This document shows, one piece after another, positions 1 through 64,000 of a DNA stretch of 64,000 bases. The stretch comes from Polystyrenella longa (GTDB lineage Bacteria; Planctomycetota; Planctomycetia; Planctomycetales; Planctomycetaceae), in the NCBI RefSeq assembly GCF_007750395.1, contig NZ_CP036281.1:2937001-3001000 (forward strand), read 5' to 3'. Both the position numbers and the translations under genes were made by a program. The notes beneath the pieces were generated by a model. The model did no database searches, was not told where the DNA came from, and saw nothing but the letters and a program-made list of their open reading frames with translations. How positions within the stretch are numbered: position 1 is the first letter of the stretch; each line of letters starts with the position of its first letter.

Positions 1-841
1 CCTGATCGCCTGCGGCTCCAATCCATCCGAGAACACTCAGGTTCTCGCCATATTTCTCTCGTAGCATTTCGCGGACAGGATGCCAGTAATCGGCGTTAAC
101 GGCCGAGCGACCTTCCACGGCCTGCGCGGGGCAGGCGACATTGATCGCCGTTGCCAGCAATTCGTCGTTCTCGTCCCAGCAGAAAAGCACTTCCAATCCG
201 TGATCTTCATATCCTTCGATACCCCGAAAGTTCTCAACCGCTCGGTTACCGTACATCTTCGCGGAACCATCGGCATAAAGAACTCGCCGGTTTTGCGCCA
301 CAACGGCGTGCCCCAATCCCCAGGCTACTTTCCCCTTCACGCGTGAGTTCCAGGCTTCGACAATAGCATTGGCAATCTGAGTCGAGGCGAAGTCGACATA
401 TTCCCTGGGATGAGTGATTCCTGTTTCAGGCAATGCATAGCGGCCTTCAATCAATGTTGGTGCAGTATGGGTATGCGTGGCATTCAGAACGATTTTTCTA
501 ACGTCGATCTCTTGAAGTTGCGTAGCGACCTTTTCTCTTACCGCTTCGAGAATCCCCCCTCGGATACAGACCAGATCGCAAGAGACCATGATCGCATAAT
601 CATTCCCCTGTCCTGCCTCGCGCGACTCCAAAACCAATACTGTCGCGAGAATATCGCTTTCCACGGTTGTCGCTATCCGTGTTCGCATCTGTCCAGTCAA
701 GGAGACTGGAAGCTCTGGGGTGATATTCGTCGTCGTCGAACCAATGTATAACTCGGCCGCTTCTGTGCGAGTTGCATTGACCGCGATCAGCAGGAATGGA
801 ACCAGGTAGATAAACAGGATTCGTCTTGGATTGTAATTCAT
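1..841 (-). CDS. Neutral ceramidase-like secreted protein (partial, runs off left edge)
   Basis: The gene reads leftward from an ATG at 841 and stays open to the window edge, so only the first 280 codons are present. Residues 1-29 form a signal peptide (hydrophobic run after NPRR, ending near TEAAE). The mature part starts with YIGSTTTNITPE, the usual opening of the neutral/alkaline non-lysosomal ceramidase N-terminal domain. A histidine-rich segment, ATHTHTAP at 121-128, sits where that family binds zinc. Planctomycetes carry many such secreted proteins and few have been tested, so amide hydrolysis of ceramide is only a family-level guess. It lies 56 bp downstream of the Dabb gene on the same strand. 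Family confidence is good; substrate is unknown. Confidence 0.75.
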   Translation of the reverse strand, partial: MNYNPRRILFIYLVPFLLIAVNATRTEAAELYIGSTTTNITPELPVSLTGQMRTRIATTVESDILATVLVLESREAGQGNDYAIMVSCDLVCIRGGILEAVREKVATQLQEIDVRKIVLNATHTHTAPTLIEGRYALPETGITHPREYVDFASTQIANAIVEAWNSRVKGKVAWGLGHAVVAQNRRVLYADGSAKMYGNRAVENFRGIEGYEDHGLEVLFCWDENDELLATAINVACPAQAVEGRSAVNADYWHPVREMLREKYGENLSVLGWIGAAGDQ

Positions 842-897
842 GTTTTCACTCGGAACGATAAAGATATCAGTTTGAAGCAGCCACGCTCAGTAGACCG

Positions 898-1212
898 TTA
901 ACTAATGGAACGGGACGACATAGACAGAGGTTGAAAGTCGGCTTCTTGAAAGTCATCGACATATTTTAACCAGTATGAGTGAATGAACTCTGTGTGCCGG
1001 GGATGTGCGGAGTACTCGTCGTATTCATTTTGGGAATCGAAATTCATCGTGATCCCATACTGATGCGAGTTTTTCGGACTTACCTGTTGGCGGACGGCGA
1101 AGTCCTGAACTCCCGGAATCGTCGATAATTCAAGGGCGGCATTCAAAAAGATCTCTTCCGTCTGACGGTCGACCGTCGGTTTTAACCGGAATGTTACAGT
1201 GTGTTCGATCAT
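898..1212 (-). CDS. Dabb (stress-responsive A/B barrel) domain protein
   Basis: A 104-residue protein made of one Dabb ferredoxin-like domain. It shows the usual start MIEHTVTFRLKP, a central IPGVQDFAVRQQV strand and the C-terminal HPRHTEFIHSYW helix. Such proteins form dimeric alpha/beta barrels. Members range from plant stress proteins to small bacterial proteins of unknown function, and no catalytic residue can be assigned here. It lies between the DUF202 gene and the ceramidase-like gene, all on the minus strand with gaps of 86 and 56 bp, so co-transcription is possible. Confidence 0.8.
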   Translation of the reverse strand: MIEHTVTFRLKPTVDRQTEEIFLNAALELSTIPGVQDFAVRQQVSPKNSHQYGITMNFDSQNEYDEYSAHPRHTEFIHSYWLKYVDDFQEADFQPLSMSSRSIS

Positions 1213-1298
1213 GTTGATTCCTCAATAAGTGCCAGTTCTATCACATGGAAATTGGGGCTTTCCACAATCACTGTAACTGATTTCCGAGGAGGTGCAAA

Positions 1299-1688
1299 CT
1301 ACCCCGGGTTCACTTCAATGAGATATAAGCCCGCGCAAGCCGTCGCGAATAGAGTCATGCTCAAGATCGCCAGAACCCATTGGGGTATACTGATTGAATG
1401 ACCTTCCTGGAGCTTGTTAATCGCATCGCGATATGCCCAGAACGCCAGTAGAAACATCAAAGCACCCGCAATGACAAAAATGCTTGCTAGCAACCGAACG
1501 AGCCAGAAGGGTTCGGCTTCCGTCATTAACTTGGCGATGGCAAACCCCGTTGCCGTGGAGGCCAACCCCGTCCGAACCCAGGAACTGTAGGTCCGTTGTT
1601 CAGACAAGAATGTTCGATGTATGGCCGCTTCCGTTCGTTCCTCCGCCAATTGATTACGTAGATCTGATGAGGATGGACTTGAGTTCAT
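1299..1688 (-). CDS. DUF202 (YidH-type) small inner-membrane protein
   Basis: A 129-residue membrane protein with three predicted transmembrane helices. The DUF202 hallmark lies near residues 25-45: FLSEQRTYSSWVRTGLAST, matching the family pattern of E-R-T-x-L-A-W-x-R-T. Function of the family is unknown; yeast relatives form part of the VTC complex. It is the first gene of a minus-strand run with the Dabb and ceramidase-like genes. A near-perfect palindrome lies about 73 bp upstream of its start, at 1761-1779. Confidence 0.85.
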   Translation of the reverse strand: MNSSPSSSDLRNQLAEERTEAAIHRTFLSEQRTYSSWVRTGLASTATGFAIAKLMTEAEPFWLVRLLASIFVIAGALMFLLAFWAYRDAINKLQEGHSISIPQWVLAILSMTLFATACAGLYLIEVNPG

Positions 1689-1760
1689 GAAAGGTATTTT
1701 CTGCGAGCGGATGACTTAAGTGCGAATGGATCGTGGGTGAGAAGTGTTTCATCTTACATG

Positions 1761-1779
1761 CTTCCTTAAATTAAGGAAG
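1761..1779. promoter_or_regulatory. 19-bp palindrome upstream of the DUF202 gene
   Basis: CTTCCTTAA and TTAAGGAAG are perfect 9-bp inverted arms around a single base. Such a compact dyad in the 325-bp gap between divergent genes (DUF202 leftward, DUF4166 rightward) looks like a repressor operator. No regulator gene is adjacent. Nothing else was recognised in the 1689-2013 gap. Confidence 0.35.
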
Positions 1780-2013
1780 GTGGGGCCCTTCTAGACATTA
1801 TCCGGACGGGATCGGTTTCGCAATTAATAATACAGAGGTCATCACACTTCGATCGGTGTTCTTTACATTACTTGGAGGAAAATGAGTTAATGATGCTCAG
1901 CTAGTGCGGTTTGAAAAGGAGAAGAGACCCCTGCCCTGTTTGATCGGAGGGGGCGAAATTATTAACTTACCCACGGCGAGTCGAAACCGTCGCCTGAAAC
2001 CGGAGAGAAACTG

Positions 2014-2691
2014 ATGACGTCTATATATCAACAGGTTCTGGGAGCCGACTTTGAAAAGCTGCATCCCAAAATGCAGGAAAGATTCGGCTTCAACAGTGTC
2101 GACCGCATTGCCTCCATTGGTTCAGGTGTGATGGAAGAGATCTGGAGGGGACCTTTTTATACATTACCCTTTTTGTACGTAGGAGCCTGGCGAAGCATCA
2201 TGTTTCCCGAGTGTGGAAAGAATATTCCTTTTACCATTGAGAATTATGCGTATCGCGACCAATCAGGGAGAGATACATTAAGCTGGATTCGGCGGTTCGA
2301 TGTCGGACCCATCCGCCATTTCGATGAATACATGATTTACAGTGAATCGCGAAAAGGAATCGTCGTCTATCTGGGCACGCATCAACACTTGAAGGCAACA
2401 CTCGATCTGTATGTGGACGATCGGGGGGGACTGAGAATGCGATCAGGAACGCAACGGCTATTCTGGGGGAATCTCGCGTTCTCGTATCCGATGTCACTTT
2501 CCGGTAATGCTGACGTGCGCGAGTGGTACGACGACGAGGCTGATAAGTATCGTGTCGAAGTTGAAGTTACGAACCCGACCTGGGGTAAGCTGTTCGGTTA
2601 TCATGGTTCCTTCAATGTCACCTGGAAGGATGTAAGCGATCAGAAAGTTCCTGAACATATTCTCCCGCAACGGGAAGAACGACGGGAATAG
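2014..2691 (+). CDS. DUF4166 domain protein
   Basis: A 225-residue soluble protein without a signal peptide. The body matches DUF4166: an N-terminal YQQVLGADFEKLHPKMQERF segment, then SGVMEEIWRGP, and a C-terminal TWGKLFGYHGSFNVTW strand. In other bacteria this domain is often fused behind an epimerase or saccharopine-dehydrogenase-like oxidoreductase; here it stands alone. No enzymatic function is established. The start is supported by GGAGAG ten bases upstream. It ends 23 bp from the end of the convergent gene at 2715-3557. Confidence 0.75.
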   Translation: MTSIYQQVLGADFEKLHPKMQERFGFNSVDRIASIGSGVMEEIWRGPFYTLPFLYVGAWRSIMFPECGKNIPFTIENYAYRDQSGRDTLSWIRRFDVGPIRHFDEYMIYSESRKGIVVYLGTHQHLKATLDLYVDDRGGLRMRSGTQRLFWGNLAFSYPMSLSGNADVREWYDDEADKYRVEVEVTNPTWGKLFGYHGSFNVTWKDVSDQKVPEHILPQREERRE

Positions 2692-2714
2692 GAGAAAGAA
2701 TTGAAAGTGCGGTA

Positions 2715-3557
2715 TCATTGTTTATTCAAGAGTAAGTCTAAAACCCAACAACCGCGAACATGAGGATCTGTTTGAATGCAGTGTTCAAGTATCTCTTCGT
2801 CAACACAGCCCGCTTTTTCGAGATCTACGGCTAGCTGGGGCATCATTTCAAATGATTGATTGTTAAAGATGTCGCTGGCTAACTGGAGAATGGCACCATC
2901 ATTCCAGCTCAACCAATCGTGGTGGATCTTGCTGGCATCCGGAAGATTACCAAAAATATCGATGAGTATTTTGGTCAATCTCGTAGCAGATGTTTCACGT
3001 GCCTGAGTGTGAGGATCTTTAGATTCGACATCATTTCCTCCGTGAGCCCCGTCGTAGTAGGCGTCTTCATCAAACGCGATTATGGTCGCCGAAGCGCGAA
3101 TCGCCAGTTCTGTATTGCTCGGTATATTCAGAAATGTGGAAAGCACTAAGTCGGATATGTCGCCGCCCAGTATGACGGCCATATTGTCGAAAGTGAGATC
3201 CTCATTAGGCGACGGGGCAGTCGCTGACAAATCGTCGAAGTGGGATGAAAATAACTCTAACATCTCTACAACACCACTCCGCTTGCTCTCCAAAAAGAAT
3301 CCCGTTGCTATTTCTTCTGCGGTATCAATTCCGGAATCCACGGTCTGCCAAAAATCTTTTGAAACCGGTTCCAAAAAAGAACTACCAGTGTTAATGACTT
3401 TCGCCACTCGGTCTCGAAGTTCGGGAGTAATTATAGACATCACATAGCGGCAACATGCGATAAGAAAGAGATGTTTCTTTCGGTTGTCTTTTAGTTTATG
3501 CACAACAATACTTAGACGAATATCTTCGCGGATTCTCATCCAATCTGGCTCTGGCAT
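2715..3557 (-). CDS. Planctomycete-type conserved protein with C-terminal HVRGCW motif
   Basis: A 280-residue cytosolic protein. Two motifs recall a lineage-expanded family common in Gemmata relatives and some myxobacteria: an N-terminal KKHLFLIACCRYV segment at about residues 28-40, compared with the family's RKLRLFACACCR, and a C-terminal end with EKAGC, ILEHC and HVRGCWVLDLLL. The family has no established function. The middle is acidic, without recognisable catalytic motifs. It starts 33 bp after the sulfatase stop on the same strand and may share its transcript. Family membership rests on remembered motif similarity. Confidence 0.65.
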   Translation of the reverse strand: MPEPDWMRIREDIRLSIVVHKLKDNRKKHLFLIACCRYVMSIITPELRDRVAKVINTGSSFLEPVSKDFWQTVDSGIDTAEEIATGFFLESKRSGVVEMLELFSSHFDDLSATAPSPNEDLTFDNMAVILGGDISDLVLSTFLNIPSNTELAIRASATIIAFDEDAYYDGAHGGNDVESKDPHTQARETSATRLTKILIDIFGNLPDASKIHHDWLSWNDGAILQLASDIFNNQSFEMMPQLAVDLEKAGCVDEEILEHCIQTDPHVRGCWVLDLLLNKQ

Positions 3558-3590
3558 TATTAGGCTCTTTCGCCGCTCTGGAACTGATTG

Positions 3591-4994
3591 TCACTTCACC
3601 CAGATCGCTTTCCCGCGATACACCGTTCCGATTTCATACCGGTCATCGGGGACCATCTCTTGCTCCATTACTTTTATCATACGGGTGACAATGTCGGGGT
3701 GGTTCTGGGCGATATTTTGTGCTTCACCAATGTCCTTTTTCAGGTCATAAAGCTCAAGGTAACCGCTTTGGTAATTGCGGATCCCTTTCCAATTACCCAG
3801 TCGGACGGCTTGTGAGTACTGTGCACCGCGGGTATGGCCATAGTCCCAATAGAGAGGTGTCGTTCTCTCGGGAAGTTGGTTCCCCTGCAGGGCGGGCATA
3901 ATGTCGATGCCATCAGGTTTGAGTGAATCGGGAATGGATGCGTTGGCGAGGTTGGCGAACGTGGGGAGCATGTCCTGAAATGAGATTACCTCCTCACTGA
4001 TGGTTCCCTTTTTAATGTGACCCGGCCATCTGGCGATAAGCGGGACACGAATCCCTCCCTCGGTTAAATCACGTTTGAAACCACGGAGTGGTTCGCTGGT
4101 GTTGAGACGCTCGGGGACGATATTGTTTCCACCGTTGTCACTCGTAAAAATAATTAAGGTCTCTTCACGCAGGCCGAGTTCGTCGATCAGTTTCATGATT
4201 CGTCCGACATCGCGGTCGAGCCGATGAATCATGGCCGCGTACTTTTTTGATTTGGTTTCCCAATCTTTGTCGGTATAAGGATCAGTAGAGGGAACCGTAA
4301 GCCCATCCGGGTCTTCCTGTTTCGAAGCGAAGTGTGGCAGAGTGTATGCGGCGTAGAAGAAGAATGGTTGGTCGGCAGATTCTCGAATGAATTTCAGGGA
4401 ACGTTCTGTGAGCAGGTCATGACTGTAGTTCTCGCGAGAGGTGGTATTTCCTGTTAGATCGAGACGCCCTTCGTTGTCGTCAAGGTACTCCGTGTAGTAG
4501 TAATGCGCGTGGTCCTGATTCAGGTATCCGAACCACATGTCGAAACCCTGGTTAGTGGCACGCCCATCAGTCCCGGCGTCTCCGAGCGACCATTTTCCAA
4601 CTCCACCGCATCGATAGCCTTGGTCTTTGAGGATCTCCGCGACGGTGATGTCCTCTTCCGTCAGATAAGTGGAATAATGGGGCACGTTGTCTCGCGCAGG
4701 AGTGTGTCCATTGTGGAGGCCGGTCATCAGCACGCTGCGGGAAGGAGTACAAACGGGTCCGCCGGCGTAGGCTTGCGTGAATTTCATCCCCTGCTGGGCA
4801 AGCCGATCAATATAGTGAGTCTGTATCAACTTCTGGCCATAGCATCCGAGGTCACCATACCCCATGTCATCCGCCATAATGAAGATGATGTTAGGAGGGC
4901 GGTCTGACGCCTGCACCGCGAGCGAGGGTGCACAAATCAGGGAGACCCAGAAGGACAGGAGCATCAACAAGTTATTCGAAATAATTTGACGCAT
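3591..4994 (-). CDS. Secreted arylsulfatase-type sulfatase
   Basis: A 467-residue protein with a signal peptide (about residues 1-30). Metal-binding aspartates are in FIMADDMGYGD (D42, D43). The formylglycine signature is C82-T-P-S-R86, so Cys82 should be converted to formylglycine by a sulfatase-maturating enzyme encoded elsewhere. Further family blocks are VGKWSLG, the FTSDNGG metal site near residue 285 and RVPLIARWPG. The length is typical for a group S1 sulfatase. It probably removes sulfate from polysaccharides in the periplasm; the substrate cannot be read from sequence. It is followed at 33 bp by the HVRGCW-family gene. Confidence 0.9.
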   Translation of the reverse strand: MRQIISNNLLMLLSFWVSLICAPSLAVQASDRPPNIIFIMADDMGYGDLGCYGQKLIQTHYIDRLAQQGMKFTQAYAGGPVCTPSRSVLMTGLHNGHTPARDNVPHYSTYLTEEDITVAEILKDQGYRCGGVGKWSLGDAGTDGRATNQGFDMWFGYLNQDHAHYYYTEYLDDNEGRLDLTGNTTSRENYSHDLLTERSLKFIRESADQPFFFYAAYTLPHFASKQEDPDGLTVPSTDPYTDKDWETKSKKYAAMIHRLDRDVGRIMKLIDELGLREETLIIFTSDNGGNNIVPERLNTSEPLRGFKRDLTEGGIRVPLIARWPGHIKKGTISEEVISFQDMLPTFANLANASIPDSLKPDGIDIMPALQGNQLPERTTPLYWDYGHTRGAQYSQAVRLGNWKGIRNYQSGYLELYDLKKDIGEAQNIAQNHPDIVTRMIKVMEQEMVPDDRYEIGTVYRGKAIWVK

Positions 4995-5742
4995 GTTTGA
5001 TGGGGGGACTTTGAAAGAGAGTCTGAATTGGGAGAGAAGATCTTATTAGAGTCGTCCCGGAAATCAGAAGCAACCAGTGTCCAGAAGGGACAAAGTGTAA
5101 AATATCGTTTCTCTCAAATTATTATTATGAGTATTCAGGAGACCAGAATTGTTCTAAAGCCAGTAAATGCAAATCAATTGTAACTCTGTTGTTGAAACTG
5201 TCTTAATAGTCAGAATGAAGGCTTATATCTGCTTTTTTGATTCAGTACAGCAATTGATACGGAGCCCAACAAATGATGATTAGATTAAATACAAGACGAA
5301 CAAGTCCAGTTTAGGTTTGTTAAGAAATTACACCATCTGGTGGTAATACACTTAACCTCGTCATCGCGAGAGACTAGAATTTTGACAGAGTTAAGAGGGT
5401 GGCAACGTCTGACTGAGTACCTGATGTATAGTTTTGACCAGACGTTCAAATAGGCGGCAATCGAAAGAATTGTTATCCATTACTTGGAAAACTCACCCTG
5501 TATCGTATTGTCAAATAGTTTGTTGTACCGCATCTGGCGTGATTCAGGCACTTTTGACTCGGCGATACCGAACCGAATCCAACTTGGAATTGTCGGTTCA
5601 CTATATTTTCGTTTGAACCGAGCATCGCTTAATCGAAATGTTGTTAATCGACATTTTGATCGTGGCTTCGGTTTTGGAACGACCCATCGCCTGACGTAGA
5701 TGAGCACTTTAACTGCACAACAATTATAGATTGATAGTTAGC
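4995..5742. other. 748-bp gap between divergent sulfatase and RND genes
   Basis: No convincing gene was seen: the reading frames here are short, overlap on both strands and lack family motifs. A loose dyad (ATTACACCA, TCT, GGTGGTAAT) lies near 5327-5347. Three GAACCGA/TCGGTTC heptamers at 5570-5621 are listed separately. Confidence 0.5.
5570..5621. promoter_or_regulatory. Triple GAACCGA heptamer array upstream of the RND operon
   Basis: GAACCGA occurs at 5570-5576, its exact reverse complement TCGGTTC at 5593-5599 and GAACCGA again at 5615-5621. Start-to-start spacing is 23 and 22 bp, about two DNA turns. A nested TCCAA/TTGGA dyad lies between the first pair. The AT-rich stretch between the second and third contains a -10-like TATATT. 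This arrangement fits an operator-promoter about 120 bp upstream of the efflux genes, but no regulator gene is linked. Confidence 0.3.
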
Positions 5743-7182
5743 ATGCTAATGGAGAAGCGAGTTTTGCGAACCCTGATTCCTGGGATTCTGATACTGTCTG
5801 TGACGATGTTGGCACTCTCTGGATGCGCGGATGTCGAGAGTTCTGTGAAGCCACAGATGAAGTCGAAAGTAATTGTCGCGCAGCCTCTCGTTATCCCGCT
5901 TGTAGAGTGGGATGAGTATACAGGCCGACTCGATGCGATTGACTCCGTGGAGATTCGAGCCCGAGTTTCTGGTTATCTGGAATCAACTCACTTTGACGAA
6001 GGTCAAACTGTCCAGAAAGGAGACCTGCTGGCCATCATTGATCCGCGCCCCTTCAAAGCGGCCTTCAACACTGCCAAAGCGGAGCTTCAGGAAGCGACGG
6101 CTCGAGTCGAGCAGGCCAAGTCGGCCCGCAAGCAGGCCGAAGCCAGACTGGTTGAGTTGCAGGCTCAACAGAAACTGGCCGGTCAGCGGATGGAACGAGG
6201 TAAGCAACTTTCAAAACAACGGGCTATTTCTCAGGAAGAACTCGACGTCATCGAGAGTGAGCAGTCGCAAGCGGCCGCGGCGTCAGAAGCCGCCGTTGCT
6301 CAGGTCGAAGCCGCCGGAGCTGCGATTGCGACGGCTTCTGCTGAAATTGAAACGTCCAAAGCGAAAGTTGAAACCGCCGCGATTGATTTGCAATACACCC
6401 AGGTCCGCGCTCCAATCACGGGACGCATTAGTCGTCGATATGTGACGGAAGGCAATCTGATCAGTGGTGGCTCCAGCGAATCGACATTGTTGACTTCGAT
6501 TGTCTCGCTGTCGCCCATCCATGTCTACTTCGATGCGAACGAGCAAGAGTTCCTGAAGTACATGCGGTTGGCTCAGGATGGAAAACGAGCCAGCTCGCGT
6601 CAGGTGAAAAACCCTGTTTTTGTTGCATTGATCGACGAAGAAGGTTACCCACACGAAGGTCATATGGACTTTGTTGATAACCGGCTCGATCCGAATACGG
6701 GAACCATGCGGGGACGGGCCATTCTTGCAAATGAGGATGGGTTGTTAACCCCCGGTCTCTTTGTGAAAGTCCGCCTTCCCGGAAGTGGTCGTTACGATGC
6801 GATTCTGGTTCCGGATGAGAGTATCAACAGTGATCAGTCCGAAAAGTATCTCTACGTTGTTGACGACGAAAACAAAGTTGTACGTAAGGATGTCGAACTG
6901 GGGCCAATTTCGCATGGAATGAGAATTATCCGTAAGGGATTGGAGGGCTCCGAAAAAGTGGTAACGAAAGGCGTTCAACGTATCTTTCCGGGTGCGGAAG
7001 TCGAATCAGAGCTAGGTACGCTCGTCGCTGAAGAGAGTCCCCTGCCTGACGAATACACGCCGGTACCACGCGAGCAATGGTTGTCGATTGCGCATTCTAC
7101 TATTCCGGAAGGGATTGATCAGAATTCCAAGCCGTACCAGTTTCCCCAGTCTGAGGGAACTCAGGCCCCTCAACAGAAATAG
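5743..7182 (+). CDS. RND efflux periplasmic adaptor (membrane fusion) lipoprotein
   Basis: About 479 residues. The N-terminus is a lipoprotein signal with lipobox LSGC (Cys28), so the mature protein is probably anchored by lipid. The HlyD/AcrA order is clear: a first lipoyl half (RVSGYLESTHFDEGQTVQKG), a long alpha-helical hairpin rich in A, E, Q and K (about residues 100-210), a second lipoyl half (IDLQYTQVRAPITGRISR), then beta-barrel and membrane-proximal domains. It bridges the downstream pump to an outer-membrane TolC-type channel not found in this window. The next gene starts 9 bp later. ATG 5743 was chosen over an in-frame TTG at 5731; 5749 is also possible. Confidence 0.93.
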   Translation: MLMEKRVLRTLIPGILILSVTMLALSGCADVESSVKPQMKSKVIVAQPLVIPLVEWDEYTGRLDAIDSVEIRARVSGYLESTHFDEGQTVQKGDLLAIIDPRPFKAAFNTAKAELQEATARVEQAKSARKQAEARLVELQAQQKLAGQRMERGKQLSKQRAISQEELDVIESEQSQAAAASEAAVAQVEAAGAAIATASAEIETSKAKVETAAIDLQYTQVRAPITGRISRRYVTEGNLISGGSSESTLLTSIVSLSPIHVYFDANEQEFLKYMRLAQDGKRASSRQVKNPVFVALIDEEGYPHEGHMDFVDNRLDPNTGTMRGRAILANEDGLLTPGLFVKVRLPGSGRYDAILVPDESINSDQSEKYLYVVDDENKVVRKDVELGPISHGMRIIRKGLEGSEKVVTKGVQRIFPGAEVESELGTLVAEESPLPDEYTPVPREQWLSIAHSTIPEGIDQNSKPYQFPQSEGTQAPQQK

Positions 7183-7191
7183 TCATCCGTA

Positions 7192-10100
7192 ATGAAGTTT
7201 CCGCATTTTTTCATTGATCGTCCGATCTTTGCCACGGTTCTCTCGACTCTGATTGTTCTGGTCGGGGGGATCGCCTATTTCCAACTTCCCGTCGGTCAGT
7301 ATCCCGAAGTCGCTTTGCCGACAGTCACGGTGCGTGCCAGTTATCCGGGAGCGACAGCCGAAACGATTTCCAAAACAGTGGCAACACCATTGGAACAGGA
7401 AATCAACGGCGTCGAGAACATGCTTTATCTCGACTCGCAGGGAACGGCGGACGGAAGCCTGACGATTACAGCGACCTTTGCGTTGGGTACAGACGTGGAT
7501 CAGGCTCAGGTGCTCGTTCAGAACCGGGTCGCAGTTGCCCTGCCCCGTTTGCCAGACGTTGTTCGGCAGATTGGTGTCACGACGCGGAAAAGTTCTCCCG
7601 ACCTGATGCTGGTGATCCACCTGTTTTCTCCCGATGACTCACGTGATCAACTCTATATTGGAAACTACGCTTACCTGCAGATCAAAGACATTCTTGCCCG
7701 GCAAGATGGTGTTGGAGATATCGTTGTCTTTGGCGGTACAGAGTACAGTATGCGAATCTGGCTCGACGTCGATCGGCTCGCCGCTCTGGATATGACACCG
7801 GGCGATGCTGTCGAGGCGATGCGTAGTCAGAACGTCCAAGTTGCAGCGGGGATTATCGGCCAACAACCGCTGGAAGAACCCAAAGGGGGATTCCAGGTAA
7901 ACGTCAATACGTTGGGACGTCTACAGTCTGCAGAAGAGTTTGGCGAAATCATTCTCAAGTCAGGTGAGAATGGGCGAATCGTCCGTCTCGCAGACGTTGC
8001 CCGAATCGAGCTAGGGGCAGTTGATTACTCGGTTCGTAGTTATCTTCAAGACAAAAATGCCGTTGCGCTCGCCATGTTTCAGCGACCGGGTTCGAACGCC
8101 ATCGAAACCACCGATAAAATTCTCGAAGCCATGAAGGAACTCCGGAAATCATTTCCTCCCGGACTCGAATACAATGTGATCTATAACCCGACCGCCTTCG
8201 TCGAACAATCTATTGAAGAAGTATTCACCACACTCTGGCAGGCAGGGTTGCTTGTCGTGTTAACCGTTTTCGTGTTTCTCCAGAACTGGCGATCCACCAT
8301 CGTTCCGGTGATTGCGATCCCGATTTCGCTTATTGGAACCTTCGCCGTAATGCAGGGAATCGGATTCAGCCTGAATAACCTTTCCCTGTTCGGTCTCGTG
8401 CTGGCAATCGGGATTGTGGTGGACGATGCTATTGTGGTGGTCGAGAACGTCGAACGTCTCATATCGGAAGGCTTGGAACCCAGAGAAGCGACCCGCAAGG
8501 CGATGGACGAAGTCGGCACCGCCCTCATCGCAACCACATTGGTGTTGATTGCGGTATTCGTTCCGACTGCTTTTATCGCGGGAATCAGTGGTCAATTCTA
8601 TCGACAGTTTGCGATCACCATCGCGGTTTCGACGGCGATTTCCACCTTCGTCTCGCTGACGTTGACTCCGGCCATGTGTGCCCTGCTCTTACGTCCTCAA
8701 GGGGCGAAAAAGAATTGGTTCGGACGCATGATCGAGTTGGTTCTGGGATGGCCATTCCGCATCTTTAACAGAGTTTTTGATGTGTCGAGCGTGCTTTACT
8801 CGCGTATCGTCGGACGGGTGATCCGGATGGGGGCAATCATGTTGCTCATCTACGGAGGACTTCTCGGTTTAACTTACTACGGGTTTACTCTGGTCCCCGG
8901 CGGGTTTATCCCCGCACAGGACCAGGGATATCTGATCGTCGCTATTCAGACACCTCCCGGTGCCAGTCTTGACCGTACTGATGCGGTGACAAGAAAGGTC
9001 GTCGATATGGCTCTGGAAATTGATGGTGTCGAGAATGCAGTATCGTTTGTCGGGTTCTCAGGAGCGACCCGAGCCAACAGTTCGAATGCAGCCGCCATTT
9101 TCCCCGTATTGAAAGATGCTAAAGAGCGAGCGAAGCGGGGCCGATCATTGGACGTTATTCTGAATGAGCTTCGGCAGAAGGTTTCCGCGATTGATGATTC
9201 GCTCGTATTCGTGATTCAGCCTCCTCCTGTTCGCGGTATTGGAACAGGAGGTGGTTTCAAGATGCAGGTGCAGGACCGGTCCGGTGCCGGCTTAGTTGCC
9301 CTGCAGGAAGTGACCAATAATCTAGTCGACGCAGCTCGAAAAGAGCCGGGGCTGGTGCAGGTCTTCTCGAATTTCAATATTGGAACTCCGCAGATCTATG
9401 CCGACGTCGATCGCACTAAAGTGCGTATGCTGGACGTTCCTATGAACAACGTCTTCGAAGCTCTTCAGATCTATCTGGGTTCTGCCTATGTGAACGACTT
9501 TAACTTTCTCGGACGTACTTACCGCGTGACGGCTCAAGCCGATGCGCAGTACCGCGACGAAGAAAGTGACATTATGAGGTTGCGAACGCGTAGTAATAAC
9601 GGATCCATCGTTCCACTTGGTTCGATGGTCACTATGCGGACCACGACCGCTCCAGATCGTGTGGTGCGATACAATCTGTTCCCCGCGGCCGACGTGAATG
9701 GGGACACCGTACCTGGCTTCAGTAGCGGTCAATCAATCCAGACAATGGAGCGACTGGCGGAAGAAGTTCTGCCTCGTGGTTTCGGTTACGAATGGACCGA
9801 CATCGCCTTTCAGCAGAAGGAAGCGGGGAATACGGCGATCTATATCTTCCCGCTCTGTGTGTTCTTCGTATTCCTGGCTCTGGCCGCTCAATACGAAAGT
9901 TGGCTGTTACCACTGGCCGTGATTCTGATTGTGCCGATGTGTCTGTTGTGTGCGATCTTCGGAGTCTGGTTTAGAGGAATGGATAATAACATTTTGACCC
10001 AGATTGGATTGGTCGTGCTCGTCGGTCTTGCCTGTAAAAACGCGATTTTAATCGTGGAATTTGCCAAAGCCGAAGAAGATGCTGGCAAAGACCGATTTCA

Positions 10101-10509
10101 AGCGGCCATCGACGCTTGCCGACTTCGTCTACGACCGATTCTGATGACTGCCTTCTCCTTTATTCTGGGAGTGATTCCTCTGGTCATCGCGACTGGAGCA
10201 GGATCCGAAATGCGACAGGCACTGGGAACCGCTGTCTTCAGCGGTATGTTGGGTGTAACTTTGTTTGGTTTATTCCTGACTCCTGTATTCTACGTCTTGC
10301 TGCGAAAACTGGCTAAGGACACCCGACCTGAACCCACAGCGACAACTCCCGAAGGGATCACTGTCGCGATGGATCAGCCCGCCAGTCTTCCCGTTGCACC
10401 GAAGGAGAATCGGAGTGATAAGTCGGAGGCCTCAACTTCCTACACTGAGAATCCGACCAAGCCAGAAGATAACTCTGACGACGATGGTGATGAAAAGTCA
10501 GAGGAATAG
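7192..10509 (+). CDS. RND multidrug efflux pump, HAE1 family (AcrB-like)
   Basis: 1105 residues, slightly longer than AcrB because of an acidic, low-complexity cytoplasmic tail of roughly 70 residues ending in DDDGDEKSEE. The start FPHFFIDRPIFATVLS is the standard RND N-terminus. The proton-relay residues are all present: Asp411 and Asp412 in GIVVDDAIVVVEN and Lys949 in LACKNAILIVEF. Two large periplasmic loops and twelve membrane helices fit the family. It would exchange protons for amphiphilic drugs or other toxic compounds together with the adaptor encoded 9 bp upstream. The substrate is unknown. The acidic tail is the only unusual feature. Confidence 0.95.
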   Translation: MKFPHFFIDRPIFATVLSTLIVLVGGIAYFQLPVGQYPEVALPTVTVRASYPGATAETISKTVATPLEQEINGVENMLYLDSQGTADGSLTITATFALGTDVDQAQVLVQNRVAVALPRLPDVVRQIGVTTRKSSPDLMLVIHLFSPDDSRDQLYIGNYAYLQIKDILARQDGVGDIVVFGGTEYSMRIWLDVDRLAALDMTPGDAVEAMRSQNVQVAAGIIGQQPLEEPKGGFQVNVNTLGRLQSAEEFGEIILKSGENGRIVRLADVARIELGAVDYSVRSYLQDKNAVALAMFQRPGSNAIETTDKILEAMKELRKSFPPGLEYNVIYNPTAFVEQSIEEVFTTLWQAGLLVVLTVFVFLQNWRSTIVPVIAIPISLIGTFAVMQGIGFSLNNLSLFGLVLAIGIVVDDAIVVVENVERLISEGLEPREATRKAMDEVGTALIATTLVLIAVFVPTAFIAGISGQFYRQFAITIAVSTAISTFVSLTLTPAMCALLLRPQGAKKNWFGRMIELVLGWPFRIFNRVFDVSSVLYSRIVGRVIRMGAIMLLIYGGLLGLTYYGFTLVPGGFIPAQDQGYLIVAIQTPPGASLDRTDAVTRKVVDMALEIDGVENAVSFVGFSGATRANSSNAAAIFPVLKDAKERAKRGRSLDVILNELRQKVSAIDDSLVFVIQPPPVRGIGTGGGFKMQVQDRSGAGLVALQEVTNNLVDAARKEPGLVQVFSNFNIGTPQIYADVDRTKVRMLDVPMNNVFEALQIYLGSAYVNDFNFLGRTYRVTAQADAQYRDEESDIMRLRTRSNNGSIVPLGSMVTMRTTTAPDRVVRYNLFPAADVNGDTVPGFSSGQSIQTMERLAEEVLPRGFGYEWTDIAFQQKEAGNTAIYIFPLCVFFVFLALAAQYESWLLPLAVILIVPMCLLCAIFGVWFRGMDNNILTQIGLVVLVGLACKNAILIVEFAKAEEDAGKDRFQAAIDACRLRLRPILMTAFSFILGVIPLVIATGAGSEMRQALGTAVFSGMLGVTLFGLFLTPVFYVLLRKLAKDTRPEPTATTPEGITVAMDQPASLPVAPKENRSDKSEASTSYTENPTKPEDNSDDDGDEKSEE

Positions 10510-10612
10510 CAGGCTGGTTGACGCGGGCCAGAGTAGCCAGTACGTTCGAGTTTATTTGTCGCCCTGATCTGTCAGAGCGAATACAAATTTTCCGTGGACT
10601 CGTTCTTTCTGG

Positions 10613-12130
10613 ATGCCTGCTCTGATGGTTCGATTAATCGTTACGTTGCTGGTCGCTGTTTTCGTCCATCAATTAATATCCGATGTGAAATCTCTGTTCG
10701 CAGAGGAATACTCTAACGCCGATACGCTCGCACGGCCCAACATTTTATTTGTCTACACCGACGACCAGGCGCCTTGGGGATTTGCATCCTCGGGTTATAA
10801 GCAGGCTTACACGCCCAACATGGACCGCCTGGCGCGAGACGGGGCGATGTTTACTAACTCCTTCGTGCCCACGCCTGTCTGTAGTCCGGCGCGAGCCTCT
10901 TTTCTGACGAGTCGATACGCCAGTGAATATGGCATTCTGGACTTCATTCCCCATCCACAACATAAGTTGTACGACTCCAATGACGGAATCGGACTCGATC
11001 CAGACTCCGTCACCTTCGCGGAAGTCTTACAGAAGTCAGGGTACGCAACCGGGTTGGTCGGAAAATTTCATCTGGGCGACTGGACGCAGACCGACAATAA
11101 AATATATCACCCCACCAATCATGGCTACGATTACTTCATGGGACTCACTGGTGGTGGAACCACTCCCGTCGATCCTCCTTTGGAAAAGAATGGATCTGTT
11201 CGGCAATTCGAGGGGCTGACTACCGATATTCTGACCGAAGATGCTTTAAAGTTCATTCGAGACCATCAGGAAAAGCCATTCTTGCTGAGCCTGCACTACC
11301 GGGCGCCGCACTCAAAATGGCTACCCGTCGCAGAGGAGGATTGGGCTCCCTACGTCAACCTTGATCCTGATATTCCCAATCCTGATTACCCCGGTTTGCA
11401 AACAGAACTGGTCAAAAAGAAAACACGCGAATACCTCGCCAGCATAAGTGGCGTCGACCGGAACTTGGGGCGTGTGTTGGCATTGCTTGAAGAATTGAAA
11501 ATTGCGGATAGCACTGTGGTGATCTTTACTTCGGATCATGGTTACAACATGGGGCACAACGGAATCACTCACAAAGGGAATGGTTCCTGGATCGTGGATC
11601 CCGATCCCCCCGCTACCAAGTATGTCCGAGCAGGACACCGGCCGAATATGTATGACAATTCGTTGAAGGTCCCCACGATTGTTCGCTGGCCGGGAAAAGT
11701 GAAACCGGGAATCGTGATCGATGAAACGATAACCAGCCTCGACTGGTATCCCACGCTGGTGGAAATCGCCGGAGCGATACTACCTGCCAATCATCTCGTT
11801 CGCGGACGTAGCCTGATACCGTTGCTCGTTGGCGATACTCCTGCCGACTGGGATCAAGACTACTACGGTGAGTACAGCCAAATTCATTATAGTCAGGCTT
11901 ATATGCGTTGTTACCGAACGCCCGAGTGGAAGCTGATCCGCGACTTCCTCGACTCTGGCCGCAATGAACTTTATCACCTCAGCTTAGATCCGGAAGAAGC
12001 AAATAATCTCATCAACGACAAAAGACCGGAAGTTCAATCTGTGATCGCCGAGTTGTCTCAGAAGATCGATGCCAGGATGATAGAAGTGGGCGATGATCTT
12101 TTGAAAGAATCAGTTTCAACATCGAAATAA
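10613..12130 (+). CDS. Secreted sulfatase
   Basis: 505 residues with an N-terminal signal peptide or anchor (about residues 5-31). The metal motif is VYTDDQAPWG (D50, D51) and the formylglycine signature is C90-S-P-A-R94. VGKFHLGDW, FTSDHGYNMGHNG and VPTIVRWPGK are typical S1 sulfatase blocks. It differs clearly from the sulfatase at 3591-4994 and belongs to another subfamily, one resembling iduronate- or heparan-type sulfatases in the FTSDHGYNMG block. It probably desulfates extracellular or periplasmic glycans. It follows the RND pump by 103 bp; an alternative ATG lies four codons in. Confidence 0.9.
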   Translation: MPALMVRLIVTLLVAVFVHQLISDVKSLFAEEYSNADTLARPNILFVYTDDQAPWGFASSGYKQAYTPNMDRLARDGAMFTNSFVPTPVCSPARASFLTSRYASEYGILDFIPHPQHKLYDSNDGIGLDPDSVTFAEVLQKSGYATGLVGKFHLGDWTQTDNKIYHPTNHGYDYFMGLTGGGTTPVDPPLEKNGSVRQFEGLTTDILTEDALKFIRDHQEKPFLLSLHYRAPHSKWLPVAEEDWAPYVNLDPDIPNPDYPGLQTELVKKKTREYLASISGVDRNLGRVLALLEELKIADSTVVIFTSDHGYNMGHNGITHKGNGSWIVDPDPPATKYVRAGHRPNMYDNSLKVPTIVRWPGKVKPGIVIDETITSLDWYPTLVEIAGAILPANHLVRGRSLIPLLVGDTPADWDQDYYGEYSQIHYSQAYMRCYRTPEWKLIRDFLDSGRNELYHLSLDPEEANNLINDKRPEVQSVIAELSQKIDARMIEVGDDLLKESVSTSK

Positions 12131-12295
12131 AAAACGACAGCCAATCGTTTCCACCCACAGAAAGAGTGTTAAAAACGCCTTTTAAAACTGAAATAGTCGA
12201 GCGTTTGTCGTCCAAGCGATTAAAATCGAAGACACGCCGTTAAAGGCATGATGACTGATTAAAACACTATCCAACGGATTCACTCAGGAGAAACG

Positions 12296-12463
12296 ATGAT
12301 GGCTGAAGGTGACAAATGGGAAGTTTACAAAGATAAAGGGGGTGAATGGCGTTGGAAGTGCGTCGCTTCCAATGGAAAAGAAGTTGGCGCCTCTTCCGAA
12401 GGCTATAAAAATAAAGCCGACTGCATCGAGAACGCCAAGCGGTTTGGATATCAGGAATCCTGA
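12296..12463 (+). CDS. Small DUF1508 (YegP-type) protein
   Basis: A 55-residue reading frame. The sequence WEVYKDKGGEWRWKCVASNG, then SSEGYKNKADCIENAKRFG, is a complete single DUF1508 repeat (WRWRL..NG..IA.S.GY..K..C...I in relatives). The family is small, widespread and functionally uncharacterised; E. coli YegP has two copies. A GGAG ribosome-binding site lies 7 bp before the first ATG. Its 3' end overlaps the end of the convergent flotillin gene by 13 bp. Confidence 0.85.
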   Translation: MMAEGDKWEVYKDKGGEWRWKCVASNGKEVGASSEGYKNKADCIENAKRFGYQES

Positions 12464-14208
12464 TCCCGTTTCGGTTTCGGATCTTTCCGTTTGGGCAATG
12501 GAGGTTGCGACTCTTTCTGCGGTGGTGCCTCTTTCAATTGTGAAGAAAGGCGATCAGTCGCTGGCTCTGGTGTCGCAACGTCACTGGAAGACGTCCGGGC
12601 TACCACGGGGCTTTTATTAGTTCCGTTTTCACCGGTCGTCTCTTCCTTTTCGCTGTCGACTTCCGAGGTCATCTTTGCCAGATATTCGGGCATTTCCACA
12701 CCACCGATTTCTTTCATGACTTGCATCATGGGGGGCAAAGTGCCGGTTAACCCCTGCAGGAAATTGGAGGTCGAAGACTGACCGTTGCCGCCGCCATTTT
12801 CCCAGACGACCACTTTATCAAACTTGATATTCGAAATCGCCTTGGCAGATGCTTCGACCAAGTTGTCGAAGTGTTCCAGCATAAGCAGTTTAAAGGCTTC
12901 ATCGGCACCACCACAGGCGTTGATGATTTCCCGCAGTCCTTCCCCTTTACGGGCAAGGATTTCGTACTGCCCTTTTGCTTCTGCTTCGAGGAGGGAGAAG
13001 ATGGCGGAAGCTTCCCCTTCGGCTTCCAACTTTCGTTTTTCCGCTTCGGCCTGGGCAGCCACGATGATACGGGCTTTTTCCGCTTTCGCCGGTGCTTCTA
13101 ATTCGGCCCGGCGTTCCGCTTCGATTTTTTCGGCTTCAGCCAACGCAGCTTTAGCCATCGCCCGGTTCTGGGCTTCAAGAACAGCGGCTTCAGCTTCCTT
13201 CTTACGGGTTTCACCGAGCTGGTAAGCGATCGATTTTTTAACCATCAGTTCCGCCTGAGCATCCGCAACTTTCGCTTGTGATTCGGCTTCCCCTTTAATG
13301 GCATCCGCTTCGTATTCAGCAACCGATATTCGTTTCTGACGTTCCGCATCCGAGACTTGAGCTTCACGCTCGAAGGCGGCCCGCTGTTCGCCGATCTGTT
13401 GTTCTTTATCAAGTTCAGCGATTCGAACTGATTTCTCCCGGTGAGCGGCACGAATTCCGATTTCCTGAGTCTTGCCTGCATCGGCCACGGAGACCTGTTT
13501 GTCTCGTTCGGCTTCCGCAACGCGGACTTCCCCCAGTTTTAATTGTTCAGCGACATCACCACGTGCTTTCTGAATCGCTTCCGAAGCCGCTTTCTGTCCG
13601 ATGGCTTCGATGTAACCCGATTCATCAGTAATGTCCGTGATATTCACGTTAATCAGTACGAGGCCGATCTTACGTAACTCCGGTTCCACTGAACTCTGAA
13701 TCGCCTGCAGAAACTTATCGCGGTCCCGGTTAATATCCTCGATATTCATCGAAGCAATGACCTGTCGCAACTGCCCGAAGATAATATCTTCTGCCTGCTT
13801 TTTCACCTGAGCGGTATCCAGACCAAGCAAACGTATCGCCGCATTCTGCATGACCTCCGGTTCAATGGAGATCGCGACCGTGAACACACTGGGTACATTC
13901 ACGCGGATGTTCTCAATCGAAAGTGCATCCTGTAAGGGAACTTCGATCTGAATCGGTTCCAGGCTCAGGTATTCATAATCTTCCACGATCGGGATGATGA
14001 CACGACCACCACCATGAATACACTTCGCTACAGAACCTCCCGAGGACCGCCCATACACCACCAGGATGCGGTTGCTCGGGCATCGTTTGTAAAGTTTTGC
14101 AGCGGAGCTGAGAATGAAGACTATGATGAACAGCACAAACCCTACCGTGATGAGTGTGGGCAGCATGCCGTCAGGCAATTCGAAAGCCTGTAGAAATATT
14201 GGGTTCAT
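12451..14208 (-). CDS. Flotillin / YqiK-type SPFH protein
   Basis: 585 residues. One N-terminal membrane helix (about residues 15-38) is followed by RCPSNRILVVYGR and the SPFH/band-7 domain to about residue 210. A long alanine- and glutamate-rich coiled-coil region with repeated AEAE patterns follows, then GGADEAFKLLMLEHFD near 430 as in flotillin C-termini. Beyond residue 500 a low-complexity tail rich in K, P, E and Q is probably disordered. Bacterial flotillins scaffold ordered membrane domains. The start overlaps the stop of the upstream YqiJ-like gene by 4 bp, the arrangement known for yqiJ-yqiK pairs. Confidence 0.92.
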   Translation of the reverse strand: MNPIFLQAFELPDGMLPTLITVGFVLFIIVFILSSAAKLYKRCPSNRILVVYGRSSGGSVAKCIHGGGRVIIPIVEDYEYLSLEPIQIEVPLQDALSIENIRVNVPSVFTVAISIEPEVMQNAAIRLLGLDTAQVKKQAEDIIFGQLRQVIASMNIEDINRDRDKFLQAIQSSVEPELRKIGLVLINVNITDITDESGYIEAIGQKAASEAIQKARGDVAEQLKLGEVRVAEAERDKQVSVADAGKTQEIGIRAAHREKSVRIAELDKEQQIGEQRAAFEREAQVSDAERQKRISVAEYEADAIKGEAESQAKVADAQAELMVKKSIAYQLGETRKKEAEAAVLEAQNRAMAKAALAEAEKIEAERRAELEAPAKAEKARIIVAAQAEAEKRKLEAEGEASAIFSLLEAEAKGQYEILARKGEGLREIINACGGADEAFKLLMLEHFDNLVEASAKAISNIKFDKVVVWENGGGNGQSSTSNFLQGLTGTLPPMMQVMKEIGGVEMPEYLAKMTSEVDSEKEETTGENGTNKSPVVARTSSSDVATPEPATDRLSSQLKEAPPQKESQPPLPKRKDPKPKRDQDS

Positions 14209-14813
14209 AAAGAGAGTTCCTCTGATGTTGGGGGGGCGATAGCTTCTACCGACTTGACTTCCAGAACGCCGGGAGAAAGAACACCTGTCACGACAATTGT
14301 CGTGCCGGTCACGATTTCGTCGTCAGCCGTCATAGCTTCGTATTCCATCATCCGTTCCTGCAAAGGGATGGAGACCTTACCCTTACCCGAGTTTTTACCG
14401 GGGATCTTTAAATAGACTGTTCCTTGCGTACCTATGGCTCGCTGAATGTTAACGGTTCCGTCGTATTTAAGTTGATACAGGGCCTGAATCAGCCAACCAA
14501 CGAGATAGAGTACTCCCAATCCACAGGCCACTGCGATCATGAAATTCTGAATGTCCGAACCGGGAAACTGTTTAGAGGCCGCGATTCCGACTAAACCGAA
14601 GACAGTGACCCCCGTTAAAATTGCCCGGAAACTGAGAACTCCCACAAGATGGGACCCCCAGCTCGATTCCGCCATATCAAAATCGGCGTCAAAATCAGTA
14701 TCGGGAAGATCATCAAAGTCAAATCCGTCCAGCAGACCGGTCATACTCAGCAATACTTGAATGAGCATGAGCGCACCGCCAATGACCACTGAATAAAAAT
14801 AGATATCTTCCAT
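14205..14813 (-). CDS. YqiJ/NfeD-like membrane protein with OB fold
   Basis: 202 residues. An N-terminal membrane helix is followed by an acidic linker (FDFDDLPDTDFDADFD), two more helices around residues 60-110 and a C-terminal beta-rich OB-like domain (IGTQGTVYLKIPG through TGTTIVVTGVLSPGVLEVKSV). NfeD/YqiJ proteins are translated together with SPFH proteins and are thought to assemble with them in the membrane. Here the ATGA overlap with the flotillin gene shows the same coupling. It is probably the first gene of that two-gene operon. Confidence 0.88.
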   Translation of the reverse strand: MEDIYFYSVVIGGALMLIQVLLSMTGLLDGFDFDDLPDTDFDADFDMAESSWGSHLVGVLSFRAILTGVTVFGLVGIAASKQFPGSDIQNFMIAVACGLGVLYLVGWLIQALYQLKYDGTVNIQRAIGTQGTVYLKIPGKNSGKGKVSIPLQERMMEYEAMTADDEIVTGTTIVVTGVLSPGVLEVKSVEAIAPPTSEELSL

Positions 14814-14904
14814 AGTACGGACTCCGTAGAGAGGCTGGACGATAATCGCCGGACGTGATGAAACGGGAACACATGATCAGAATCCATCATGCCCCGCTTA
14901 CCAA

Positions 14905-14941
14905 CGTAAAGTCAATTTGCGAATGCTATATTTGTTAGCAT
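14905..14941 (-). promoter_or_regulatory. Possible promoter and small dyad of the YqiJ-flotillin operon
   Basis: On the minus strand a TTGACT box (14910-14915) is followed after about 17 bases by CATGAT, a weak -10 match that extends past the listed interval towards 14890. Just upstream lies ATGCTA/TAGCAT (arms 14923-14928 and 14936-14941). The site is roughly 80-100 bp before the YqiJ start. This is a motif reading only. The rest of the 14814-15113 gap shows nothing. Confidence 0.22.
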
Positions 14942-15113
14942 GAGGATAGATTTCTGACGCAGCGTGCGGAAACTGATCGATGCCATGGGAAACGCAATGA
15001 GCGTAAGCATGGATCAATCGGAAAAGGGAATTCATCGTTTTTTATGGAAAAACAGTTTCTCTATCGCGCAGGATCGTGAGGAGCAGCACGCAGACGGTCT
15101 TCACTTTTAACGA

Positions 15114-16886
15114 TCACTGATCTGGAGAGGCCTGTTTTCTGAGACTTCCCGGTAGATCTCGTCGATTGCAGTGCGTCTGGTTCACCACCAGCATTGAAAT
15201 CACAAACAGCAGTATGTAGTACGCCGAGAAGGCGAATTCACTCCAGCTACTGTGAGGTCCCGTGACCAACTGGGCGAGCACGTTCTGTACGAGCAACACC
15301 AGCCAGATGATGATATACGGTTTTCGTATACGGGAATAAATCCACTCAGTTTGTGGTTTTCGTGATATAAACCAGAGCCCGACTACCAACAGCAACGTCG
15401 GATAAATCACCAGAAAATATTGCCAGAAAAGCTCGCTCCAATATTCTTGATTCCCCCAATGCAGGCCTAACCAGCCTTTTAGGCCACTGCGAATCGAGAT
15501 GCTGAGTCCTGTAATCAGGGAAAGGTACAAACCCCAGTTTTCGATGTTCCGATCGCCTAAAGGAAATGCCGAGTGTGGTTGAGCGTTTTCATAGTCACTT
15601 CGCTTCAACCAATACCACCCCAGACTTCCACTTCCAAGGACGACCAGAAATAACATCCCATGCAGATAGGTGCTTTCTTCTTCATGCAACGGACCGGCGA
15701 GTAATATGGCAGCAAGAATAATGACCGCCGTGTAACAGATTGCCGGACAATCGAATTTCCCGAACTGTCGAGGTGATTCGTTCGGAAGATTGGCTTGTGC
15801 CTGGTAGGTACCTCGGTAGAACAGATAGTAAGCGAGCGCTGTAAGCATCCAAATTGAAATCGAGATGATCCCAACTGTTTCCAGTGTTGGAATATTGATT
15901 ATAAAGACAGCGACGATCCAACTGAGTAATCCGAAGACGACCAGCCATTCGAAATTAGGACCTGAGATTGAAGTCCGTGTTGTTACTTGTTCTTGCTCTT
16001 TCGCGTTCATAGGACGATTCACCAGAAACCAGGCAATGCCGTATCCCAATCCGATAATCAACCCCTGGGAAGATTCAGAACAACGCCACCAATTGAATGA
16101 GGTTTGATCCCAGTAAGTCTCGGCCCATTTCCAATTCTGGATGAGTGACCAACCGCATCCACCGACGATGCCAATCGTAGAAATCAGGGTCACGTTTTTC
16201 CAATCGCGTCGGCCGATTTCAAACAGCAGAAATCCAGCGTAGATCGCCAGGTGCCAGACCGCCTCGCGCGAATCGTTAATTAATCGCCCCAACGAGGGAT
16301 TGTTCTCCAAATCCTGATACTGCAATTCCAGGGAATCATATAGTGGCAGAAACCATTCAGGGAAAGTCTCAAAGAGCGAGAGCATCACCGCACCAGACCC
16401 AAACCCACAGGCCAGACGTATAAGCCAATGCCAAAGTCGGGTCTCCCGGATCGATCCACACCAGGCAACCAGACAGGCAGCGAGACCTGCCCAGGGCATT
16501 CCGGCGATAAATAACCACAGAAATCCGTACCAGCGGTCGATCTCCACGAACTCCCCTGCACCGGAATTAGTGTACAGCCTCTCGTGGAAAAAGTTGGGCC
16601 ACTGAGCCCAACCACGGGCACCGGAGAATGCAAATCCGACGATAAATGCCAGAATCACCCAGTTCGACGCGTACCGCCGGTCGCGATGTTCATTACCGTT
16701 ATGAGACAGATACCACCAACCGGTGCCCCACAATAGCCCGGCAAAAGTACACCCCCAAGAGCCACCGTAGCCTGAGCTACCACGCACCGCCCACGACATG
16801 CCCCCCATCGCCGCGAATAACAGGATCGGCAGGACGAGTTCATGATACAGGGAGACACGAGGAGCGGTTGTTCTGTGTTCTGACAT
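15114..16886 (-). CDS. Large polytopic membrane protein of unknown function
   Basis: About 590 residues with roughly 13-14 hydrophobic helices spread over the whole length. ATG 16886 (MSEHRTTAPRVSLYHEL) is preferred to one 16 codons upstream because the added residues look non-coding. Distinctive segments are WAVRGSSGYGGSWGCTFAG near residue 30 and several aromatic-rich WNW/WGQ stretches. Charged residues inside helices are few. I do not recognise a transporter or enzyme motif. It lies alone on the minus strand, back to back with ychF. Confidence 0.75.
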   Translation of the reverse strand: MSEHRTTAPRVSLYHELVLPILLFAAMGGMSWAVRGSSGYGGSWGCTFAGLLWGTGWWYLSHNGNEHRDRRYASNWVILAFIVGFAFSGARGWAQWPNFFHERLYTNSGAGEFVEIDRWYGFLWLFIAGMPWAGLAACLVAWCGSIRETRLWHWLIRLACGFGSGAVMLSLFETFPEWFLPLYDSLELQYQDLENNPSLGRLINDSREAVWHLAIYAGFLLFEIGRRDWKNVTLISTIGIVGGCGWSLIQNWKWAETYWDQTSFNWWRCSESSQGLIIGLGYGIAWFLVNRPMNAKEQEQVTTRTSISGPNFEWLVVFGLLSWIVAVFIINIPTLETVGIISISIWMLTALAYYLFYRGTYQAQANLPNESPRQFGKFDCPAICYTAVIILAAILLAGPLHEEESTYLHGMLFLVVLGSGSLGWYWLKRSDYENAQPHSAFPLGDRNIENWGLYLSLITGLSISIRSGLKGWLGLHWGNQEYWSELFWQYFLVIYPTLLLVVGLWFISRKPQTEWIYSRIRKPYIIIWLVLLVQNVLAQLVTGPHSSWSEFAFSAYYILLFVISMLVVNQTHCNRRDLPGSLRKQASPDQ

Positions 16887-17165
16887 GGTGAAAATTCGAA
16901 TGGAGGTGAAAGTGGCTGGGATGAGTGACGTCATGGCGAGGATATCGTGGCGGGAGCAGGCATTTTCGCACGGAATTCATCGTAAATACAAGCAATCCTG
17001 TCCCCAGTCCCGCGAACATTCAGGTAAGACAGGGGCGAAACGGGTTTGTTTCCTCTACGAGGCTGTTTTTCCTCACCTGTTGTGGATGACGCGCGCCGGG
17101 GTGATCGATACAATGCCGCTTTGAATTTCGTCCCGTATCATCGCACCCGGAGCCTGTTGTATATC

Positions 17166-18257
17166 ATGGAAGCTGGTATTGTCGGATTGCCGAACGTCGG
17201 TAAATCAACCCTGTTCAATGCATTAACCGCCGCCGGAATTGCGAGTGAAAACTTTCCCTTTTGCACGATCGAACCGAACATCGGTGTGGTGGAAGTCCCT
17301 GACGACCGCCTGAAAACGATCAATCAATATATGCCGACGGAGAAAATCATTCCGGCAGGTTTAAAGCTGGTCGATATCGCCGGTATCGTTAAAGGAGCCT
17401 CCGAAGGGGAAGGTCTGGGAAATAAGTTCTTGTCGAACATTCGCGACGTCGACGCACTTATCCATGTAGTACGTTGTTTCGAAAACGATGACGTTATTCA
17501 CGTCGAAGGAAAAGTCGATCCGCTCCGGGATGTTGAAACGATCGACACCGAGTTGATGCTCGCCGATTTACAGACGGTGGAAGCCTCCAAAGATCGCGCC
17601 GCCAAAAAAGCCCGCGCAGGCGATGCCGAAGCCAAACGGCGAATGGCAATTCTGGAGAAATGCTTTGAGACACTCGATCAGGGTAAGCCAATTCGCAAAC
17701 TGGAGTTCAGTGATCCGGAAGATCGAAAACTTCTCTCTGGATATCGCTTCCTGACGGCGAAGACCGTCCTGTATCTTGCCAATGTTTCCGATGATGACCC
17801 CGAGGGCGAAGGTCCGCACGTGAAAAAACTTCGCGAACAGGCTGAATCGGAAGGGGGATTAGTTATTCCCGTCTGCGCCGCCATTGAAGCGGAACTTCGC
17901 GAAATGGATGAAGGGGACCGTCAGGAGATGCTCGAATCGCTGGGCTTAAAAGAGCCCGCCTTGAACGTCGTCGCTCGTGCCGCCTACAAAACGCTTGGGT
18001 ATCACAGCTACTTCACCGCCGGTCCTAAAGAGATCCGAGCCTGGACTATTCCGATTGGAGCAAAAGCGCCGCAGGCAGCGGGAGTGATTCACACCGACTT
18101 CGAACGCGCCTTTATTCGGGTCGAAGTTTACTCTGTCAGCGACCTCGAAGAATTCAAAAGCGAAAAAGAGATCCGCACTGCAGGTCGTCTCCGTGTCGAA
18201 GGCAAAGAATACGTCATGCACGACGGCGACGTCTGCCACTTCCTTGCGAACCCGTAA
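17166..18257 (+). CDS. ychF: Ribosome-binding ATPase YchF (Obg family)
   Basis: 363 residues from ATG 17166, which matches the usual YchF length; an upstream in-frame start would add 40 non-conserved residues. The P-loop is GLPNVGKST at residues 7-15, switch regions include [14 protein letters not shown] and [22 protein letters not shown], and the C-terminal TGS-like domain ends with [19 protein letters not shown]. YchF is a universal P-loop NTPase of the OLA1 type that prefers ATP and associates with ribosomes in stress responses. It is single and not in an obvious operon. Confidence 0.97.
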
Positions 18258-18435
18258 GACGGTTTAATCTTAATTCCACTAGGTGTTGCGCAGAAATCTC
18301 GAACGGAGATTCCAGGACGATTCATACTCGTTGACTGGATCTGAACACGGTATCTCTGAGAGCTATTCGCGTTCGAGACAAAGACGACGCATTGTGTGCT
18401 TGCGGCATCCTTGGTGTGGTGTCTACCGTTGAATC

Positions 18436-19734
18436 TCAGCCGGCGATTTCGGTCAGCGTCTCTTCTGCGGCTTTAATCGTGGCATTAATATCCGCGTCCG
18501 TTGCCGGAACGGAGACGAAGTTCGCTTCGAACTGGCTGCACGGTAAGTATTGTCCGCGATTGAGCATGCCCCAGAAGTATTTTGCGAACTGGTCGGTGTC
18601 GCTTTTCATGGCGACATCCATATTGGTCACCTGTTCCGGATTAAAGAAGAGCGTGAACATGCTGCCGACCTGGGCGAGACTATGTTCGAGACCCGCTTTT
18701 TCTGCGGCAGCTTTCAAGCCTGAGGTGAGTCGGGTGGTTTTCTCTTCCAGGGCTGGGTAAGGGTTCGTTTCCTTCAATGTCTTCAATGTCGCGAGACCAC
18801 AGGCGACCGCGATTGGATTTCCAGACAGTGTGCCTGCTTGATAAACAGGGCCGACGGGTGAGATCGAATTCATCACCTCTTTACGACCACCATAAGCTCC
18901 GACGGGCATTCCTCCGCCAATGATTTTGCCGAGGGTCGTCATATCTGGAGTAACTCCGAATCGTTCCTGCGCCCCCCCATAGGCGACGCGGAAGCCGGTC
19001 ATCACTTCGTCGAAGCAAAGAAGTGAACCATGCTTGGTGCAGAGTTCCCGTAATGTTTTCAGAAACTCCATCGATGGCACAACGACGCCCATATTCCCCA
19101 CGACGGGTTCCAGAATAACGCAGGCGATTTTGTCCCCTTCTTTGGCAAACGCAGCCGCGACCTGTTCCGTGTTGTTATAGGTGAGGACGAGAGTGTCTTT
19201 TGTGCAACCTTTGGGGACGCCCGGACTGGAGGGGTTACCGTGTGTCAGTGCGCCACTTCCCGCCTGAACCAGCAGGCTGTCGACATGACCGTGGTAACAA
19301 CCAGCGAATTTGACGACGACATCCCGGCCCGTATGACCGCGCATCAGGCGGATGGCGGACATCGTCGCTTCCGTTCCTGAATTGACCATACGGACCGATT
19401 CCAGAGAAGGAACCGCTTCACAGAGCAACTCAGCGATCTCGGTTTCGGCGACAGTGGGAGCACCAAAGCTGGTACCACGTGTCAGGGCATCATCCAACGC
19501 GGCGCGTACTGCCGGATGTTGGTGTCCCAGAATATGCGGTCCCCATGAACCGATGTAGTCGGTGTATTCATTCCCGTCGATGTCGTACAGCTTGGCACCG
19601 TCGCCTCGATCGATCAGAACCGGTTCTCCACCGACTCCTCCGAAAGCGCGAGCGGGACTGTTTACCCCTCCCGGAATAAATTGACAGGCACGGGCAAATT
19701 CATCATGAGAATGGGAATAAGTACGGTTGGTCAT
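18436..19734 (-). CDS. hemL: Glutamate-1-semialdehyde 2,1-aminomutase
   Basis: 432 residues, the normal length. It is a PLP class III aminotransferase-fold enzyme that converts glutamate-1-semialdehyde to 5-aminolevulinate, the entry to heme synthesis by the C5 route. The pyridoxal lysine is K270 in TTLGKIIGGGMPVGAYGG. Other signatures are PGGVNSPARAFGGVGG at the N-terminus, VNSGTEATMSAIRL and CFDEVMTGFRV. No other tetrapyrrole gene is adjacent, but hemQ lies in the same window at about 45 kb. Confidence 0.97.
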   Translation of the reverse strand: MTNRTYSHSHDEFARACQFIPGGVNSPARAFGGVGGEPVLIDRGDGAKLYDIDGNEYTDYIGSWGPHILGHQHPAVRAALDDALTRGTSFGAPTVAETEIAELLCEAVPSLESVRMVNSGTEATMSAIRLMRGHTGRDVVVKFAGCYHGHVDSLLVQAGSGALTHGNPSSPGVPKGCTKDTLVLTYNNTEQVAAAFAKEGDKIACVILEPVVGNMGVVVPSMEFLKTLRELCTKHGSLLCFDEVMTGFRVAYGGAQERFGVTPDMTTLGKIIGGGMPVGAYGGRKEVMNSISPVGPVYQAGTLSGNPIAVACGLATLKTLKETNPYPALEEKTTRLTSGLKAAAEKAGLEHSLAQVGSMFTLFFNPEQVTNMDVAMKSDTDQFAKYFWGMLNRGQYLPCSQFEANFVSVPATDADINATIKAAEETLTEIAG

Positions 19735-19888
19735 GGTCTTCCATCAAGCGGTAGGAGAACAACGGCAGATCAGCCAGTCCGCCTGAGGCGAACTAGCTAC
19801 GTCTCCTGTTGTTATGACCGATCCGCGACGGACCTGCAAGGGTAGCGGTATCAACGAGTTGTTGATTCAACCCGTCGTATTACTTCAT

Positions 19889-21064
19889 CTATTCCGCAAA
19901 CTTTTCACCGGGAAGCACGTCGATCTTAATTGGAATTTCCAGCATGGGCCATTCCGGATCGTTGAGTTGTAGTTTCACCATTTCGCGGTAAGTCTTGGCT
20001 CCTTCAGGAGGAGTCAGCGTGACTTTCACAGGATGAACTTGTTTTCCAGCTTCATCCACTTCCGGTTTTTGCAATTCGACCTTGATCCAGTCCACGGAGG
20101 CACTGATGTCGGTGATCGTGTAGGCATACTGCGGAAGAGAGACTAAGTACCCAATATTCTCTTTAGGGGCATCGCCTTCCTCGTCGCTCTCTTTCTGACC
20201 GGGTAGGATTTTGAAATGCAGCGAGTCTCGTTGTGCAATAAATGGTTTCGGTTTTCCCTGGACTCCATCGATAACAACTGGAATCCAGATGCGGGGGTGG
20301 TCCGGGTCATCAGTAGTAACTTCGACCGTTCCTTTTACTCGATCATTTGGAATTTGATCCGTCGTCTTAATGACAATTTCTTGTCGTTTAATTCCGTCGA
20401 ATTCCGTTTCGCCCAACTCTGCAGTAAACCAGTCTGAATTGACTCGCATCGATACAATCTTCAGATCGTTACCCCGGTGATCCGCGATCCATGCTGAAGA
20501 TTTGATTTCTTCTGCTTTGTTCTGGGTAATGTGAACGACTTCCGGTTCAATCACAATTTTTTTCTCGGGCAACGTGACGTTAAAGTGCAACGTCTCTTTA
20601 CGCGAAATGACATCTTCGTACTTTACTTCGATATCAAACTCGTGTCTTCCCGGTTGCTTGCTGGTTCCGTCAATCGACGCGAGAATATAATAGGCGGCTC
20701 CCGGAGCGAGAGCGAAACCCTGATAGTTTTTAACCTCATCTTCTTGAGTCAGTTGATGAACTTTTTTGAGCTGTGGTCCTGCTTTGAAAAATTGAATGCT
20801 AACGCATTCGCAGTCGGGGGAGACACTCTCCATTCGTACTTCTTCCGAAGATTTGTTTACGAATGCGTAATAAACCCACGGTCGGTCTTTATGAGTTAAT
20901 TCTCTGCGTTCGGCGGCGTACTGTTCAAAGACGAGAGCCGGTCGAGGCGTTCCCTCGGGGCACTGCTGCGGAGTGACTCCATTCACATGGGCCACCATGC
21001 AGAAAAAGACTGGGATCAATGTTATCCCAAATAGCCATCCGGGAGTGGTCTTGTGAGAGCTCAT
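19889..21064 (-). CDS. Secreted DUF1573 protein
   Basis: 391 residues with a signal peptide ending near VNG. After it come two Ig-like beta-sandwich units of the DUF1573 type: a DRPWVYYAFVNKSSEEVRM strand pair followed by VSPDCECVSIQF, and later a VEVTTDDPDHPRIWIPV strand, the pattern commonly seen in planctomycete exported proteins. The domain has been linked to cell-surface or periplasmic scaffolding, but no activity is known. It lies alone, 154 bp upstream (on its strand) of hemL. Confidence 0.82.
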   Translation of the reverse strand: MSSHKTTPGWLFGITLIPVFFCMVAHVNGVTPQQCPEGTPRPALVFEQYAAERRELTHKDRPWVYYAFVNKSSEEVRMESVSPDCECVSIQFFKAGPQLKKVHQLTQEDEVKNYQGFALAPGAAYYILASIDGTSKQPGRHEFDIEVKYEDVISRKETLHFNVTLPEKKIVIEPEVVHITQNKAEEIKSSAWIADHRGNDLKIVSMRVNSDWFTAELGETEFDGIKRQEIVIKTTDQIPNDRVKGTVEVTTDDPDHPRIWIPVVIDGVQGKPKPFIAQRDSLHFKILPGQKESDEEGDAPKENIGYLVSLPQYAYTITDISASVDWIKVELQKPEVDEAGKQVHPVKVTLTPPEGAKTYREMVKLQLNDPEWPMLEIPIKIDVLPGEKFAE

Positions 21065-21401
21065 TAGGACGGTTCCTTCCGTCGATCGGTTTTTCTATGG
21101 GAATGCCAGTGGTAAAACTGGTATATCTGAATGTTCGTTTGGGTTCCGCTCTTCTATGGCCACTCAAAGGGCTCAATGGCTTTTTAATAATCAGTGGCTC
21201 TTTAATAAACGGCCCCGATGCATTGCACCGGTCTTCGTTAAAATCTTCTGTACCAGAGAATTACAGCGGGAAACCCAAGATTTTTGTAGCAGAATCACAA
21301 AATTGCTACAACAGGAATGTTTTGCAGGGAAGATGTACGAACGGTCAATGGTGTCTTCCCAATAGTCTGTTCACGAATTCACCTGCGGAAAATCGGACAA
21401 G
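21065..21401. other. 337-bp gap with an 18-bp imperfect tandem repeat
   Basis: The gap lies between divergent genes. The 18-mer TGGCTTTTTAATAATCAG at 21177 is followed directly by TGGCTCTTTAATAAACGG (15 of 18 bases equal). No gene or terminator was recognised. Confidence 0.35.
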
Positions 21402-22361
21402 ATGATGGGATTAAGTCTCGATAAATATATCGATTTTCTAGAAAAGCAGAATCGGAACTGGCCGAAAGCTCCCCCTCGGAAGCCGGTCAAAGCAAAACCA
21501 ATGCTGCGCGTTCTTCCCGGTATTCGAGCGGTTTGCTGGGAAAACTACGGTACTCTAATTCGGATTGCCGATGGCGAACTAGGGCATCGAACAATTCATC
21601 CCATGCCGTTGCAGGTCGCGCTGGGAAAAACGATCCAACAGTACAATATGTGGAATAGTATGGTTCGTAAACCGGGAGAACCTTGGGAAGTCCTGCTCCC
21701 GCAATATGAAAAGCTGCTTGAAGAGCAACAGATGATGGGCGTTCGGAAAGGGGATGTCCCCGAAACGGATTCTGCGGTCGTTTGGAAGAAAATTCTGGAA
21801 CGACTGGTGGAACGCGATTATCAGTATGACGTGCGGTTGATGGGGGAGCTGGACGAATTTAGCGAAAAGGTCGCCTATTTCTTTCACGCTTGTCTACAGG
21901 GGGTTGAAGCCGAGTCTGAGGCCAGCGATATTATCGAATCGATCCACAATGCCGGTATGCCGCAAGGATTAGCCGACAATGGTCAGAAGTTTACATTCGC
22001 TCAAACATTGCGACAGTTCCGCCGTCAAGGTAGACTAAATTCTCCTGAAAAGGTACTTTCTCGTTCTCTATCGGTGTTTTCCATCGATCTGGGCATACGG
22101 GCCACATCAGCCAATTTCTTTAAGCAGGTGGCTGAACGCTTCTCCAATGCGGGAATTTCCCCTCATGAAGTGGTGTATATCGGCTCCAAATTGCAGGATC
22201 GGTTGGCACTGGCAAGACAAACAGGATTTCGTACGGTGCTCTATGCTGGCGATGTAGGCAGTTTACAAGCGACGAATGAAGGATTGCGTGACCCGCAAAC
22301 CAAACCGGATTGCCTGATCACCGATTTGATACAGATGAAACAGGTCCTTGGCCTGAACTAA
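21402..22361 (+). CDS. HAD-like protein with degenerate nucleophile
   Basis: 319 residues. A 35-residue basic, proline-rich N-terminal extension precedes a haloacid-dehalogenase-like fold. The first motif reads RAVCWENYGTL (residues 42-52), aligning with the dehalogenase FDAYGTL, but the nucleophilic aspartate is replaced by Glu47. A helical cap follows, then ADNGQKFT (motif II), a long insert, and SPHEVVYIGSKLQDRLALARQTGFRTVLY as motif III/IV, where the usual GD is GS. Both catalytic acid positions are therefore changed, so classical phosphatase activity is doubtful. It starts a rightward run with the FabZ-like gene and trmB. Confidence 0.7.
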   Translation: MMGLSLDKYIDFLEKQNRNWPKAPPRKPVKAKPMLRVLPGIRAVCWENYGTLIRIADGELGHRTIHPMPLQVALGKTIQQYNMWNSMVRKPGEPWEVLLPQYEKLLEEQQMMGVRKGDVPETDSAVVWKKILERLVERDYQYDVRLMGELDEFSEKVAYFFHACLQGVEAESEASDIIESIHNAGMPQGLADNGQKFTFAQTLRQFRRQGRLNSPEKVLSRSLSVFSIDLGIRATSANFFKQVAERFSNAGISPHEVVYIGSKLQDRLALARQTGFRTVLYAGDVGSLQATNEGLRDPQTKPDCLITDLIQMKQVLGLN

Positions 22362-22451
22362 TCAACGCGTTCTTGAATATCTCAACGACAATTCGATGAC
22401 TGGACTCGTCAATGATTGACCGGTCTACTGGCAAACAGAGGGACTCTTCGC

Positions 22452-22955
22452 ATGCCGCCGCGTGCCTTATACGACATTGAAAACTTCAACTACGATAAGC
22501 CACTGTTTGACCTGCAGGCCATCCGCAGGGTCAATCCACAGCGTCACGAAATGGAACAATTGACTGGCATTGTCTATGTCGATGAAGAGAACCATGGCGT
22601 CGTTGGGTTTAAAGATGTCACCGACAAAGAATTCTGGACGACCGGCCATATGCCCGGCTTTCCCCTGATGCCCGGAGTCATTCTCTGCGAAGCAGCCGCT
22701 CAGCTTGCCGGCTTTTACGCTCAGAAATATGGACTTCTTGGAGGGGACTACGTTGGCTTCGGTGGAATGAATGAAGTTCGATTCCGGTCGCCTGTGCTCC
22801 CCAACTGCCGCTTGGTGATCGCCGCTCGCGCTGGAAAGATACGTGCCAATCGGCGTGCGGAGTTTGAATTCCAGGGGTTCGTCAACAAGAAGATGGTATT
22901 CAGTGGCTCGATGATCGGTGTTCCAATTAATCGTGAACACGAAATTACCAAGTAG
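22452..22955 (+). CDS. FabZ-like 3-hydroxyacyl-ACP dehydratase (hotdog fold)
   Basis: 167 residues from ATG 22452, which has GAGGGA upstream. The catalytic block is HMPGFPLMPGVILCEAAAQ: His66 and Glu80 match the FabZ/FabA His-Glu dyad. It would remove water from 3-hydroxyacyl-ACP in fatty acid elongation, or perform the same step on a specialised acyl chain. The N-terminus is longer than in E. coli FabZ and the protein diverges from the standard FabZ pattern after GFGGMNEVRF, so it may be a second, lineage-specific dehydratase. It starts 90 bp after the HAD-like gene. Confidence 0.85.
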   Translation: MPPRALYDIENFNYDKPLFDLQAIRRVNPQRHEMEQLTGIVYVDEENHGVVGFKDVTDKEFWTTGHMPGFPLMPGVILCEAAAQLAGFYAQKYGLLGGDYVGFGGMNEVRFRSPVLPNCRLVIAARAGKIRANRRAEFEFQGFVNKKMVFSGSMIGVPINREHEITK

Positions 22956-23056
22956 CCTTGTTGTCAGCTATTCCTCACTCGACTCGCCCGTCCGCCAAGT
23001 GTATGAATGCGTATTCGCTTTTCTGCCTATCAACTCGAAAATCTACGTTTGAAATC

Positions 23057-23686
23057 ATGTCTCGCTCTGTTATTCACGATTTGAAGCCTCATTTCCTGGC
23101 GATTGATGAACTTCCGGAACAGCTCGACTGGCAGGAATACTTTGGGAATGATCAACCTGTAGAACTCGACATCGGTTGTGGACGGGGATTATTCGTCTTT
23201 CGAGCGACCGAAGAAAACCCCGATCGAAATTACGTAGGTGTTGAGCTCGACTTCAAAAAAGGTCGACACGGTGCGCTACGATTAAACAAGCTTAATCGAC
23301 CTAACGGACGCATTTGGGGAGGCGACGCCAATCGGGTTCTCGACAAAATTGTCCGCCCTCATTCCATCGCTGCTGTGCATGTTTATTTTCCAGATCCCTG
23401 GTGGAAAACACGCCATCGTCGCCGGCGAATTTTCACGAATGAGTTTGTGAATCGGGTCGTGAATGTATTGGAGCCCGAAGGCTATTTGCACTTCTGGACC
23501 GACGTGGCTCCCTACTGGGAAGTCGCCTCCGCACTGATGACTCATGACGCTCGATTCGTCTTCTGCGGGACTCCCGAGGAGAAAGAACCGGAACACGATA
23601 TGGACTACCGGACAAGCTTCGAACGTAAGAAGCGAAAGATTGGCAGCACCATCCATCGTGGGCTCTGGCGGCTCAAACCTGAGTGA
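23057..23686 (+). CDS. trmB: tRNA (guanine-N7-)-methyltransferase
   Basis: 209 residues from ATG 23057, giving the typical TrmB length. The S-adenosylmethionine site is ELDIGCGRGLFVFRATEENP, followed by NYVGVEL. The hallmark AVHVYFPDPWWKTRHRRRR contains the PDPWxKxRHxKRR catalytic motif. It methylates N7 of G46 in the variable loop of tRNAs. A 33-codon upstream extension is possible but not conserved. It follows the FabZ-like gene by about 100 bp. Confidence 0.96.
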   Translation: MSRSVIHDLKPHFLAIDELPEQLDWQEYFGNDQPVELDIGCGRGLFVFRATEENPDRNYVGVELDFKKGRHGALRLNKLNRPNGRIWGGDANRVLDKIVRPHSIAAVHVYFPDPWWKTRHRRRRIFTNEFVNRVVNVLEPEGYLHFWTDVAPYWEVASALMTHDARFVFCGTPEEKEPEHDMDYRTSFERKKRKIGSTIHRGLWRLKPE

Positions 23687-24029
23687 GTTCCGGAAGTGGC
23701 AATTTCAATATGCCAAATATTCGGGCGAACTCTTCGGAGCAGGTGAGCTTCGTGTAGTGATCACATGGTCATCGTAATGTGTCGCGTTTTGTCAACAGAC
23801 CCGAATTTCTCAATCGTAGCTGCTCATTAAGTCTTCGGAAATGATGAATTGCACCAGTGTTAACTTGCGTTGACTGTGCCGAACAGGCAAACTGAAGTGC
23901 GCAGTAATACATGCACGGACTCCAGTGGAAGCTAATTCCTCTTTCTGACATGTTTGACCTGAAGACTGCGAATGCCGATTGTTTTTGAATTCGTATTACC
24001 CCCTTTGCGGGTACCAGTTGGAGTAGAGA
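23687..24029. other. 343-bp gap, no gene recognised
   Basis: This lies between trmB and the DUF1080 gene. Short frames exist on both strands but lack motifs. A GGAG site just before 24030 belongs to the next gene. Confidence 0.4.
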
Positions 24030-25124
24030 ATGTTGTCTGACCGAATGACCGTACGATTTCTGTTGTGCCTGACTTTCGCAACCCTCATTTGCGGTAGTCC
24101 TCTTGCTGAGGCGCAGGAATCGAAAGATCGAACCAAATACGCGATTACCGAAATCAAAAATGCGGGTTCCGATCTCTTCTTCCAGGGTGAGTACACTGGA
24201 AACATCACGACGACTCTCGCCCAGACACATTACGAAAATTACGGTCTCCAGGTGATCTCGCTCGGCGATGGTCTCTTTGAAGGCCTGCTCTATGTCGGCG
24301 GACTGCCCGGCTCGGGTTGGAATGGTGTCAATCGCACACTGCTTCAGGGCCGAAAAATCGCGGGCACTGTTCAACTGGCAGGAGCAGCAGCCGAAGTCCA
24401 AATCATCAAGAATCAATACGCACTTGTATCATGGCATGGTTACCCGGCCACAGGTTACCTGTCTAAAGTCGACCGATTCAGCCCCACACTTGGTGCAGAA
24501 CCGATGCCAGGAGCTTTGATACTTTTCAACGGCGAAGACAATGGTCAATTGGCTGAACCTCAAATCACTGAAGAGGGTTTGCTGATGGAAGGCACAGAAA
24601 CGACCGGCGTGTTTGAAGACTTCTACTTGCACATCGAATTCAAACTTCCTTACATGCCTTATGCACGCGGACAGGCACGAGCAAACAGCGGTGTCTATAT
24701 TCAGAGCCGTTATGAAGTCCAGATTCTCGATTCATTCGGCCGTATTCCCGAATTCAATTTCTGTGGTGCCTTGTACCGTCAGAAAACGCCAGACATCAAC
24801 ATGTGTCTGCCTCCCCTGCTCTGGCAAACCTACGATATGCGATTTAAACACGCGAAGTTCGACGTCACGGGGAACAAGATCAGTGATGCCAACTTAACCG
24901 TCTGGCACAATGGAATCAAAATTCAGGACAACGTTAGTATTGAAACGAAAACAGGTTCTGGCCAGCTCGAAGGCAACTTCCCTCTGCCGACCAAATTTCA
25001 GGATCACAGTGATCCCGTTCGTTTCCGCAACATGTGGATCGTCGACTACTCTCCCTATCTTCCGGAACCACTGGAAGACGCACCGCAACTGGAACAGGTT
25101 TCTGTTTCTAAACAGCAACCATAA
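24030..25124 (+). CDS. Secreted DUF1080 (3-keto-disaccharide hydrolase-type) protein
   Basis: 364 residues with a signal peptide ending near AEAQE. GGAG lies 7 bp before the ATG. Residues 1-155 hold a small beta-rich region with GQYT-like repeats (FFQGEYTGNI, YENYGLQVISLGDG). From about residue 160 the DUF1080 jelly-roll lectin-like fold begins with GALILFNGEDNGQL and continues through FEDFYLHIEFKLPYMP, NSGVYIQSRYEVQILDS and FQDHSDPVRFRNMWIV. The family includes glycoside 3-keto hydrolases and many carbohydrate-binding planctomycete proteins. The protein probably acts on sugars outside the cytoplasm. A shared terminator hairpin lies 20 bp downstream. Confidence 0.88.
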   Translation: MLSDRMTVRFLLCLTFATLICGSPLAEAQESKDRTKYAITEIKNAGSDLFFQGEYTGNITTTLAQTHYENYGLQVISLGDGLFEGLLYVGGLPGSGWNGVNRTLLQGRKIAGTVQLAGAAAEVQIIKNQYALVSWHGYPATGYLSKVDRFSPTLGAEPMPGALILFNGEDNGQLAEPQITEEGLLMEGTETTGVFEDFYLHIEFKLPYMPYARGQARANSGVYIQSRYEVQILDSFGRIPEFNFCGALYRQKTPDINMCLPPLLWQTYDMRFKHAKFDVTGNKISDANLTVWHNGIKIQDNVSIETKTGSGQLEGNFPLPTKFQDHSDPVRFRNMWIVDYSPYLPEPLEDAPQLEQVSVSKQQP

Positions 25125-25143
25125 TGTGAGCTGAACACACTGA

Positions 25144-25184
25144 AAAAGGTGGCGTCCCCAAATGGTTGAGGGACGCCCCGTTTA
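25144..25184. terminator. Bidirectional rho-independent terminator
   Basis: Perfect arms GGCGTCCC (25151-25158) and GGGACGCC (25170-25177) enclose an 11-base loop. On the minus strand the hairpin is followed by ACCTTTTTC, on the plus strand by a weaker CCGTTTAAT. It lies between the convergent DUF1080 and thioredoxin/TPR genes and can end both. Confidence 0.8.
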
Positions 25185-25193
25185 ATACAGTGA

Positions 25194-26060
25194 TTAATAC
25201 AGTAAAGTCGCCAGCTTGCGGCGATAAGTGCTCACTAGCTCAGAGCTGGGGCCAGCCATATCGAACAGCTTAATTAGTGTTTCTTTGGCCGTGGTTGCGG
25301 CGTCGCTCGATTTGTCTCTGGAAATAATAGTCAGACAAATCTCAAAGGCTTCTTCCAGTTTTCCAGCAACGGCCAGAGCGTCGGCGAGTTTGATTTGTAA
25401 ATCAATGTTGTCCGGATTCGCCTCAGCAGCAGCCCGGGCTTCGACCAGATCGCCTGCTTCTTCCGCGTTTTCACGCACGTCCAGTTCATTTTGAACCTGT
25501 TGTGCTTCGGGTTCCATAAACCCTCGGGCAGTCAGTTCATCAAGGTACTTACGAGCTTCGTCGAGTCTATTCTGGTCGACAAGTACTCGCGAGAGTGCGA
25601 TTTTTGCCTGATGGAATTCCGGTTCGAGATCGAGTGCCGCACGAAACTTTTCAATTGCAGTGGATGGTTCGACGACTTCGTAGTTTTCCCCTTCGCGAAA
25701 GAGGTCCTCTGCAGGTGAAGGCAGAAAACCAGCGATCCATTCCCGGATCTGTTCTTCAGTCATCAAACCTGCAAACTGATCAACAGGTTGCCCCTCTTTG
25801 AAAGCAACCACGAAGGGAATCGATTGCACACGAAACGAAGCTGCCAATTGCTCCTGCGCTTCCGTGTCGACCTTAACCAATAGGAACTTGCCGTTGTACT
25901 CGGCTGCCAGCTTTTCCAGGATGGGGGCCAATTGCTTGCATGGACCACACCAGCCCGCCCAGAAGTCGATGACGACCGGCCGGTCGAAAGAGCCTTCCAA
26001 GACAAGTTGTTGAAAATTCTCGATTGTTCCGTCGATGACCCAACTGTTTTCAGCAGACAT
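25194..26060 (-). CDS. Thioredoxin-TPR protein, CnoX/YbbN-like co-chaperone
   Basis: 288 residues from ATG 26060 (MSAENSWVID). Residues 10-115 are a thioredoxin domain with active site W37-C38-G-P-C41 and the cis-proline segment QSIPFVVAF. Residues 125-285 are TPR-like helical repeats. This architecture is that of YbbN/CnoX, a redox-active holdase that works with GroEL/DnaK under oxidative stress. E. coli CnoX has an inactive SXXC, while an intact CGPC, as here, suggests real thiol-oxidoreductase activity, as reported for some other bacterial homologues. It is monocistronic. Confidence 0.87.
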   Translation of the reverse strand: MSAENSWVIDGTIENFQQLVLEGSFDRPVVIDFWAGWCGPCKQLAPILEKLAAEYNGKFLLVKVDTEAQEQLAASFRVQSIPFVVAFKEGQPVDQFAGLMTEEQIREWIAGFLPSPAEDLFREGENYEVVEPSTAIEKFRAALDLEPEFHQAKIALSRVLVDQNRLDEARKYLDELTARGFMEPEAQQVQNELDVRENAEEAGDLVEARAAAEANPDNIDLQIKLADALAVAGKLEEAFEICLTIISRDKSSDAATTAKETLIKLFDMAGPSSELVSTYRRKLATLLY

Positions 26061-26230
26061 TAAAGCACCCGTTGTTTCTCTTCTGCGATTTTGTACCACC
26101 CGCACGAAATGGGCGGAGATTACCCTTAATTTAGTTCTATGCTTCCATCTGACATAGGAACCCGCAAGGGATTATCTCGCTTTCCAGTAGAATCGCCGAA
26201 CGAGGCACGCTATGCCGTTGAACAACCCGA

Positions 26231-26731
26231 TCACATTGAGTTCTCAAGCCGCTTTTCGTAGATCGCCCATTGTCCGAAGTTTTCTTCGACTTCTATCTGC
26301 AATGTATGAATTCCAGTCTCGGTTCTAATATGAAGCCGATCCACTAATTCAGATGCGATCCAAGAGGCGAGTAATTCAGCTGTCGTATTGGCGATGTCCA
26401 ACAACAGACAATCTTCGGTGGGAAATACCCATCGTTTTTCTTCAAACCGAGCGATCACTTCGTTGTCATTCTGTTCTACGGAGATTGTGGGGTGGAGTGT
26501 CGGTAACAACACTCGGTGATCGAGCTCATTGACGATCTCCTGTAATCCATCTCGCAGTGCGATAAAATCGTAGACATAAGAATTCTCATCAAGGTTGCCG
26601 CTGACCTCCACTGCGACTCGCCAGTTGTGGCCATGCAGGCGCTCGCAGATGTTGCCATTGAAAGTAATAAAGTGAGCCGCGCTGAAAACGAGGTGGTCCT
26701 TGGTAACGCGAACACGATAGCTGTCTGACAT
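26231..26731 (-). CDS. 6-pyruvoyl-tetrahydropterin synthase / QueD family enzyme
   Basis: 166 residues, one T-fold domain. Zinc ligands are His20 (FSAAHF) and His33/His35 in CERLHGHNW, with Cys29 as catalytic thiol. HxxxTxxLAEW-like helices (IANTTAELLASWIASEL) follow, then TGIHTLQIEVEE with the substrate-binding glutamate. The reaction would act on 7,8-dihydroneopterin triphosphate, giving 6-carboxytetrahydropterin (queuosine route) or a pyruvoyl or hydroxymethyl pterin. The neighbouring CitG-like gene, 93 bp upstream on the same strand, points to a pterin cofactor, perhaps tetrahydromethanopterin, rather than queuosine. Confidence 0.88.
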   Translation of the reverse strand: MSDSYRVRVTKDHLVFSAAHFITFNGNICERLHGHNWRVAVEVSGNLDENSYVYDFIALRDGLQEIVNELDHRVLLPTLHPTISVEQNDNEVIARFEEKRWVFPTEDCLLLDIANTTAELLASWIASELVDRLHIRTETGIHTLQIEVEENFGQWAIYEKRLENSM

Positions 26732-26824
26732 TCCTGAATCCTTAACACGAAAACGGAGTGCGTCTTCGCTGCTTCTTTAGATTGGCTTTAACGACTTAAT
26801 GCGTCCAATGACCGCCTACGTGAA

Positions 26825-27709
26825 CTAGAGTGAATAACGAAACTGAAACGGAGAGTCGATTATCTTCTCGCGTAACCCGGCGAACAATGCTGCCGCGACT
26901 AGATCGGCTGTTGTGCCGGGGTTCCGCCGGTTTCCATCTTCACGCAACCAGCGATCAAACTGAGTAAATAGCTCGCGAGACGTTTCCGTCGCTGGCCAGC
27001 CCGTATTCAGAACATCGTCCGCACGCTGGGAAACCTCTTGCGCAGTTTCCATATTCGTTTTACGAACAATTAAACTGTCCGGATTTTCCGCAAGAATCTT
27101 GAGGAATAAAGTCTGTATGATTTCCTCCCACTTGGAGGAGAACTCATCCGCTCGCTCTTCCAGTAGGGGGAAACAGAAATCAAATATCAACTCGAAATGA
27201 GACGCGTACTGAGCCGCTATGAGGTCCCGGTCAGCCGCCAGCTTCATGATTTCGAGCAACGTCTTCGTTGGTTTCTCCGTTAAATCCTGTGACGAAACCT
27301 TTCCCATGCCTCCCGGTTGAACCAGATTGATCGCCTGATAAACGCGGACAGCGTCTTCGACAGTCGTGTGACTTAGCACGGAAGCAATTCCCTCCTGCAA
27401 CGGAGTCGCCATTGGTACGGCTGCCAGCGGAGCTATCAAAAGGACCATTCCCAAATTAGTGTTCTTGCCGACGGAACTGTGAGTGGCGACTAATGCCGCT
27501 TCGATGATTAATCCGAGTCCCATCATCGACGCCTTAGCCAGAACGGGAGCCGTTTGATTGGCCGATTTGACGAAGTCCTCAAAACACATATTTTCGAAAT
27601 CGGCTTCTGCGTGTACGTTACCCGGTTTCCGGGCGGTCGCTTCCAGCAGACAGGCGGTACGAATCGCCTCCATGAGAAAAGTTTCATCAGCAATGCTGAG
27701 TGGTTGCAT
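26825..27709 (-). CDS. Triphosphoribosyl-dephospho-CoA synthase-like (CitG/MdcB family) protein
   Basis: 294 residues, all-alpha. The family signature is near the start: ACLLEATARKPGNVHAEADF matches the KPGNV segment of CitG/MdcB, and GKNTNLGMVLLIAPLAAV the second nucleotide-binding block. True CitG makes the prosthetic group of citrate lyase, but no citrate or malonate lyase genes are here. Homologues (COG1767) occur beside tetrahydromethanopterin genes in methylotrophs and planctomycetes, as I recall, and the PTPS-like gene directly downstream fits that. The exact reaction is unknown. Confidence 0.8.
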   Translation of the reverse strand: MQPLSIADETFLMEAIRTACLLEATARKPGNVHAEADFENMCFEDFVKSANQTAPVLAKASMMGLGLIIEAALVATHSSVGKNTNLGMVLLIAPLAAVPMATPLQEGIASVLSHTTVEDAVRVYQAINLVQPGGMGKVSSQDLTEKPTKTLLEIMKLAADRDLIAAQYASHFELIFDFCFPLLEERADEFSSKWEEIIQTLFLKILAENPDSLIVRKTNMETAQEVSQRADDVLNTGWPATETSRELFTQFDRWLREDGNRRNPGTTADLVAAALFAGLREKIIDSPFQFRYSL

Positions 27710-27759
27710 TCGTATTCCTGCATTGCCGGAGGGAAGTCGGGCGTACTCGCTTTACAGTG

Positions 27760-28908
27760 TTACTTCGTACCGGGATCCCAAATCGTCGCGTACACTTTTC
27801 GGTACGGGTCCTCTTTGGTGAAGAAGTAATATGTCGAGACAATCTTGCCGTCCGGACGTTGAACACTTCTCGGATAACCCATGTCGCGGCCTCCTCCATC
27901 GGCATGCAGGACAATCGGCTCCGACCAGGTTACACCATTGTCGCTACTCAGTTTAGCCTGCATCTCGAAAGGGGATTTTCGGTCACCATATATCAGGCAG
28001 AGGCGGCCATCCTGCAATTTGATTAGATCAGGAGGATTTCCTTCACCCACATCTTCGACAGGATCATTAACGAATTCCCAACTATTTCCATTGTCGGTTG
28101 ATCTCCAGGCATCGATCCAGCGATGTCGGTCTTCTCCCGAACCTTCCCGGCGACGGGTGGTTGTGTAGAGTTCATTCTCGGAGAGGCGAACTGAGGAGGG
28201 CATGATCGAAAACCCTTTGGGCTCAGGACCAACGTACGAGAGAAACTTCCAAGTCAATCCCCCATCCGTGGTGCGGACGCAGATAACGCGGCCTTCTTTT
28301 TCGTTCGATTTGGATGCTGTCAGCAGAAAGTGAGCGTCGTGCTTGCCATTGATGATCATGTCGGTGCGCGCCATGATTCCCGGTTGAGCAAACAGGGGAA
28401 GCTCAAATGGGCCAGACCACTTCTTTCCCCGATCGTAAGAGTAATACAAACGGGAGACTCCACCGTGAATGTCGTGGAATCGTAAGGTCATGCAAAAGTC
28501 GGGGTGGGAGAAATCGAGAGCTTCCGTGAGCGGCTTCAGGGCCGGCTCTTTCAGGTTGGGAGGCATAATGCCATGCCGTAGACCATCCAGAATGAGCATT
28601 CCTTTCTCCGCTGGATATTCCATCCTCCAGGTCTCGCCACCATCAAGGCTGCGAGCTAATACATGATTTTCCGGCTTCTCTCGGTCGATGTTGTGGTAGT
28701 AAGGTCCCAAATCTTTGTGAGTACCTGTACTCAGACCAACCAGAATCTCATTTCCCCAAATCCACATTCCATGATTAGCCGGCCAAGCGCCGAATTCGCC
28801 CTCTTTGCCAAAAACAACAACTTGTTTTTCGACCTTAGGAGCCTCTCCGCCTAGCAGGCAAGATGTTCCCAACATAAACAACAGTAGCGAAAAAACAGAG
28901 TGACGCAT
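27760..28908 (-). CDS. Secreted sialidase-like protein with Asp boxes
   Basis: About 382 residues from ATG 28908, beginning with a signal peptide (HSVFSLLLFMLGTSCLLGG). Five Asp-box motifs of type S-x-D-x-G-x-x-W are visible: SLDGGETW, SYDRGKKW, TTDGGLTW, STDNGNSW and SSDNGVTW, typical of a six-bladed BNR/sialidase propeller. RGMD-like YPRSVQRPDGKIVSTYYF near the C-terminus resembles planctomycete exo-alpha-sialidase-type proteins. The sialidase catalytic triad cannot be confirmed by eye, so hydrolysis of sialic acid is unproven. It lies 50 bp upstream of the CitG-like gene on the same strand. Confidence 0.85.
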   Translation of the reverse strand: MRHSVFSLLLFMLGTSCLLGGEAPKVEKQVVVFGKEGEFGAWPANHGMWIWGNEILVGLSTGTHKDLGPYYHNIDREKPENHVLARSLDGGETWRMEYPAEKGMLILDGLRHGIMPPNLKEPALKPLTEALDFSHPDFCMTLRFHDIHGGVSRLYYSYDRGKKWSGPFELPLFAQPGIMARTDMIINGKHDAHFLLTASKSNEKEGRVICVRTTDGGLTWKFLSYVGPEPKGFSIMPSSVRLSENELYTTTRRREGSGEDRHRWIDAWRSTDNGNSWEFVNDPVEDVGEGNPPDLIKLQDGRLCLIYGDRKSPFEMQAKLSSDNGVTWSEPIVLHADGGGRDMGYPRSVQRPDGKIVSTYYFFTKEDPYRKVYATIWDPGTK

Positions 28909-29175
28909 GATGTGGCCTCGAAGTGATATAGGGAAACTCAGGGCTGAAGTGAGTTGTGACAAATAAATTTCAGAATAACTGGAAATCTATTTTCATCATA
29001 AATCTGATGGCGCACCGAACACAACCCGCTTGCGGATTTAATGGGCAGGAGAGATGGCAATTACAGCCAGTTGAGAACAGCCAGTTGAGTTTGGACAGGA
29101 GCCGAACACGATCACCACATGACGTCCCGCAGAATGAGGATTTAGGCTAATCTTTGAAATGGGTGAAATGGGCAT
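28909..29175. other. Gap with a 14-bp tandem direct repeat
   Basis: ACAGCCAGTTGAG occurs twice in tandem at 29063-29089, separated by a single A. No gene was recognised here. Confidence 0.35.
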
Positions 29176-29219
29176 ACAAAAAAAGAACACACCTCCGGGC
29201 GAATGCCGAAAGTGTGTTC
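29176..29219 (-). terminator. Rho-independent terminator of the BON-like gene
   Basis: Arms GAACACAC (29185-29192) and GTGTGTTC (29212-29219), with a smaller CGGC/GCCG-type pairing inside. Read on the minus strand the hairpin is followed by seven T. It lies 55 bp past the stop of the gene at 29274-29507. Confidence 0.8.
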
Positions 29220-29273
29220 CCATGTTTCATTTAATCGTTTGAGCAAGGCTGGACTACAAGCACTATGCCGCGA

Positions 29274-29507
29274 TCAGATGACTTCAATCTTGTTGATGAG
29301 ACTCCTGTTGTCGATGACGTTCATCACGACGTGCGACGCAAGTTGCTTGTTGTAGTACGCGGTTGTATACCCGTATAACAAGACTTCCTGGTCATCCACT
29401 TCTACAAAGAGTTCCCGGATGGGGGCTCCTGTTCGGCTTTTGACAAGATGGTTGATTCGTTGAGCCAGAAGCTCATGTGAATCGACGGAAAGAGTTTGGA
29501 CAGTCAT
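29274..29507 (-). CDS. Small BON-like domain protein
   Basis: 77 residues from the ATG at 29507, supported by TGGAGG eight bases upstream on the minus strand. The sequence has alternating strands and helices as in a single BON unit: HELLAQRINHLVKSR, IRELFVEVDDQEVLLYGYT, YYNKQLASHVVMNV, SLINKIEV. No signal peptide is present, so it is probably cytosolic. BON domains usually bind phospholipid or sit in secretins; relatives of this short form are common in planctomycetes without known function. It has its own terminator and a long structured upstream region. Confidence 0.72.
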   Translation of the reverse strand: MTVQTLSVDSHELLAQRINHLVKSRTGAPIRELFVEVDDQEVLLYGYTTAYYNKQLASHVVMNVIDNRSLINKIEVI

Positions 29508-29635
29508 GAATATGCCTCCATGATAAGTGCACCAGATCCTCAATGGTGATGCGAGCTCTTTCAGCAACCACTGCCGAAACTCTCACAACACGTTCCAATA
29601 ATCTGGTTGTCCACGCTTGGCCAGCCTTTTCTAAT

Positions 29636-29719
29636 GTCTCGGTTCTATCCACTGCTCTCTTTCAAAAGCAGTGAGGGGATCCGAGACGCTGTCAAACGAG
29701 ACGATCAAAATCGCACAGC
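29636..29719. ncRNA. Candidate structured RNA: two adjacent stem-loops
   Basis: The first stem-loop has outer arms GTCTCGG (29636-29642) and CCGAGAC (29681-29687), an internal loop, then inner arms CACTGCT (29650-29656) and AGCAGTG (29667-29673), all perfect. A second follows at once: GCTGT (29688-29692) with ACAGC (29715-29719), enclosing CGAT/ATCG around a CAAA loop. The internal loop gains U-A, C-G and G-U pairs only on the plus strand. It lies 130 bp upstream of the BON-like gene, in a gene-free stretch. Confidence 0.4.
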
Positions 29720-29787
29720 ATGAACCGATCATCGATCAACTCCATTTATAAAGTTCGTTCAGGATGCCGGTTGAGTGCTCAAAGCGT

Positions 29788-29875
29788 ATTCTTGATCCGG
29801 TTTAGAATCTGGCGGGAGCGGGGCTTCTATCTCCCGTTTCATTCAGCCTTCAGATTTCAGACAAGAATCAAGAAT
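29788..29875. ncRNA. Candidate structured RNA: three nested stems
   Basis: Three nested perfect inverted repeats share one axis: ATTCTTGAT (29788-29796) with ATCAAGAAT (29867-29875), AATCTG (29806-29811) with CAGATT (29851-29856), and CGGGAG (29813-29818) with CTCCCG (29831-29836). The innermost hairpin is followed by TTTCATT, so it could also end a rightward transcript. The rest of the 29508-30238 gap, outside this and the previous element, shows nothing recognisable. Confidence 0.4.
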
Positions 29876-30238
29876 GATAAGTAAAAGTGTTTGAAACAGT
29901 TCATCCGGTCCGGTTCGATACTGTTGCGCAAATTCCATTGCAAACGACATGCCTTAAAAGCCCATGTCACAAAATCGGTGGCGAATATTAAGCGGATAAG
30001 AATAGAGATAATGAAATACAATCGCTCTTAATTCTGACTTTACCTGCCGGATATTATTTCAACAACCACGATCTGGACATAATTGTCATTTTTTCAATAA
30101 GTAGAATACCACTCCCCGAGGTTGAGAATGCTCCCGTGTGATTACTTAGATCGAGAACTGATCGGGCTGGATCGAAATGCCTGAATTCACTAGAGTCAAC
30201 ATTCTCTGACAGACCCCTTACAGAGCCTATATTACCGA

Positions 30239-31309
30239 ATGGAAATGATGATGGATCAGACTTCACGACAGTTTTTAAAAGACCTCATTCTCGCCCCCAG
30301 CCCTTCCGGGTATGAAGAACCTGTTCAGAAAGTAGTCCGAGAGTTCGCTGGTTCCTTCACCGATTCTATTTCCACCAGTTTGCACGGCAACGTCATCGCT
30401 TCCGTAAACGCCGATTCTCAGCCATCCATCTTGCTTGCCGGCCACTGTGACCAGATCGGTCTGCAGGTCAAGCACATCGACTCCGATGGTTACCTGATGG
30501 TGAACACCATCGGAGGTTGGGACATGCAAATGTTGATCGGCCAACGACTTCAAGTTTGGACAAGTAATGGTCCTGTACTGGGGGTTCTGGCCCGAAAAGC
30601 GATTCACCTGCTGACACCGGACGAACGAACCAAGGTCGCAGAACTCAAAGATATGTGGATCGATATCGGTGCCAAAGATGAAAAAGCGGCCCGTAAATTA
30701 GTCCAGATCGGTGATCCTGTGACGTTACAGTTAGTCTTCCACGAACTCCAGGACGACCTGATTACTGCCCCGGGCATTGATGACAAGACGGGTCTCTGGA
30801 TTGTCATGGAAGCCCTCCGACGCGTAGCCGCCGGAAAATCAACTGTGGGTGTTCACGCAGCCTCCACGGTCCAGGAAGAAATTGGTCTCCGAGGAGTCAG
30901 GACTGCTGCCTATTCGGTCAACCCGACCCTTGGGCTTGCAGTCGATGTCACTCACGCGACTGACTGTCCGACCGTCGATCCGAAAGAACATGGCGATGTG
31001 AAAATCGGCAAAGGCCCCGTACTATTCCGTGGTCCGAATATTAATCCAGTCGTCTTTTCCCGGCTCAAGCAGATCGCGGAAGACAACAAAATACCAGTGC
31101 AGATCGTCGCTATTGGGAGACCTGCCGGTAACGACGGAAACGCCATGCAGTTGAATAAAGCAGGCTGTGCTGTGGGCATTATCGGTGTCCCCAATCGCTA
31201 CATGCACAGCCCCGTCGAAATCGCCTCCTGGGGCGATTTGGATCATTCGGCCGAATTGATCTCCCTGTTCTGTCAAGAAGTGAAAGCAGACGACGATTTT
31301 ACTCCTTAA
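30239..31309 (+). CDS. M42 family metallopeptidase (glutamyl aminopeptidase/endoglucanase type)
   Basis: 356 residues, normal for the family. Dinuclear metal ligands are visible in order: LLAGHCDQIGLQ (His and Asp), APGIDDKTGLW (bridging Asp), STVQEEIGLRGVRTA (Glu pair), LAVDVTHATD (Asp) and NRYMHSPVE (His). The EEIGLRG block contains the general base glutamate. M42 enzymes are large cytosolic tetrahedral aminopeptidases that trim peptides. The N-terminus MEMMMDQTSRQFLKDLI could start at any of four methionines. A strong terminator follows at 31392. Confidence 0.95.
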   Translation: MEMMMDQTSRQFLKDLILAPSPSGYEEPVQKVVREFAGSFTDSISTSLHGNVIASVNADSQPSILLAGHCDQIGLQVKHIDSDGYLMVNTIGGWDMQMLIGQRLQVWTSNGPVLGVLARKAIHLLTPDERTKVAELKDMWIDIGAKDEKAARKLVQIGDPVTLQLVFHELQDDLITAPGIDDKTGLWIVMEALRRVAAGKSTVGVHAASTVQEEIGLRGVRTAAYSVNPTLGLAVDVTHATDCPTVDPKEHGDVKIGKGPVLFRGPNINPVVFSRLKQIAEDNKIPVQIVAIGRPAGNDGNAMQLNKAGCAVGIIGVPNRYMHSPVEIASWGDLDHSAELISLFCQEVKADDDFTP

Positions 31310-31391
31310 GACTCAGGTTCTATTGGATTTCTCAGAATTTCCTGATCTAAACTATTCTCCGGCAGTATTCAGAAAATGACTGCCCGAGCCC

Positions 31392-31425
31392 AAAAAAGCC
31401 TGCCGCATTTTGCGGTGGGCTTTTT
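31392..31425 (+). terminator. Rho-independent terminator after the M42 peptidase
   Basis: AAAAAGCC pairs with GGCTTTTT and inside it CCGC pairs with GCGG around ATTTT, leaving a 2x2 internal TG/TG mismatch. The T-run completes the 3' arm. It lies 83 bp after the stop and would also work leftward. Confidence 0.85.
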
Positions 31426-31477
31426 GCTTGCGTATATGCGTCCGCGATTTCACACATCCAGACCGTACTGGCGATCT

Positions 31478-31569
31478 CAATCTTTTTTACAGATTATTAT
31501 GTCAAAAAGATTGTGGCCTTCTTAGAAAATCGTTAAAACAAGCACACCGAAGTGAGACTGAGTCTCAGT
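31478..31569. promoter_or_regulatory. Inverted repeats upstream of the TPR gene
   Basis: CAATCTTTTT (31478-31487) and AAAAAGATTG (31504-31513) are perfect 10-bp arms with a 16-base loop. Further right, GAGACTGAGTCTC (31554-31566) and the overlapping ACTGAGTCTCAGT (31557-31569) are two interlocked palindromes about 75 bp before the start at 31641. The first could be an extra terminator, the second an operator. The rest of the 31310-31640 gap is otherwise empty. Confidence 0.3.
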
Positions 31570-31640
31570 ATCTAATCTAGTCCAGCAAAGAGACCATTAT
31601 AGACTCCGATTTGCCCTTCTGCTGCGAAAGAAATTAGCCC

Positions 31641-32399
31641 ATGACGGATCTCTCAGAGACCCTTGTTGATGCACGACAGTTGCTGAATCAAAAGTTTTAT
31701 TACCAGTCCCTCAGGAAAGTGGATAACGCTTTAAACGATGACCCCGATGCGGCTCCTTTGTGGGAGCTACGCGGGTTGATTCATCGCGGTCTGACGAATT
31801 TAAGTGGTGCCCTCTCTTCAATAGAGACGGCAATGACGCTTGCTCCGCTCTCCTCGGAAGGGTCCTGTCTGCTGGCTGAGTGCTACGTCGCTCTTGATAA
31901 GCCAGATCTTGCCTATCAGGTCGCGGACAACTTATGGAAGAAGAAGGGGCTTGATAACTCATCACGTCTCTCTCTCGCCGCGATCTTTAACCAACTGGGC
32001 TTCGTTAACCGCGCGGTTCTTCTTTGCCGAAAAGCGATTTGCCACGATCCGGCAGAATCTCAGGCGTATTATGATCTCAGCGTCTTTCTGGGACGCGGAG
32101 GCCACCCGCTGCATATCGTCGAATCTGTTGCTCGCCGCGCGATCGATCTTGATCCGGAAAATGTGTATTTCCGTGTAGGATTAGCGGCCACACTCCATCG
32201 GGCTCATCGAAGTCGACGCGCTTATGAGTTGATTCAGTCCTTTGGACAATCTGAAATCCGACAAATCCGATGCGGTTGTTGTTTGAAACAGATTATTGAA
32301 ATCTTCGAACAGACGGGCGACTTTGAGAATGTCCAAACCTGCGAAGAGCAACTTAATCATCTGAATGGAATCGATCACAACCGAAAAGAGAATGATTGA
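31641..32399 (+). CDS. TPR repeat protein
   Basis: 252 residues, cytosolic and nearly all helical, with about five TPR-like units from residue 5 to 200: ARQLLNQKFYYQSLRKVDNAL, APLWELRGLIHRGL, GSCLLAECYVALDKPDLAYQ, LAAIFNQLGFVNRAVLLCRKAI and QAYYDLSVFLGRGGHPLHIVE. The C-terminus has RCGCCLKQIIEIFEQTG, a short Cys triplet of unclear meaning. TPR arrays mediate protein binding, and no partner can be named. It stands before the small membrane protein at 32500, 100 bp apart. Confidence 0.75.
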   Translation: MTDLSETLVDARQLLNQKFYYQSLRKVDNALNDDPDAAPLWELRGLIHRGLTNLSGALSSIETAMTLAPLSSEGSCLLAECYVALDKPDLAYQVADNLWKKKGLDNSSRLSLAAIFNQLGFVNRAVLLCRKAICHDPAESQAYYDLSVFLGRGGHPLHIVESVARRAIDLDPENVYFRVGLAATLHRAHRSRRAYELIQSFGQSEIRQIRCGCCLKQIIEIFEQTGDFENVQTCEEQLNHLNGIDHNRKEND

Positions 32400-32499
32400 A
32401 TCACTTCATTTAGGAACGAACTGTGTATCTAAGAACTGATTCACTAATCCTATTTCCGTCGATGTGCTCACCTCTTTAATTTACTACCGAAGGATTATC

Positions 32500-32685
32500 A
32501 TGCTCTGGCTCAACTTAATATTGACCTGTCTTCTGTTCAGCACCATGCTGGTCCTGTCGATGTTGATCGTTGAATTCATTGGCTATCTGGCACTTCATCA
32601 ACGGGCGGACGACTCCTTGAAGGGCACTCGGCCTCGGCTGGATTGGTTCTTCGACGACATGCGGGAGATGTTCTGGCGAAAATAG
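32500..32685 (+). CDS. Small single-span membrane protein
   Basis: 61 residues from ATG 32500, with AAGGA seven bases upstream. One strong hydrophobic helix (residues 2-28, LNLILTCLLFSTMLVLSML) is followed by a charged cytoplasmic tail (LKGTRPRLDWFFDDMREMFWRK). I do not recognise the family. It ends 16 bp before the end of the convergent acpS gene. Confidence 0.55.
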   Translation: MLWLNLILTCLLFSTMLVLSMLIVEFIGYLALHQRADDSLKGTRPRLDWFFDDMREMFWRK

Positions 32686-32701
32686 CCGCAACGGTTCCAG
32701 C

Positions 32702-33085
32702 TTAAATTGCTTTTAGGGCAATAGCGGTAGCGGTGGCATATTCTTTTGAGTGCGAGATCGTAATCAGGATGGTGCTGATCTCCATTTTCTCGGCAAGGTC
32801 GGCCGTGCTTCCCAGTAACCGGACGATCGGTTGGCCGCTGTTCAGGTTTTCGATTTCAATTTCAGTGAAATGAACCCCCTTGATAAACCCCGTACCCAGG
32901 GTTTTCATTACCGCTTCTTTAGCTGCCCAACGACCGGCATAGCTTTCCACGGCCATCTTCTTTTGCTTGCAATAGGACTGTTCGCCGGAAGTAAAAACGC
33001 GTTCGAGAAAATGATCGCCATGCCGCGTGATCATCTTTTCGATGCGGTTGATTTCAACGATATCTGTTCCCAGTCCGACAATCAT
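32702..33085 (-). CDS. acpS: Holo-[acyl-carrier-protein] synthase
   Basis: 127 residues, the family length. The start MIVGLGTDIVEINRIE has the magnesium-binding Asp8, and GRWAAKEAVMKTLGTG carries Glu57 and Lys. It transfers 4'-phosphopantetheine from CoA to the serine of acyl-carrier protein. It follows trpS by 42 bp on the minus strand and closes a pyrD-trpS-acpS run. Confidence 0.95.
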   Translation of the reverse strand: MIVGLGTDIVEINRIEKMITRHGDHFLERVFTSGEQSYCKQKKMAVESYAGRWAAKEAVMKTLGTGFIKGVHFTEIEIENLNSGQPIVRLLGSTADLAEKMEISTILITISHSKEYATATAIALKAI

Positions 33086-33127
33086 CGATCTTTACTTCTT
33101 CTCTGTTTGCGGTTCGGGCTACCGAAC

Positions 33128-34111
33128 TTAAGAGGGTTTATGAATAGCCAGTCCACAGGCATCCCGGGCACGGGAAAGGACTTCCTGCGCTTTCACACGA
33201 GCTTTAGCCGCTCCTGCTTGCAGGATATCTTCCACTTCGCCCGGCTTCTGTTCGAGTTCAGCTCGTTTTTCGAACGCAGGTCCGAAATAATCCATCGCTC
33301 GGTCGTACAGATACTGTTTGGCATCTCCATAACCCATTCCACCGGCACGATAGCGTGCGGCAAGTTCTTCCAGTTGCTCGGAAGTGGAAAACAGCTTGGC
33401 GAGTGTGTAGACGGCGCAGGATTCGGGGTCTTTTGGTTCTTCAACCGTTTTGGAGTCCGTTTTAATGGACATGATTTTCTTGCGGAACTTTTTTGGAGTC
33501 GGATGGAAGACTTCGATGATGTTGCCGTAACTTTTCGACATCTTGTCCCCATCGGTACCGGGAACCTTGGCCGTTGTTTCCAGTACGCGTGCTTCCGGCA
33601 GGACAAAGACCTCACGGCCATAGATCGTGTTGAATCGTTGCGCCAGATCGCGCGTGACTTCAATGTGCTGAACCTGATCGAGTCCGACGGGAACGACTTC
33701 CGAATCGTAGATCAGAATGTCGGCAGCCATCAGAACGGGATAGGTGAACAGTCCTGCGTCAGCAGCGAGGCCTTTCGCCTTCTTGTCTTTGTAGGCGTGG
33801 CATTTTTCCAGAAGGTGCATCTGAGTTAATGTCATTAACAACCAGGTTAACTCAGTCACTTCAGGAATATCGGATTGCCGAAACAGCGTTGCCTGTTCTG
33901 GGTTCAAGCCAAGCGAGAGCAAATCGATCGCAGCATCCTGCGTGAAACCTTTAAGCAGGTCACGGTCGCGGACAGTAGTCAGGGCGTGAAAATCGGCGAT
34001 GAAATAAAACGCCTGCTCGTTGTCCTGCAAGGCAATGTATTGCTGAATAGCGCCGAAATAATTTCCCCAGTGAAAACGGCCCGTGGGTTGGATGCCGGAC
34101 AAAACTTTCAT
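33128..34111 (-). CDS. trpS: Tryptophan-tRNA ligase
   Basis: 327 residues, typical of bacterial TrpRS. The HIGH-equivalent lies in [17 protein letters not shown] (residues 5-21) and the KMSKS loop in [30 protein letters not shown] holds the tryptophan- and Q-loop residues. The C-terminus has [20 protein letters not shown], the conserved anticodon-binding end. It charges tRNA-Trp. It sits 52 bp after pyrD. Confidence 0.97.
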
Positions 34112-34163
34112 GACTGCTGGCTTTGCGTTTTATGATTTCAATAGGAATGGAGCGAAGTCGAAT

Positions 34164-35096
34164 TCATCGACCTTCGGGATATTGCAGGCTACCGATAATC
34201 TCTTTGACGGACGAACAGTTTTCGCTGGCGAGTGTCTCTTCCAGCTGCTCGACCAATGCGGCCGAAAGCCCAGGATTGTAGAAACTGGCAGTACCAATTT
34301 GCACTGCACTCGCACCGGCGACCAGAAATTCCATCACGTCATCGATATTACTGATGCCCCCAATTCCGATAATGGGTACATCCACTGCTCGCGCGACCTG
34401 ACAGACCGCTCGCAATGCTAACGGCTTAATCGCAGGTCCACTCAGGCCACCGAATACCGCTCCTAAAATTGGTTTTCGACTACGCCAGTTAATGGCTGTG
34501 CCCTGAAAGGTATTTACGAGAGAGACTGCGTCCGTCCCTGCCTCCGCAACCGCTTGTGCGATCGACGCGATGCTGGTGACGTTGGGAGTCAGTTTGGCGA
34601 TGATGGGAAGGTCGCAGGCATTCCGCACCTTCTTTACGACATCGTGAGCCATTTCCGGGTTCGTGCCAAAATCGACACCACCGCTAACATTGGGACAAGA
34701 TATGTTCAGCTCGACTCCGGCTAACTGGGGGTAGGCATTCAATCGCTCTGCCATTTGTGCCAGCTCATCCATATTGCGAGCGGCGATGTTAGCGATGATG
34801 GCCGTGTCTAATCCGCACAGGTAGTCGAGATGCTTATCGATGAACGTTTCGAGGCCATCGTTATCGAGACCAATCGAGTTCAAAAGGCCTGCGGTTGTTT
34901 CAACCGTTCGTGGCGGTGGATTGCCGGCACGGGGCTGCATGGTGACAGTCTTGGGAATAATTCCACCCAGCCGGGAGAAATCGATAAATGAGGTCATCTC
35001 GCGAGCGTATCCAAAGGTGCCAGAGGCGACCAGAATGGGGTTCTTAAGCGAGAGGCGATTGAGTTGAACGCCCAGATCAATGGAGGTTTGAGTCAT
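34164..35096 (-). CDS. pyrD: Dihydroorotate dehydrogenase, class 1B catalytic subunit type
   Basis: 310 residues from ATG 35096. [18 protein letters not shown] at the N-terminus, [14 protein letters not shown] with the catalytic cysteine of class 1 enzymes, [23 protein letters not shown] and [20 protein letters not shown] (FMN phosphate site) identify it. It oxidises dihydroorotate to orotate in pyrimidine synthesis. Class 1B normally pairs with the 2Fe-2S/FAD subunit PyrK, which is not in this window. The leader upstream has several hairpins described separately. Confidence 0.95.
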
Positions 35097-35122
35097 CGGC
35101 TTAAATGGGTACCGCAGCAACT

Positions 35123-35214
35123 GGAGGGTCGAAAGAAAAGCACCCTCATTGGGCGAGGGATTTCTGAGCGTATCCTAACCCGCGAATCTTCCGGACGCAA
35201 TGAGGGGCGTCCGG
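35123..35214 (-). promoter_or_regulatory. Hairpin-rich leader of pyrD, possible attenuator
   Basis: Read on the minus strand, CCGGACGC/GCGTCCGG (35191-35214) comes first as a perfect 8-bp stem. Then CCCTC/GAGGG (35143-35159) is followed by GCTTTTCTTTC, like a weak terminator. Its GAGGG arm could instead pair with CCCTCC at 35123-35128, so two mutually exclusive hairpins are possible before the pyrD start at 35096. Confidence 0.25.
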
Positions 35215-35250
35215 CCGGGATGGATGGAAAGACGCCTTTTCTGGTGTATA

Positions 35251-35309
35251 AAAAAGCCGAAGCTGATCAGCTTGGCCCTGATTATTCAGAGGCGAGCTGA
35301 TCAGCTTCG
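35251..35309 (-). terminator. Terminator with palindromic arms, minus strand
   Basis: CGAAGCTGATCAGCT (35258-35272) and AGCTGATCAGCTTCG (35295-35309) are perfect 15-bp arms with a 22-base loop. Each arm itself contains the palindrome AGCTGATCAGCT. On the minus strand the stem is followed by GGCTTTTTTATA, so it would end transcripts from the small lipoprotein gene about 145 bp upstream. The rest of 35310-35452 shows nothing. Confidence 0.75.
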
Positions 35310-35452
35310 ACTAGAGGAAAAAATGCTTTGTAACACTCGGGCTGGTTAGCCTTCCGGAATCGACCACTAACGAGACGATTGACCTGGGTGATTCACAGTT
35401 TCCTCCTCCTGTGAGTTACCCGAAAAGGTATGCCGAGTAAGTTGTATTAGAT

Positions 35453-35671
35453 TTAGATGACACCACCGTGAGTACGGTAAGGGGTGGCAGTGTCAGGGAA
35501 TTCAAGGAACCAGATACGTTCCCAGATTCCGTGTATGTGTCGCAGGTTTTCCGACACAAAGATTAACTGACGGGCTCGCTCATCACGTTGAGCAGAATAC
35601 AGCGGCACGAAGCAGCCAATTTGTAACCCGAGTGCAGACAATAACAGCATTCCAAGAATAAACTTCCGCAT
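35453..35671 (-). CDS. Small putative lipoprotein
   Basis: 72 residues from the ATG at 35671, with GAGGA at the right distance; an in-frame ATG four codons upstream lies before this site. The signal (KFILGMLLLSALG) ends in a lipobox-like LQIGC (Cys20), then a short mature part with SAQRDERARQLIFVSENLRH and a W-rich end. The size and LQIGC pattern recall the short outer-membrane lipoproteins of planctomycetes. Function is not known. A small dyad, GAGTTAC/GTAACTC (35748-35766), lies 77 bp upstream. Confidence 0.6.
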   Translation of the reverse strand: MRKFILGMLLLSALGLQIGCFVPLYSAQRDERARQLIFVSENLRHIHGIWERIWFLEFPDTATPYRTHGGVI

Positions 35672-35872
35672 TTTTTCCTCCATGAAAGTTCACAACTACG
35701 ATTTGCCATCGTGGCTTTAGAAGTTGAGCAAAATGGTTTGTCATGGTGAGTTACGTTAAGTAACTCGCTCGAACTGGAAGTGATCAAAAACAGTCGAGAT
35801 TGTCAAATGCGGGTCCGAGGGGGAAACGTCGCTTGCTAAACTTTTCAGCATCGTCGTTTATCGGAACAGGAA

Positions 35873-36322
35873 CTAGCCCATGTCGGGAGAACCGGAAGGA
35901 TACTGGGAACCTCCAGAAGCGAAGCCATTTCCGAAGTTGCCAGGGTTATTGGCAGGTGGTTGTGGCGAAGTGCTTTCAGGAGCAGTAGTTGAGTCCTGCT
36001 GTGGCTGTTGAGCCTGAGCCGCCTTTTCGCGGGCCAGTTCCTCATCCAACTGCCGGACTCGTTCTTCCATTTCCTTACCCGGTTTAAAAGTCACCACATA
36101 TTTTTCGGGGACTTCCACCGAGGCATTCGTTCTTGGGTTTCTAGCACGTCGGGCGGCACGTTTTTTGACCTCGAAAACGCCGAAGTTCCGTAGCTCAATG
36201 CGTTTGTCTGAAACCAGTGTTTCCACAATCGCATCGAACGTCTTCTGGACAATTTCCTTGGTCTTCAATTGTGTCAGACCGAGTTCTTCCGAGATGGATT
36301 TTACTATTTCTTTTTTGGTCAC
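35873..36322 (-). CDS. HU-family DNA-binding protein with long disordered tail
   Basis: 149 residues. A GTG start at 36322 has GGAG upstream. Residues 1-92 form a normal HU/IHF domain: [39 protein letters not shown] and [14 protein letters not shown]. The tail from about residue 93 is low-complexity: rich in A, Q and E, then S, P, N and G, and ending with GG-type repeats, unlike the basic tails of many nucleoid proteins. HU bends DNA and packs the nucleoid, and planctomycete nucleoids are unusually condensed. It is a single-gene unit. Confidence 0.93.
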
Positions 36323-36821
36323 ACTCTGGTCTCCAGAGAAACGCCTGTAAAGTGGCAGAGTTTACATCGAATCAAGTCGATGCGTTGACTCAAGTGTATG
36401 ACCAATTTGAACTTAGTGTCAAGAGGATTCTTAACAGTCCGCCCGAAAGATGCTGCCAGTTACCCACCATTGGGGTCGTTGACAATCCTGTTTGTTTCTG
36501 GTTTTTCTCCTGTTCGTACCTGTTGTTTTGATAAGGGAGTCATAGGGACAAGGTCAGTTTGCAGTAACAGACAGCAGGAAGTCATAACCTAAATAACTGT
36601 AATGACTTAACTCACGTTTCTGCGTCTTGAAAAGTCCCTGTTCGAGAGCGATTGATGCTCCATTATCTCTCTTCGACAGTTCTGTACAGCAGTCTGTAGT
36701 CAAAACCGGAAAAATCGTTAAAAACGTCAGACTTTGCCATTTGTTCTTTTTTCTGCGATTTGAACAGCAATTTGTCGAACAGGTCGGTTCGACCTAAATC
36801 CAGTGAGTCAAACTGGTTGTT
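36323..36821. other. 499-bp gap between two minus-strand genes
   Basis: It includes the HU promoter region. An AGGTCG/CGACCT dyad at 36781-36795 lies 27 bp after the PQQ gene stop but lacks a T-run, so terminator status is doubtful. No small gene was recognised. Confidence 0.35.
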
Positions 36822-38129
36822 TTATTTCAATGGTAGCTGATAGCAGATGATCTGTGTGTCACTTCGGACAATGATATTGTCCTCCGCATACGCAGGGTGT
36901 GCCCAGGTCTTCCCAATCAAGGGAACGCGGGATTCTTCATGAATGCCCTCCGGAGTTAACTGGGCCGTGAGGAATTCTCCTTCGGCATTCAGGATCATGG
37001 CTCGGTTGGAATCGTTCAGCCACACCAACGTCGCCTGGGGGTTGCGACCACGCGGCGTCGTCTCGTTTTTGTCATCCCAGAGCTTCTCCCCCGTTTTGAG
37101 TTCGAAACAGGTAATGCCGTATTGTTTATCGAGCAAGTAGACATAGTCTCCCTTATAAAGTGGCTGTGACATCAAGCCGCGAAGGTTCCATCGGTCTTCC
37201 CAAAGCAGTTCGGCGTCCGTCGCTGATTCACCCAACTCGATTGCCTTGGAGCCATCCCAGTAACCGCAGACAAGGACGATATTCTGATGCACAATCGGAG
37301 TCGCGATAGAAACCTTGTAGGTGATTTCGTAAGGATACTCCCACAGCGGTTCCCCAGTTGCAGCGTTTAAACCACGAATGTGAGACGGCGTCCAGAAAAC
37401 CAGCAGATCGATTCCGGCGTGCGGGTGAATGACGGGAGTGCAATATCCCGCTTCATCTGAGAGAGAACTCCAGACGACTTTTCCAGAATGTCGGTTAAGT
37501 GCCACAATGGCACCGGACTGGGCGGCAATCGTCTCCGCCTCTGCTTGATCAGCTCCTGGTTGAATGATCAACAGATCGCCTTTGATAACTGGCGAAGCAG
37601 CATAACCCCATGTGGGTAGTCGACCCGCGAGGTCTTCCTGAAGATGAATGGACCAGACTTCCTCTCCGTTCTCCGTTCGCAGACATTTCAGATCGCCCAG
37701 AGCACCACAGAGATAAAGGTAACCATCCACAATTGTCGGTGCGGCACGCGGGCCGTTACCGTAATCCAGCTTGTCGTAGGCGACAGGGTATTGATGAACC
37801 CACTGTCTTTTGCCAGTTTTCAGGTCGAAGCATTGAAGTCGCTCGACTTCCTCTCCGCTGAACTCACTCCCCTGCTCTCCCTCTTTGAGGTGGTCATGCA
37901 AATAGACTTGTTGGTCAGCGACCGTCACCCCTGCGTAGCCACCGCCGCATTCATGTTCCCATTGCTTTGGCATGTCGGATTCACTGAATTCCGTTTTCAG
38001 CTCCGGACCTTGCCAAGTCCCGTTTGCCCTGAGGCCACGCCAATGGGGCCACTCTTCTGCCCAAACCACAGTGGAGAAGCATAGGATGATCGCGAGGCTG
38101 AGAAACTGGGAGATAAGTGAACGCGACAT
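36822..38129 (-). CDS. Secreted PQQ-type (outer-membrane BamB-like) beta-propeller protein
   Basis: 435 residues with a signal peptide ending at VWAEE. The mature start EEWPHWRGLRANGTWQG is the common opening of planctomycete PQQ-like propellers. Repeated AxDxxTGkxxW blades follow: LKTGKRQWVHQYP, LRTENGEEVWSIH, LNRHSGKVVWSSL, LNAATGEPLWEYP and ELKTGEKLWDD. Such proteins are exported and bind proteins or cofactors; without visible PQQ-binding residues, enzymatic activity cannot be claimed. It follows the asparagine synthase gene by 87 bp. Confidence 0.85.
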   Translation of the reverse strand: MSRSLISQFLSLAIILCFSTVVWAEEWPHWRGLRANGTWQGPELKTEFSESDMPKQWEHECGGGYAGVTVADQQVYLHDHLKEGEQGSEFSGEEVERLQCFDLKTGKRQWVHQYPVAYDKLDYGNGPRAAPTIVDGYLYLCGALGDLKCLRTENGEEVWSIHLQEDLAGRLPTWGYAASPVIKGDLLIIQPGADQAEAETIAAQSGAIVALNRHSGKVVWSSLSDEAGYCTPVIHPHAGIDLLVFWTPSHIRGLNAATGEPLWEYPYEITYKVSIATPIVHQNIVLVCGYWDGSKAIELGESATDAELLWEDRWNLRGLMSQPLYKGDYVYLLDKQYGITCFELKTGEKLWDDKNETTPRGRNPQATLVWLNDSNRAMILNAEGEFLTAQLTPEGIHEESRVPLIGKTWAHPAYAEDNIIVRSDTQIICYQLPLK

Positions 38130-38216
38130 GATACTGAAACCATTTCAAAGGAGTTGCAAATTCTTAGGCGAAGTAGACAGAGCTCTAGTAGTGACAATTA
38201 TTTAGTGAAATCAATT

Positions 38217-40163
38217 TCATAGTGTAATCGGTTGAGGCAGGGTTTGGGGAGTATCTATCCAAGTTCGCTGCCACAGTTCCAGCATGAGCAGTGACCAGAT
38301 ACGTGCAGCATGATCGTGTGTATTAGCTTGATGTTCACGCAGCATTCGTTCGACTCCCTCTTTCCCAAACATACCCCGGTTCTCCATTCGATCACTTAAT
38401 AGAATGTCTTCTGCGAGCGTTCGCAACTCATTGCGGAACCAATGGTCCAAGGGTACGCCGAATCCCATTTTGGGTCGTTCGCAGATCTCATTAGGGATAA
38501 GATCGCAAAAGGTTTCTTTCAGGAACTTCTTTCCCGACTTACGATTAAGTTTCCATTCTCGCGGCAGTTGGGCGGCAAGTTCCACGACCCGGTGATCAAG
38601 AAAAGGGCTGCGGCACTCGAGTCCGTGTGCCATGCTGGCGAGATCGACTTTGGTAAGAATATCGCCAGGCAGATAAGTTTGCAGATCGCTCGCCATGATT
38701 TGTGAAACAAGATCCCGGTCGGAAGCGTCTTGCATATTGTCGGTCAAAAAATCACTGGGATCCTCCGAGGGAAGTTGATGCTGGAATTCGGTTGAATATA
38801 AGCCGGCTAATTGCTCGTCTCGAAAAATCGATATCCAGCGAAAATACTGATCTACCGGAGACGAGTTCATCTCCGACAGGAAGCGTTTCAATCGGCGGGC
38901 GGTTGACCGATATTGAATGGAACCGGGCATCCGTTGCCATAGTTTTGCAGACAATATTTTCTTAAGAGGAGAAGGGAATCGGTCCGCCCATGTTGCCAGG
39001 AGCATGGCGCGATAGCGGTCGTATCCTCCAAAAACTTCATCCCCACCATCGCCTGTTAAGGCAACGGTTACGGAACCTCGAGTCTCTTCAGACAAGTACC
39101 AGGTTGGGATGGCGGAGCTGTCGCCAAATGGTTGGTCATAATGCCAGGCTAATTGAGGAAGTAAAGCTTCAATTTGAGGAGTGACGGTTCGTTGATGATG
39201 TTCTGTTCCCAAGGATTTCGCGGCCAATTGCGCAAAGGAGGATTCATCGAACTCCGGTGTTCCAAATCCGATCGAAAAGGTTTTTATCGGCTGATCAAGT
39301 TCCTGAGCCATCAGTCCGGTGATCAAAGTCGAGTCCAGACCGCCCGACAGAAAAGAACCCAGCGGCACGTCGCTCCGCAGTCGAATCTTCACGGCGTCCG
39401 TCAATCGTTCACGAAGCTCTTCCTGAGTTTGTCGTTTAAATTCTGGAGTTGCAGTAACTTGTTGCCGGTAGGGGGCCGACCAGTACCGTTGGACCTGAAC
39501 CTCTGAGTCATCAATTAAAGCGTAATGCGCTGGAGGAAGCTGGTGCACGTCTTGATAGATACACGTTGTATGCGGAACGTACTGATAGCGTAGATAAAGG
39601 TCGATAGCGTGAGGATTGAGCTCGCGCGGTCCATTATGAAACGGGAGCAGCCCTTTCAGTTCACTGGCAAAGAGCAGACGGTCGGAAAGATTCGCGTAGA
39701 AAAGTGGCTTTTGTCCCAACCGGTCGCGTGCCAGGAAAATCGAGCTGCGGGACTGGTCCCAGATGGCTACGGAAAACATACCAATCAGCTGCTGTAGACA
39801 GTCGGGCCCATGCTCCTCGTAAAGATGTAGAATGACTTCTGAGTCGCTGGCTGTTCGGAATTGATGACCGCGTGAGAGGAGGTCCTGTCGAAGCGACTGA
39901 TAGTTGTAGATCTCGCCGTTGCAGACGAGCTGTAGATTTCCGGCTTCATTGGTGATGGGCTGCTGACCTGTTTCGAGATCGATGATCGACAGGCGGCGAT
40001 GCCCCAGCCAACAGTGGCTGCCGTCTGGGCTGGCAGGTTCACCGAAAAAGAAGCCACTGGAATCGGGGCCACGATGTGCTAATTGCTGTGTCGTCTGTTC
40101 GAAGAGAGAGCGGTCAATCGGTGCCCGTCCTGCTTTCCAGACTGCACCGACAAAACCACACAT
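38217..40163 (-). CDS. asnB: Asparagine synthase (glutamine-hydrolysing)
   Basis: 648 residues. Cys2 (MCGFVGAVWKAG) is the glutaminase nucleophile; LAHRGPDSSG and WLGHRRLSIIDLETGQQP complete the class II amidotransferase half. The synthase half has the ATP-binding loop SGGLDSTLITG and ALTGDGGDEVFGGYDRY. It amidates aspartate, or a related carboxylate, using glutamine and ATP. The length and the nearby glycosyltransferase gene suggest the exopolysaccharide-associated AsnB group, whose real acceptor is often unknown. It starts 50 bp after the glycosyltransferase stop, so the two are probably one transcript. Confidence 0.9.
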   Translation of the reverse strand: MCGFVGAVWKAGRAPIDRSLFEQTTQQLAHRGPDSSGFFFGEPASPDGSHCWLGHRRLSIIDLETGQQPITNEAGNLQLVCNGEIYNYQSLRQDLLSRGHQFRTASDSEVILHLYEEHGPDCLQQLIGMFSVAIWDQSRSSIFLARDRLGQKPLFYANLSDRLLFASELKGLLPFHNGPRELNPHAIDLYLRYQYVPHTTCIYQDVHQLPPAHYALIDDSEVQVQRYWSAPYRQQVTATPEFKRQTQEELRERLTDAVKIRLRSDVPLGSFLSGGLDSTLITGLMAQELDQPIKTFSIGFGTPEFDESSFAQLAAKSLGTEHHQRTVTPQIEALLPQLAWHYDQPFGDSSAIPTWYLSEETRGSVTVALTGDGGDEVFGGYDRYRAMLLATWADRFPSPLKKILSAKLWQRMPGSIQYRSTARRLKRFLSEMNSSPVDQYFRWISIFRDEQLAGLYSTEFQHQLPSEDPSDFLTDNMQDASDRDLVSQIMASDLQTYLPGDILTKVDLASMAHGLECRSPFLDHRVVELAAQLPREWKLNRKSGKKFLKETFCDLIPNEICERPKMGFGVPLDHWFRNELRTLAEDILLSDRMENRGMFGKEGVERMLREHQANTHDHAARIWSLLMLELWQRTWIDTPQTLPQPITL

Positions 40164-40213
40164 GGGGCGAACTCAAATCGTAGGCAAGAGTGAATAATTG
40201 ACAACGCAAGGAC

Positions 40214-41335
40214 CTATCGCGTCAGTTCTTCATATAGCCTAACGTGACGATCGATCATTGGGGAGAGGCCGAAGTGCGATTTCATTTTTTCTTGCCCCGC
40301 TGCCCCCATAGAGGCGGCCAACTCCGGTGTAGTCAGAATTTCTTGCGTAAATTGAACATAAGCGGGAGAATCGCCCAGTGGCGCGAGGTAGCCGGTGACT
40401 CCATCGTCAACCAATTCCGCGTTGGCGGGGATATTGCTGGCGACCACGGGTAAACCGGCAGCCATTGCTTCCATGATACTGTTGGACATTCCTTCGTATT
40501 CACTCGCCAGCCAAAAGCAATCCGCATGTTGCAGATACCGACTGGGATCTTTTTGATGGCCCAGAAACCGAATGAGGTGATCGCATCCAAAGTGAGCGGC
40601 TAGTTCTTCCAGTTTAATCCTTTCTGCCCCGTCACCGATGATTAAGAGTCCGCAGTTCGTGTTGAGCTGCCTGAGCATTTGGAACGCCCAGACAACGTCC
40701 TGCACCCGTTTTTGTTTGGCAAGACGACCGACGTAACAAATCAGTTTTGTGCCCGAAGGATAGTCGAGTTCCTTCAGTAATTGTTCACGGTCTGAGACCG
40801 ATTCAGATGGATCGGAATCAATGGGGATCTCGATGCCATTGGGAATGACTGTCACTTGTTTGTCTTGATAACCTTGCTCCCGATAGAATCGAGCGACCGC
40901 TTCTGAGTTCGCCAGCAGGCGGTCGGTTCGCGAAATCAGTTGGCGATCAATCCAATGGCGATCCGATCCCTTCCAGAGATCGACGCACCGCTCCGAGACT
41001 ACAACCACAGGGCGATTGGCGGTGGTTTTTTTCGAGACAGCCAGACGTGCATAAAAGTTGGCAGTGAACATCCAACTATGAATGATATCGGGTTGGAACT
41101 TACGAATAAGCTGTTTCAGTCGCCAACAAGTGAAGGGATCGAGCTTCCAGTGCTTATGTAAACAGGTGACTTCAATTCCGGCGGCTCGCAGGTTGTCTAA
41201 ATAAGGACCGTTGCGAGTGAGCGTGGCAACATGGATGTCGAACTGCTCGCGCGGCAACGCCGAGGCCAGCAGAGTGAGTTGCTTTTCCGCACCGGAACGG
41301 TCCAATGTGGGAATAGTGTATAAGATGCGAGTCAC
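40214..41335 (-). CDS. Glycosyltransferase family 4 protein
   Basis: The likely start is GTG 41335 (VTRILYTIPTLDRSGAEKQ); an in-frame TTG at 41440 would add 35 unconserved residues. About 373 residues have the two-domain GT-B fold: PTLDRSGAEKQLTLLASALP at the N-terminus (donor or acceptor cleft), then LICYVGRLAKQKRVQDVVWA and the GT4 signature SEYEGMSNSIMEAMAAGLPV with the EX7E glutamates. It transfers a sugar from a nucleotide or lipid donor, probably in surface polysaccharide synthesis. It precedes the asnB-like gene. Confidence 0.88.
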   Translation of the reverse strand: MTRILYTIPTLDRSGAEKQLTLLASALPREQFDIHVATLTRNGPYLDNLRAAGIEVTCLHKHWKLDPFTCWRLKQLIRKFQPDIIHSWMFTANFYARLAVSKKTTANRPVVVVSERCVDLWKGSDRHWIDRQLISRTDRLLANSEAVARFYREQGYQDKQVTVIPNGIEIPIDSDPSESVSDREQLLKELDYPSGTKLICYVGRLAKQKRVQDVVWAFQMLRQLNTNCGLLIIGDGAERIKLEELAAHFGCDHLIRFLGHQKDPSRYLQHADCFWLASEYEGMSNSIMEAMAAGLPVVASNIPANAELVDDGVTGYLAPLGDSPAYVQFTQEILTTPELAASMGAAGQEKMKSHFGLSPMIDRHVRLYEELTR

Positions 41336-41542
41336 GAGCGAACTTTGCAGGTCTGGAAGATGTGGAAAGAGGGATTTCTGTTTTTTCAATTTTGTAGGCG
41401 ATTTGGAATGGTTCGTAAACGGTATGTTACAGAAAATCAATGGAACTGTCCTGTAACTTGGGGGGCCTGAGGAACAGAACTTCCTTGGGAACCAGAAAAT
41501 TAAGTCTCGAAGTCAGCAATAGAAGTATTCAGATAAGGATTT

Positions 41543-42097
41543 ATGAGGATTCGCATGTTGATGCAATTTGGCGAAAGCCTTGTTGAATTAATTCAGGGGG
41601 ATATTACGCAGGTGGACACGGATGCCATCGTCAATGCGGCGAATTCTCAACTGGCAGGAGGAGGAGGCGTCGATGGTGCCATTCATCGAGCCGCTGGTCC
41701 CAATCTGATGCAGGAGACAAAACGACTCTACCCGGAAGGCTGCCCGACCGGCTCGGCGGTCGCAACCCGTGCTGGCAATATGCAGATGAAATACATCTTT
41801 CACGCTGTCGGTCCCATCTGGCGAGGGGGAGGACAGGACGAGGAAGGGCAACTTCGTTCGGCCTGTATCCGCTGTCTTGAGCTGGCGTTGGAACACAATT
41901 GTGATTCAATTGCTTTTCCTGCGATCAGCACAGGTGTCTATCGCTTCCCCATCGACCTGGCCGCTCAGATCCTTTTAAGAACGATTCATCAATTTGTTAT
42001 CGAAAATCAGTCGCCCAGAAGGGTGGTCGTCGTTTTATTTGATGAAGGGAGCTTTGGCGCGTTTTCACAGGTATTGGAATCATTCGCTGATTCATGA
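41543..42097 (+). CDS. Macro domain protein (ADP-ribose O-acetyl deacetylase type)
   Basis: 184 residues, a single macro domain. LVELIQGDITQVDTDAIVNA and NAANSQLAGGGGVDGAIH form the ADP-ribose site, with AGNMQMKYIFHAVGPIW and SIAFPAISTGVYRFP as further conserved blocks. The GGGGVDGAIH form matches the YmdB/MacroD-type hydrolases that remove ADP-ribose or acetyl groups. Starts at 41543 and 41555 are both possible; the second has GAGG six bases ahead. It is divergent from the glycosyltransferase gene. Confidence 0.93.
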   Translation: MRIRMLMQFGESLVELIQGDITQVDTDAIVNAANSQLAGGGGVDGAIHRAAGPNLMQETKRLYPEGCPTGSAVATRAGNMQMKYIFHAVGPIWRGGGQDEEGQLRSACIRCLELALEHNCDSIAFPAISTGVYRFPIDLAAQILLRTIHQFVIENQSPRRVVVVLFDEGSFGAFSQVLESFADS

Positions 42098-42199
42098 CAT
42101 CTCACGCAGGTAAATAGCCATTCAAAAAAATTGCGTCACCTAGCTTAATATCCCTTACTCCCCACGAATTGAATTCAAAATCACAGGATTTGCAAACTC

Positions 42200-43195
42200 A
42201 TGAATAGCAGACGTCCCCAAACATCAAAAATAATACTGACCGTGGTTTTCGCCTTTTATTTTCTCTTGGGAGTTTCGCTTGTTACTGCCGACGAACCTGT
42301 AAATACAGATGCCGGAGTTGGGGAACAAAATACGGCGAGTCTGATTCCATTGAACAAGGAAAAAACGGTGTTAATCGATCGGGCAGGCAATCGATTATTG
42401 GTCAAAGGGAAAATCGTACTGCAGCGGGGATTGCTGGAAATGTTCTGCTGTTTGGATGGAAGTAAAGAGCATGAATCAATCGTCTCAACGTCGGCCAAAG
42501 CCTATGTCGTTCACGGTGGACTGCTGGCATTGGGAGCCGAGGCTGGGAGCCCGGTGAAGTATTACCCCGAGTACACTGCTCCCAAAGGGCAGAAAATGGA
42601 AGTCAATGTGATCTGGACTGACAAGGAAGGAAAGGAACAGAAAGCGGACGCCCAGTCCTGGATTCGCTATGTCGTCGAACGCTACTACTATGTTGTGGTC
42701 GACCCGTTCCCCTCAGACCTGACACTGCCCGAGAACGGCGAAGGAGATCTTCGGTATGACGATTTCAATAAGGAACTGTACTGGTTCGGACACATGACAA
42801 AAGATCAGCGTGCCGAGATGAAAAGACTCTCTAAAAATGAAGAGTATCAGAAAGCAATCGATGTCTTTTATGAGCGAAGTCAGCCTCGCGAGATGGACTC
42901 TCAATTCATCTTCACCGGTAGTCGCTTTGTGAAAGATGAAGAGACCGACGAGCAGTTTTACCTGGCGGAAGATGGATGTCTTATTTGTGTCGCCAATATG
43001 CCAACCGCGATGATTGATGTCAGTATCGAGAGCAGTTCGCAGGGAACAGACAGCTTGCTGTTTGAACCGTTTACGGAAAGAATTCCCCCTATCGGCACTG
43101 AGGTGATGGTGGAAATTGTTCCCGTTAAAGAGAAGGATTCTCAAAAGGATGCAGGTGTCCTGAAAGGCATTGAAGAACTTCCAAAAGTGAAATAA
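42200..43195 (+). CDS. Secreted YdjY-type domain protein
   Basis: 331 residues with a signal peptide (about 1-31, ending TADEP). The next 150 residues resemble the YdjY domain that recurs in planctomycete secreted proteins: VLIDRAGNRLLVKGKIVLQRG, LEMFCCLDGSKEHESIVST, KAYVVHGGLLALGAEAGSPV, and VNVIWTDKEGKEQKADAQSW. The rest reads PREMDSQFIFTGSRFVKDE and AEDGCLICVANMPTAMIDV with a C-terminal LEFEPF-like segment. No enzymatic motif is known. It is monocistronic with a terminator 147 bp downstream. Confidence 0.82.
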   Translation: MNSRRPQTSKIILTVVFAFYFLLGVSLVTADEPVNTDAGVGEQNTASLIPLNKEKTVLIDRAGNRLLVKGKIVLQRGLLEMFCCLDGSKEHESIVSTSAKAYVVHGGLLALGAEAGSPVKYYPEYTAPKGQKMEVNVIWTDKEGKEQKADAQSWIRYVVERYYYVVVDPFPSDLTLPENGEGDLRYDDFNKELYWFGHMTKDQRAEMKRLSKNEEYQKAIDVFYERSQPREMDSQFIFTGSRFVKDEETDEQFYLAEDGCLICVANMPTAMIDVSIESSSQGTDSLLFEPFTERIPPIGTEVMVEIVPVKEKDSQKDAGVLKGIEELPKVK

Positions 43196-43341
43196 CTCTC
43201 GCTTAGCGCGCCGATAGTCAACTGGCGATTGGAATTCACACTATCTCTATACATGTGGCAGAACAGGTAATTTTAAAAGAATATACTGACCAGGGTGCCC
43301 TTCCCTGCTCTTCTACTGATAAGGGGAAGCTCGTCGTATTT

Positions 43342-43374
43342 GCTGCGTCTCGAACAGGGACGCAGCTTTTTTTT
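43342..43374 (+). terminator. Strong rho-independent terminator
   Basis: GCTGCGTC (43342-43349) pairs perfectly with GACGCAGC (43359-43366) around a nine-base loop, followed by eight T. It lies 147 bp after the YdjY-type gene, in a 422-bp gap (43196-43617) that otherwise shows no gene. Confidence 0.9.
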
Positions 43375-43617
43375 ATGAATCGCTGGGTTGAAAGACGACA
43401 TTTCAGGAACCAGTTCGTTGTCATTTGGGATAGCCGCTTCTCAGCTAAAACCATTTGATAATACAAGGTGCGAAATACGATCAATGGAATGATCGCTGCC
43501 TCACTGAAGATATATGGGCCGAGAGAGCAGAAACGGAGTTCGGGTTATCCCGTCATTAGACGTCATCAAGTTGGATGGCTCCTCACGATCCTGTAGTTTT
43601 CAACCCGGGAGCGCTGT

Positions 43618-44703
43618 ATGTCGTGTTCAGATTGCCAGAAGAAAAAAGACTCGTTCACTCGCCACAATCTGCTGGCCGGAATATTTGCCGTTTCCGGTAT
43701 CGCCGTTCTGTATGTGAACTTTGATCCAGTTCCGCGCGGGCATGACCCAGCAGCGGCTCAATTGGAAGAGGTTGACCTGTCCGAATTCACTTCATTCACG
43801 AATGTGAGTTCTGGATTTATGAAGAAGGTTCAGGCGGAAGAGTTCGATGAGCCTCAGAATTCGTTAGGCAAGCAGCCTATTCAAACGGCCATGATTGCAG
43901 AGCCAGTGGCTTCCAGCTCTAACGACGTACTTCACTCCTCCGCTGAAGCTGGTTCCGCGCTCTCCCAGTTGAAAACTTGTCAGGGAGAAGATGCCGTCAA
44001 ACTGATTCAGTCGATCCTGGAAGAAGGGCTTGAAAATCTGAAACAGATTCCAGACTACACGACGACCTTTATCAAACAGGAACGAATTGCAGGATCCATG
44101 ACGGAACCGAATTTGATCAATCTCAAAATTCGTCATGAACCGTTCAGTGTCTATATGAAATGGCTAAATGGTGATAAAGGTCGGGAACTGCTGTATGTAG
44201 ATGGAGAAAACAATGGAGACATGGTGGTGCGGGTCGGAGGTGTTCGCGGGCGGTTCCTGCCAGCCCTTAACCTGAATCCACTCGGCGACCTCGCTCTGCA
44301 GGAGTCTCGTCACCCCATTACTCAAATCGGTCTCGCGAACCTGATTCGTAAAGCGCTTGAGTTTCGGGAACGTGATCTCAACAACCTCGATAATCTGAAC
44401 TGTTGGATTAACGATGGGGTCACTTTCGACAAACGGGACTGTTTCGAGTTTGTCGTCGAATATCAGGAAAAGCGTCCAATTCACGAGTATCGCAAGTCGG
44501 TGATCACCATTGAGAAAAGTCTGGGGATTCCTGTCGGGGTGAAGAACTTCGCTTGGGAAGAACAAGTCGATTCAGTAGATGCGAACAACCTCGACAAATC
44601 GACCTTAATTGAAAACTACGCTTACACCAACATTAATTACACTCGCCGTCTCGCTGCTGCGGAGTTCGATAAAAGCAATCAGAACTACCGCTTCATCAAG
44701 TAA
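43618..44703 (+). CDS. DUF1571 family exported protein
   Basis: 361 residues. The start has CGGGAG upstream. A short cytoplasmic start with CSDCQKKK is followed by one hydrophobic helix (about 19-36) and an acidic linker. The DUF1571 domain covers roughly residues 145-355: LENLKQIPDYTTTFIKQERI, LKIRHEPFSVYMKWLNGDKG, LLYVDGENNGDMVVRVGG and NYAYTNINYTRRLAAAEFD. The family is frequent in planctomycetes and unknown in function, and its fold resembles lipoprotein carriers (LolA/LolB). A strong terminator follows. Confidence 0.85.
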   Translation: MSCSDCQKKKDSFTRHNLLAGIFAVSGIAVLYVNFDPVPRGHDPAAAQLEEVDLSEFTSFTNVSSGFMKKVQAEEFDEPQNSLGKQPIQTAMIAEPVASSSNDVLHSSAEAGSALSQLKTCQGEDAVKLIQSILEEGLENLKQIPDYTTTFIKQERIAGSMTEPNLINLKIRHEPFSVYMKWLNGDKGRELLYVDGENNGDMVVRVGGVRGRFLPALNLNPLGDLALQESRHPITQIGLANLIRKALEFRERDLNNLDNLNCWINDGVTFDKRDCFEFVVEYQEKRPIHEYRKSVITIEKSLGIPVGVKNFAWEEQVDSVDANNLDKSTLIENYAYTNINYTRRLAAAEFDKSNQNYRFIK

Positions 44704-44736
44704 TCGTGGTTGAGAAACAGAATATCCGATATAAAA

Positions 44737-44773
44737 CAGGTCCGCTGACGACATCGTCAGCGGACCTGTTTTT
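44737..44773. terminator. Bidirectional terminator between DUF1571 and hemQ genes
   Basis: CAGGTCCGCTGACGA (44737-44751) and TCGTCAGCGGACCTG (44754-44768) are perfect 15-base arms. T5 follows on the plus strand and TTTTAT on the minus strand, so it can end both convergent genes. Confidence 0.92.
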
Positions 44774-44811
44774 GTATTGGTGGTTGGGTGAAATAATCGA
44801 CAGACTTCTAA

Positions 44812-45642
44812 TCAAATGCGAAGATGGGACAAGACATCTGCCGGTGACATGATGTACCCGATGTAGAATGGCCCGAACTCCGCATATTTCGCTGAGGCAG
44901 TATCAAAACGCATCGTGTAGACGATGTCTTTAATGTATTCGGGTGCGCGGCCCCAGAGCGTCACTCCCCATTCCCAGTCATCGTACCCGGTCGAAGCGGT
45001 GATCAACTGCGAGACCTTACCGGCGAATTTGATTCCGGACGTCGCATGTTCCGACATCATATCGGATCGGCTGCTGAACGGTTCCATAAACCAGTTTGCC
45101 TGAGGATGCCGGGCTTTATTCATAGGGTAGAAGCAAATGATCGGCCAGGCAGGGAAGTCGGGGTAAAGTCGTTGCTGGTTCATCATCGGTAACCGTTTTT
45201 CATAAGCGCCTACTTTTGCTCGAAAACTGGGATCTTCCGGCGAGGCACCATCGCGTTTCAATCGCTCGGCGTATTGTTCGAGTGTCGGCACATATTCTGA
45301 GACTTCGCTGATGGAGACGAAGGAATAAGTCGCCTCGAAAGCGGCTCCCAGTGCCGAGGATCGAATTGCCTGGGCGACAGCATCGATTTTGAGCGGGTCC
45401 GGATCCATCGCCATCAACCCCCAGTCTGCCCGATGCCCCGTCACGGCGAAGCACTGCAGTCGCGCGGGAGCGTCGTCTCGTTCCGAGTTGAGAATCTCGG
45501 CAACTTCTTGACGCCCCGTTTCCAATTCGGAACTGGTCAACGCTTTAAGGGCAGACTGATTGATGCGGTAGTACAAGTGGAGGCAGTGCCAACCATCACT
45601 CATCAAACGGGTGGGGTCTGGCAGCTCCTGTGCGGAAGGCAT
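44812..45642 (-). CDS. hemQ: Coproheme decarboxylase HemQ (chlorite dismutase family)
   Basis: 276 residues from ATG 45642; an ATG at 45741 would add 33. The family is identified by GWHCLHLYYRI at the N-terminus, FYPMNKARHPQANWF with the catalytic tyrosine and lysine of the YPMxK motif, the proximal histidine in MMSEHATSGIKFAGKVSQLI, and STGYDDWEWGVTLWGR. The pattern is HemQ-like rather than chlorite-dismutating, since the arginine of true Cld is absent. It makes heme b from coproheme with hydrogen peroxide, ending the coproporphyrin-dependent pathway. It lies head to head with the stress-protein gene. Confidence 0.9.
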   Translation of the reverse strand: MPSAQELPDPTRLMSDGWHCLHLYYRINQSALKALTSSELETGRQEVAEILNSERDDAPARLQCFAVTGHRADWGLMAMDPDPLKIDAVAQAIRSSALGAAFEATYSFVSISEVSEYVPTLEQYAERLKRDGASPEDPSFRAKVGAYEKRLPMMNQQRLYPDFPAWPIICFYPMNKARHPQANWFMEPFSSRSDMMSEHATSGIKFAGKVSQLITASTGYDDWEWGVTLWGRAPEYIKDIVYTMRFDTASAKYAEFGPFYIGYIMSPADVLSHLRI

Positions 45643-45992
45643 CGTTGGGCGATTCACGGGTGGGGTCCTTCTGGTTGTGGCAAAATCGTATGAGGGCTCG
45701 ATTGTTAAATCCGGGCGGGAAACCTGTCTGACGGAAGGCATCTTCAATCAGGCCAGTTTCGTCCTTCTCTACTATATAAGACGAGCGTCAGGAACTCCAG
45801 AATCGGAGTCTGGTGAATTGGGCATTCGACTTTGTAAGCGTGAGGGAAGTTGCTATAACTGAGTACAGGTTGCCGAATTAAAACAAACCTCACATCCTAC
45901 AGACACTCCCCTCCCTCATTTCGGTCCGGGGCGATTAAGGTGTCCTGTTCACGATTGGCGCTGTTGCCCCACGGAGGAGACGAACAAGCATC

Positions 45993-46844
45993 ATGGACCA
46001 TATCGACGAATTTGAATCCATATTTCGCCGGGCAGATAAAGCCACGTTCGAATATCATCCCCCGCAGTTGGAGCGGATCGCTCTAGTCACCGATTCCGAT
46101 GCCGCCCAGCAGGAAACGCTCAAACAGGAATTGATCAAGTTCCTACCGACACTCAGTCAGAGTAGCCAATTCCAATTGCTGGGACCGAAAGATTTCGAAA
46201 ATGTTGGCGATTTACTGAACCTTCTTCGCAGCAAGCCTGTTGACTTGATCGTCACCTATCGACATCTCCGCGAAGAGATTCACATCCCGCAGCATTCGCT
46301 GGGTGTGTACGTCGACGTTCTAACCCAGGCAGTCGCTTCACCAGTTTTGCTTCTTCCCGGCACTTCTGCCAATCCGATTTCGCTCGCGGCCATGAACTGC
46401 GAGGATGTGATGGTCGTGACAGAACATATTGCCGGCGATCATCGACTCATCAATTACGGGGCGATTTGCGCTCCAGCGGGTGGGCAATTGCTTCTGGTTC
46501 ACATTGAAGACGACGTCGTGTTCGAACGGTATATGGAAGTCATCGAACGGATTCCCGAAATCGACTCCGCAGTCGCTCGTGAATCGATTTCCCAGCAGTT
46601 GTTACAGGATGCGCTTGATTATCAGCAGAGTTGTAATGAAGCGATTAAATCGTCGCGCGATCAATTGATAGTTCATCCCATTGCTCGTCGTGGCCATCGA
46701 TTACGTGATTTTCAGAGTTTGATTGATGAGCAGGATGTCGATCTGCTGGTGATGAATACCAAAGATGACGAGCAACTGGCGATGCATGGTCTGGCGTATT
46801 CCCTCAGCGTGGAATTACAGGAATTGCCGCTGTTGCTGGTTTGA
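45993..46844 (+). CDS. Universal-stress-like protein
   Basis: 283 residues made of a divergent N-terminal half (LERIALVTDSDAAQQETLKQEL) and a C-terminal half with USP features: EDVMVVTEHIAGDHRLINYG, GGQLLLVHIEDDV and DVDLLVMNTKDDEQLAMHGLAYSLSVELQELPLLLV. The ATP loop G-x2-G-x9-GS/T of nucleotide-binding USPs is not visible, so it may not bind ATP. It is the first of a rightward group with nhaD and mscS, with gaps of 129 and 82 bp. No operator was seen before it. Confidence 0.75.
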   Translation: MDHIDEFESIFRRADKATFEYHPPQLERIALVTDSDAAQQETLKQELIKFLPTLSQSSQFQLLGPKDFENVGDLLNLLRSKPVDLIVTYRHLREEIHIPQHSLGVYVDVLTQAVASPVLLLPGTSANPISLAAMNCEDVMVVTEHIAGDHRLINYGAICAPAGGQLLLVHIEDDVVFERYMEVIERIPEIDSAVARESISQQLLQDALDYQQSCNEAIKSSRDQLIVHPIARRGHRLRDFQSLIDEQDVDLLVMNTKDDEQLAMHGLAYSLSVELQELPLLLV

Positions 46845-46937
46845 ACCTGGTTTCCGTCGGCAACTTCTGGTGGCGCCTTCATTAAATGCGGGAGGGCACG
46901 TTTTCAAGTAGTTTTCGCGTCCTGTAGCCGCTCACTT

Positions 46938-46951
46938 ATCTTGTACAAGAT
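46938..46951. promoter_or_regulatory. 14-bp perfect palindrome before the NhaD gene
   Basis: ATCTTGTACAAGAT is a perfect palindrome ending 22 bp before the ATG at 46974, so it overlaps the likely leader or ribosome-binding region. It may be an operator. No partner copy was seen elsewhere in the window. Confidence 0.35.
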
Positions 46952-46973
46952 CTAGAAAGCTCTAACTGACATC

Positions 46974-48437
46974 ATGAATTCGATGTTAATTGAGACCTCC
47001 CTCCCCAATCTTATGAGTAATTCCTTTTTCCTGGCAGCGACCGAAGGGCATACCGCCCCCCATGTCCCGGCCTGGGTAACTGGTTTTTTCGCATTGGTAC
47101 TTGTCGCGATGGTTTTGGCCCTCGCGTTTGAAGAAAAGATTCACGCGAAGAAATCCATTATCGTCGGGACCTTTGCCGGATTCTGTTTGATTACAGAAAC
47201 GATCATTTCCTATTTTCTGGGCGAGAAATTAGTCCCCTTCGGAAAGATTGTATTGCCCAACGGGCACGAGATTGATCTTCCTGTCTATATCCCCGCGATT
47301 GACTGGGGCGTTATTACAATCATTCTGGGCGCGAGCCTGTTTGTCGAAGTGACCAGTAAGTCGGGGGTTTTCAGCTGGATGGCGATCAAGCTGACCAAGA
47401 CGTCGGGAGGTGATCCGTGGCGTCTGCTTATTTTCTATGGAATGTTGACCGTCGGTTTCTCTGCGGTACTTAATAATGTCACTGCGATGATCATCATTGG
47501 TAGTTTGACGACGGTGTCGCTGAAGAAGCTTAACCGAAACGATTTACTGCTTGGATTCCTGCTGACGGAAGGTCTGCTGACGAACGTGGGAGGCCTGCTG
47601 ACGCTGATCAGTTCGGTGCCAAACATTATCGTGGGAAAGATTGCCGGCATCTCGTTTGTGACCTTCTTTCTCACCGCTTCGCCTTATGTACTGGTCGCGA
47701 CCGCAGCGACATTGTTGCTAGCACGGTGGAAGTTCAAGATTCATTCTCTGGCTACAGACGAAGAAAAACAGTCCGCTTCTGAATTGATTCGCTCGTTTGA
47801 TGAAAACGAAGGAGTTTCCAGTAACCGTTTCTTCTGGTTTTCAGTGGCCGTACTCTCTGCATTTATCTTCACTCTCGCGGGACAATCAGCACTACCCTGG
47901 GATCTCGATAAATTGGGAATGGGATTCATAGCGCTGTTCTTTGCCGGGTTCATGCTGCTGGCCTATAAAAATCAAGTTGATAAGTTCTACGCCGGTATGG
48001 ACTGGGACCTACTAGCCTTCTTTGCCGCCTTATTCGTCTTGATCAACGTCATGGAACATGCTCTGGTACTGGATCTCATCGGAAAAGGAATCGCGATGGT
48101 TCTGTTGGCACCGCCTCAAATCGCTTCGGCTGTCTTACTGGCTTGTTCGGCGCTGGCGAGTTCTGTGACGGACAATATCCCTCTAGCTGCAGTATTGGCG
48201 AAAATTCTGGATTCGATGAATACCGATTCAGAGTCACCTTACTGGTGGTGCGTGATTTTCGGGTCGAACCTGGGGGGGAACTTCACTCCCATCGGTTCAG
48301 CATCGACTGTGGTGGCAATGACGATTATTCATCGACAGAAACTGGATCTGACCTTTGTCGGTTTTATCAAACAGTCTTTTCCGTTTGCAGTGATGCAGGT
48401 CATTCTGGCGATCATCTATGTTTTGTTGTTTTTGTAG
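46974..48437 (+). CDS. nhaD: NhaD-type sodium:proton antiporter
   Basis: 487 residues with about 12 membrane helices. Two inverted IT-superfamily units are marked by AVLNNVTAMIIIGSLTTVSL in the first half and SSVTDNIPLAAVLAKILDS in the second, each with an N-x-T/P re-entrant motif. GSNLGGNFTPIGSASTVVAM is the second ion-site loop. NhaD exchanges Na+ or Li+ for protons and suits a saline habitat. The start could also be ATG 46983. It is followed by a MscS gene at 82 bp, so ion and osmotic balance are genetically linked here. Confidence 0.9.
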   Translation: MNSMLIETSLPNLMSNSFFLAATEGHTAPHVPAWVTGFFALVLVAMVLALAFEEKIHAKKSIIVGTFAGFCLITETIISYFLGEKLVPFGKIVLPNGHEIDLPVYIPAIDWGVITIILGASLFVEVTSKSGVFSWMAIKLTKTSGGDPWRLLIFYGMLTVGFSAVLNNVTAMIIIGSLTTVSLKKLNRNDLLLGFLLTEGLLTNVGGLLTLISSVPNIIVGKIAGISFVTFFLTASPYVLVATAATLLLARWKFKIHSLATDEEKQSASELIRSFDENEGVSSNRFFWFSVAVLSAFIFTLAGQSALPWDLDKLGMGFIALFFAGFMLLAYKNQVDKFYAGMDWDLLAFFAALFVLINVMEHALVLDLIGKGIAMVLLAPPQIASAVLLACSALASSVTDNIPLAAVLAKILDSMNTDSESPYWWCVIFGSNLGGNFTPIGSASTVVAMTIIHRQKLDLTFVGFIKQSFPFAVMQVILAIIYVLLFL

Positions 48438-48519
48438 CGGCTAAGAAATCGCCAAAAGCCATAAATATCAAATAGGGTTGGAAGCTACCGATTAATTATC
48501 CCCCTCAAGGAAAGTAGAA

Positions 48520-49419
48520 ATGACTTCGATACTCTTCTCGCAACTGTTGGCGCAAGCTGACGGTCCAGACCGGGAGACGGCTGGAAGCCTGCGTACGGTT
48601 GATATGTGGAATGAATTCGTAGAGTACGCATTGGAAAACGGGCCTGAATTGTTACTCAGCCTGGTGACGGCATTGTTGATCTTCGTCGTTGGACGTTGGA
48701 TCGCCAAAATCCTGGTGCATTTATCCACCAATGTGATGACACGTAGCAAAGTCGATCAGACTTTGGCCCGGTTTCTGACGAACATTCTTTACATCGCCCT
48801 GTTGGCGATGATCATTCTAGCGTCGCTCGAACAGTTGGGCATCAACACGATGTCATTTACCGCTGTTCTCGCCACAGCAGGGTTAGCTGTTGGGTTGGCA
48901 TTAAAGGATTCGCTATCGAATTTTGCTTCCGGAGTAATGCTGATTATCTTCAAACCATTCTCTGTCGGCCAATTCGTAGAAGCGGGCGGAACAGATGGAG
49001 TTGTGGAAGAGATTCACATCTTCCATACGAAACTCCGTTCTGGTGACAATAAAGCGATCACTGTTCCAAACAGCAGCATTACGGATGGTGTGATTATTAA
49101 TTATTCCTCTAAGCCGACCCGGCGAATCGATATGGTCGTCGGCTGCGGATACGACGACGATCTTCGTGCGGTCCGAAACTTTCTGGAAGAAGTCATCGCC
49201 AGTGATTCACGTATTCTGCCCGACCCGGCCCCCGTTATTGCTGTGAACGAACTTGCTGATAGCTGTATCAACTTCGTTGTGCGCCCCTGGGTCATGAATG
49301 CGGACTACTGGGTAGTTAAGTGGGAACTCAACGAGAAAATCAAAAACGGCTTCGATCAGCGTGGGTTCTCTATCCCCTACCCACAGCGAGATGTTCACAT
49401 ACACAATGTCGAATCCTGA
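48520..49419 (+). CDS. mscS: Small-conductance mechanosensitive channel, MscS family
   Basis: 299 residues, close to E. coli MscS. Three N-terminal helices end in the pore helix VLATAGLAVGLALKDSLSNF with the Gly/Ala packing pattern, then FASGVMLIIFKPFSVGQFVE, the beta domain (VEEIHIFHTKLRSGDNKAIT, VPNSSITDGVIINYS) and the alpha-beta C-terminal domain. It opens under membrane tension to release solutes during osmotic downshock. AAGGAAAG lies upstream of the ATG. It follows nhaD by 82 bp and precedes the NrnA gene. Confidence 0.94.
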   Translation: MTSILFSQLLAQADGPDRETAGSLRTVDMWNEFVEYALENGPELLLSLVTALLIFVVGRWIAKILVHLSTNVMTRSKVDQTLARFLTNILYIALLAMIILASLEQLGINTMSFTAVLATAGLAVGLALKDSLSNFASGVMLIIFKPFSVGQFVEAGGTDGVVEEIHIFHTKLRSGDNKAITVPNSSITDGVIINYSSKPTRRIDMVVGCGYDDDLRAVRNFLEEVIASDSRILPDPAPVIAVNELADSCINFVVRPWVMNADYWVVKWELNEKIKNGFDQRGFSIPYPQRDVHIHNVES

Positions 49420-49531
49420 GTCGCGGTTCTGTCGGCTTTTCATGTTCCTTTTCGCCGATTGTCACGAGAAGAGCCTGATTTCCAGCCCTCGCGTGCTTTT
49501 CCCGTTTTGCAAGAGTCGTTAAGATCGCAAC

Positions 49532-50539
49532 ATGAATAACATCGATTGGGCCCTGCTCAAACCAATTATTGAGCAAAATCAGACTTTCATTATTACGAGC
49601 CACGTTCGCCCGGACCTCGACGCTCTTGGTTCGGAGCTTGCGCTCGCGATTCTACTGGAATCGCTCGGAAAACAGGTCTCTGTGATCAATGGTTCTGACA
49701 TGCCTGATGGCCTGCGATTTATTGATGAAGAGGATCGTGTTCAGAAATATGTCCCCAGTAAACACCGGGATCTGATCCTTGGTAGCGATGTTCACTTTAT
49801 TGTCGACACGAGTGCCTGGAAGCAGTTGGGGACCATCGCTGATTTATTTAAAACGACGACTGCGAAAAAAGTGGTCATCGACCACCATGCCAGCTCGGAC
49901 GATCTGCAGGCTCTTGAATTTAAAGACCCGCTGGCAGAAGCGACCGGAACGCTGATTTATCGCATGATGAAAGTGTGTGGATATCCCGTTCAGCCAGAGA
50001 TGGCCACGCCACTTTATGGGGCGATTGCAACTGACACGGGTTGGTTTCGATTTTCATCCACGACATCCGAAACTCATCGTATCATTGCCGATTTGATCGA
50101 TTTGGGGGTAAAGGCGGATCACCTTTATCAACAGCTTTACGAACGATACAGCATTGAACGGACCAAACTGGTCAGCCGAATTCTGGGCCGCGTTGAACTC
50201 GAGTGTGATGGGCAACTCGTCTATGTGTATGTTCAATGGAAAGATTTCACCGAGACTGGAGCAAAGCCGGTTGACACCGAAGATCTCGTGAATGAATGCC
50301 TCCGCATCAACGGAACCCGTGCTGCCTTTATCGCCGTGGAACAGCAGAATAAGACGGTGAAGTTCAGCCTTCGTAGCAGGTCGGATGTCGATGTTTCCCA
50401 GGTCGCCGAAATTTTTGGTGGTGGCGGGCATAAAAAAGCGGCCGGAGCCGTTCTGACCGAGCCCTTTCCTCAGGCGCTCACTAAAGTTCGAGACGCGATG
50501 AAAGAAGCAGTCATGACCTTAGCCGATCATCCTGCTTAA
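49532..50539 (+). CDS. nrnA: NrnA-type oligoribonuclease/pAp phosphatase (DHH-DHHA1)
   Basis: 335 residues. The DHH domain holds SHVRPDLDALGSELAL with D-x-D metal residues and VVIDHHASSDD; the DHHA1 domain carries FGGGGHKKAAGAV near residue 290. The NrnA family degrades short RNAs (2-5 nt) and dephosphorylates pAp, linking RNA turnover to sulfur metabolism. Length and motif order match. It lies 112 bp after mscS. Confidence 0.92.
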   Translation: MNNIDWALLKPIIEQNQTFIITSHVRPDLDALGSELALAILLESLGKQVSVINGSDMPDGLRFIDEEDRVQKYVPSKHRDLILGSDVHFIVDTSAWKQLGTIADLFKTTTAKKVVIDHHASSDDLQALEFKDPLAEATGTLIYRMMKVCGYPVQPEMATPLYGAIATDTGWFRFSSTTSETHRIIADLIDLGVKADHLYQQLYERYSIERTKLVSRILGRVELECDGQLVYVYVQWKDFTETGAKPVDTEDLVNECLRINGTRAAFIAVEQQNKTVKFSLRSRSDVDVSQVAEIFGGGGHKKAAGAVLTEPFPQALTKVRDAMKEAVMTLADHPA

Positions 50540-50996
50540 CCTGGATTAACTCCAACAGCAAGCCCCTATCACCGGCTGTTGCAAATAGTATAGTTACATC
50601 CACTTAGTGGGTTGTTTTTCGTCAAAATAATAACGAAAATAGAAGTAACAATGCTGGAGCTGCTTTCCCATTCTTTTCGAGCGGGAACTGGCAATCCTAC
50701 CTTATTCTCCAGCATCCGATTTGCAGGACGCAAGCCCTCCCAAAAACCTACCCTACGAAACACTCGCAACATCCGTCTGGGCTAAAACTGCCGTCCTCTT
50801 CATTGATGTGATTTTGACAGCGTTGCAAATCCGGAAAATGCGAAGTGAAGACCTTGACCTCAATTTTGGGGAGGGGTTCCTCAGTAATGTAAGTCTTGAA
50901 ACTTCGAGACAAGTGCTACTGAACTCCGGGACTCGTTTCTAACCGCGTATAAATCACTTCTGTTTGTTAACTCGATAGTTGATTGCTGGAGAAAAG
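50540..50996. other. 457-bp gap with several inverted repeats
   Basis: CAACAGC (50553-50559) pairs with GCTGTTG (50575-50581) just after the nrnA stop, perhaps a terminator without a clear T-run. ATGCTGGAG (50651-50659) pairs with CTCCAGCAT (50707-50715), enclosing a TTCCC/GGGAA stem. These may be a structured leader or repeat. The short rightward frame at 50721-50942 lacks motifs and a convincing ribosome site. Confidence 0.4.
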
Positions 50997-51563
50997 ATGC
51001 AGCGACGCACGCTTCTAATCCGCTTATGTCAGACGATAGCCGCAACTGCGACGGCAGTGTTGATCATTCCTATCGGCCGCTTCATCAGTGCTCCCCTGTT
51101 TCGTAAAAATAAAAAGTCCTCGGGTGCTCAACGCGTGGCTAAACTAACGCAATTGCCAGTAGGTACGCCGACCCAAGTGGCGATCATCGGCAACCGGCAA
51201 GATGGATGGACGCTGCATCCTCAAGCGGTGATTGGAAAAGTCTGGTTGATCCGTCGAAATGAAGAAAGCGAAAAGCCGGAAGACTGTCAGGTCGACGCCT
51301 ACTCTGCCATCTGTCCTCATTTAGGTTGCGGTATCAATCATTCAGCAGATGATCTGCAGTTTGTCTGTCCCTGCCACGAGGCTGTTTTTGATGACCAAGG
51401 CGCCGTCGCGAAACTGGATAAACCGGGATACAACAATCCTTCTCCCCGCGGAATGGATACATTGGATTGCCAAGTCGTTGCCAGTGAATCCGGAAACGAT
51501 CTCTGGGTGGAAGTAGAATATGAACGATTCAAAATAGGCTTAAAAGACAAAGTAAACCTCTGA
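50997..51563 (+). CDS. Rieske [2Fe-2S] protein of a bc-type complex
   Basis: 188 residues from ATG 50997, with GGAG upstream. The N-terminus QRRTLLIRLCQTIAATATAV is a membrane anchor with a twin-arginine-like RR start. The Rieske cluster motif is C106-P-H108-L-G-C111 and C124-P-C126-H127: two cysteines and two histidines bind the iron-sulfur cluster and the other two form the disulfide. The protein carries electrons from quinol at the Qo site to the cytochrome c side. It is followed by the cytochrome b-c gene 62 bp later. Confidence 0.95.
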   Translation: MQRRTLLIRLCQTIAATATAVLIIPIGRFISAPLFRKNKKSSGAQRVAKLTQLPVGTPTQVAIIGNRQDGWTLHPQAVIGKVWLIRRNEESEKPEDCQVDAYSAICPHLGCGINHSADDLQFVCPCHEAVFDDQGAVAKLDKPGYNNPSPRGMDTLDCQVVASESGNDLWVEVEYERFKIGLKDKVNL

Positions 51564-51625
51564 TTCCCGCCGCTGTATTTCTTAGTCGTCGCCCTTTGCT
51601 TTTTAGTAGTTAGTAGAGCTTGATC

Positions 51626-53422
51626 ATGTGGACTCATTTCCGAACCTGGTTGGACGACCGAACGGGCTATCAGAAGATGCTCGGTTTGTACTCACGTCGA
51701 GTTCTCCCAAACGGACCCAGCTGGATGGCGACAACCGCGTCGTGTGTCTTGTGGATGTTCGTCATTGAGTTAATCACGGGATTGGTCCTCCTGTCGAGTT
51801 TCAGCCCGTCCGCCTCTTCCGCATGGGCGTCGGTCTTTTATATCGAACAACTTCCTGCAGGAAGTTTTCTCCGTGGGCTTCATTATTTTTCCGCTCAAGC
51901 TCTGATCATTCTTTTTGGTCTGCATACGATGCGGGTACTCTTAACGGCGGCATTCCGTGAACCTCGCGAACTCGTCTGGATTACAGGCTTACTGTTAGTG
52001 CCTCTATTGATGGTTTGGGCAGTGACTGGAAACCCTCTTCCCGCAACTCAAAAAGGATATTCCCAGATTGAAGTGGAAGCGAACATTCTGGGCGGTTCTC
52101 CCGGAGTTGGCCCCGTAGCGCGCGCTATTCTTATCGGCGGCGATGACGTCGGAAATATCACCCTAACGCATCTGAATTTTCTACACATGGCGATGCTCCC
52201 ATTAATTGTCGGAGTGCTGACCATATTCCATATCTGGCAGTTGTTCAAACATTCTCCGTCGGACAAAGAACTTCCTCCCGAGATGATCGAAGGGGCCGCA
52301 CGCTACTGGCCGGAGCAGACTGTTCGCAACTGGGTGGTCTTCAGTATTGCGTTTGGAATTGTCGCGTATCTCGCCTATACCGTTGGGGCACCGTTAGAGG
52401 TTCCTGCCGATCCGAGTATTCACCATATCGCGCGACCCGAATGGTATTTCCTCTTTCTGTTTGAATTGCGTCGCTACTTTCCACCGGAACTCGATTTCAT
52501 CGCCACGATGGTTATCCCGACAGTCGGTTTACTCTTCATGCTGTTTCTCCCCTTTATTGATCGATTCTGTTCGCAACGTGCAGGGACAATACTGCGGTAT
52601 GTCATCATTATTGGGTTCGTCGTTTCCTGGACGGGGTTGACCATTACCTCTATGAACCGCGATCGAAATGACGAAGCGCTGCAGGCGTCGCGCCAGGAGG
52701 AAGAGCATCTCCGCGAACGAGTACACGAACTCGCGCTGGGTGGAATTCCACCGGAAGGAGCTTCTGCGTTACTTCAGAACGACCCGAAAACTCAGGGGCC
52801 GATCCTGTTTAAAGCCCACTGTGCCAATTGCCATTCTCATGTCGACGAAAATGGTGAAGGTTTTATCGCAGAGAATCAGACGGCGCCGAATCTGTACAAG
52901 TTTGGAAGCCGCGAATGGGTGACTAAGGTCCTCGATCCAGAACAATGGGCGTCCGATCACATGTTCGGAAATACCGAGTTGTCTGAATCAGACATGGCAT
53001 CTGGCGTCGTCGATTTTCTCCCGGATGTCGATGAAGATCTTCCCAAGCTGATTGCCGCACTTTCTGCCGAAGCGGAACTCCCTTACCAGATCGATCAGGA
53101 CACAGAAGACACGGAACAGATTGCCGAAGGAATTGAATTCCTCAAAGATGAAGAAGGCTGTGCCTCTTGTCATAAAGTTTACGATTCTGGTGAGAATGGC
53201 TATGGACCAGATTTAACCTGGTACGGTTCAAAATCCTGGATGAGGGATTTTATCAGTAACCCGGAGCATTCGCGGTTTTACGGGATGGACAATAACTATA
53301 TGCCTGCGTTCGCCCCCAATCCCAATCATCCGACCCGAAATGAGCTGGACGAGCATTCCATACAAATGCTGGTAGATTGGTTACGACAGGATTGGTATGA
53401 AGCTCCTGAGACTGCAGAGTAA
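51626..53422 (+). CDS. Cytochrome b fused to two cytochrome c domains (bc complex core)
   Basis: 598 residues; ATG 51626 is preferred over TTG 51620. The first part is cytochrome b: heme histidines H86 and H100 (13 residues between) and H187 and H202 (14 between), exactly the positions seen in cytochrome b6. The Qo motif PEWY lies in IARPEWYFLFLFELRR near residue 270, and about seven membrane helices are visible. Two heme c motifs follow: CANCH near 402 and CASCH near 512, with YMPAF as a possible axial methionine of the second. The protein would pass quinol electrons through Rieske to its own c hemes. It is tightly linked to the Rieske gene. Confidence 0.92.
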   Translation: MWTHFRTWLDDRTGYQKMLGLYSRRVLPNGPSWMATTASCVLWMFVIELITGLVLLSSFSPSASSAWASVFYIEQLPAGSFLRGLHYFSAQALIILFGLHTMRVLLTAAFREPRELVWITGLLLVPLLMVWAVTGNPLPATQKGYSQIEVEANILGGSPGVGPVARAILIGGDDVGNITLTHLNFLHMAMLPLIVGVLTIFHIWQLFKHSPSDKELPPEMIEGAARYWPEQTVRNWVVFSIAFGIVAYLAYTVGAPLEVPADPSIHHIARPEWYFLFLFELRRYFPPELDFIATMVIPTVGLLFMLFLPFIDRFCSQRAGTILRYVIIIGFVVSWTGLTITSMNRDRNDEALQASRQEEEHLRERVHELALGGIPPEGASALLQNDPKTQGPILFKAHCANCHSHVDENGEGFIAENQTAPNLYKFGSREWVTKVLDPEQWASDHMFGNTELSESDMASGVVDFLPDVDEDLPKLIAALSAEAELPYQIDQDTEDTEQIAEGIEFLKDEEGCASCHKVYDSGENGYGPDLTWYGSKSWMRDFISNPEHSRFYGMDNNYMPAFAPNPNHPTRNELDEHSIQMLVDWLRQDWYEAPETAE

Positions 53423-53580
53423 GGGCGTAATAGATTTCAGTAGCGAGATCGATTCTCATTATTGTGAAAAGTGAGGTCACATACTGGAAACTTTCGCACT
53501 GCATGAAATAATAAAGGAAAGCCCTTTTCAGTATATATTTGGTAGAACAGAAGCACTGTTCCAGATAGAAAGCAATTACT

Positions 53581-54039
53581 ATGTCGACGGATAAAGAACA
53601 GGAAATTATTAAAGAGCTGACCGTATCTTACTGGATGGAAATTGAAACGGTCATGAATTACATCGCGAATTCCACGAATCTGGATGGAGTTCGTGCAGAG
53701 GAAATTAAAAAGTCACTTGCTGCTGATGTACAGGAAGAACTGACCCATGCTCAGAGCATTGCACGACGAATTAAAACCATTGGCGGGACTGTTCCTGGAA
53801 GCGAACAGTTCGCGGCGACTCAGAAACTGCTACAACCTCCCAAAGACACAACTGATGTCATCTCGGTGATTAAGGGAGTGATCGATGCGGAAGAAGGAGC
53901 CATCAAGCAGTACAATAAACTGATTCAATTGTGCGACGGTGTCGATTATGTGACCCAGGATATGTGTATTCAAAACTTGTCTGACGAAGAAGAACATCGT
54001 CGGACATTCAAAGGGTTTCTCTCGGAATACGAGAAGTAA
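53581..54039 (+). CDS. Ferritin-like diiron protein
   Basis: 152 residues, a four-helix bundle. Helix 1 has YWMEIETVMNYIANS, helix 2 VQEELTHAQSIARRI (E-x-x-H), helix 3 IDAEEGAIKQYNKLI and helix 4 LSDEEEHRRTFKGFL (E-x-x-H), the order of metal ligands in ferritin-like proteins. It may store iron or detoxify peroxide. It sits 158 bp after the cytochrome b-c gene, which would fit iron supply for heme and Fe-S proteins, and ends 14 bp from the end of the convergent cyclase gene. Confidence 0.85.
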   Translation: MSTDKEQEIIKELTVSYWMEIETVMNYIANSTNLDGVRAEEIKKSLAADVQEELTHAQSIARRIKTIGGTVPGSEQFAATQKLLQPPKDTTDVISVIKGVIDAEEGAIKQYNKLIQLCDGVDYVTQDMCIQNLSDEEEHRRTFKGFLSEYEK

Positions 54040-54053
54040 TCAAGCAGTGAGTC

Positions 54054-55559
54054 CTATTTCAACTCAAGCAAAATAGCGGGGTCATTCATTTGGTCCCGCT
54101 TTTTGTCGTTCTGACGCCGCTGTCGATCCGTCCGAGTGAGCGCGGATACGTGCTCTGATAAGAATCGGACGGAATAGCGGTTACTCAAAGTCTGCTGTTC
54201 CAACTCGGTCAACTGTAGACAAGCCTCCGCCAATTGCTGCGATTCATACAGTGCCACGATTCTCTCGTACTGCTGGATGAAATCATGTTCGTCCGGACTC
54301 AGTTCGGCACCGTTCAAACTACATAACTCGTAGACGGAATGCGCGTCGCTCATGTTCGGTAACCGGACCTGGCACAATCTGCGGGTGATTGACTCTGCAG
54401 GAAGTTGTTGAACCGTTTCGTGGCTAAGCAGAATCGATGCCTGCATTGGTCGGGTGGCCGATTCTAATCGACTCGCCACGACAACAGCTTCTCCCCGAGG
54501 TCCATACTTAATGCGGCGTTGACTTCCCGAGTTCCCCACCAGTGCTTCGCCTGTGTGAATTCCGATTCCCAGCCTGAGTGGTTGTTCCAGCTTCGGCTGC
54601 CATCGCATACTGATTTCCTCAACCGATTTCTGCATTGCCATGGCCGCGCGGCAGGCGAGCAAAGCATGATCAGACTGGTCTACGGGGGCGTTCCACATCA
54701 CTGCGAGGCCATCACCGTAATAATCGATCAAGACTCCGAACTGGTCAACGGCGGCGGCTGTGAATACTTCCATCAGCTCGGAGAGTAATTCGTAGGCGAC
54801 GGAAGGTTCCAGTTGTTTGAACAAAACCGTCGAACGCTGCAAATCGGCGAACAGTAGCGTAATTTCGCGACGTTGGGCTTTCAGTAAACTGTCGTCAGAC
54901 ATTAGCTGCCGAGTTACTGATTTGGGAAACACCTGATCAAGTAATAATCTTGTGCGTGCATGGTGCTGTTCTTCTTCCAGGCGAATTAAACCCGAAGAAA
55001 TCGCCTCGCTCAGTAGTTGAACCCACCTTGCCTCCAGTTCCCGAATTCCACGACGTTGGTTGCCTGAATAAACACGGCGTTCTCCCCATAGGGCCCCGAT
55101 GATTATTCCCGATTTGTTCAGAATAGGTGAGATGACAACTGAAGTTCCCTCTTCCAGTAAGTTGCGATTCAACAAACTGGAATGAAAACAGGTTTGCCGA
55201 TGACATTCCATTTCTTCTAACAGTGCCGTCTCTTGGTCATCCGCGAATGTGTTCGGGGCCTCAGTGGCCTGCTGTGATTCCCAAACATCGTTTTTAAGCA
55301 AGAAAAGTCGGCCCGTTTCTAAACCGCCAGGTTCGCAAATTAATCGGAGTGCTTCTGCAAAGAACTCTTCCGCCGAGGCCGAAATCCGTTGGAATTGATG
55401 CAAAGCCGAAAACCAGCCATCCAAGGTAACCAGATCAGGAGACCTGAAGGTGGTGTCCGTAGTCATCTCTTCCATCGAGATGAATGTCTGCAAGTACCCC
55501 ACCGGGAGATAAGTTGGCGTCACAGTGGAATTAACTGGGAGATTGGAAGAGGTGTGCAT
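54054..55559 (-). CDS. GAF-domain class III adenylate/guanylate cyclase
   Basis: 501 residues. Roughly residues 50-210 form a GAF domain (EEFFAEALRLICEPGGLETG through GVIIGALWGERRVY). The cyclase domain starts near 230: ITLLFADLQRST (first metal Asp), YYGDGLAVMWNAP (second metal Asp), LGIGIHTGEALVG and YGPRGEAVVVASRLE. In most class III cyclases the last block is V-N-L-A-S-R; here the transition-state asparagine is valine, while the arginine remains. The C-terminal 110 residues are helical. It probably makes cAMP or cGMP. It lies head to head with the redox run whose third gene has cyclic-nucleotide domains. Confidence 0.85.
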   Translation of the reverse strand: MHTSSNLPVNSTVTPTYLPVGYLQTFISMEEMTTDTTFRSPDLVTLDGWFSALHQFQRISASAEEFFAEALRLICEPGGLETGRLFLLKNDVWESQQATEAPNTFADDQETALLEEMECHRQTCFHSSLLNRNLLEEGTSVVISPILNKSGIIIGALWGERRVYSGNQRRGIRELEARWVQLLSEAISSGLIRLEEEQHHARTRLLLDQVFPKSVTRQLMSDDSLLKAQRREITLLFADLQRSTVLFKQLEPSVAYELLSELMEVFTAAAVDQFGVLIDYYGDGLAVMWNAPVDQSDHALLACRAAMAMQKSVEEISMRWQPKLEQPLRLGIGIHTGEALVGNSGSQRRIKYGPRGEAVVVASRLESATRPMQASILLSHETVQQLPAESITRRLCQVRLPNMSDAHSVYELCSLNGAELSPDEHDFIQQYERIVALYESQQLAEACLQLTELEQQTLSNRYSVRFLSEHVSALTRTDRQRRQNDKKRDQMNDPAILLELK

Positions 55560-55903
55560 AGTTTTGGGAGCAAAAAGGAGGCGACAAAAAGTTTGGTAAT
55601 TAGGGATAGTTCAGAGCGGAATCACGTCCTTTAAATATAGGTTACGCTAGACCATTTGGCTCAAAAAAGGTCTTTCCAGGCTGCGCAATCCTCCTGCAGT
55701 ACCACTGTCAATTAATCAAATAGAAACGAGGCAGACTCCTCTGGTCACAATTCCGATTTTCCGTTCCAATTCGCACCAAAATTGGCCCGTATGCAGGCAA
55801 CAATGAAGCAAAGAACCTGTTGTAAGCACTTGGTTTAGGCCGATAACAGGAATAACTCTCATGATCGTCACCACCCCTGAACTCACCTCGGACGCGGGAA
55901 AAG
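55560..55903. other. 344-bp divergent promoter region, cyclase and redox run
   Basis: No gene was recognised. The cyclase starts leftward and the reductase rightward, so promoters for both lie here. No clear operator or terminator was seen. Confidence 0.4.
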
Positions 55904-57181
55904 ATGCTGCAAGGGATTCAACAACTCATTTTCTGGACAGGAACCGGACTGATCGGACTGGTATCGCTCCGTCTCGCGATTGCCTGTTTACGCAGTTGTT
56001 CACGCTGGTGGCAGGAAAGTCGGCTATCACGACAGCATCTGATACTGTTGCAATCGCAGTTACAGCAATCGCGTCGTAATTTTCAGAAACTAGGTCCCTC
56101 CCCTGCATGGCAGGGAACTCGCAAGTTTCAGGTACGGAAGATTGTCGTCGAAAGCACGGACTGCCGGTCTTTCTATCTTGTGCCAGAGGATGAAAAACCG
56201 CTTCCCGGATTCATGCCCGGACAGTATCTGACCTTTCAGCTGCCCGTGCCGGGCGAACCTCGGCCTGTTGTGCGATGTTATTCGCTGTCAGAACGTCCCC
56301 GTTCAGAGTGGTATCGCTGTACGATCAAGCAGGAATGGGGGACCGAGTCGACTCCGCCAGGAAAAGGAAGTTCCTTTTTTCATCAGCAGGTTGAAGAAGG
56401 TGATCTGCTGGAAGTGAAAGCCCCCGCAGGCCAGTTCGTACTCGACGTAACCGACCCAAAGCCTGTCGTGTTGCTGGCAGCCGGGATCGGCATCACTCCG
56501 TTGTACAGCATGCTCTCAACAATGTTGCATCATGGTTGGACCGAACCTGTTTATCTGTTTTATTCAGTCCGGGATGGTAGCGGTCACCTTTATAAACAAA
56601 CCTTGAATGACCTGGCTGTCCAACATCGAAATTTCAAACTGATTGTGAATTACACGGCAGCCAAAGAGGACGACCAACCCGACATCGATTATCACTTCGC
56701 AGGTCGCCTGACTGGGGAACTAATCCTACAGCGATTACCATCGACCAACTTTCAGTTTTATCTGTGTGGTCCCGGTGGATATGTTTCGGGAATGTCAGAG
56801 TTGCTCCTCAGTCTACAGGTTCCGGAAACGGATATTCATACAGAATCGTTTGGACCTTCCAGTCGAGCAACCAAACCCAGATCATTGAGTGAAAACTCTC
56901 CTTCGACGACATCAAGCAGTCCAAGCTCGATGCAGGTCAATTTCGAACAGAGTGGTACGCGGCACCATTGGGAATCCGATGCAGAATCCCTTCTCGATTT
57001 CGCTGAAAAACACGGTGTCGTGATTGACTCAGCCTGTCGCGCTGGAAATTGCGGTTCCTGCCTGACTCGTATTCGTTCTGGAAAGGTGAAGTACACCTCT
57101 CCTCCAGGTCTGCAGACAGAATCGAACGAATGCCTTCCGTGTGTCTCTTTGCCAGACGGCGAGTTAGTGTTGGAGGCATAA
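55904..57181 (+). CDS. Membrane-anchored FAD/2Fe-2S oxidoreductase
   Basis: 425 residues. One N-terminal membrane helix (about 8-30) and a short basic coiled stretch precede a ferredoxin-NADP reductase-like module: FMPGQYLTFQLPVPG, RCYSLS (FAD ribityl motif), then VLLAAGIGITPLYSML and FYLCGPGGYVSGM for NAD(P)H binding. The C-terminus is a plant-type 2Fe-2S domain with C378, C383 and C386 in ACRAGNCGSCLTR and probably C413. The order is FAD, NAD(P), Fe-S as in Hcr and phthalate-dioxygenase-like reductases. It would take NAD(P)H electrons to the next carriers. The next gene starts 1 bp after its stop. Confidence 0.92.
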   Translation: MLQGIQQLIFWTGTGLIGLVSLRLAIACLRSCSRWWQESRLSRQHLILLQSQLQQSRRNFQKLGPSPAWQGTRKFQVRKIVVESTDCRSFYLVPEDEKPLPGFMPGQYLTFQLPVPGEPRPVVRCYSLSERPRSEWYRCTIKQEWGTESTPPGKGSSFFHQQVEEGDLLEVKAPAGQFVLDVTDPKPVVLLAAGIGITPLYSMLSTMLHHGWTEPVYLFYSVRDGSGHLYKQTLNDLAVQHRNFKLIVNYTAAKEDDQPDIDYHFAGRLTGELILQRLPSTNFQFYLCGPGGYVSGMSELLLSLQVPETDIHTESFGPSSRATKPRSLSENSPSTTSSSPSSMQVNFEQSGTRHHWESDAESLLDFAEKHGVVIDSACRAGNCGSCLTRIRSGKVKYTSPPGLQTESNECLPCVSLPDGELVLEA

Positions 57182-57182
57182 C

Positions 57183-58211
57183 ATGAGTTCGAATTGGATA
57201 ATAAACTTTCCATCATCATTGCGACTTTTGATTCTCAGCTGGGTATTCTCATTCAGTTGCGACATTGCTTCTGCGCAGAACCTGCATGAACTGCTCATTG
57301 ATCCAGTCAAAGTGGTGGGCCATGAAGAATGCGCCCGATGTCACTTGGCAGAAGTCGCAACTTGGAAACAGACACCGCATAGCCTGACTTTCGAAGAATT
57401 ACACCGCAAACCGGAGGCGCAACAAATCGCCGAACGAATGGGGGAACGGTCCATTAAACGAGGCAAGTTGTGTATCCAGTGCCACTATACCGAACAACAG
57501 AGCGGCAGCAGAACGAAGGCGGTTTCGGGAATCTCGTGCGAATCTTGTCATGGCCCGGCGCAGGACTGGATCAGTTTGCATAATGACTTCGGGGGAGCAG
57601 GTGCCTCGCGAGAAAGTGAGACGGAAGCCCATCAAAAGGAACGGCTCGATACCTGTTTGCGACTGGGAATGCGTAACCCGGAGAATTTGTATCTGGTAGC
57701 CCGAAGCTGTTTTAATTGTCACACCGTTCCTCAGGAAAAGCTGGTAAATGTCGGTGGGCATAAAGCGGGTAGTAGCGACTTCGAATTGGTTGCCTGGTCT
57801 CAGGGACTCGTCCGTCATAATTTTCTTCGCAGTAATGGAGCCAACAATCAGGCATCAGCACAAGCGCGATTGAGGGTGATGTATGTGGTTGGTTTACTCA
57901 CGGATCTCGAATACAGCCTGCGTTCATTGGGGAATGCAACTGAATTCAATCAATTTGCGTTGTCCAACGCATTGCGAATCGCACGATTACGCAAAAGGGT
58001 CCAGAAGGTGAAAGACGCAATTGACCATCCCACTTTTCAACAGGCGTGGACAATCGCGACCACTGTCGAATTAAAGCTGGGGAATGAACAAGCTCTCCGG
58101 GAAGCTGCGGATCAATTGGCCGCGTTGACACACGAGTTTGCTCAAGGGGAATCGGGCGAATCGTTGGAGGCTATTGATCCTCTGTTACCGACTCCGGATC
58201 AGTATAAATAA
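57183..58211 (+). CDS. Exported tetraheme cytochrome c (cytochrome c-554 type)
   Basis: 342 residues. A GGAGG site lies inside the end of the preceding gene. The signal peptide ends near ASAQ. Four CXXCH motifs are CARCH, CIQCH, CESCH and CFNCH, giving four covalent hemes in the periplasm. HEECARCHLAEVATWKQTPH with the distal histidine-rich pattern and SCESCHGPAQDW match the cytochrome c-554/c' family of multiheme carriers. The C-terminal 130 residues are helical and heme-free, with LRIARLRKRV and AADQLAALTHEF. It likely passes electrons between periplasmic partners of this cluster. Confidence 0.9.
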   Translation: MSSNWIINFPSSLRLLILSWVFSFSCDIASAQNLHELLIDPVKVVGHEECARCHLAEVATWKQTPHSLTFEELHRKPEAQQIAERMGERSIKRGKLCIQCHYTEQQSGSRTKAVSGISCESCHGPAQDWISLHNDFGGAGASRESETEAHQKERLDTCLRLGMRNPENLYLVARSCFNCHTVPQEKLVNVGGHKAGSSDFELVAWSQGLVRHNFLRSNGANNQASAQARLRVMYVVGLLTDLEYSLRSLGNATEFNQFALSNALRIARLRKRVQKVKDAIDHPTFQQAWTIATTVELKLGNEQALREAADQLAALTHEFAQGESGESLEAIDPLLPTPDQYK

Positions 58212-58270
58212 TCAGCTTATTCGCTGTCCCCAGTTTATCTCACAGGTTAATCCTACAGGCAATCATAACC

Positions 58271-60010
58271 ATGGCGTCGACGACTACAGCAGAAATCGCC
58301 AAACCGAAGCGATGGGATGTTCCCTTCGGTGAGGAGATGACCACAGTCGCCGTAGAGGAATTGCTCAAGCTCGCTCCGTTTCGAGATATGACCGTCGACA
58401 ACTTTCCTCGCAGTTGCTCCTTATCGGACTTGCTACTGCATGATACGCGGTTGAGAGAATACCAACCGGGCGACCTGATTGTGCGAGAGGGAGACTATGG
58501 TAATTCCGCTTTTCTCGTAGTCACTGGAGAAGTGAGAGTCGTATTGGAATCCCTCTCTCCGGAACGACTGGGACGGCCTCCCGTAAAGTCGAAAAAGTCC
58601 TTCTGGTCACTCTGTCGCGATTTATTAACGCCCGTTTCTTATCCCGAAGTCCGAGATAAAAACAATATTTCTTCAACGACCGCGGACCTTTTGAAGCCTC
58701 TGTTTTTACAGGATGTTCCCGGACTACTGGATAAACACCAGACGTTGCAATTGGGGGCGGGTGAGATTTTTGGAGAGTTGGCAGCCTTGGGAAGAACGCC
58801 TCGAACGGCAACGGTTTTTGCTGAATCAGAAGTAATTCTTCTCGAAATCCGGTGGCAGGGTCTCCGGGATTTGATGAAATACGATACCGCACTCAAGTCA
58901 CATCTTGATCAACTTTATCGCCAGAACAGTCTCGAAAGCCATTTGCGGGAAACTCCTTTTTTCAACCAGGTTCCTCCCGATCAATTGCGACAGATCGCAG
59001 AGCAAGTTGAGTTTCTATCTTACGGACAGTTTGAATGGTTTCGAGATTACCAACTAAATCTAAAATCGATGACGGATGCCGAACGACTTGAAATGGAGCC
59101 GATTATTCTGACAGAAGCCGCTTATGCCGAAGGGATCTATCTGGTGCGATCAGGGTTTGTGAGGGTCACGCATAAGTATGGTCAAAGTGAGCGTACCTCG
59201 TCTTATCTACACAAAGGCCAGTTTTATGGCCTCGCTGAACTTTCCCTGAACTGGCAGGCCTCCCGCCAGACCGGATGGCTTAATTCATTGCGGGCAGTTG
59301 GCTATGTCGATCTGTTACGAATTCCGACGCCTGTCGTAGAAGAGTTTGTCTTGCCGACATTATCGGCCGTAGATCTTGGACGCTACATTGCTGAGGCAGA
59401 ACAGCAAGTAGAACGTAAGCAAGGACGAACCGAATCTGTTGGAGATGGGTCGAAGCAGACTGAATCGAACGCAGGCTTACTGGAGTTCCTGGTCGATCAA
59501 CGGTACATCAACGGCACGAAAACGATGCTTATTGATATGAATCGCTGCACTCGTTGCGACGATTGTGTCCGGGCGTGCTCCGATGCTCACGGTAATAATC
59601 CTCGTTTTCTACGTTCAGGACCAACACACGAACAATTCATGGTGGCACATGCCTGTATGCATTGCCTTGATCCCGTTTGCATGATCGGTTGCCCAACCGG
59701 TGCGATTCACCGGGATGCGACGATGGGAACAGTATTGATCAACGACCAGACCTGTATTGGTTGTACAACGTGCGCCAACAGTTGCCCTTATGACAACATT
59801 CAAATGGTGGAGATTCGGAACGATCAGGGACAGATACTGCGAGATGAGGAAAACCAGCAGCCGGTGATGAAAGCGACCAAGTGCGACTTGTGCCACGACC
59901 TGCAAAATGGCCCCGCCTGTCAAAACGCTTGCCCCCATGATGCGCTCGTCAGAATATCGACCTCTGAACTTGATCAACTGGAACCCTGGACCAAACGCCA
60001 CGCCGGATAA
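58271..60010 (+). CDS. Dual cNMP-binding / four-cluster 4Fe-4S fusion protein
   Basis: 579 residues without signal peptide. Residues 40-210 are a cyclic-nucleotide-binding domain with a 60-residue insert; its phosphate cassette FGELAALGRTPRTATVFAE looks intact. A second, degenerate one spans about 225-380: GQFYGLAELSLNWQ lacks the arginine-alanine pair. From 420 on come 16 cysteines in four groups: CTRCDDCVRAC, CMHCLDPVCMIGC, CIGCTTCANSC and CDLCHDLQNGPACQNAC, the DmsB/HybA-like pattern that binds four 4Fe-4S clusters. It would be a cytoplasmic electron wire whose function responds to cAMP or cGMP. It lies 59 bp after the tetraheme gene. Confidence 0.9.
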   Translation: MASTTTAEIAKPKRWDVPFGEEMTTVAVEELLKLAPFRDMTVDNFPRSCSLSDLLLHDTRLREYQPGDLIVREGDYGNSAFLVVTGEVRVVLESLSPERLGRPPVKSKKSFWSLCRDLLTPVSYPEVRDKNNISSTTADLLKPLFLQDVPGLLDKHQTLQLGAGEIFGELAALGRTPRTATVFAESEVILLEIRWQGLRDLMKYDTALKSHLDQLYRQNSLESHLRETPFFNQVPPDQLRQIAEQVEFLSYGQFEWFRDYQLNLKSMTDAERLEMEPIILTEAAYAEGIYLVRSGFVRVTHKYGQSERTSSYLHKGQFYGLAELSLNWQASRQTGWLNSLRAVGYVDLLRIPTPVVEEFVLPTLSAVDLGRYIAEAEQQVERKQGRTESVGDGSKQTESNAGLLEFLVDQRYINGTKTMLIDMNRCTRCDDCVRACSDAHGNNPRFLRSGPTHEQFMVAHACMHCLDPVCMIGCPTGAIHRDATMGTVLINDQTCIGCTTCANSCPYDNIQMVEIRNDQGQILRDEENQQPVMKATKCDLCHDLQNGPACQNACPHDALVRISTSELDQLEPWTKRHAG

Positions 60011-60062
60011 TAGTGCCTCAACGAATTGTCATTCTGTTGAGAAAGCACTGTTGGATAGATCA

Positions 60063-60887
60063 ATGCAAACTGACTCCTTTACATTCAGACGACTCCGCAA
60101 TGGCTTAGTGACTGGCCTGGCTGCGCTTAGTTTTTGGGGTCTGACAGAGGTTGGTCGAGCACGGTTCTATGATGTCTCTTTTTATCTGGGATATTTGCTG
60201 GCAGGAATGATTGTCGTTTTAGCGGGGTTCAATCTACGAAAGAAATTGACGACATTCCGAGTCGGTACCGCCTCCAGTTGGATGCAGTTTCATTTGTACC
60301 TTGGCCTGTTGACTCCTATTGTGTTCGCTCTTCACATTGATTGGTCCTGGCCACAGGGACTGTTTGAAATGGCCTTGTCAATCATTTATGCCGCCACCTT
60401 TTTCAGTGGAGTGTTTGGTTTATATTTCACCAGGCGTCTGCCGAGAGTGTTGACTCGTTTACCCGTGGAATTGATTTATGAGGAATACGAAGCACATTCT
60501 AACACGCTCAAAGAAGAAGCCATTCTTGAAGTACAAAGCTCACTTCAAGACTCAAATGGTCTGTCCGAAATGTATGCGAACCGGTTAGTACAGTTTTTCT
60601 CCCGTCAGCGGTCGATTGGTTATTACTTGTGGCCCAGCATTCATAAACGAAAGAAACTGATCCGCTATTTACGAAGTTGCCATCGATACGCTTCAGACGA
60701 AGAACGCTCTCGATTGAATCGAATTGAAACCCTGGTCGCGCAGCGTGACGACTACGATTTTCACCATGCTCAGCAATGGAAGTTGAGGGTTTGGATTTTC
60801 GTTCACCTTTCTTTGACATGGAGCCTGTTGGCATTGATGTTGGTGCATCTTGTGTTTGTCCATCTTTATCGGGGGGCATATACATGA
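60063..60887 (+). CDS. Heme-b-like membrane protein of the redox cluster
   Basis: 274 residues from ATG 60063, beyond an overlapping upstream frame. About four or five membrane helices. Candidate heme ligands are His in MQFHLYLGLLTPIVFALHID (helix 3) and three histidines in HLSLTWSLLALMLVHLVFVH (last helix), spacing compatible with two b hemes. A 90-residue charged loop (LPVELIYEEYEAHS to AQRDDYDFHHAQQW) lies between. Such proteins link cytoplasmic iron-sulfur subunits to periplasmic cytochromes, as NapH or HybB-type partners do. It overlaps the next gene by 4 bp (ATGA) and follows the 4Fe-4S gene by 52 bp. Confidence 0.78.
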   Translation: MQTDSFTFRRLRNGLVTGLAALSFWGLTEVGRARFYDVSFYLGYLLAGMIVVLAGFNLRKKLTTFRVGTASSWMQFHLYLGLLTPIVFALHIDWSWPQGLFEMALSIIYAATFFSGVFGLYFTRRLPRVLTRLPVELIYEEYEAHSNTLKEEAILEVQSSLQDSNGLSEMYANRLVQFFSRQRSIGYYLWPSIHKRKKLIRYLRSCHRYASDEERSRLNRIETLVAQRDDYDFHHAQQWKLRVWIFVHLSLTWSLLALMLVHLVFVHLYRGAYT

Positions 60888-63229
60888 CATTACCAAGTCG
60901 AGAATATCTCCGACCACAGCAGAAATGGATCTGTGGGCGTCAATGCGAAGGTTCTTGTGTGCAAGGCCCAACTAAATCCGGCCGTTGCGAAACGACTTCC
61001 GCATGCCAGCCTGTCAAACGAGAGAACCGTTGGTCCTGCAATCGATCTACTTTACAAGGTGGTCCGTGTGAAAAAGGCCCTTCTCCGGACGGAGACTGCT
61101 GCCCGGTGCATCCTCCTTGTGTTCCCCGGCGAAGCCTACGTTCGCAACGGGGGATTGCGGCGGGACTCAGTTTCGTATTTACGATTGGTGTTCTTCTGGT
61201 GGTATTCGGTTTGACTAACTGGCGAACAACGATTGCTCCGGGGGCCTTAGCCAGTCCCCATGCGCAACTGTTTCAATCTCAATCTGAATCCGAAAAATGC
61301 ACTGCCTGCCATCAGGAATTCGGTTTCCAATCGGGAGAATGGTTGACGGCATTCTGGGTGACAGATCGCGGGGCGGACCATCCCCTGTCGAAAAGCTGTA
61401 TGGCCTGTCACGGGAACAATTTTTCTGCCCAATGGGCGAGTGAGCCTCATTCGTTACCGGGGAAAGTAACCAGGGAACTAACGGATCAGATCCATGCCCG
61501 ACTTCAACATCAGTCTGCAGATAAAAACATCGTCCAGTTGGCCAGCTTTCTCCCTGCGACCACAGTAAAACCGGAATGCGCGTATTGCCATCAAGAGCAT
61601 CAGGGAGCCGATCATGATTTGACGGCGATGACTGATAAACAGTGTTTGTCCTGCCATGCACAACAGTTTGAAAGTTTTTCTTCTGGCCATCCCGAGTTTG
61701 ATCAGTGGCCATTGCAACGAACACCTTCTTTGATATTCAACCACGTCACTCATGCGGGTAAACATTTTACGGACCGCAAACAAGCATTCGATTGCAGTAG
61801 TTGCCACTATGATGCTAACACGCATGAGATCGTTTCCGTCGTAAGTTTTGAGCAATCCTGTGCTGATTGCCATCAGGACCAATTGAAACAGGCCATCGCC
61901 GAAGGGATTCCTTTGTTGGCATTGCCCATGATTGATCGAGTGGCTCTGGGACAACGATTGGATAGCACCTTCAGATGGCCAACCGAAGCAGTGGGTGACT
62001 TTGATGGTCAGTTGCCGCTGTTAATGGAGTTCCTACTGAATCAGCCAGGGGCGTCTTCGCATCCAGAGCCGTTTACAGCGGGAATCGACTTCAGCCTTGT
62101 TGATCCTGATCATTCTCAGGACCTCGATTTAGTTGCCGAATTGATACCGCAGATACGACAACTCTGGTTTGATTTGGCATCAAAAGGTCAAAACGCCTAT
62201 TTAAAACGTATCGAGCATCTGTTGAATCGGTCCCTTAGTGAAAAAGAACAGCGTGAACTCAGTTCACTGCTACCGCTAGATCTTTTTAGAATCAGTTACG
62301 ATCGCTGGTTTGAGGTGGCACCAGAAGGTGAGTCGGCCTACATCGAATCGGCGGAAGGAATTCGATTAGTCGCAGCAGCGGAGCAAAGGGAACCTCGACT
62401 CTATATCGCAGAGGAGATGATCATCCTTCCCGGAGATAAACTACTGCTCGACTCGCTTCCTCCAGGGGAATGGACAGGCGCTGCGACCACGAATGATGGT
62501 GCGGCGGCACCCTCCGTTAAAAAAGAAGAAAATAAACCTCCGACAGTAACTGAGAGTGAACAAGAAAATCCCGTTCCATCCGCCACTTTAGAAGCCACGG
62601 ATCCAAAGTCTGTGCCGCCTGTAAAAACCGAGGAACCAACACCGTCGCTCTTAATTCCCATCGACCATACAAATGGAGGTGAGACAACCTCGTTGGATTG
62701 GAAAGAGATTCCACAGCGGGGATGGTACCGCGATGATTTAAAACTGACGATTGGGTATCGACCTGTTGGTCATGCTGACCCATTTATGACGAGTTGGCTG
62801 GAGCTCGCTTTCATTACGAGCAGTGATGATTCTTCACGCGCGATGACATCGTTGCGAAATCAGATGAAAGAGTCGGCACCTTTTCGCAATTGTCTCAGCT
62901 GTCATGATCTCGAAAGAGGTCGTTCAGGCGACGAACAATTTAATTGGCTCTCGAATTCAAAGCAATTCAGGCTCAAAACCTTCACTAAATTTTCGCACCG
63001 CCCTCACCTGACGATCCCTGAAATGCGGGATTGCCGACATTGTCATGCATTGGAAACAGAACAACCCGCCGCCATCGGTAGCGAATTCTCTAAACTCTCG
63101 ATTCAGAGTTGCACCGTGTGTCATAACCCGCAAGGAGCCAAAGAGGGTTGTCGCGAGTGCCACAACTACCACGTTGACCATCGCAGTTTAATCCTCTTTG
63201 ATGGGACAAAAAAAAGTCGTGCGGAATAA
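60884..63229 (+). CDS. Membrane-bound decaheme cytochrome c with N-terminal Cys-rich repeats
   Basis: 781 residues from ATG 60884. Residues 15-79 hold two similar cysteine-rich units, W-I-C-G-R to C41 and W-S-C-N-R to C79, each with C-x-x-G-P-x3-G-x-C, ten cysteines in all and no CXXCH. RRSLRSQRG precedes one membrane helix (about 91-112), so this part should be cytoplasmic. Ten CXXCH motifs follow outside: six from 139 to about 330 (CTACH, CMACH, CAYCH, CLSCH, CSSCH, CADCH) and four from 670 to about 760 (CLSCH, CRHCH, CTVCH, CRECH). A low-complexity P/E/T linker lies between the two heme groups. It could pass electrons across the membrane to periplasmic hemes. Confidence 0.9.
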   Translation: MTLPSREYLRPQQKWICGRQCEGSCVQGPTKSGRCETTSACQPVKRENRWSCNRSTLQGGPCEKGPSPDGDCCPVHPPCVPRRSLRSQRGIAAGLSFVFTIGVLLVVFGLTNWRTTIAPGALASPHAQLFQSQSESEKCTACHQEFGFQSGEWLTAFWVTDRGADHPLSKSCMACHGNNFSAQWASEPHSLPGKVTRELTDQIHARLQHQSADKNIVQLASFLPATTVKPECAYCHQEHQGADHDLTAMTDKQCLSCHAQQFESFSSGHPEFDQWPLQRTPSLIFNHVTHAGKHFTDRKQAFDCSSCHYDANTHEIVSVVSFEQSCADCHQDQLKQAIAEGIPLLALPMIDRVALGQRLDSTFRWPTEAVGDFDGQLPLLMEFLLNQPGASSHPEPFTAGIDFSLVDPDHSQDLDLVAELIPQIRQLWFDLASKGQNAYLKRIEHLLNRSLSEKEQRELSSLLPLDLFRISYDRWFEVAPEGESAYIESAEGIRLVAAAEQREPRLYIAEEMIILPGDKLLLDSLPPGEWTGAATTNDGAAAPSVKKEENKPPTVTESEQENPVPSATLEATDPKSVPPVKTEEPTPSLLIPIDHTNGGETTSLDWKEIPQRGWYRDDLKLTIGYRPVGHADPFMTSWLELAFITSSDDSSRAMTSLRNQMKESAPFRNCLSCHDLERGRSGDEQFNWLSNSKQFRLKTFTKFSHRPHLTIPEMRDCRHCHALETEQPAAIGSEFSKLSIQSCTVCHNPQGAKEGCRECHNYHVDHRSLILFDGTKKSRAE

Positions 63230-63248
63230 GAACTATTCCACACGACTT
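63214..63248. terminator. Bidirectional terminator, overlapping the cytochrome stop codon
   Basis: AAGTCGTG (63214-63221) pairs with CACGACTT (63241-63248) and GGAATA with TATTCC inside, with one mismatch. The plus-strand stop TAA is inside the loop side of the stem. Leftward, the hairpin is followed by eight T, so it mainly ends the SGNH hydrolase gene. Confidence 0.85.
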
Positions 63249-63276
63249 GTATTTATACAATCTTACACAAGTATCC

Positions 63277-64000
63277 CTATTTGGTTTCATTCAGAATCGG
63301 TTTGAGGACTCGTTCGAATTCGTTCGCCTGGCGAAAGAACCCAAGATCGTTAGGGTGTGAGCTATCGACTGTGCCGTCTCCATCGGAACCGAGTAGATTG
63401 TCGCCTTCCAGGTAATACAAATTCTTCACTCCCTCGGCGATCAGTTTATCGTACTCAGCCTGGAGAGCGGCTTGACTCGATTCGTTGCGAGTACGTTTGG
63501 ATTCAACGAGGAAGGAGTTGGTATAGTTCCGGTCTTCCACCAGCAGGATCGGTGTATCAGGATGAGCTGCACGTAAGGTACGAACCAGAGGAGCGGTGCG
63601 AGCGGTTACATCCTTCGCTTGAATATTTGGCAGGCAGTCGATGATGTAGACTGCAGGATCAAGTTCCACGATGAGAGCAGTAACCTCGGGATCCATGCGA
63701 CCATTGCCGGAAAAACCAAGATTGATGACGGGGCGATCAAACCGACGACCAATGATTGCCGGATGGCACATGCCTGGACGTGAAGCAGAAGCTCCGTGAG
63801 TGATCGAGGTCCCCCAGAACAGGATTGGCTTCTCCGTGCGAGCATCAACTTTCACCAATTGGCTGCCGGTCGGAATGCCGATACTTAATGATTCGATACC
63901 ATTGTAAAGAGGGAGGTAGATCATGTATTCACGCATTTCCGGTGTGATACCGTTGATGAGTACCCTCTTGTTTTCGACGGCCGTTGGTTGTCCTGCGTTT
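63277..64000 (-). CDS. SGNH hydrolase (GDSL-type) protein, partial
   Basis: The frame is open from the right edge at 64000, so the N-terminus is missing; ATG 63936 inside the gene is not the true start. About 240 residues are present. The edge segment with YLPLYNGIESLSIGIP belongs to the beta-rich domain that precedes this hydrolase type. The active site is WGTSITHGASAS (nucleophile serine in block I), then NLGFSGNG (block II glycine/asparagine), and D-x-x-H in SSHPNDLGF at the C-terminus. Such enzymes deacetylate or de-esterify sugars. The strong terminator at 63214-63248 follows it. Confidence 0.87.
   Translation of the reverse strand, partial: NAGQPTAVENKRVLINGITPEMREYMIYLPLYNGIESLSIGIPTGSQLVKVDARTEKPILFWGTSITHGASASRPGMCHPAIIGRRFDRPVINLGFSGNGRMDPEVTALIVELDPAVYIIDCLPNIQAKDVTARTAPLVRTLRAAHPDTPILLVEDRNYTNSFLVESKRTRNESSQAALQAEYDKLIAEGVKNLYYLEGDNLLGSDGDGTVDSSHPNDLGFFRQANEFERVLKPILNETK

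Follow-up and report, generated by a model that had tools for sequence, protein, structure and literature searches.

A candidate sigma-54-driven structured leader RNA upstream of a BON-domain gene in Polystyrenella longa

Qrr of Vibrio and GlmY/GlmZ are sigma-54-dependent regulatory RNAs. The element considered here resembles them as a putative structured RNA with its predicted start at a -24/-12 promoter, but it differs from them in having no terminator before the next gene and in that its conserved sequence continues to the Shine-Dalgarno of a BON-domain gene. It is also similar to bacterial structured 5' leaders and cis-regulatory RNAs as presented in PMC2864571, with which it shares conserved basal helices, variable tips, a place upstream of one gene and compensatory changes; unlike those RNAs, it has no Rfam match and is represented by three sequences of one genus, and a ligand or switch would be only putative. 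One planctomycete motif, Rhodopirellula-1, is tabulated without an Rfam accession in the same source. In the literature found, little is described of planctomycete regulatory RNAs and sigma-54 targets. If the leader proposed below is real, it would represent a defined, testable RNA in planctomycetes, a group with few known ones, and an example of how a hairpin can be preserved as a structure even though close relatives differ in its entire sequence.

The element is located in a 64-kb window (the whole stretch of DNA that was analysed, to which all positions refer), inside a 731-bp gap between divergent genes for a BON-domain protein (minus strand) and an M42 peptidase (plus strand). The Pfam BON match of the 77-aa protein had an E-value of 4.4e-4 and, at 20.9 bits, did not reach the curated cut-off (27); of 150 family genomes, 86 contained BON homologs at E <= 1e-5. 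Close relatives carry a Planctomycetaceae annotation. The comparison within the genus covered three genomes (this genome, G001 and G002), and the element was matched in all of them. It is likely that the gap holds a structured leader or non-coding RNA candidate. More specifically, we favor with moderate confidence a structured 5' leader of approximately 420 nt that would precede the BON gene and be driven by sigma-54, in which the hairpin H1 would be one arm. The features involved are listed in Table 1.

Table 1. Positions of the proposed helices, the promoter element and the flanking genes in the window
Feature	Position	Strand	Remarks
M42 aminopeptidase gene, divergent neighbour	30239..31309	+	Pfam Peptidase_M42, 2.4e-79
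Sigma-54-type -24/-12 element	29939..29954	-	AGGCATGTCGTTTGCA; GG at 29953-29952, GC at 29941-29940
P1 5' strand	29910..29928	-	A2 columns 33-51; begins at predicted transcription start
H1	29788..29875	-	9-bp outer and two 6-bp inner arms; G002 and G001 have counterparts whose 9-bp arms are perfect
P1 3' strand	29712..29728	-	A2 columns 238-254; 47 of 51 cells paired
P2 5' strand	29693..29702	-	GTCTCGTTTG; invariant in all three genomes
H2 hairpin, enclosed by P2	29636..29687	-	This genome and G002 differ by compensatory double changes
P2 3' strand	29609..29619	-	CAAGCGYGGAC
H3 hairpin	29559..29579	-	TTTCGGCA-GTGGT-TGCTGAAA; upstream of Shine-Dalgarno; changes give G-U on minus strand
Shine-Dalgarno GGAGG of BON gene	29515..29519	-	Conserved in all three genus genomes
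BON-domain gene	29274..29507	-	77 aa; start codon at 29507; presumed regulated gene

The initial annotation of this locus had reported three nested perfect inverted repeats at H1, and these are present with arms of 9, 6 and 6 bp. The outer arms, ATTCTTGAT (29788-29796) and ATCAAGAAT (29867-29875), are paired at 9 of 9 positions; the middle arms are AATCTG (29806-29811) and CAGATT (29851-29856), and the inner arms CGGGAG (29813-29818) and CTCCCG (29831-29836), after which the TTTC that had also been described can be read at 29837-29840. A nested 9+6+6 set with a span of at most 88 occurred only once in the window, namely at H1. In 60 dinucleotide shuffles of the window the mean number of nested triples was 0.05, and the observed number was matched in one of them. 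Perfect 9-bp inverted repeats of the same maximal span numbered 36 in the window versus a shuffle mean of 21.3. When the 88 nt were folded, the plus strand reached -31.3 kcal/mol (z -3.52, none of 200 shuffles as low) and the minus strand -24.3 kcal/mol (z -1.88, 9 of 200 shuffles as low), which placed H1 in the best 1.1% and the best 12%, respectively, among 2906 segments of 88 nt on both strands. Inclusion of 32 extra flanking bases lowered the plus-strand z to -2.55, and the 207-base stretch between the neighbouring conserved blocks, folded in this species alone, was not significant (z -1.01 on plus, -0.95 on minus). H1 is less special when judged by fold energy alone.

A search for further copies revealed that the element is single copy in the 6.1-Mb single-contig genome, where the only other match was 23 bases long (E 0.89), and a mobile or dispersed repeat (MITE) was rejected on this count. 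The original interpretation of the nested repeats as an RNA fold is probably right in that it sets RNA above a mobile repeat; besides the copy number, it is supported by a 9-bp-armed hairpin that all three genomes of the genus have in the corresponding spacer and by compensatory changes in the wider fold. No Rfam family was matched in the window (best sub-threshold E 0.2), and a tRNA or tmRNA identity was likewise not found. An intrinsic terminator at the TTTC was also rejected: 29788-29875 was not among the sites returned by the terminator scan, and there is TTTC only, with no T run. By contrast, a strong hairpin followed by TTTTT was observed at about 44738-44775 of the window, between convergent genes.

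The three-way alignment revealed conserved blocks at about 29590, 29690-29735 and 29890-29950, with two variable stretches, H1 and H2, between them. The invariant fraction was 0.90 at 29590 and 0.77 at 29920 versus 0.00 at 29800-29829, and conservation ran on through H3 as far as the BON Shine-Dalgarno. In both variable stretches the hairpin was retained while the sequence changed. All three species reached 9 bases in the longest perfect inverted repeat of the H1 spacer (shuffle p 0.01, 0.017 and 0.02). G002 has the same H1 arms as this genome (ATTCTTGAC/GTCAAGAAT) except for a single compensatory T-A to C-G change, around a different interior, and these two genomes are therefore not independent; the arms of G001 (AACAGCTTT/AAAGCTGTT) are unrelated to those of the other two. 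The H2 arms are gap-free between this genome and G002 and contain two adjacent compensatory double changes (pairs 281-336 and 282-335, with U-A/C-G and C-G/U-A swapped), and the hairpin is present in G001 with other arms. The best reading of H1 appears to be that of a variable, fast-evolving hairpin arm of a leader RNA. The site, its single copy, the conserved blocks, their complementarity and the hairpin replacement are computed results.

On the minus strand, RNAalifold paired the conserved blocks with each other. The two P1 blocks are complementary across 180 bases, and flank and enclose H1; compared with shuffles, the P1 duplex had minus-strand p-values of 0.004, 0.003 and 0.001 for the three species and was weaker on the plus strand (0.019, 0.077 and 0.0055). 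The P2 duplex had p-values of 0.012, 0.063 and 0.089 and was, taken alone, significant in one of the three species. Over the five named helices, 92.3% of 156 cells were paired, compared with at most 44.1% when the helices were slid by 1-3 columns, although this control favors them since they had been drawn from the alignment that was later scored. Five pairs were changed on both sides, a number reached in 5 of 500 shuffles, and two of these five depend on a doubtful G001 alignment. When RNAalifold energies were compared with those of 150 local column shuffles, the minus strand gave -71.3 (z -5.3) and the plus strand -55.8 (z -3.2), with none of the 150 as low on either strand. Conserved secondary structure with compensatory change was found in the wider fold by these tests, on three sequences only. 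In full-length folds, the mean pair probability of P1 was 0.83 in this genome, 0.42 in G002 and 0.20 in G001, and the minimum-energy folds of G002 and G001 were without P1. The Shine-Dalgarno GGA and the start codon were predicted to be mostly paired in the full-leader folds of all three species. Sequestration of the start codon by the 5' end of the RNA was considered and rejected, pairing with the start region being no better than in shuffles (p 0.58, 0.31 and 0.30).

We also compared the two strands as possible RNAs. Standard pairs over the five helices amounted to 144 of 156 cells as minus RNA versus 130 as plus RNA, including 26 versus 21 of 27 cells in H3 and 30 versus 24 of 30 in P2; H2 was near neutral (17 versus 18 of 21). 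For H1 alone, the plus RNA had the higher predicted stability in all three species; at p 0.05, H1 passed in one of three on the minus strand and in all three on the plus strand. Weighing the whole evidence, we infer that the RNA is made from the minus strand, which is favored because of the alignment energy, P1, H3 and P2.

With respect to transcription, the element AGGCATGTCGTTTGCA has one mismatch to TGGCAYGNNNNTTGCW, and near-consensus GG-N10-GC -24/-12 elements were found in all three species (GGGCACGCCTTTTGCA in G002 and AGGCATGCCGTTTGCA in G001); the sigma-54 consensus given in PMC2725144 is mrNrYTGGCACG-4bp-TTGCWNNw. In a scan whose weights were our own choice, no site on either strand of the window scored higher for sigma-54 than this one, and the congener counterparts were the top of both their loci. 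The motif at one mismatch occurred 106 times in the genome versus 74 times for the reversed pattern, and the motif alone is therefore weak; from the background rate, the chance of a site in a given 60-bp block is about 7 in 10,000. As for RpoN in the host, the genome has one Sigma54_DBD gene (202.9 bits). The predicted +1 at about 29928, counted 12 bases on from the -12 C (29940), coincides with the first base of P1, so that the base of P1 and the predicted promoter start, reached by two separate lines of inference, converge on one place. No upstream activator site was recognised by eye in 29960-30240. In addition, a second, sigma-70 promoter in the leader, suggested by a conserved TTGACA (29691-29696), was rejected, as no TAnnnT was present at 16-19 bases in the three leaders.

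From these sequence comparisons we infer which strand is transcribed, that the promoter is used, that the RNA continues into the BON message and that it is regulatory. Transcription from the sigma-54-type promoter would begin near 29928 and run on the minus strand into the BON start codon at 29507, giving a leader of about 421 nt. Its first bases (29928-29910) would pair with 29728-29712 as P1 and enclose H1, 29702-29693 would pair with 29619-29609 as P2 and enclose H2, and H3 would be placed just before the Shine-Dalgarno. Sigma-54 together with an enhancer-binding activator would render transcription conditional, and the folded leader might set the stability or translation of the BON message, with helix bases conserved and tips turning over.

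Several other explanations should be weighed against the BON leader. First, a stand-alone sigma-54-driven small RNA, Qrr-like in kind, might be transcribed from the minus strand and be ended or cut before BON, which would then be read from elsewhere. The promoter and fold evidence would fit such an RNA equally, and the structure is concentrated in the first 320 nt. However, no terminator-like site was found on the minus strand in 29200-30300, a T run after H2 is absent in all three species, conservation extends through H3 to the Shine-Dalgarno, and no TTGAC-N16..19-TAnnnT promoter lies between this RNA and BON in the three leaders; we regard it as rather unlikely. Second, the conserved blocks might act as DNA, as a promoter or as activator or repressor operators, with hairpins that are incidental or serve as DNA palindromes and no structured RNA at all. 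The block at 29900-29960 fits a promoter, the 9-bp arms are kept in G002 and this genome at different spacing, as paired protein sites could be, and palindromes are plentiful in bacterial intergenic DNA, as the excess of nine-base repeats described above (36 versus 21.3 expected) illustrates. Against DNA sites stand the compensatory changes in the H2 arms and the top pair of H1, the complementarity of two conserved blocks 180 bases apart, the alignment-fold z of -5.3 and the replacement of the arms in G001, and we consider this explanation unlikely.

Third, an RNA might be made from the plus strand, either as an antisense to the BON leader or as the small RNA put forward as a possibility in the initial annotation, which would span 29636-29840 and end at the TTTC. 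The greater stability of H1 as plus RNA in all three species and the plus alignment-fold z of -3.2 are in its favor, as is a weak terminator-like CTGGTTGTCCACGCTTGGCCAG-CCTTTTCT at 29603-29624 (plus strand), of which shuffles give about one in the region. However, the minus strand is ahead on the whole alignment, on P1 and on the G-U changes in H3, a T run after H1 is absent, and the consensus scan showed neither a terminator-like site at the TTTC nor a promoter-like site to serve such an RNA, which speaks against the small RNA as originally drawn and leaves a plus-strand product improbable. What survives of that proposal is that H1 and the hairpin at 29636-29687 appear to share one RNA, although its strand and ends differ. 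Finally, conservation due to a remnant or hidden coding sequence, suggested by a 114-codon minus-strand frame in G002 and by the fact that all three variable columns of a 36-column block-A stretch (29600-29640, minus strand) are third positions of the frame LAKRG[HQ]PDYWNV, is highly improbable and appears largely refuted by the stops, since this frame has stops close by on either side in this genome and G001, the 114-codon frame is broken in both, and no frame is open through the leader in all three.

Returning to the proposed leader of the BON gene, its distribution was investigated in other genomes. A covariance model built from 29526-29716 (the P2-H3 half) matched all three genus genomes strongly (E 1e-51 or lower) and gave three chance-level matches in the 167 other family genomes (E 0.011, 0.034 and 0.37), of a size expected by chance over 170 genomes. 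By blastn of 59 genomes (own included), the leader was found in the genus only, and at low stringency, blastn returned no more than short scattered matches in 27 BON loci from other genera, taken from 86 genomes with a BON match. At these 27 loci no sigma-54 element reached the congener score on the sense strand (best sense 19.0), and one antisense element scored 20.0 (L041).

The BON leaders of a neighbouring genus of the family (L010, L011 and L013, the same sequences as L043, L038 and L032) have the same divergent BON/M42 pair and a hairpin just before the Shine-Dalgarno, but differ in a gap of under 300 bp versus 731, a sigma-70-like TTGACG-N17-TAnnnT, and the lack of both a -24/-12 element and the helices from P1 to H2. 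In view of these features of the neighbouring genus, replacement or expansion at the genus level would seem to explain the long leader. A bolder proposal, which we consider doubtful, is that it might represent a new RNA class confined to this genus, in which transcription starts from sigma-54, P1 locks the 5' end to a conserved internal sequence, and two hairpin arms undergo rapid replacement. Such a leader would serve as a sensor gating a small BON-domain protein, in place of the short sigma-70 leader that the neighbouring genus still has.

Some other hairpins were observed in the course of this analysis. The pre-Shine-Dalgarno hairpin of the neighbouring genus has arms that change and a loop of similar pyrimidine/CACACA type (TCTTTCACACACA or TTCTTCCACACACACC), and is possibly another small RNA element. 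In the window, 44705-44792 folds into a very strong hairpin whichever strand is read (z about -11 and -10) and includes a TTTTT run; it is located between a plus-strand gene ending at 44703 and the start of a minus-strand ORF at 44812, and looks like a shared terminator of convergent genes. A long hairpin with near-perfect 19-bp arms (CGAAGCTGATCAGCTTGGC/GCGAGCTGATCAGCTTCG) was found at 35245-35332, in a stretch without ORFs of at least 100 aa, and at 63205-63260 an A run borders one side of a terminator-like hairpin (AAGTCGTGCGGAATA/ATTCCACACGACTT).

Follow-up and report, generated by a model that had tools for sequence, protein, structure and literature searches.

Does a protein that carries two cyclic-nucleotide-binding (CNB) domains ahead of an iron–sulfur module place a chain of electron carriers under the direct control of a cyclic nucleotide? 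The question is raised by a gene of the planctomycete Polystyrenella longa, which lies in a stretch of 64,000 nucleotides (contig NZ_CP036281.1, positions 2,937,001 to 3,001,000), hereafter the window, to which plain coordinates refer. The protein, here called the sensor protein, and its parts are located as follows.

58271..60010, + strand: sensor protein, in the order CNB1 (with insert), CNB2, 4x[4Fe-4S]; ATG start, 579 amino acids
58451..58558, + strand: first half of CNB1, residues ~61–96, matching positions 2–31 of Pfam cNMP_binding, with a conserved REGDYGNSAF motif
58559..58741, + strand: insert in CNB1, residues ~97–157, of low AlphaFold2 confidence; 41–74 amino acids in homologues
58742..58879, + strand: second half of CNB1, with the phosphate-binding cassette FGELAALGRTPRTATV (residues 167–182) and the family motif LEIRWQGLRD
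58961..59350, + strand: CNB2, residues ~231–360, with a cassette that is degenerate in all members
59471..59965, + strand: 16-cysteine 4x[4Fe-4S] module, residues ~401–565

A preliminary description of this DNA, made from its letters, had proposed two CNB domains and a four-cluster module on one chain, with an intact phosphate cassette in the first domain, a degraded second domain and a 60-residue insert in the first, and all four features were recovered. Pfam cNMP_binding matched the protein with E=3.6e-25 in three stretches, corresponding to CNB1 in two halves and CNB2, and Fer4_7, Fer4_11 and Fer4_10 matched with E=3.5e-12 to 3e-10, all matches exceeding the curated cut-offs. The cluster cysteines are C426/429/432/436, 462/465/470/474, 495/498/501/505 and 538/541/550/554, and the closest solved relative of the Fe–S part is HycB3 of the hydrogen-dependent CO2 reductase (E=3e-18). 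Residues 19–384 of the AlphaFold2 model, which is of moderate quality (pLDDT 71.6, pTM 0.59) and does not define the packing of the CNB and Fe–S parts, align to the tandem CNB domains of the PKA/PKG regulatory subunits; individually, CNB1 matched the CNB domain of the M. loti channel (Z 15.6, 131 residues, rmsd 2.6) and CNB2 matched CNB-B of PKG II (Z 17.8, 144 residues, rmsd 2.6). The cassette residues G168, E169 and R178 are all present in CNB1. CNB2 carries YGLAELSLNWQASRQTGWLNSLRAVGY and is missing the Glu/Arg cassette, although its fold scores as a CNB domain. The insert between the two sequence halves of CNB1 is a family-wide feature. Hydropathy analysis found no N-terminal hydrophobic segment, and the protein is therefore presumed to be cytosolic.

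The architecture is not confined to this genome. Full-length homologues, 39–77% identical, were found in Planctomycetota, Verrucomicrobiota, Nitrospinota, Nitrospirota and metagenome-assembled genomes of Hyphomicrobiales, and the close family is present in 28 of the 294 sampled Planctomycetota genomes. The recurrence of the same architecture in full-length homologues of many phyla rules out a chance fusion or a misassembly, and the CNB-FeS arrangement is a conserved family rather than a one-off fusion. Across 49 aligned members the 16 cluster cysteines are invariant, the only exceptions being a truncated sequence and another in which Ser occupies two of the sites. The CNB1 cassette retains Gly in 49/49, Glu in 47/49 and Arg in 48/49 of the same members, the exceptions in the direct family being a Gln for Arg substitution in L016 and the absence of Glu in L024 and L025, whereas all 43 non-redundant members have a degenerate CNB2 cassette. 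Mean pairwise identity is 63% in the CNB1 cassette, 34% in the equivalent stretch of CNB2 and 25% in the insert, compared with 78% in the LEIRWQG stretch directly after the cassette and 62% in the Fe–S module. In the direct family, the CNB1 cassette is thus more strongly constrained than the greater part of the CNB region. The residue following the cassette arginine is Thr, Val or Ser across the family; none of these discriminates between cAMP and cGMP at this site, and a choice between the two ligands on the basis of the cassette was therefore dropped.

Conservation of the cassette arginine in homologues had been set beforehand as a test of the sensor idea, and its outcome depends on the branch: the residue is kept in the direct family, as counted above, and is gone from L069 and L070, which form a distant branch (25–27% identical) that has lost the arginine in both CNB domains. 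The CNB1 cassette is accordingly not universal. Both cassettes are intact in other distant relatives, including the NuoG-like fusion L066. The latter (L066:7635-9935, + strand) joins a NuoG-like 2Fe-2S/4Fe-4S N-terminus to a pair of CNB domains, both cassettes intact, and to a four-cluster module; cNMP sensors are thus present in more than one type of redox enzyme. Separately, the close homologues L053 and L057 (genomes G018 and G164) contain an additional FHA domain located between their two CNB domains, a possible added phosphothreonine input.

To which electron-transfer system the module belongs can be read from the neighbouring genes.

55904..57181, + strand: membrane-anchored FAD/NAD(P) reductase with a C-terminal 2Fe-2S domain, flavohemoprotein-reductase-like
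57183..58211, + strand: tetraheme c554-like cytochrome
60063..60887, + strand: inner-membrane diheme b-type protein with four histidines; two WX3HX13H motifs and SGVFG, the "IMP" signature of PCC4
60884..63229, + strand: decaheme cytochrome, with a Cys-rich N-terminal head, then a TM helix, then 10 CXXCH motifs

These genes form a compact operon in the order reductase, tetraheme cytochrome, sensor protein, membrane protein and decaheme cytochrome, in which the start of the decaheme gene overlaps the stop of the membrane-protein gene (ATGA). The operon is conserved in Planctomycetota, Verrucomicrobiota, Nitrospinota, Nitrospirota and Pseudomonadota. A scan for promoters and terminators yielded sites no more common than in shuffled sequences. 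The reductase is presumed to be the cytosolic electron partner of the sensor protein, and the motif sequences of the membrane protein are WMQFHLYLGLLTPIVFALH, WIFVHLSLTWSLLALMLVH and SGVFG. Upstream of the operon and of a divergent cyclase gene, positions 50979–54039 encode a Rieske protein, a cytochrome b fused to two c-type hemes (a bc-type complex) and a ferritin-like protein, a gene order also seen in L007.

The preliminary description had further likened the cluster module to DmsB and HybA, a likeness that holds for the Fe–S fold and not for the partners, which are subunits of neither a molybdoenzyme nor a hydrogenase. HycB3/HycB4, DmsB, HydN and HybA have the sixteen-cysteine, four-cluster ferredoxin fold in common with the sensor protein, but they have no sensor domain, and the enzymes they serve are molybdoenzymes or hydrogenases. 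The equivalog scores of the sensor protein fall far below every NCBIfam cut-off (71 versus 260 bits for HydN, 65 versus 214 for DmsB), and assignment as a HybA/DmsB-type subunit was rejected on this ground and because the close-family operons that were inspected contain no recognised catalytic subunit of either kind.

In relatives from different phyla, these operon genes occur together with genes for a pentaheme cytochrome and a barrel protein of ~500 residues. The genes for these two proteins adjoin the operon in most relatives and lie 1 Mb away in the window genome, where they stand side by side.

G000:C1:3981610-3986052 (3.98 Mb): pentaheme and porin-like genes of the window genome

The AlphaFold2 model of the barrel protein matches porins of the MOMP/AlgE/OprD type, with E down to 6e-13, and its C-terminus ends in the terminal aromatic residue typical of outer-membrane proteins. 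Among the 28 genomes with the close sensor family, the pentaheme gene is present in 26 (Fisher p=2e-25) and the barrel gene in 25 (p=1e-23), both values before any correction for the relatedness of the 294 genomes compared. Duplications within the conduit cluster were also observed, of the tetraheme gene in L084 (G137) and of the pentaheme gene in L085 (G101).

This gene content corresponds to PCC4, a porin–cytochrome gene cluster predicted from genomes by He et al. 2017 (PMC5566968), who list Planctomycetes among its carriers. As described there, PCC4 comprises a porin, periplasmic cytochromes with 4, 5 and 10 hemes, and an IMP with two WX3HX13H motifs and SGXXG; in Subgroup II, a pfam13247 Fe–S gene lies upstream of the membrane-protein gene and a redox gene upstream of the tetraheme gene. 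The 4-, 5- and 10-heme cytochromes, the porin, the IMP motifs and the upstream PF13247 gene of Subgroup II are all found here: the sensor protein matches PF13247 (E=1.1e-10), and its gene is directly upstream of the membrane-protein gene 60063–60887. The window genome differs from the described cluster in that its porin and pentaheme genes are 1 Mb from the remaining genes. On this evidence, the sensor protein is very probably the cytosolic subunit of a trans-envelope conduit of the PCC4 type. The role of PCC4 in extracellular electron transfer is itself drawn from genomes only (PMC5566968), and He et al. proposed that an extracellular donor feeds the quinone pool. The main text of PMC5566968 mentions the Fe–S gene but contains no occurrence of "cyclic" or "cNMP", and no mention of a cyclase link or of the Cys-rich decaheme head was found in it. 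A further candidate, the porin–multiheme system of Verrucomicrobia (PMC5615132), was excluded, its periplasmic cytochrome having eight hemes. Conduits without the Fe–S sensor gene occur in L073–L075, as in PCC4 Subgroup I, and the sensor subunit is therefore an optional module that conduction does not need. Distant CNB-FeS proteins in L067, L071, L069 and L070 adjoin diheme membrane proteins and 10-, 15- or 17-heme cytochromes; they represent a broader group of related inner-membrane modules whose outer parts differ.

One feature of the decaheme cytochrome follows the sensor family closely. Its N-terminus (60884–61150) contains two CxxGPx4GxC units ahead of the membrane helix, and this Cys-rich head, which matches no Pfam family, should face the cytosol, as predicted from the charge around the TM helix; it could bind a metal or an Fe–S cluster. 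A head with at least one unit, usually two, is present in 31/31 loci with the close sensor family and in 0/6 loci with only distant sensor relatives or none (p=4e-7, with no correction for relatedness). The sensor protein and the Cys-rich head probably touch.

Class III cyclases, which could supply a ligand, lie beside the operon in three architectures.

54054..55559, − strand: class III nucleotidyl cyclase, transcribed divergently from the operon at a distance of 345 bp
L007:4084-5664 and L010:4669-6660: divergent cyclases of one type with the window copy
L082, L083, L090 and L091: FHA plus cyclase, located in L082, L090 and L091 between the genes for the pentaheme and tetraheme cytochromes
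L087: cyclase plus FHA

With one genome taken per genus, a cyclase lies within 10 kb of the operon in 4/13 genera against 0.23 expected (P=5e-5; the genomes are related), and 9/13 genera have no cyclase nearby. The metal-binding residues D239 and D283 and the transition-state R364 of the window cyclase are invariant among five aligned sequences. Its substrate-specifying Lys...Asp pair is reversed to Asp...Lys and the transition-state Asn is replaced by Val, so that it lacks both the Lys...Asp pair and the Asn of a class III adenylate cyclase. The window cyclase is a candidate source of the second messenger, and the reversed pair and missing Asn leave its product, or even its activity, uncertain. 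The window genome encodes a second cyclase, 18 kb from the pentaheme/barrel pair, that is 36–37% identical over 600 residues to the L082 type. All operon-linked cyclases except that of L087 share the reversed Asp...Lys pair with this second enzyme, and the reversed-pair cyclases possibly have an unusual nucleotide specificity. The reversed pair was also seen in the L065 cyclase, and the Asn to Val change in the window and L007 copies. Together, the pairing with the decaheme head and the bordering cyclases provide two new links in support of regulation.

The earlier proposal of a cNMP sensor that acts directly on electron flow finds partial backing: the constraint on the CNB1 cassette, the PCC4-type partners and the nearby cyclases speak for it, and the distant branch without the arginine speaks against it. 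Overall, the comparison of sequences supports a predicted working cNMP site on this subunit, and binding of a cyclic nucleotide by CNB1 is likely. In the mechanism we propose, a chain of carriers would link NAD(P)H and the reductase (55904–57181), by way of the four [4Fe-4S] clusters and the b hemes of the membrane protein, with the decaheme and tetraheme cytochromes, and these with the pentaheme cytochrome at or in the outer-membrane barrel. Electrons could leave along it for an acceptor outside the cell or enter from a donor. With its NAD(P) reductase, the operon would permit electron export as well as NAD(P)+ reduction. A class III cyclase would make the cyclic nucleotide and CNB1 would bind it; the usual movement of the CNB hinge helices would then shift the conserved LEIRWQG stretch, CNB2 and the linker, and the hinge shift would alter the docking of the Fe–S module on its membrane and decaheme partners, switching the current post-translationally. 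CNB2 would bind no ligand and would act as a coupling or docking domain. That ligand binding in CNB1 gates the flow of electrons, and does not act on assembly or on nothing at all, is in our view about as likely as not.

Of the alternatives, the most substantial is that the CNB domains are a docking or assembly scaffold that binds no nucleotide, the protein being a constitutive Fe–S subunit of PCC4. The degeneracy of CNB2 in every member, the large insert that splits CNB1 and the distant branch that has lost both cassettes while remaining linked to the same 5-heme/barrel pair would all suit such a scaffold, but it leaves unaccounted for a CNB1 cassette and following stretch that are the best conserved in the CNB region, with the arginine nearly invariant, and cyclases that adjoin the operon beyond chance; we regard it as unlikely, though deserving of weight. 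Slightly less probable still is that a cyclic nucleotide does bind and controls assembly, location or turnover of the complex, for example through membrane recruitment via the decaheme head, and not the rate of transfer. A docking surface, as this reading would have it, is suggested by the strict pairing with the Cys-rich head, and the FHA domains in L053 and L057 hint at several signals on one platform.

The signal might also travel the other way, with the redox state of the clusters altering the CNB domains and the protein buffering or reporting the cyclic nucleotide pool. The two directions are allosterically equivalent and cyclases adjoin the operon, but the protein has no known output domain and cyclases are unlinked in most genera, which makes this reading quite improbable. 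A chance or misassembled fusion, or a pseudogene, has practically no probability left: nothing was found in its favour, and the same architecture and operon recur in full-length homologues of at least five phyla. We favour gating of electron flow by CNB1 because the cassette constraint is found in CNB1 only, the operon is conserved, cyclases border it and the decaheme head pairs with the sensor. Against gating count the conduits without the subunit, the Arg-less distant branch, the exceptions among direct members, the atypical window cyclase and the 9/13 genera without a cyclase. The model as a whole, a cytosolic conduit subunit in which a cyclic nucleotide in CNB1 would switch the current after translation, has in our judgement equal chances of being right and wrong. 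The narrower idea of a dedicated circuit, in which a local cyclase with unusual residues and a CNB sensor on a four-cluster wire would form an allosteric current switch, is more tentative.

Set beside known systems, the protein resembles the PKA/PKG regulatory subunits in its tandem CNB domains and standard cassette in domain 1, and it differs from them in that its output is a 4x[4Fe-4S] module and no kinase, domain 1 carries the ~60-residue insert and domain 2 has lost its cassette. The proposed circuit, if true, would be for electrons something like a cyclic-nucleotide-gated channel. In Shewanella, cyclic AMP control of extracellular electron transfer through Crp is described as transcriptional (PMC4417206, PMC4585640), whereas here the sensor lies inside the electron-transfer protein. 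The open-licence literature yielded nothing relevant that pairs cyclic-nucleotide domains with Fe–S proteins or extracellular electron transfer.

Regulation of extracellular electron transfer is known so far mostly at the level of gene expression. If the model is true, a cyclic-nucleotide site at the cytosolic entry point of the conduit would allow fast allosteric control of the current, and the protein would offer a ligand-switched electron wire for bioelectronics. PCC4, a predicted and uncharacterised conduit, would thereby be joined to a signalling pathway, an idea that R178 and the decaheme head make testable.
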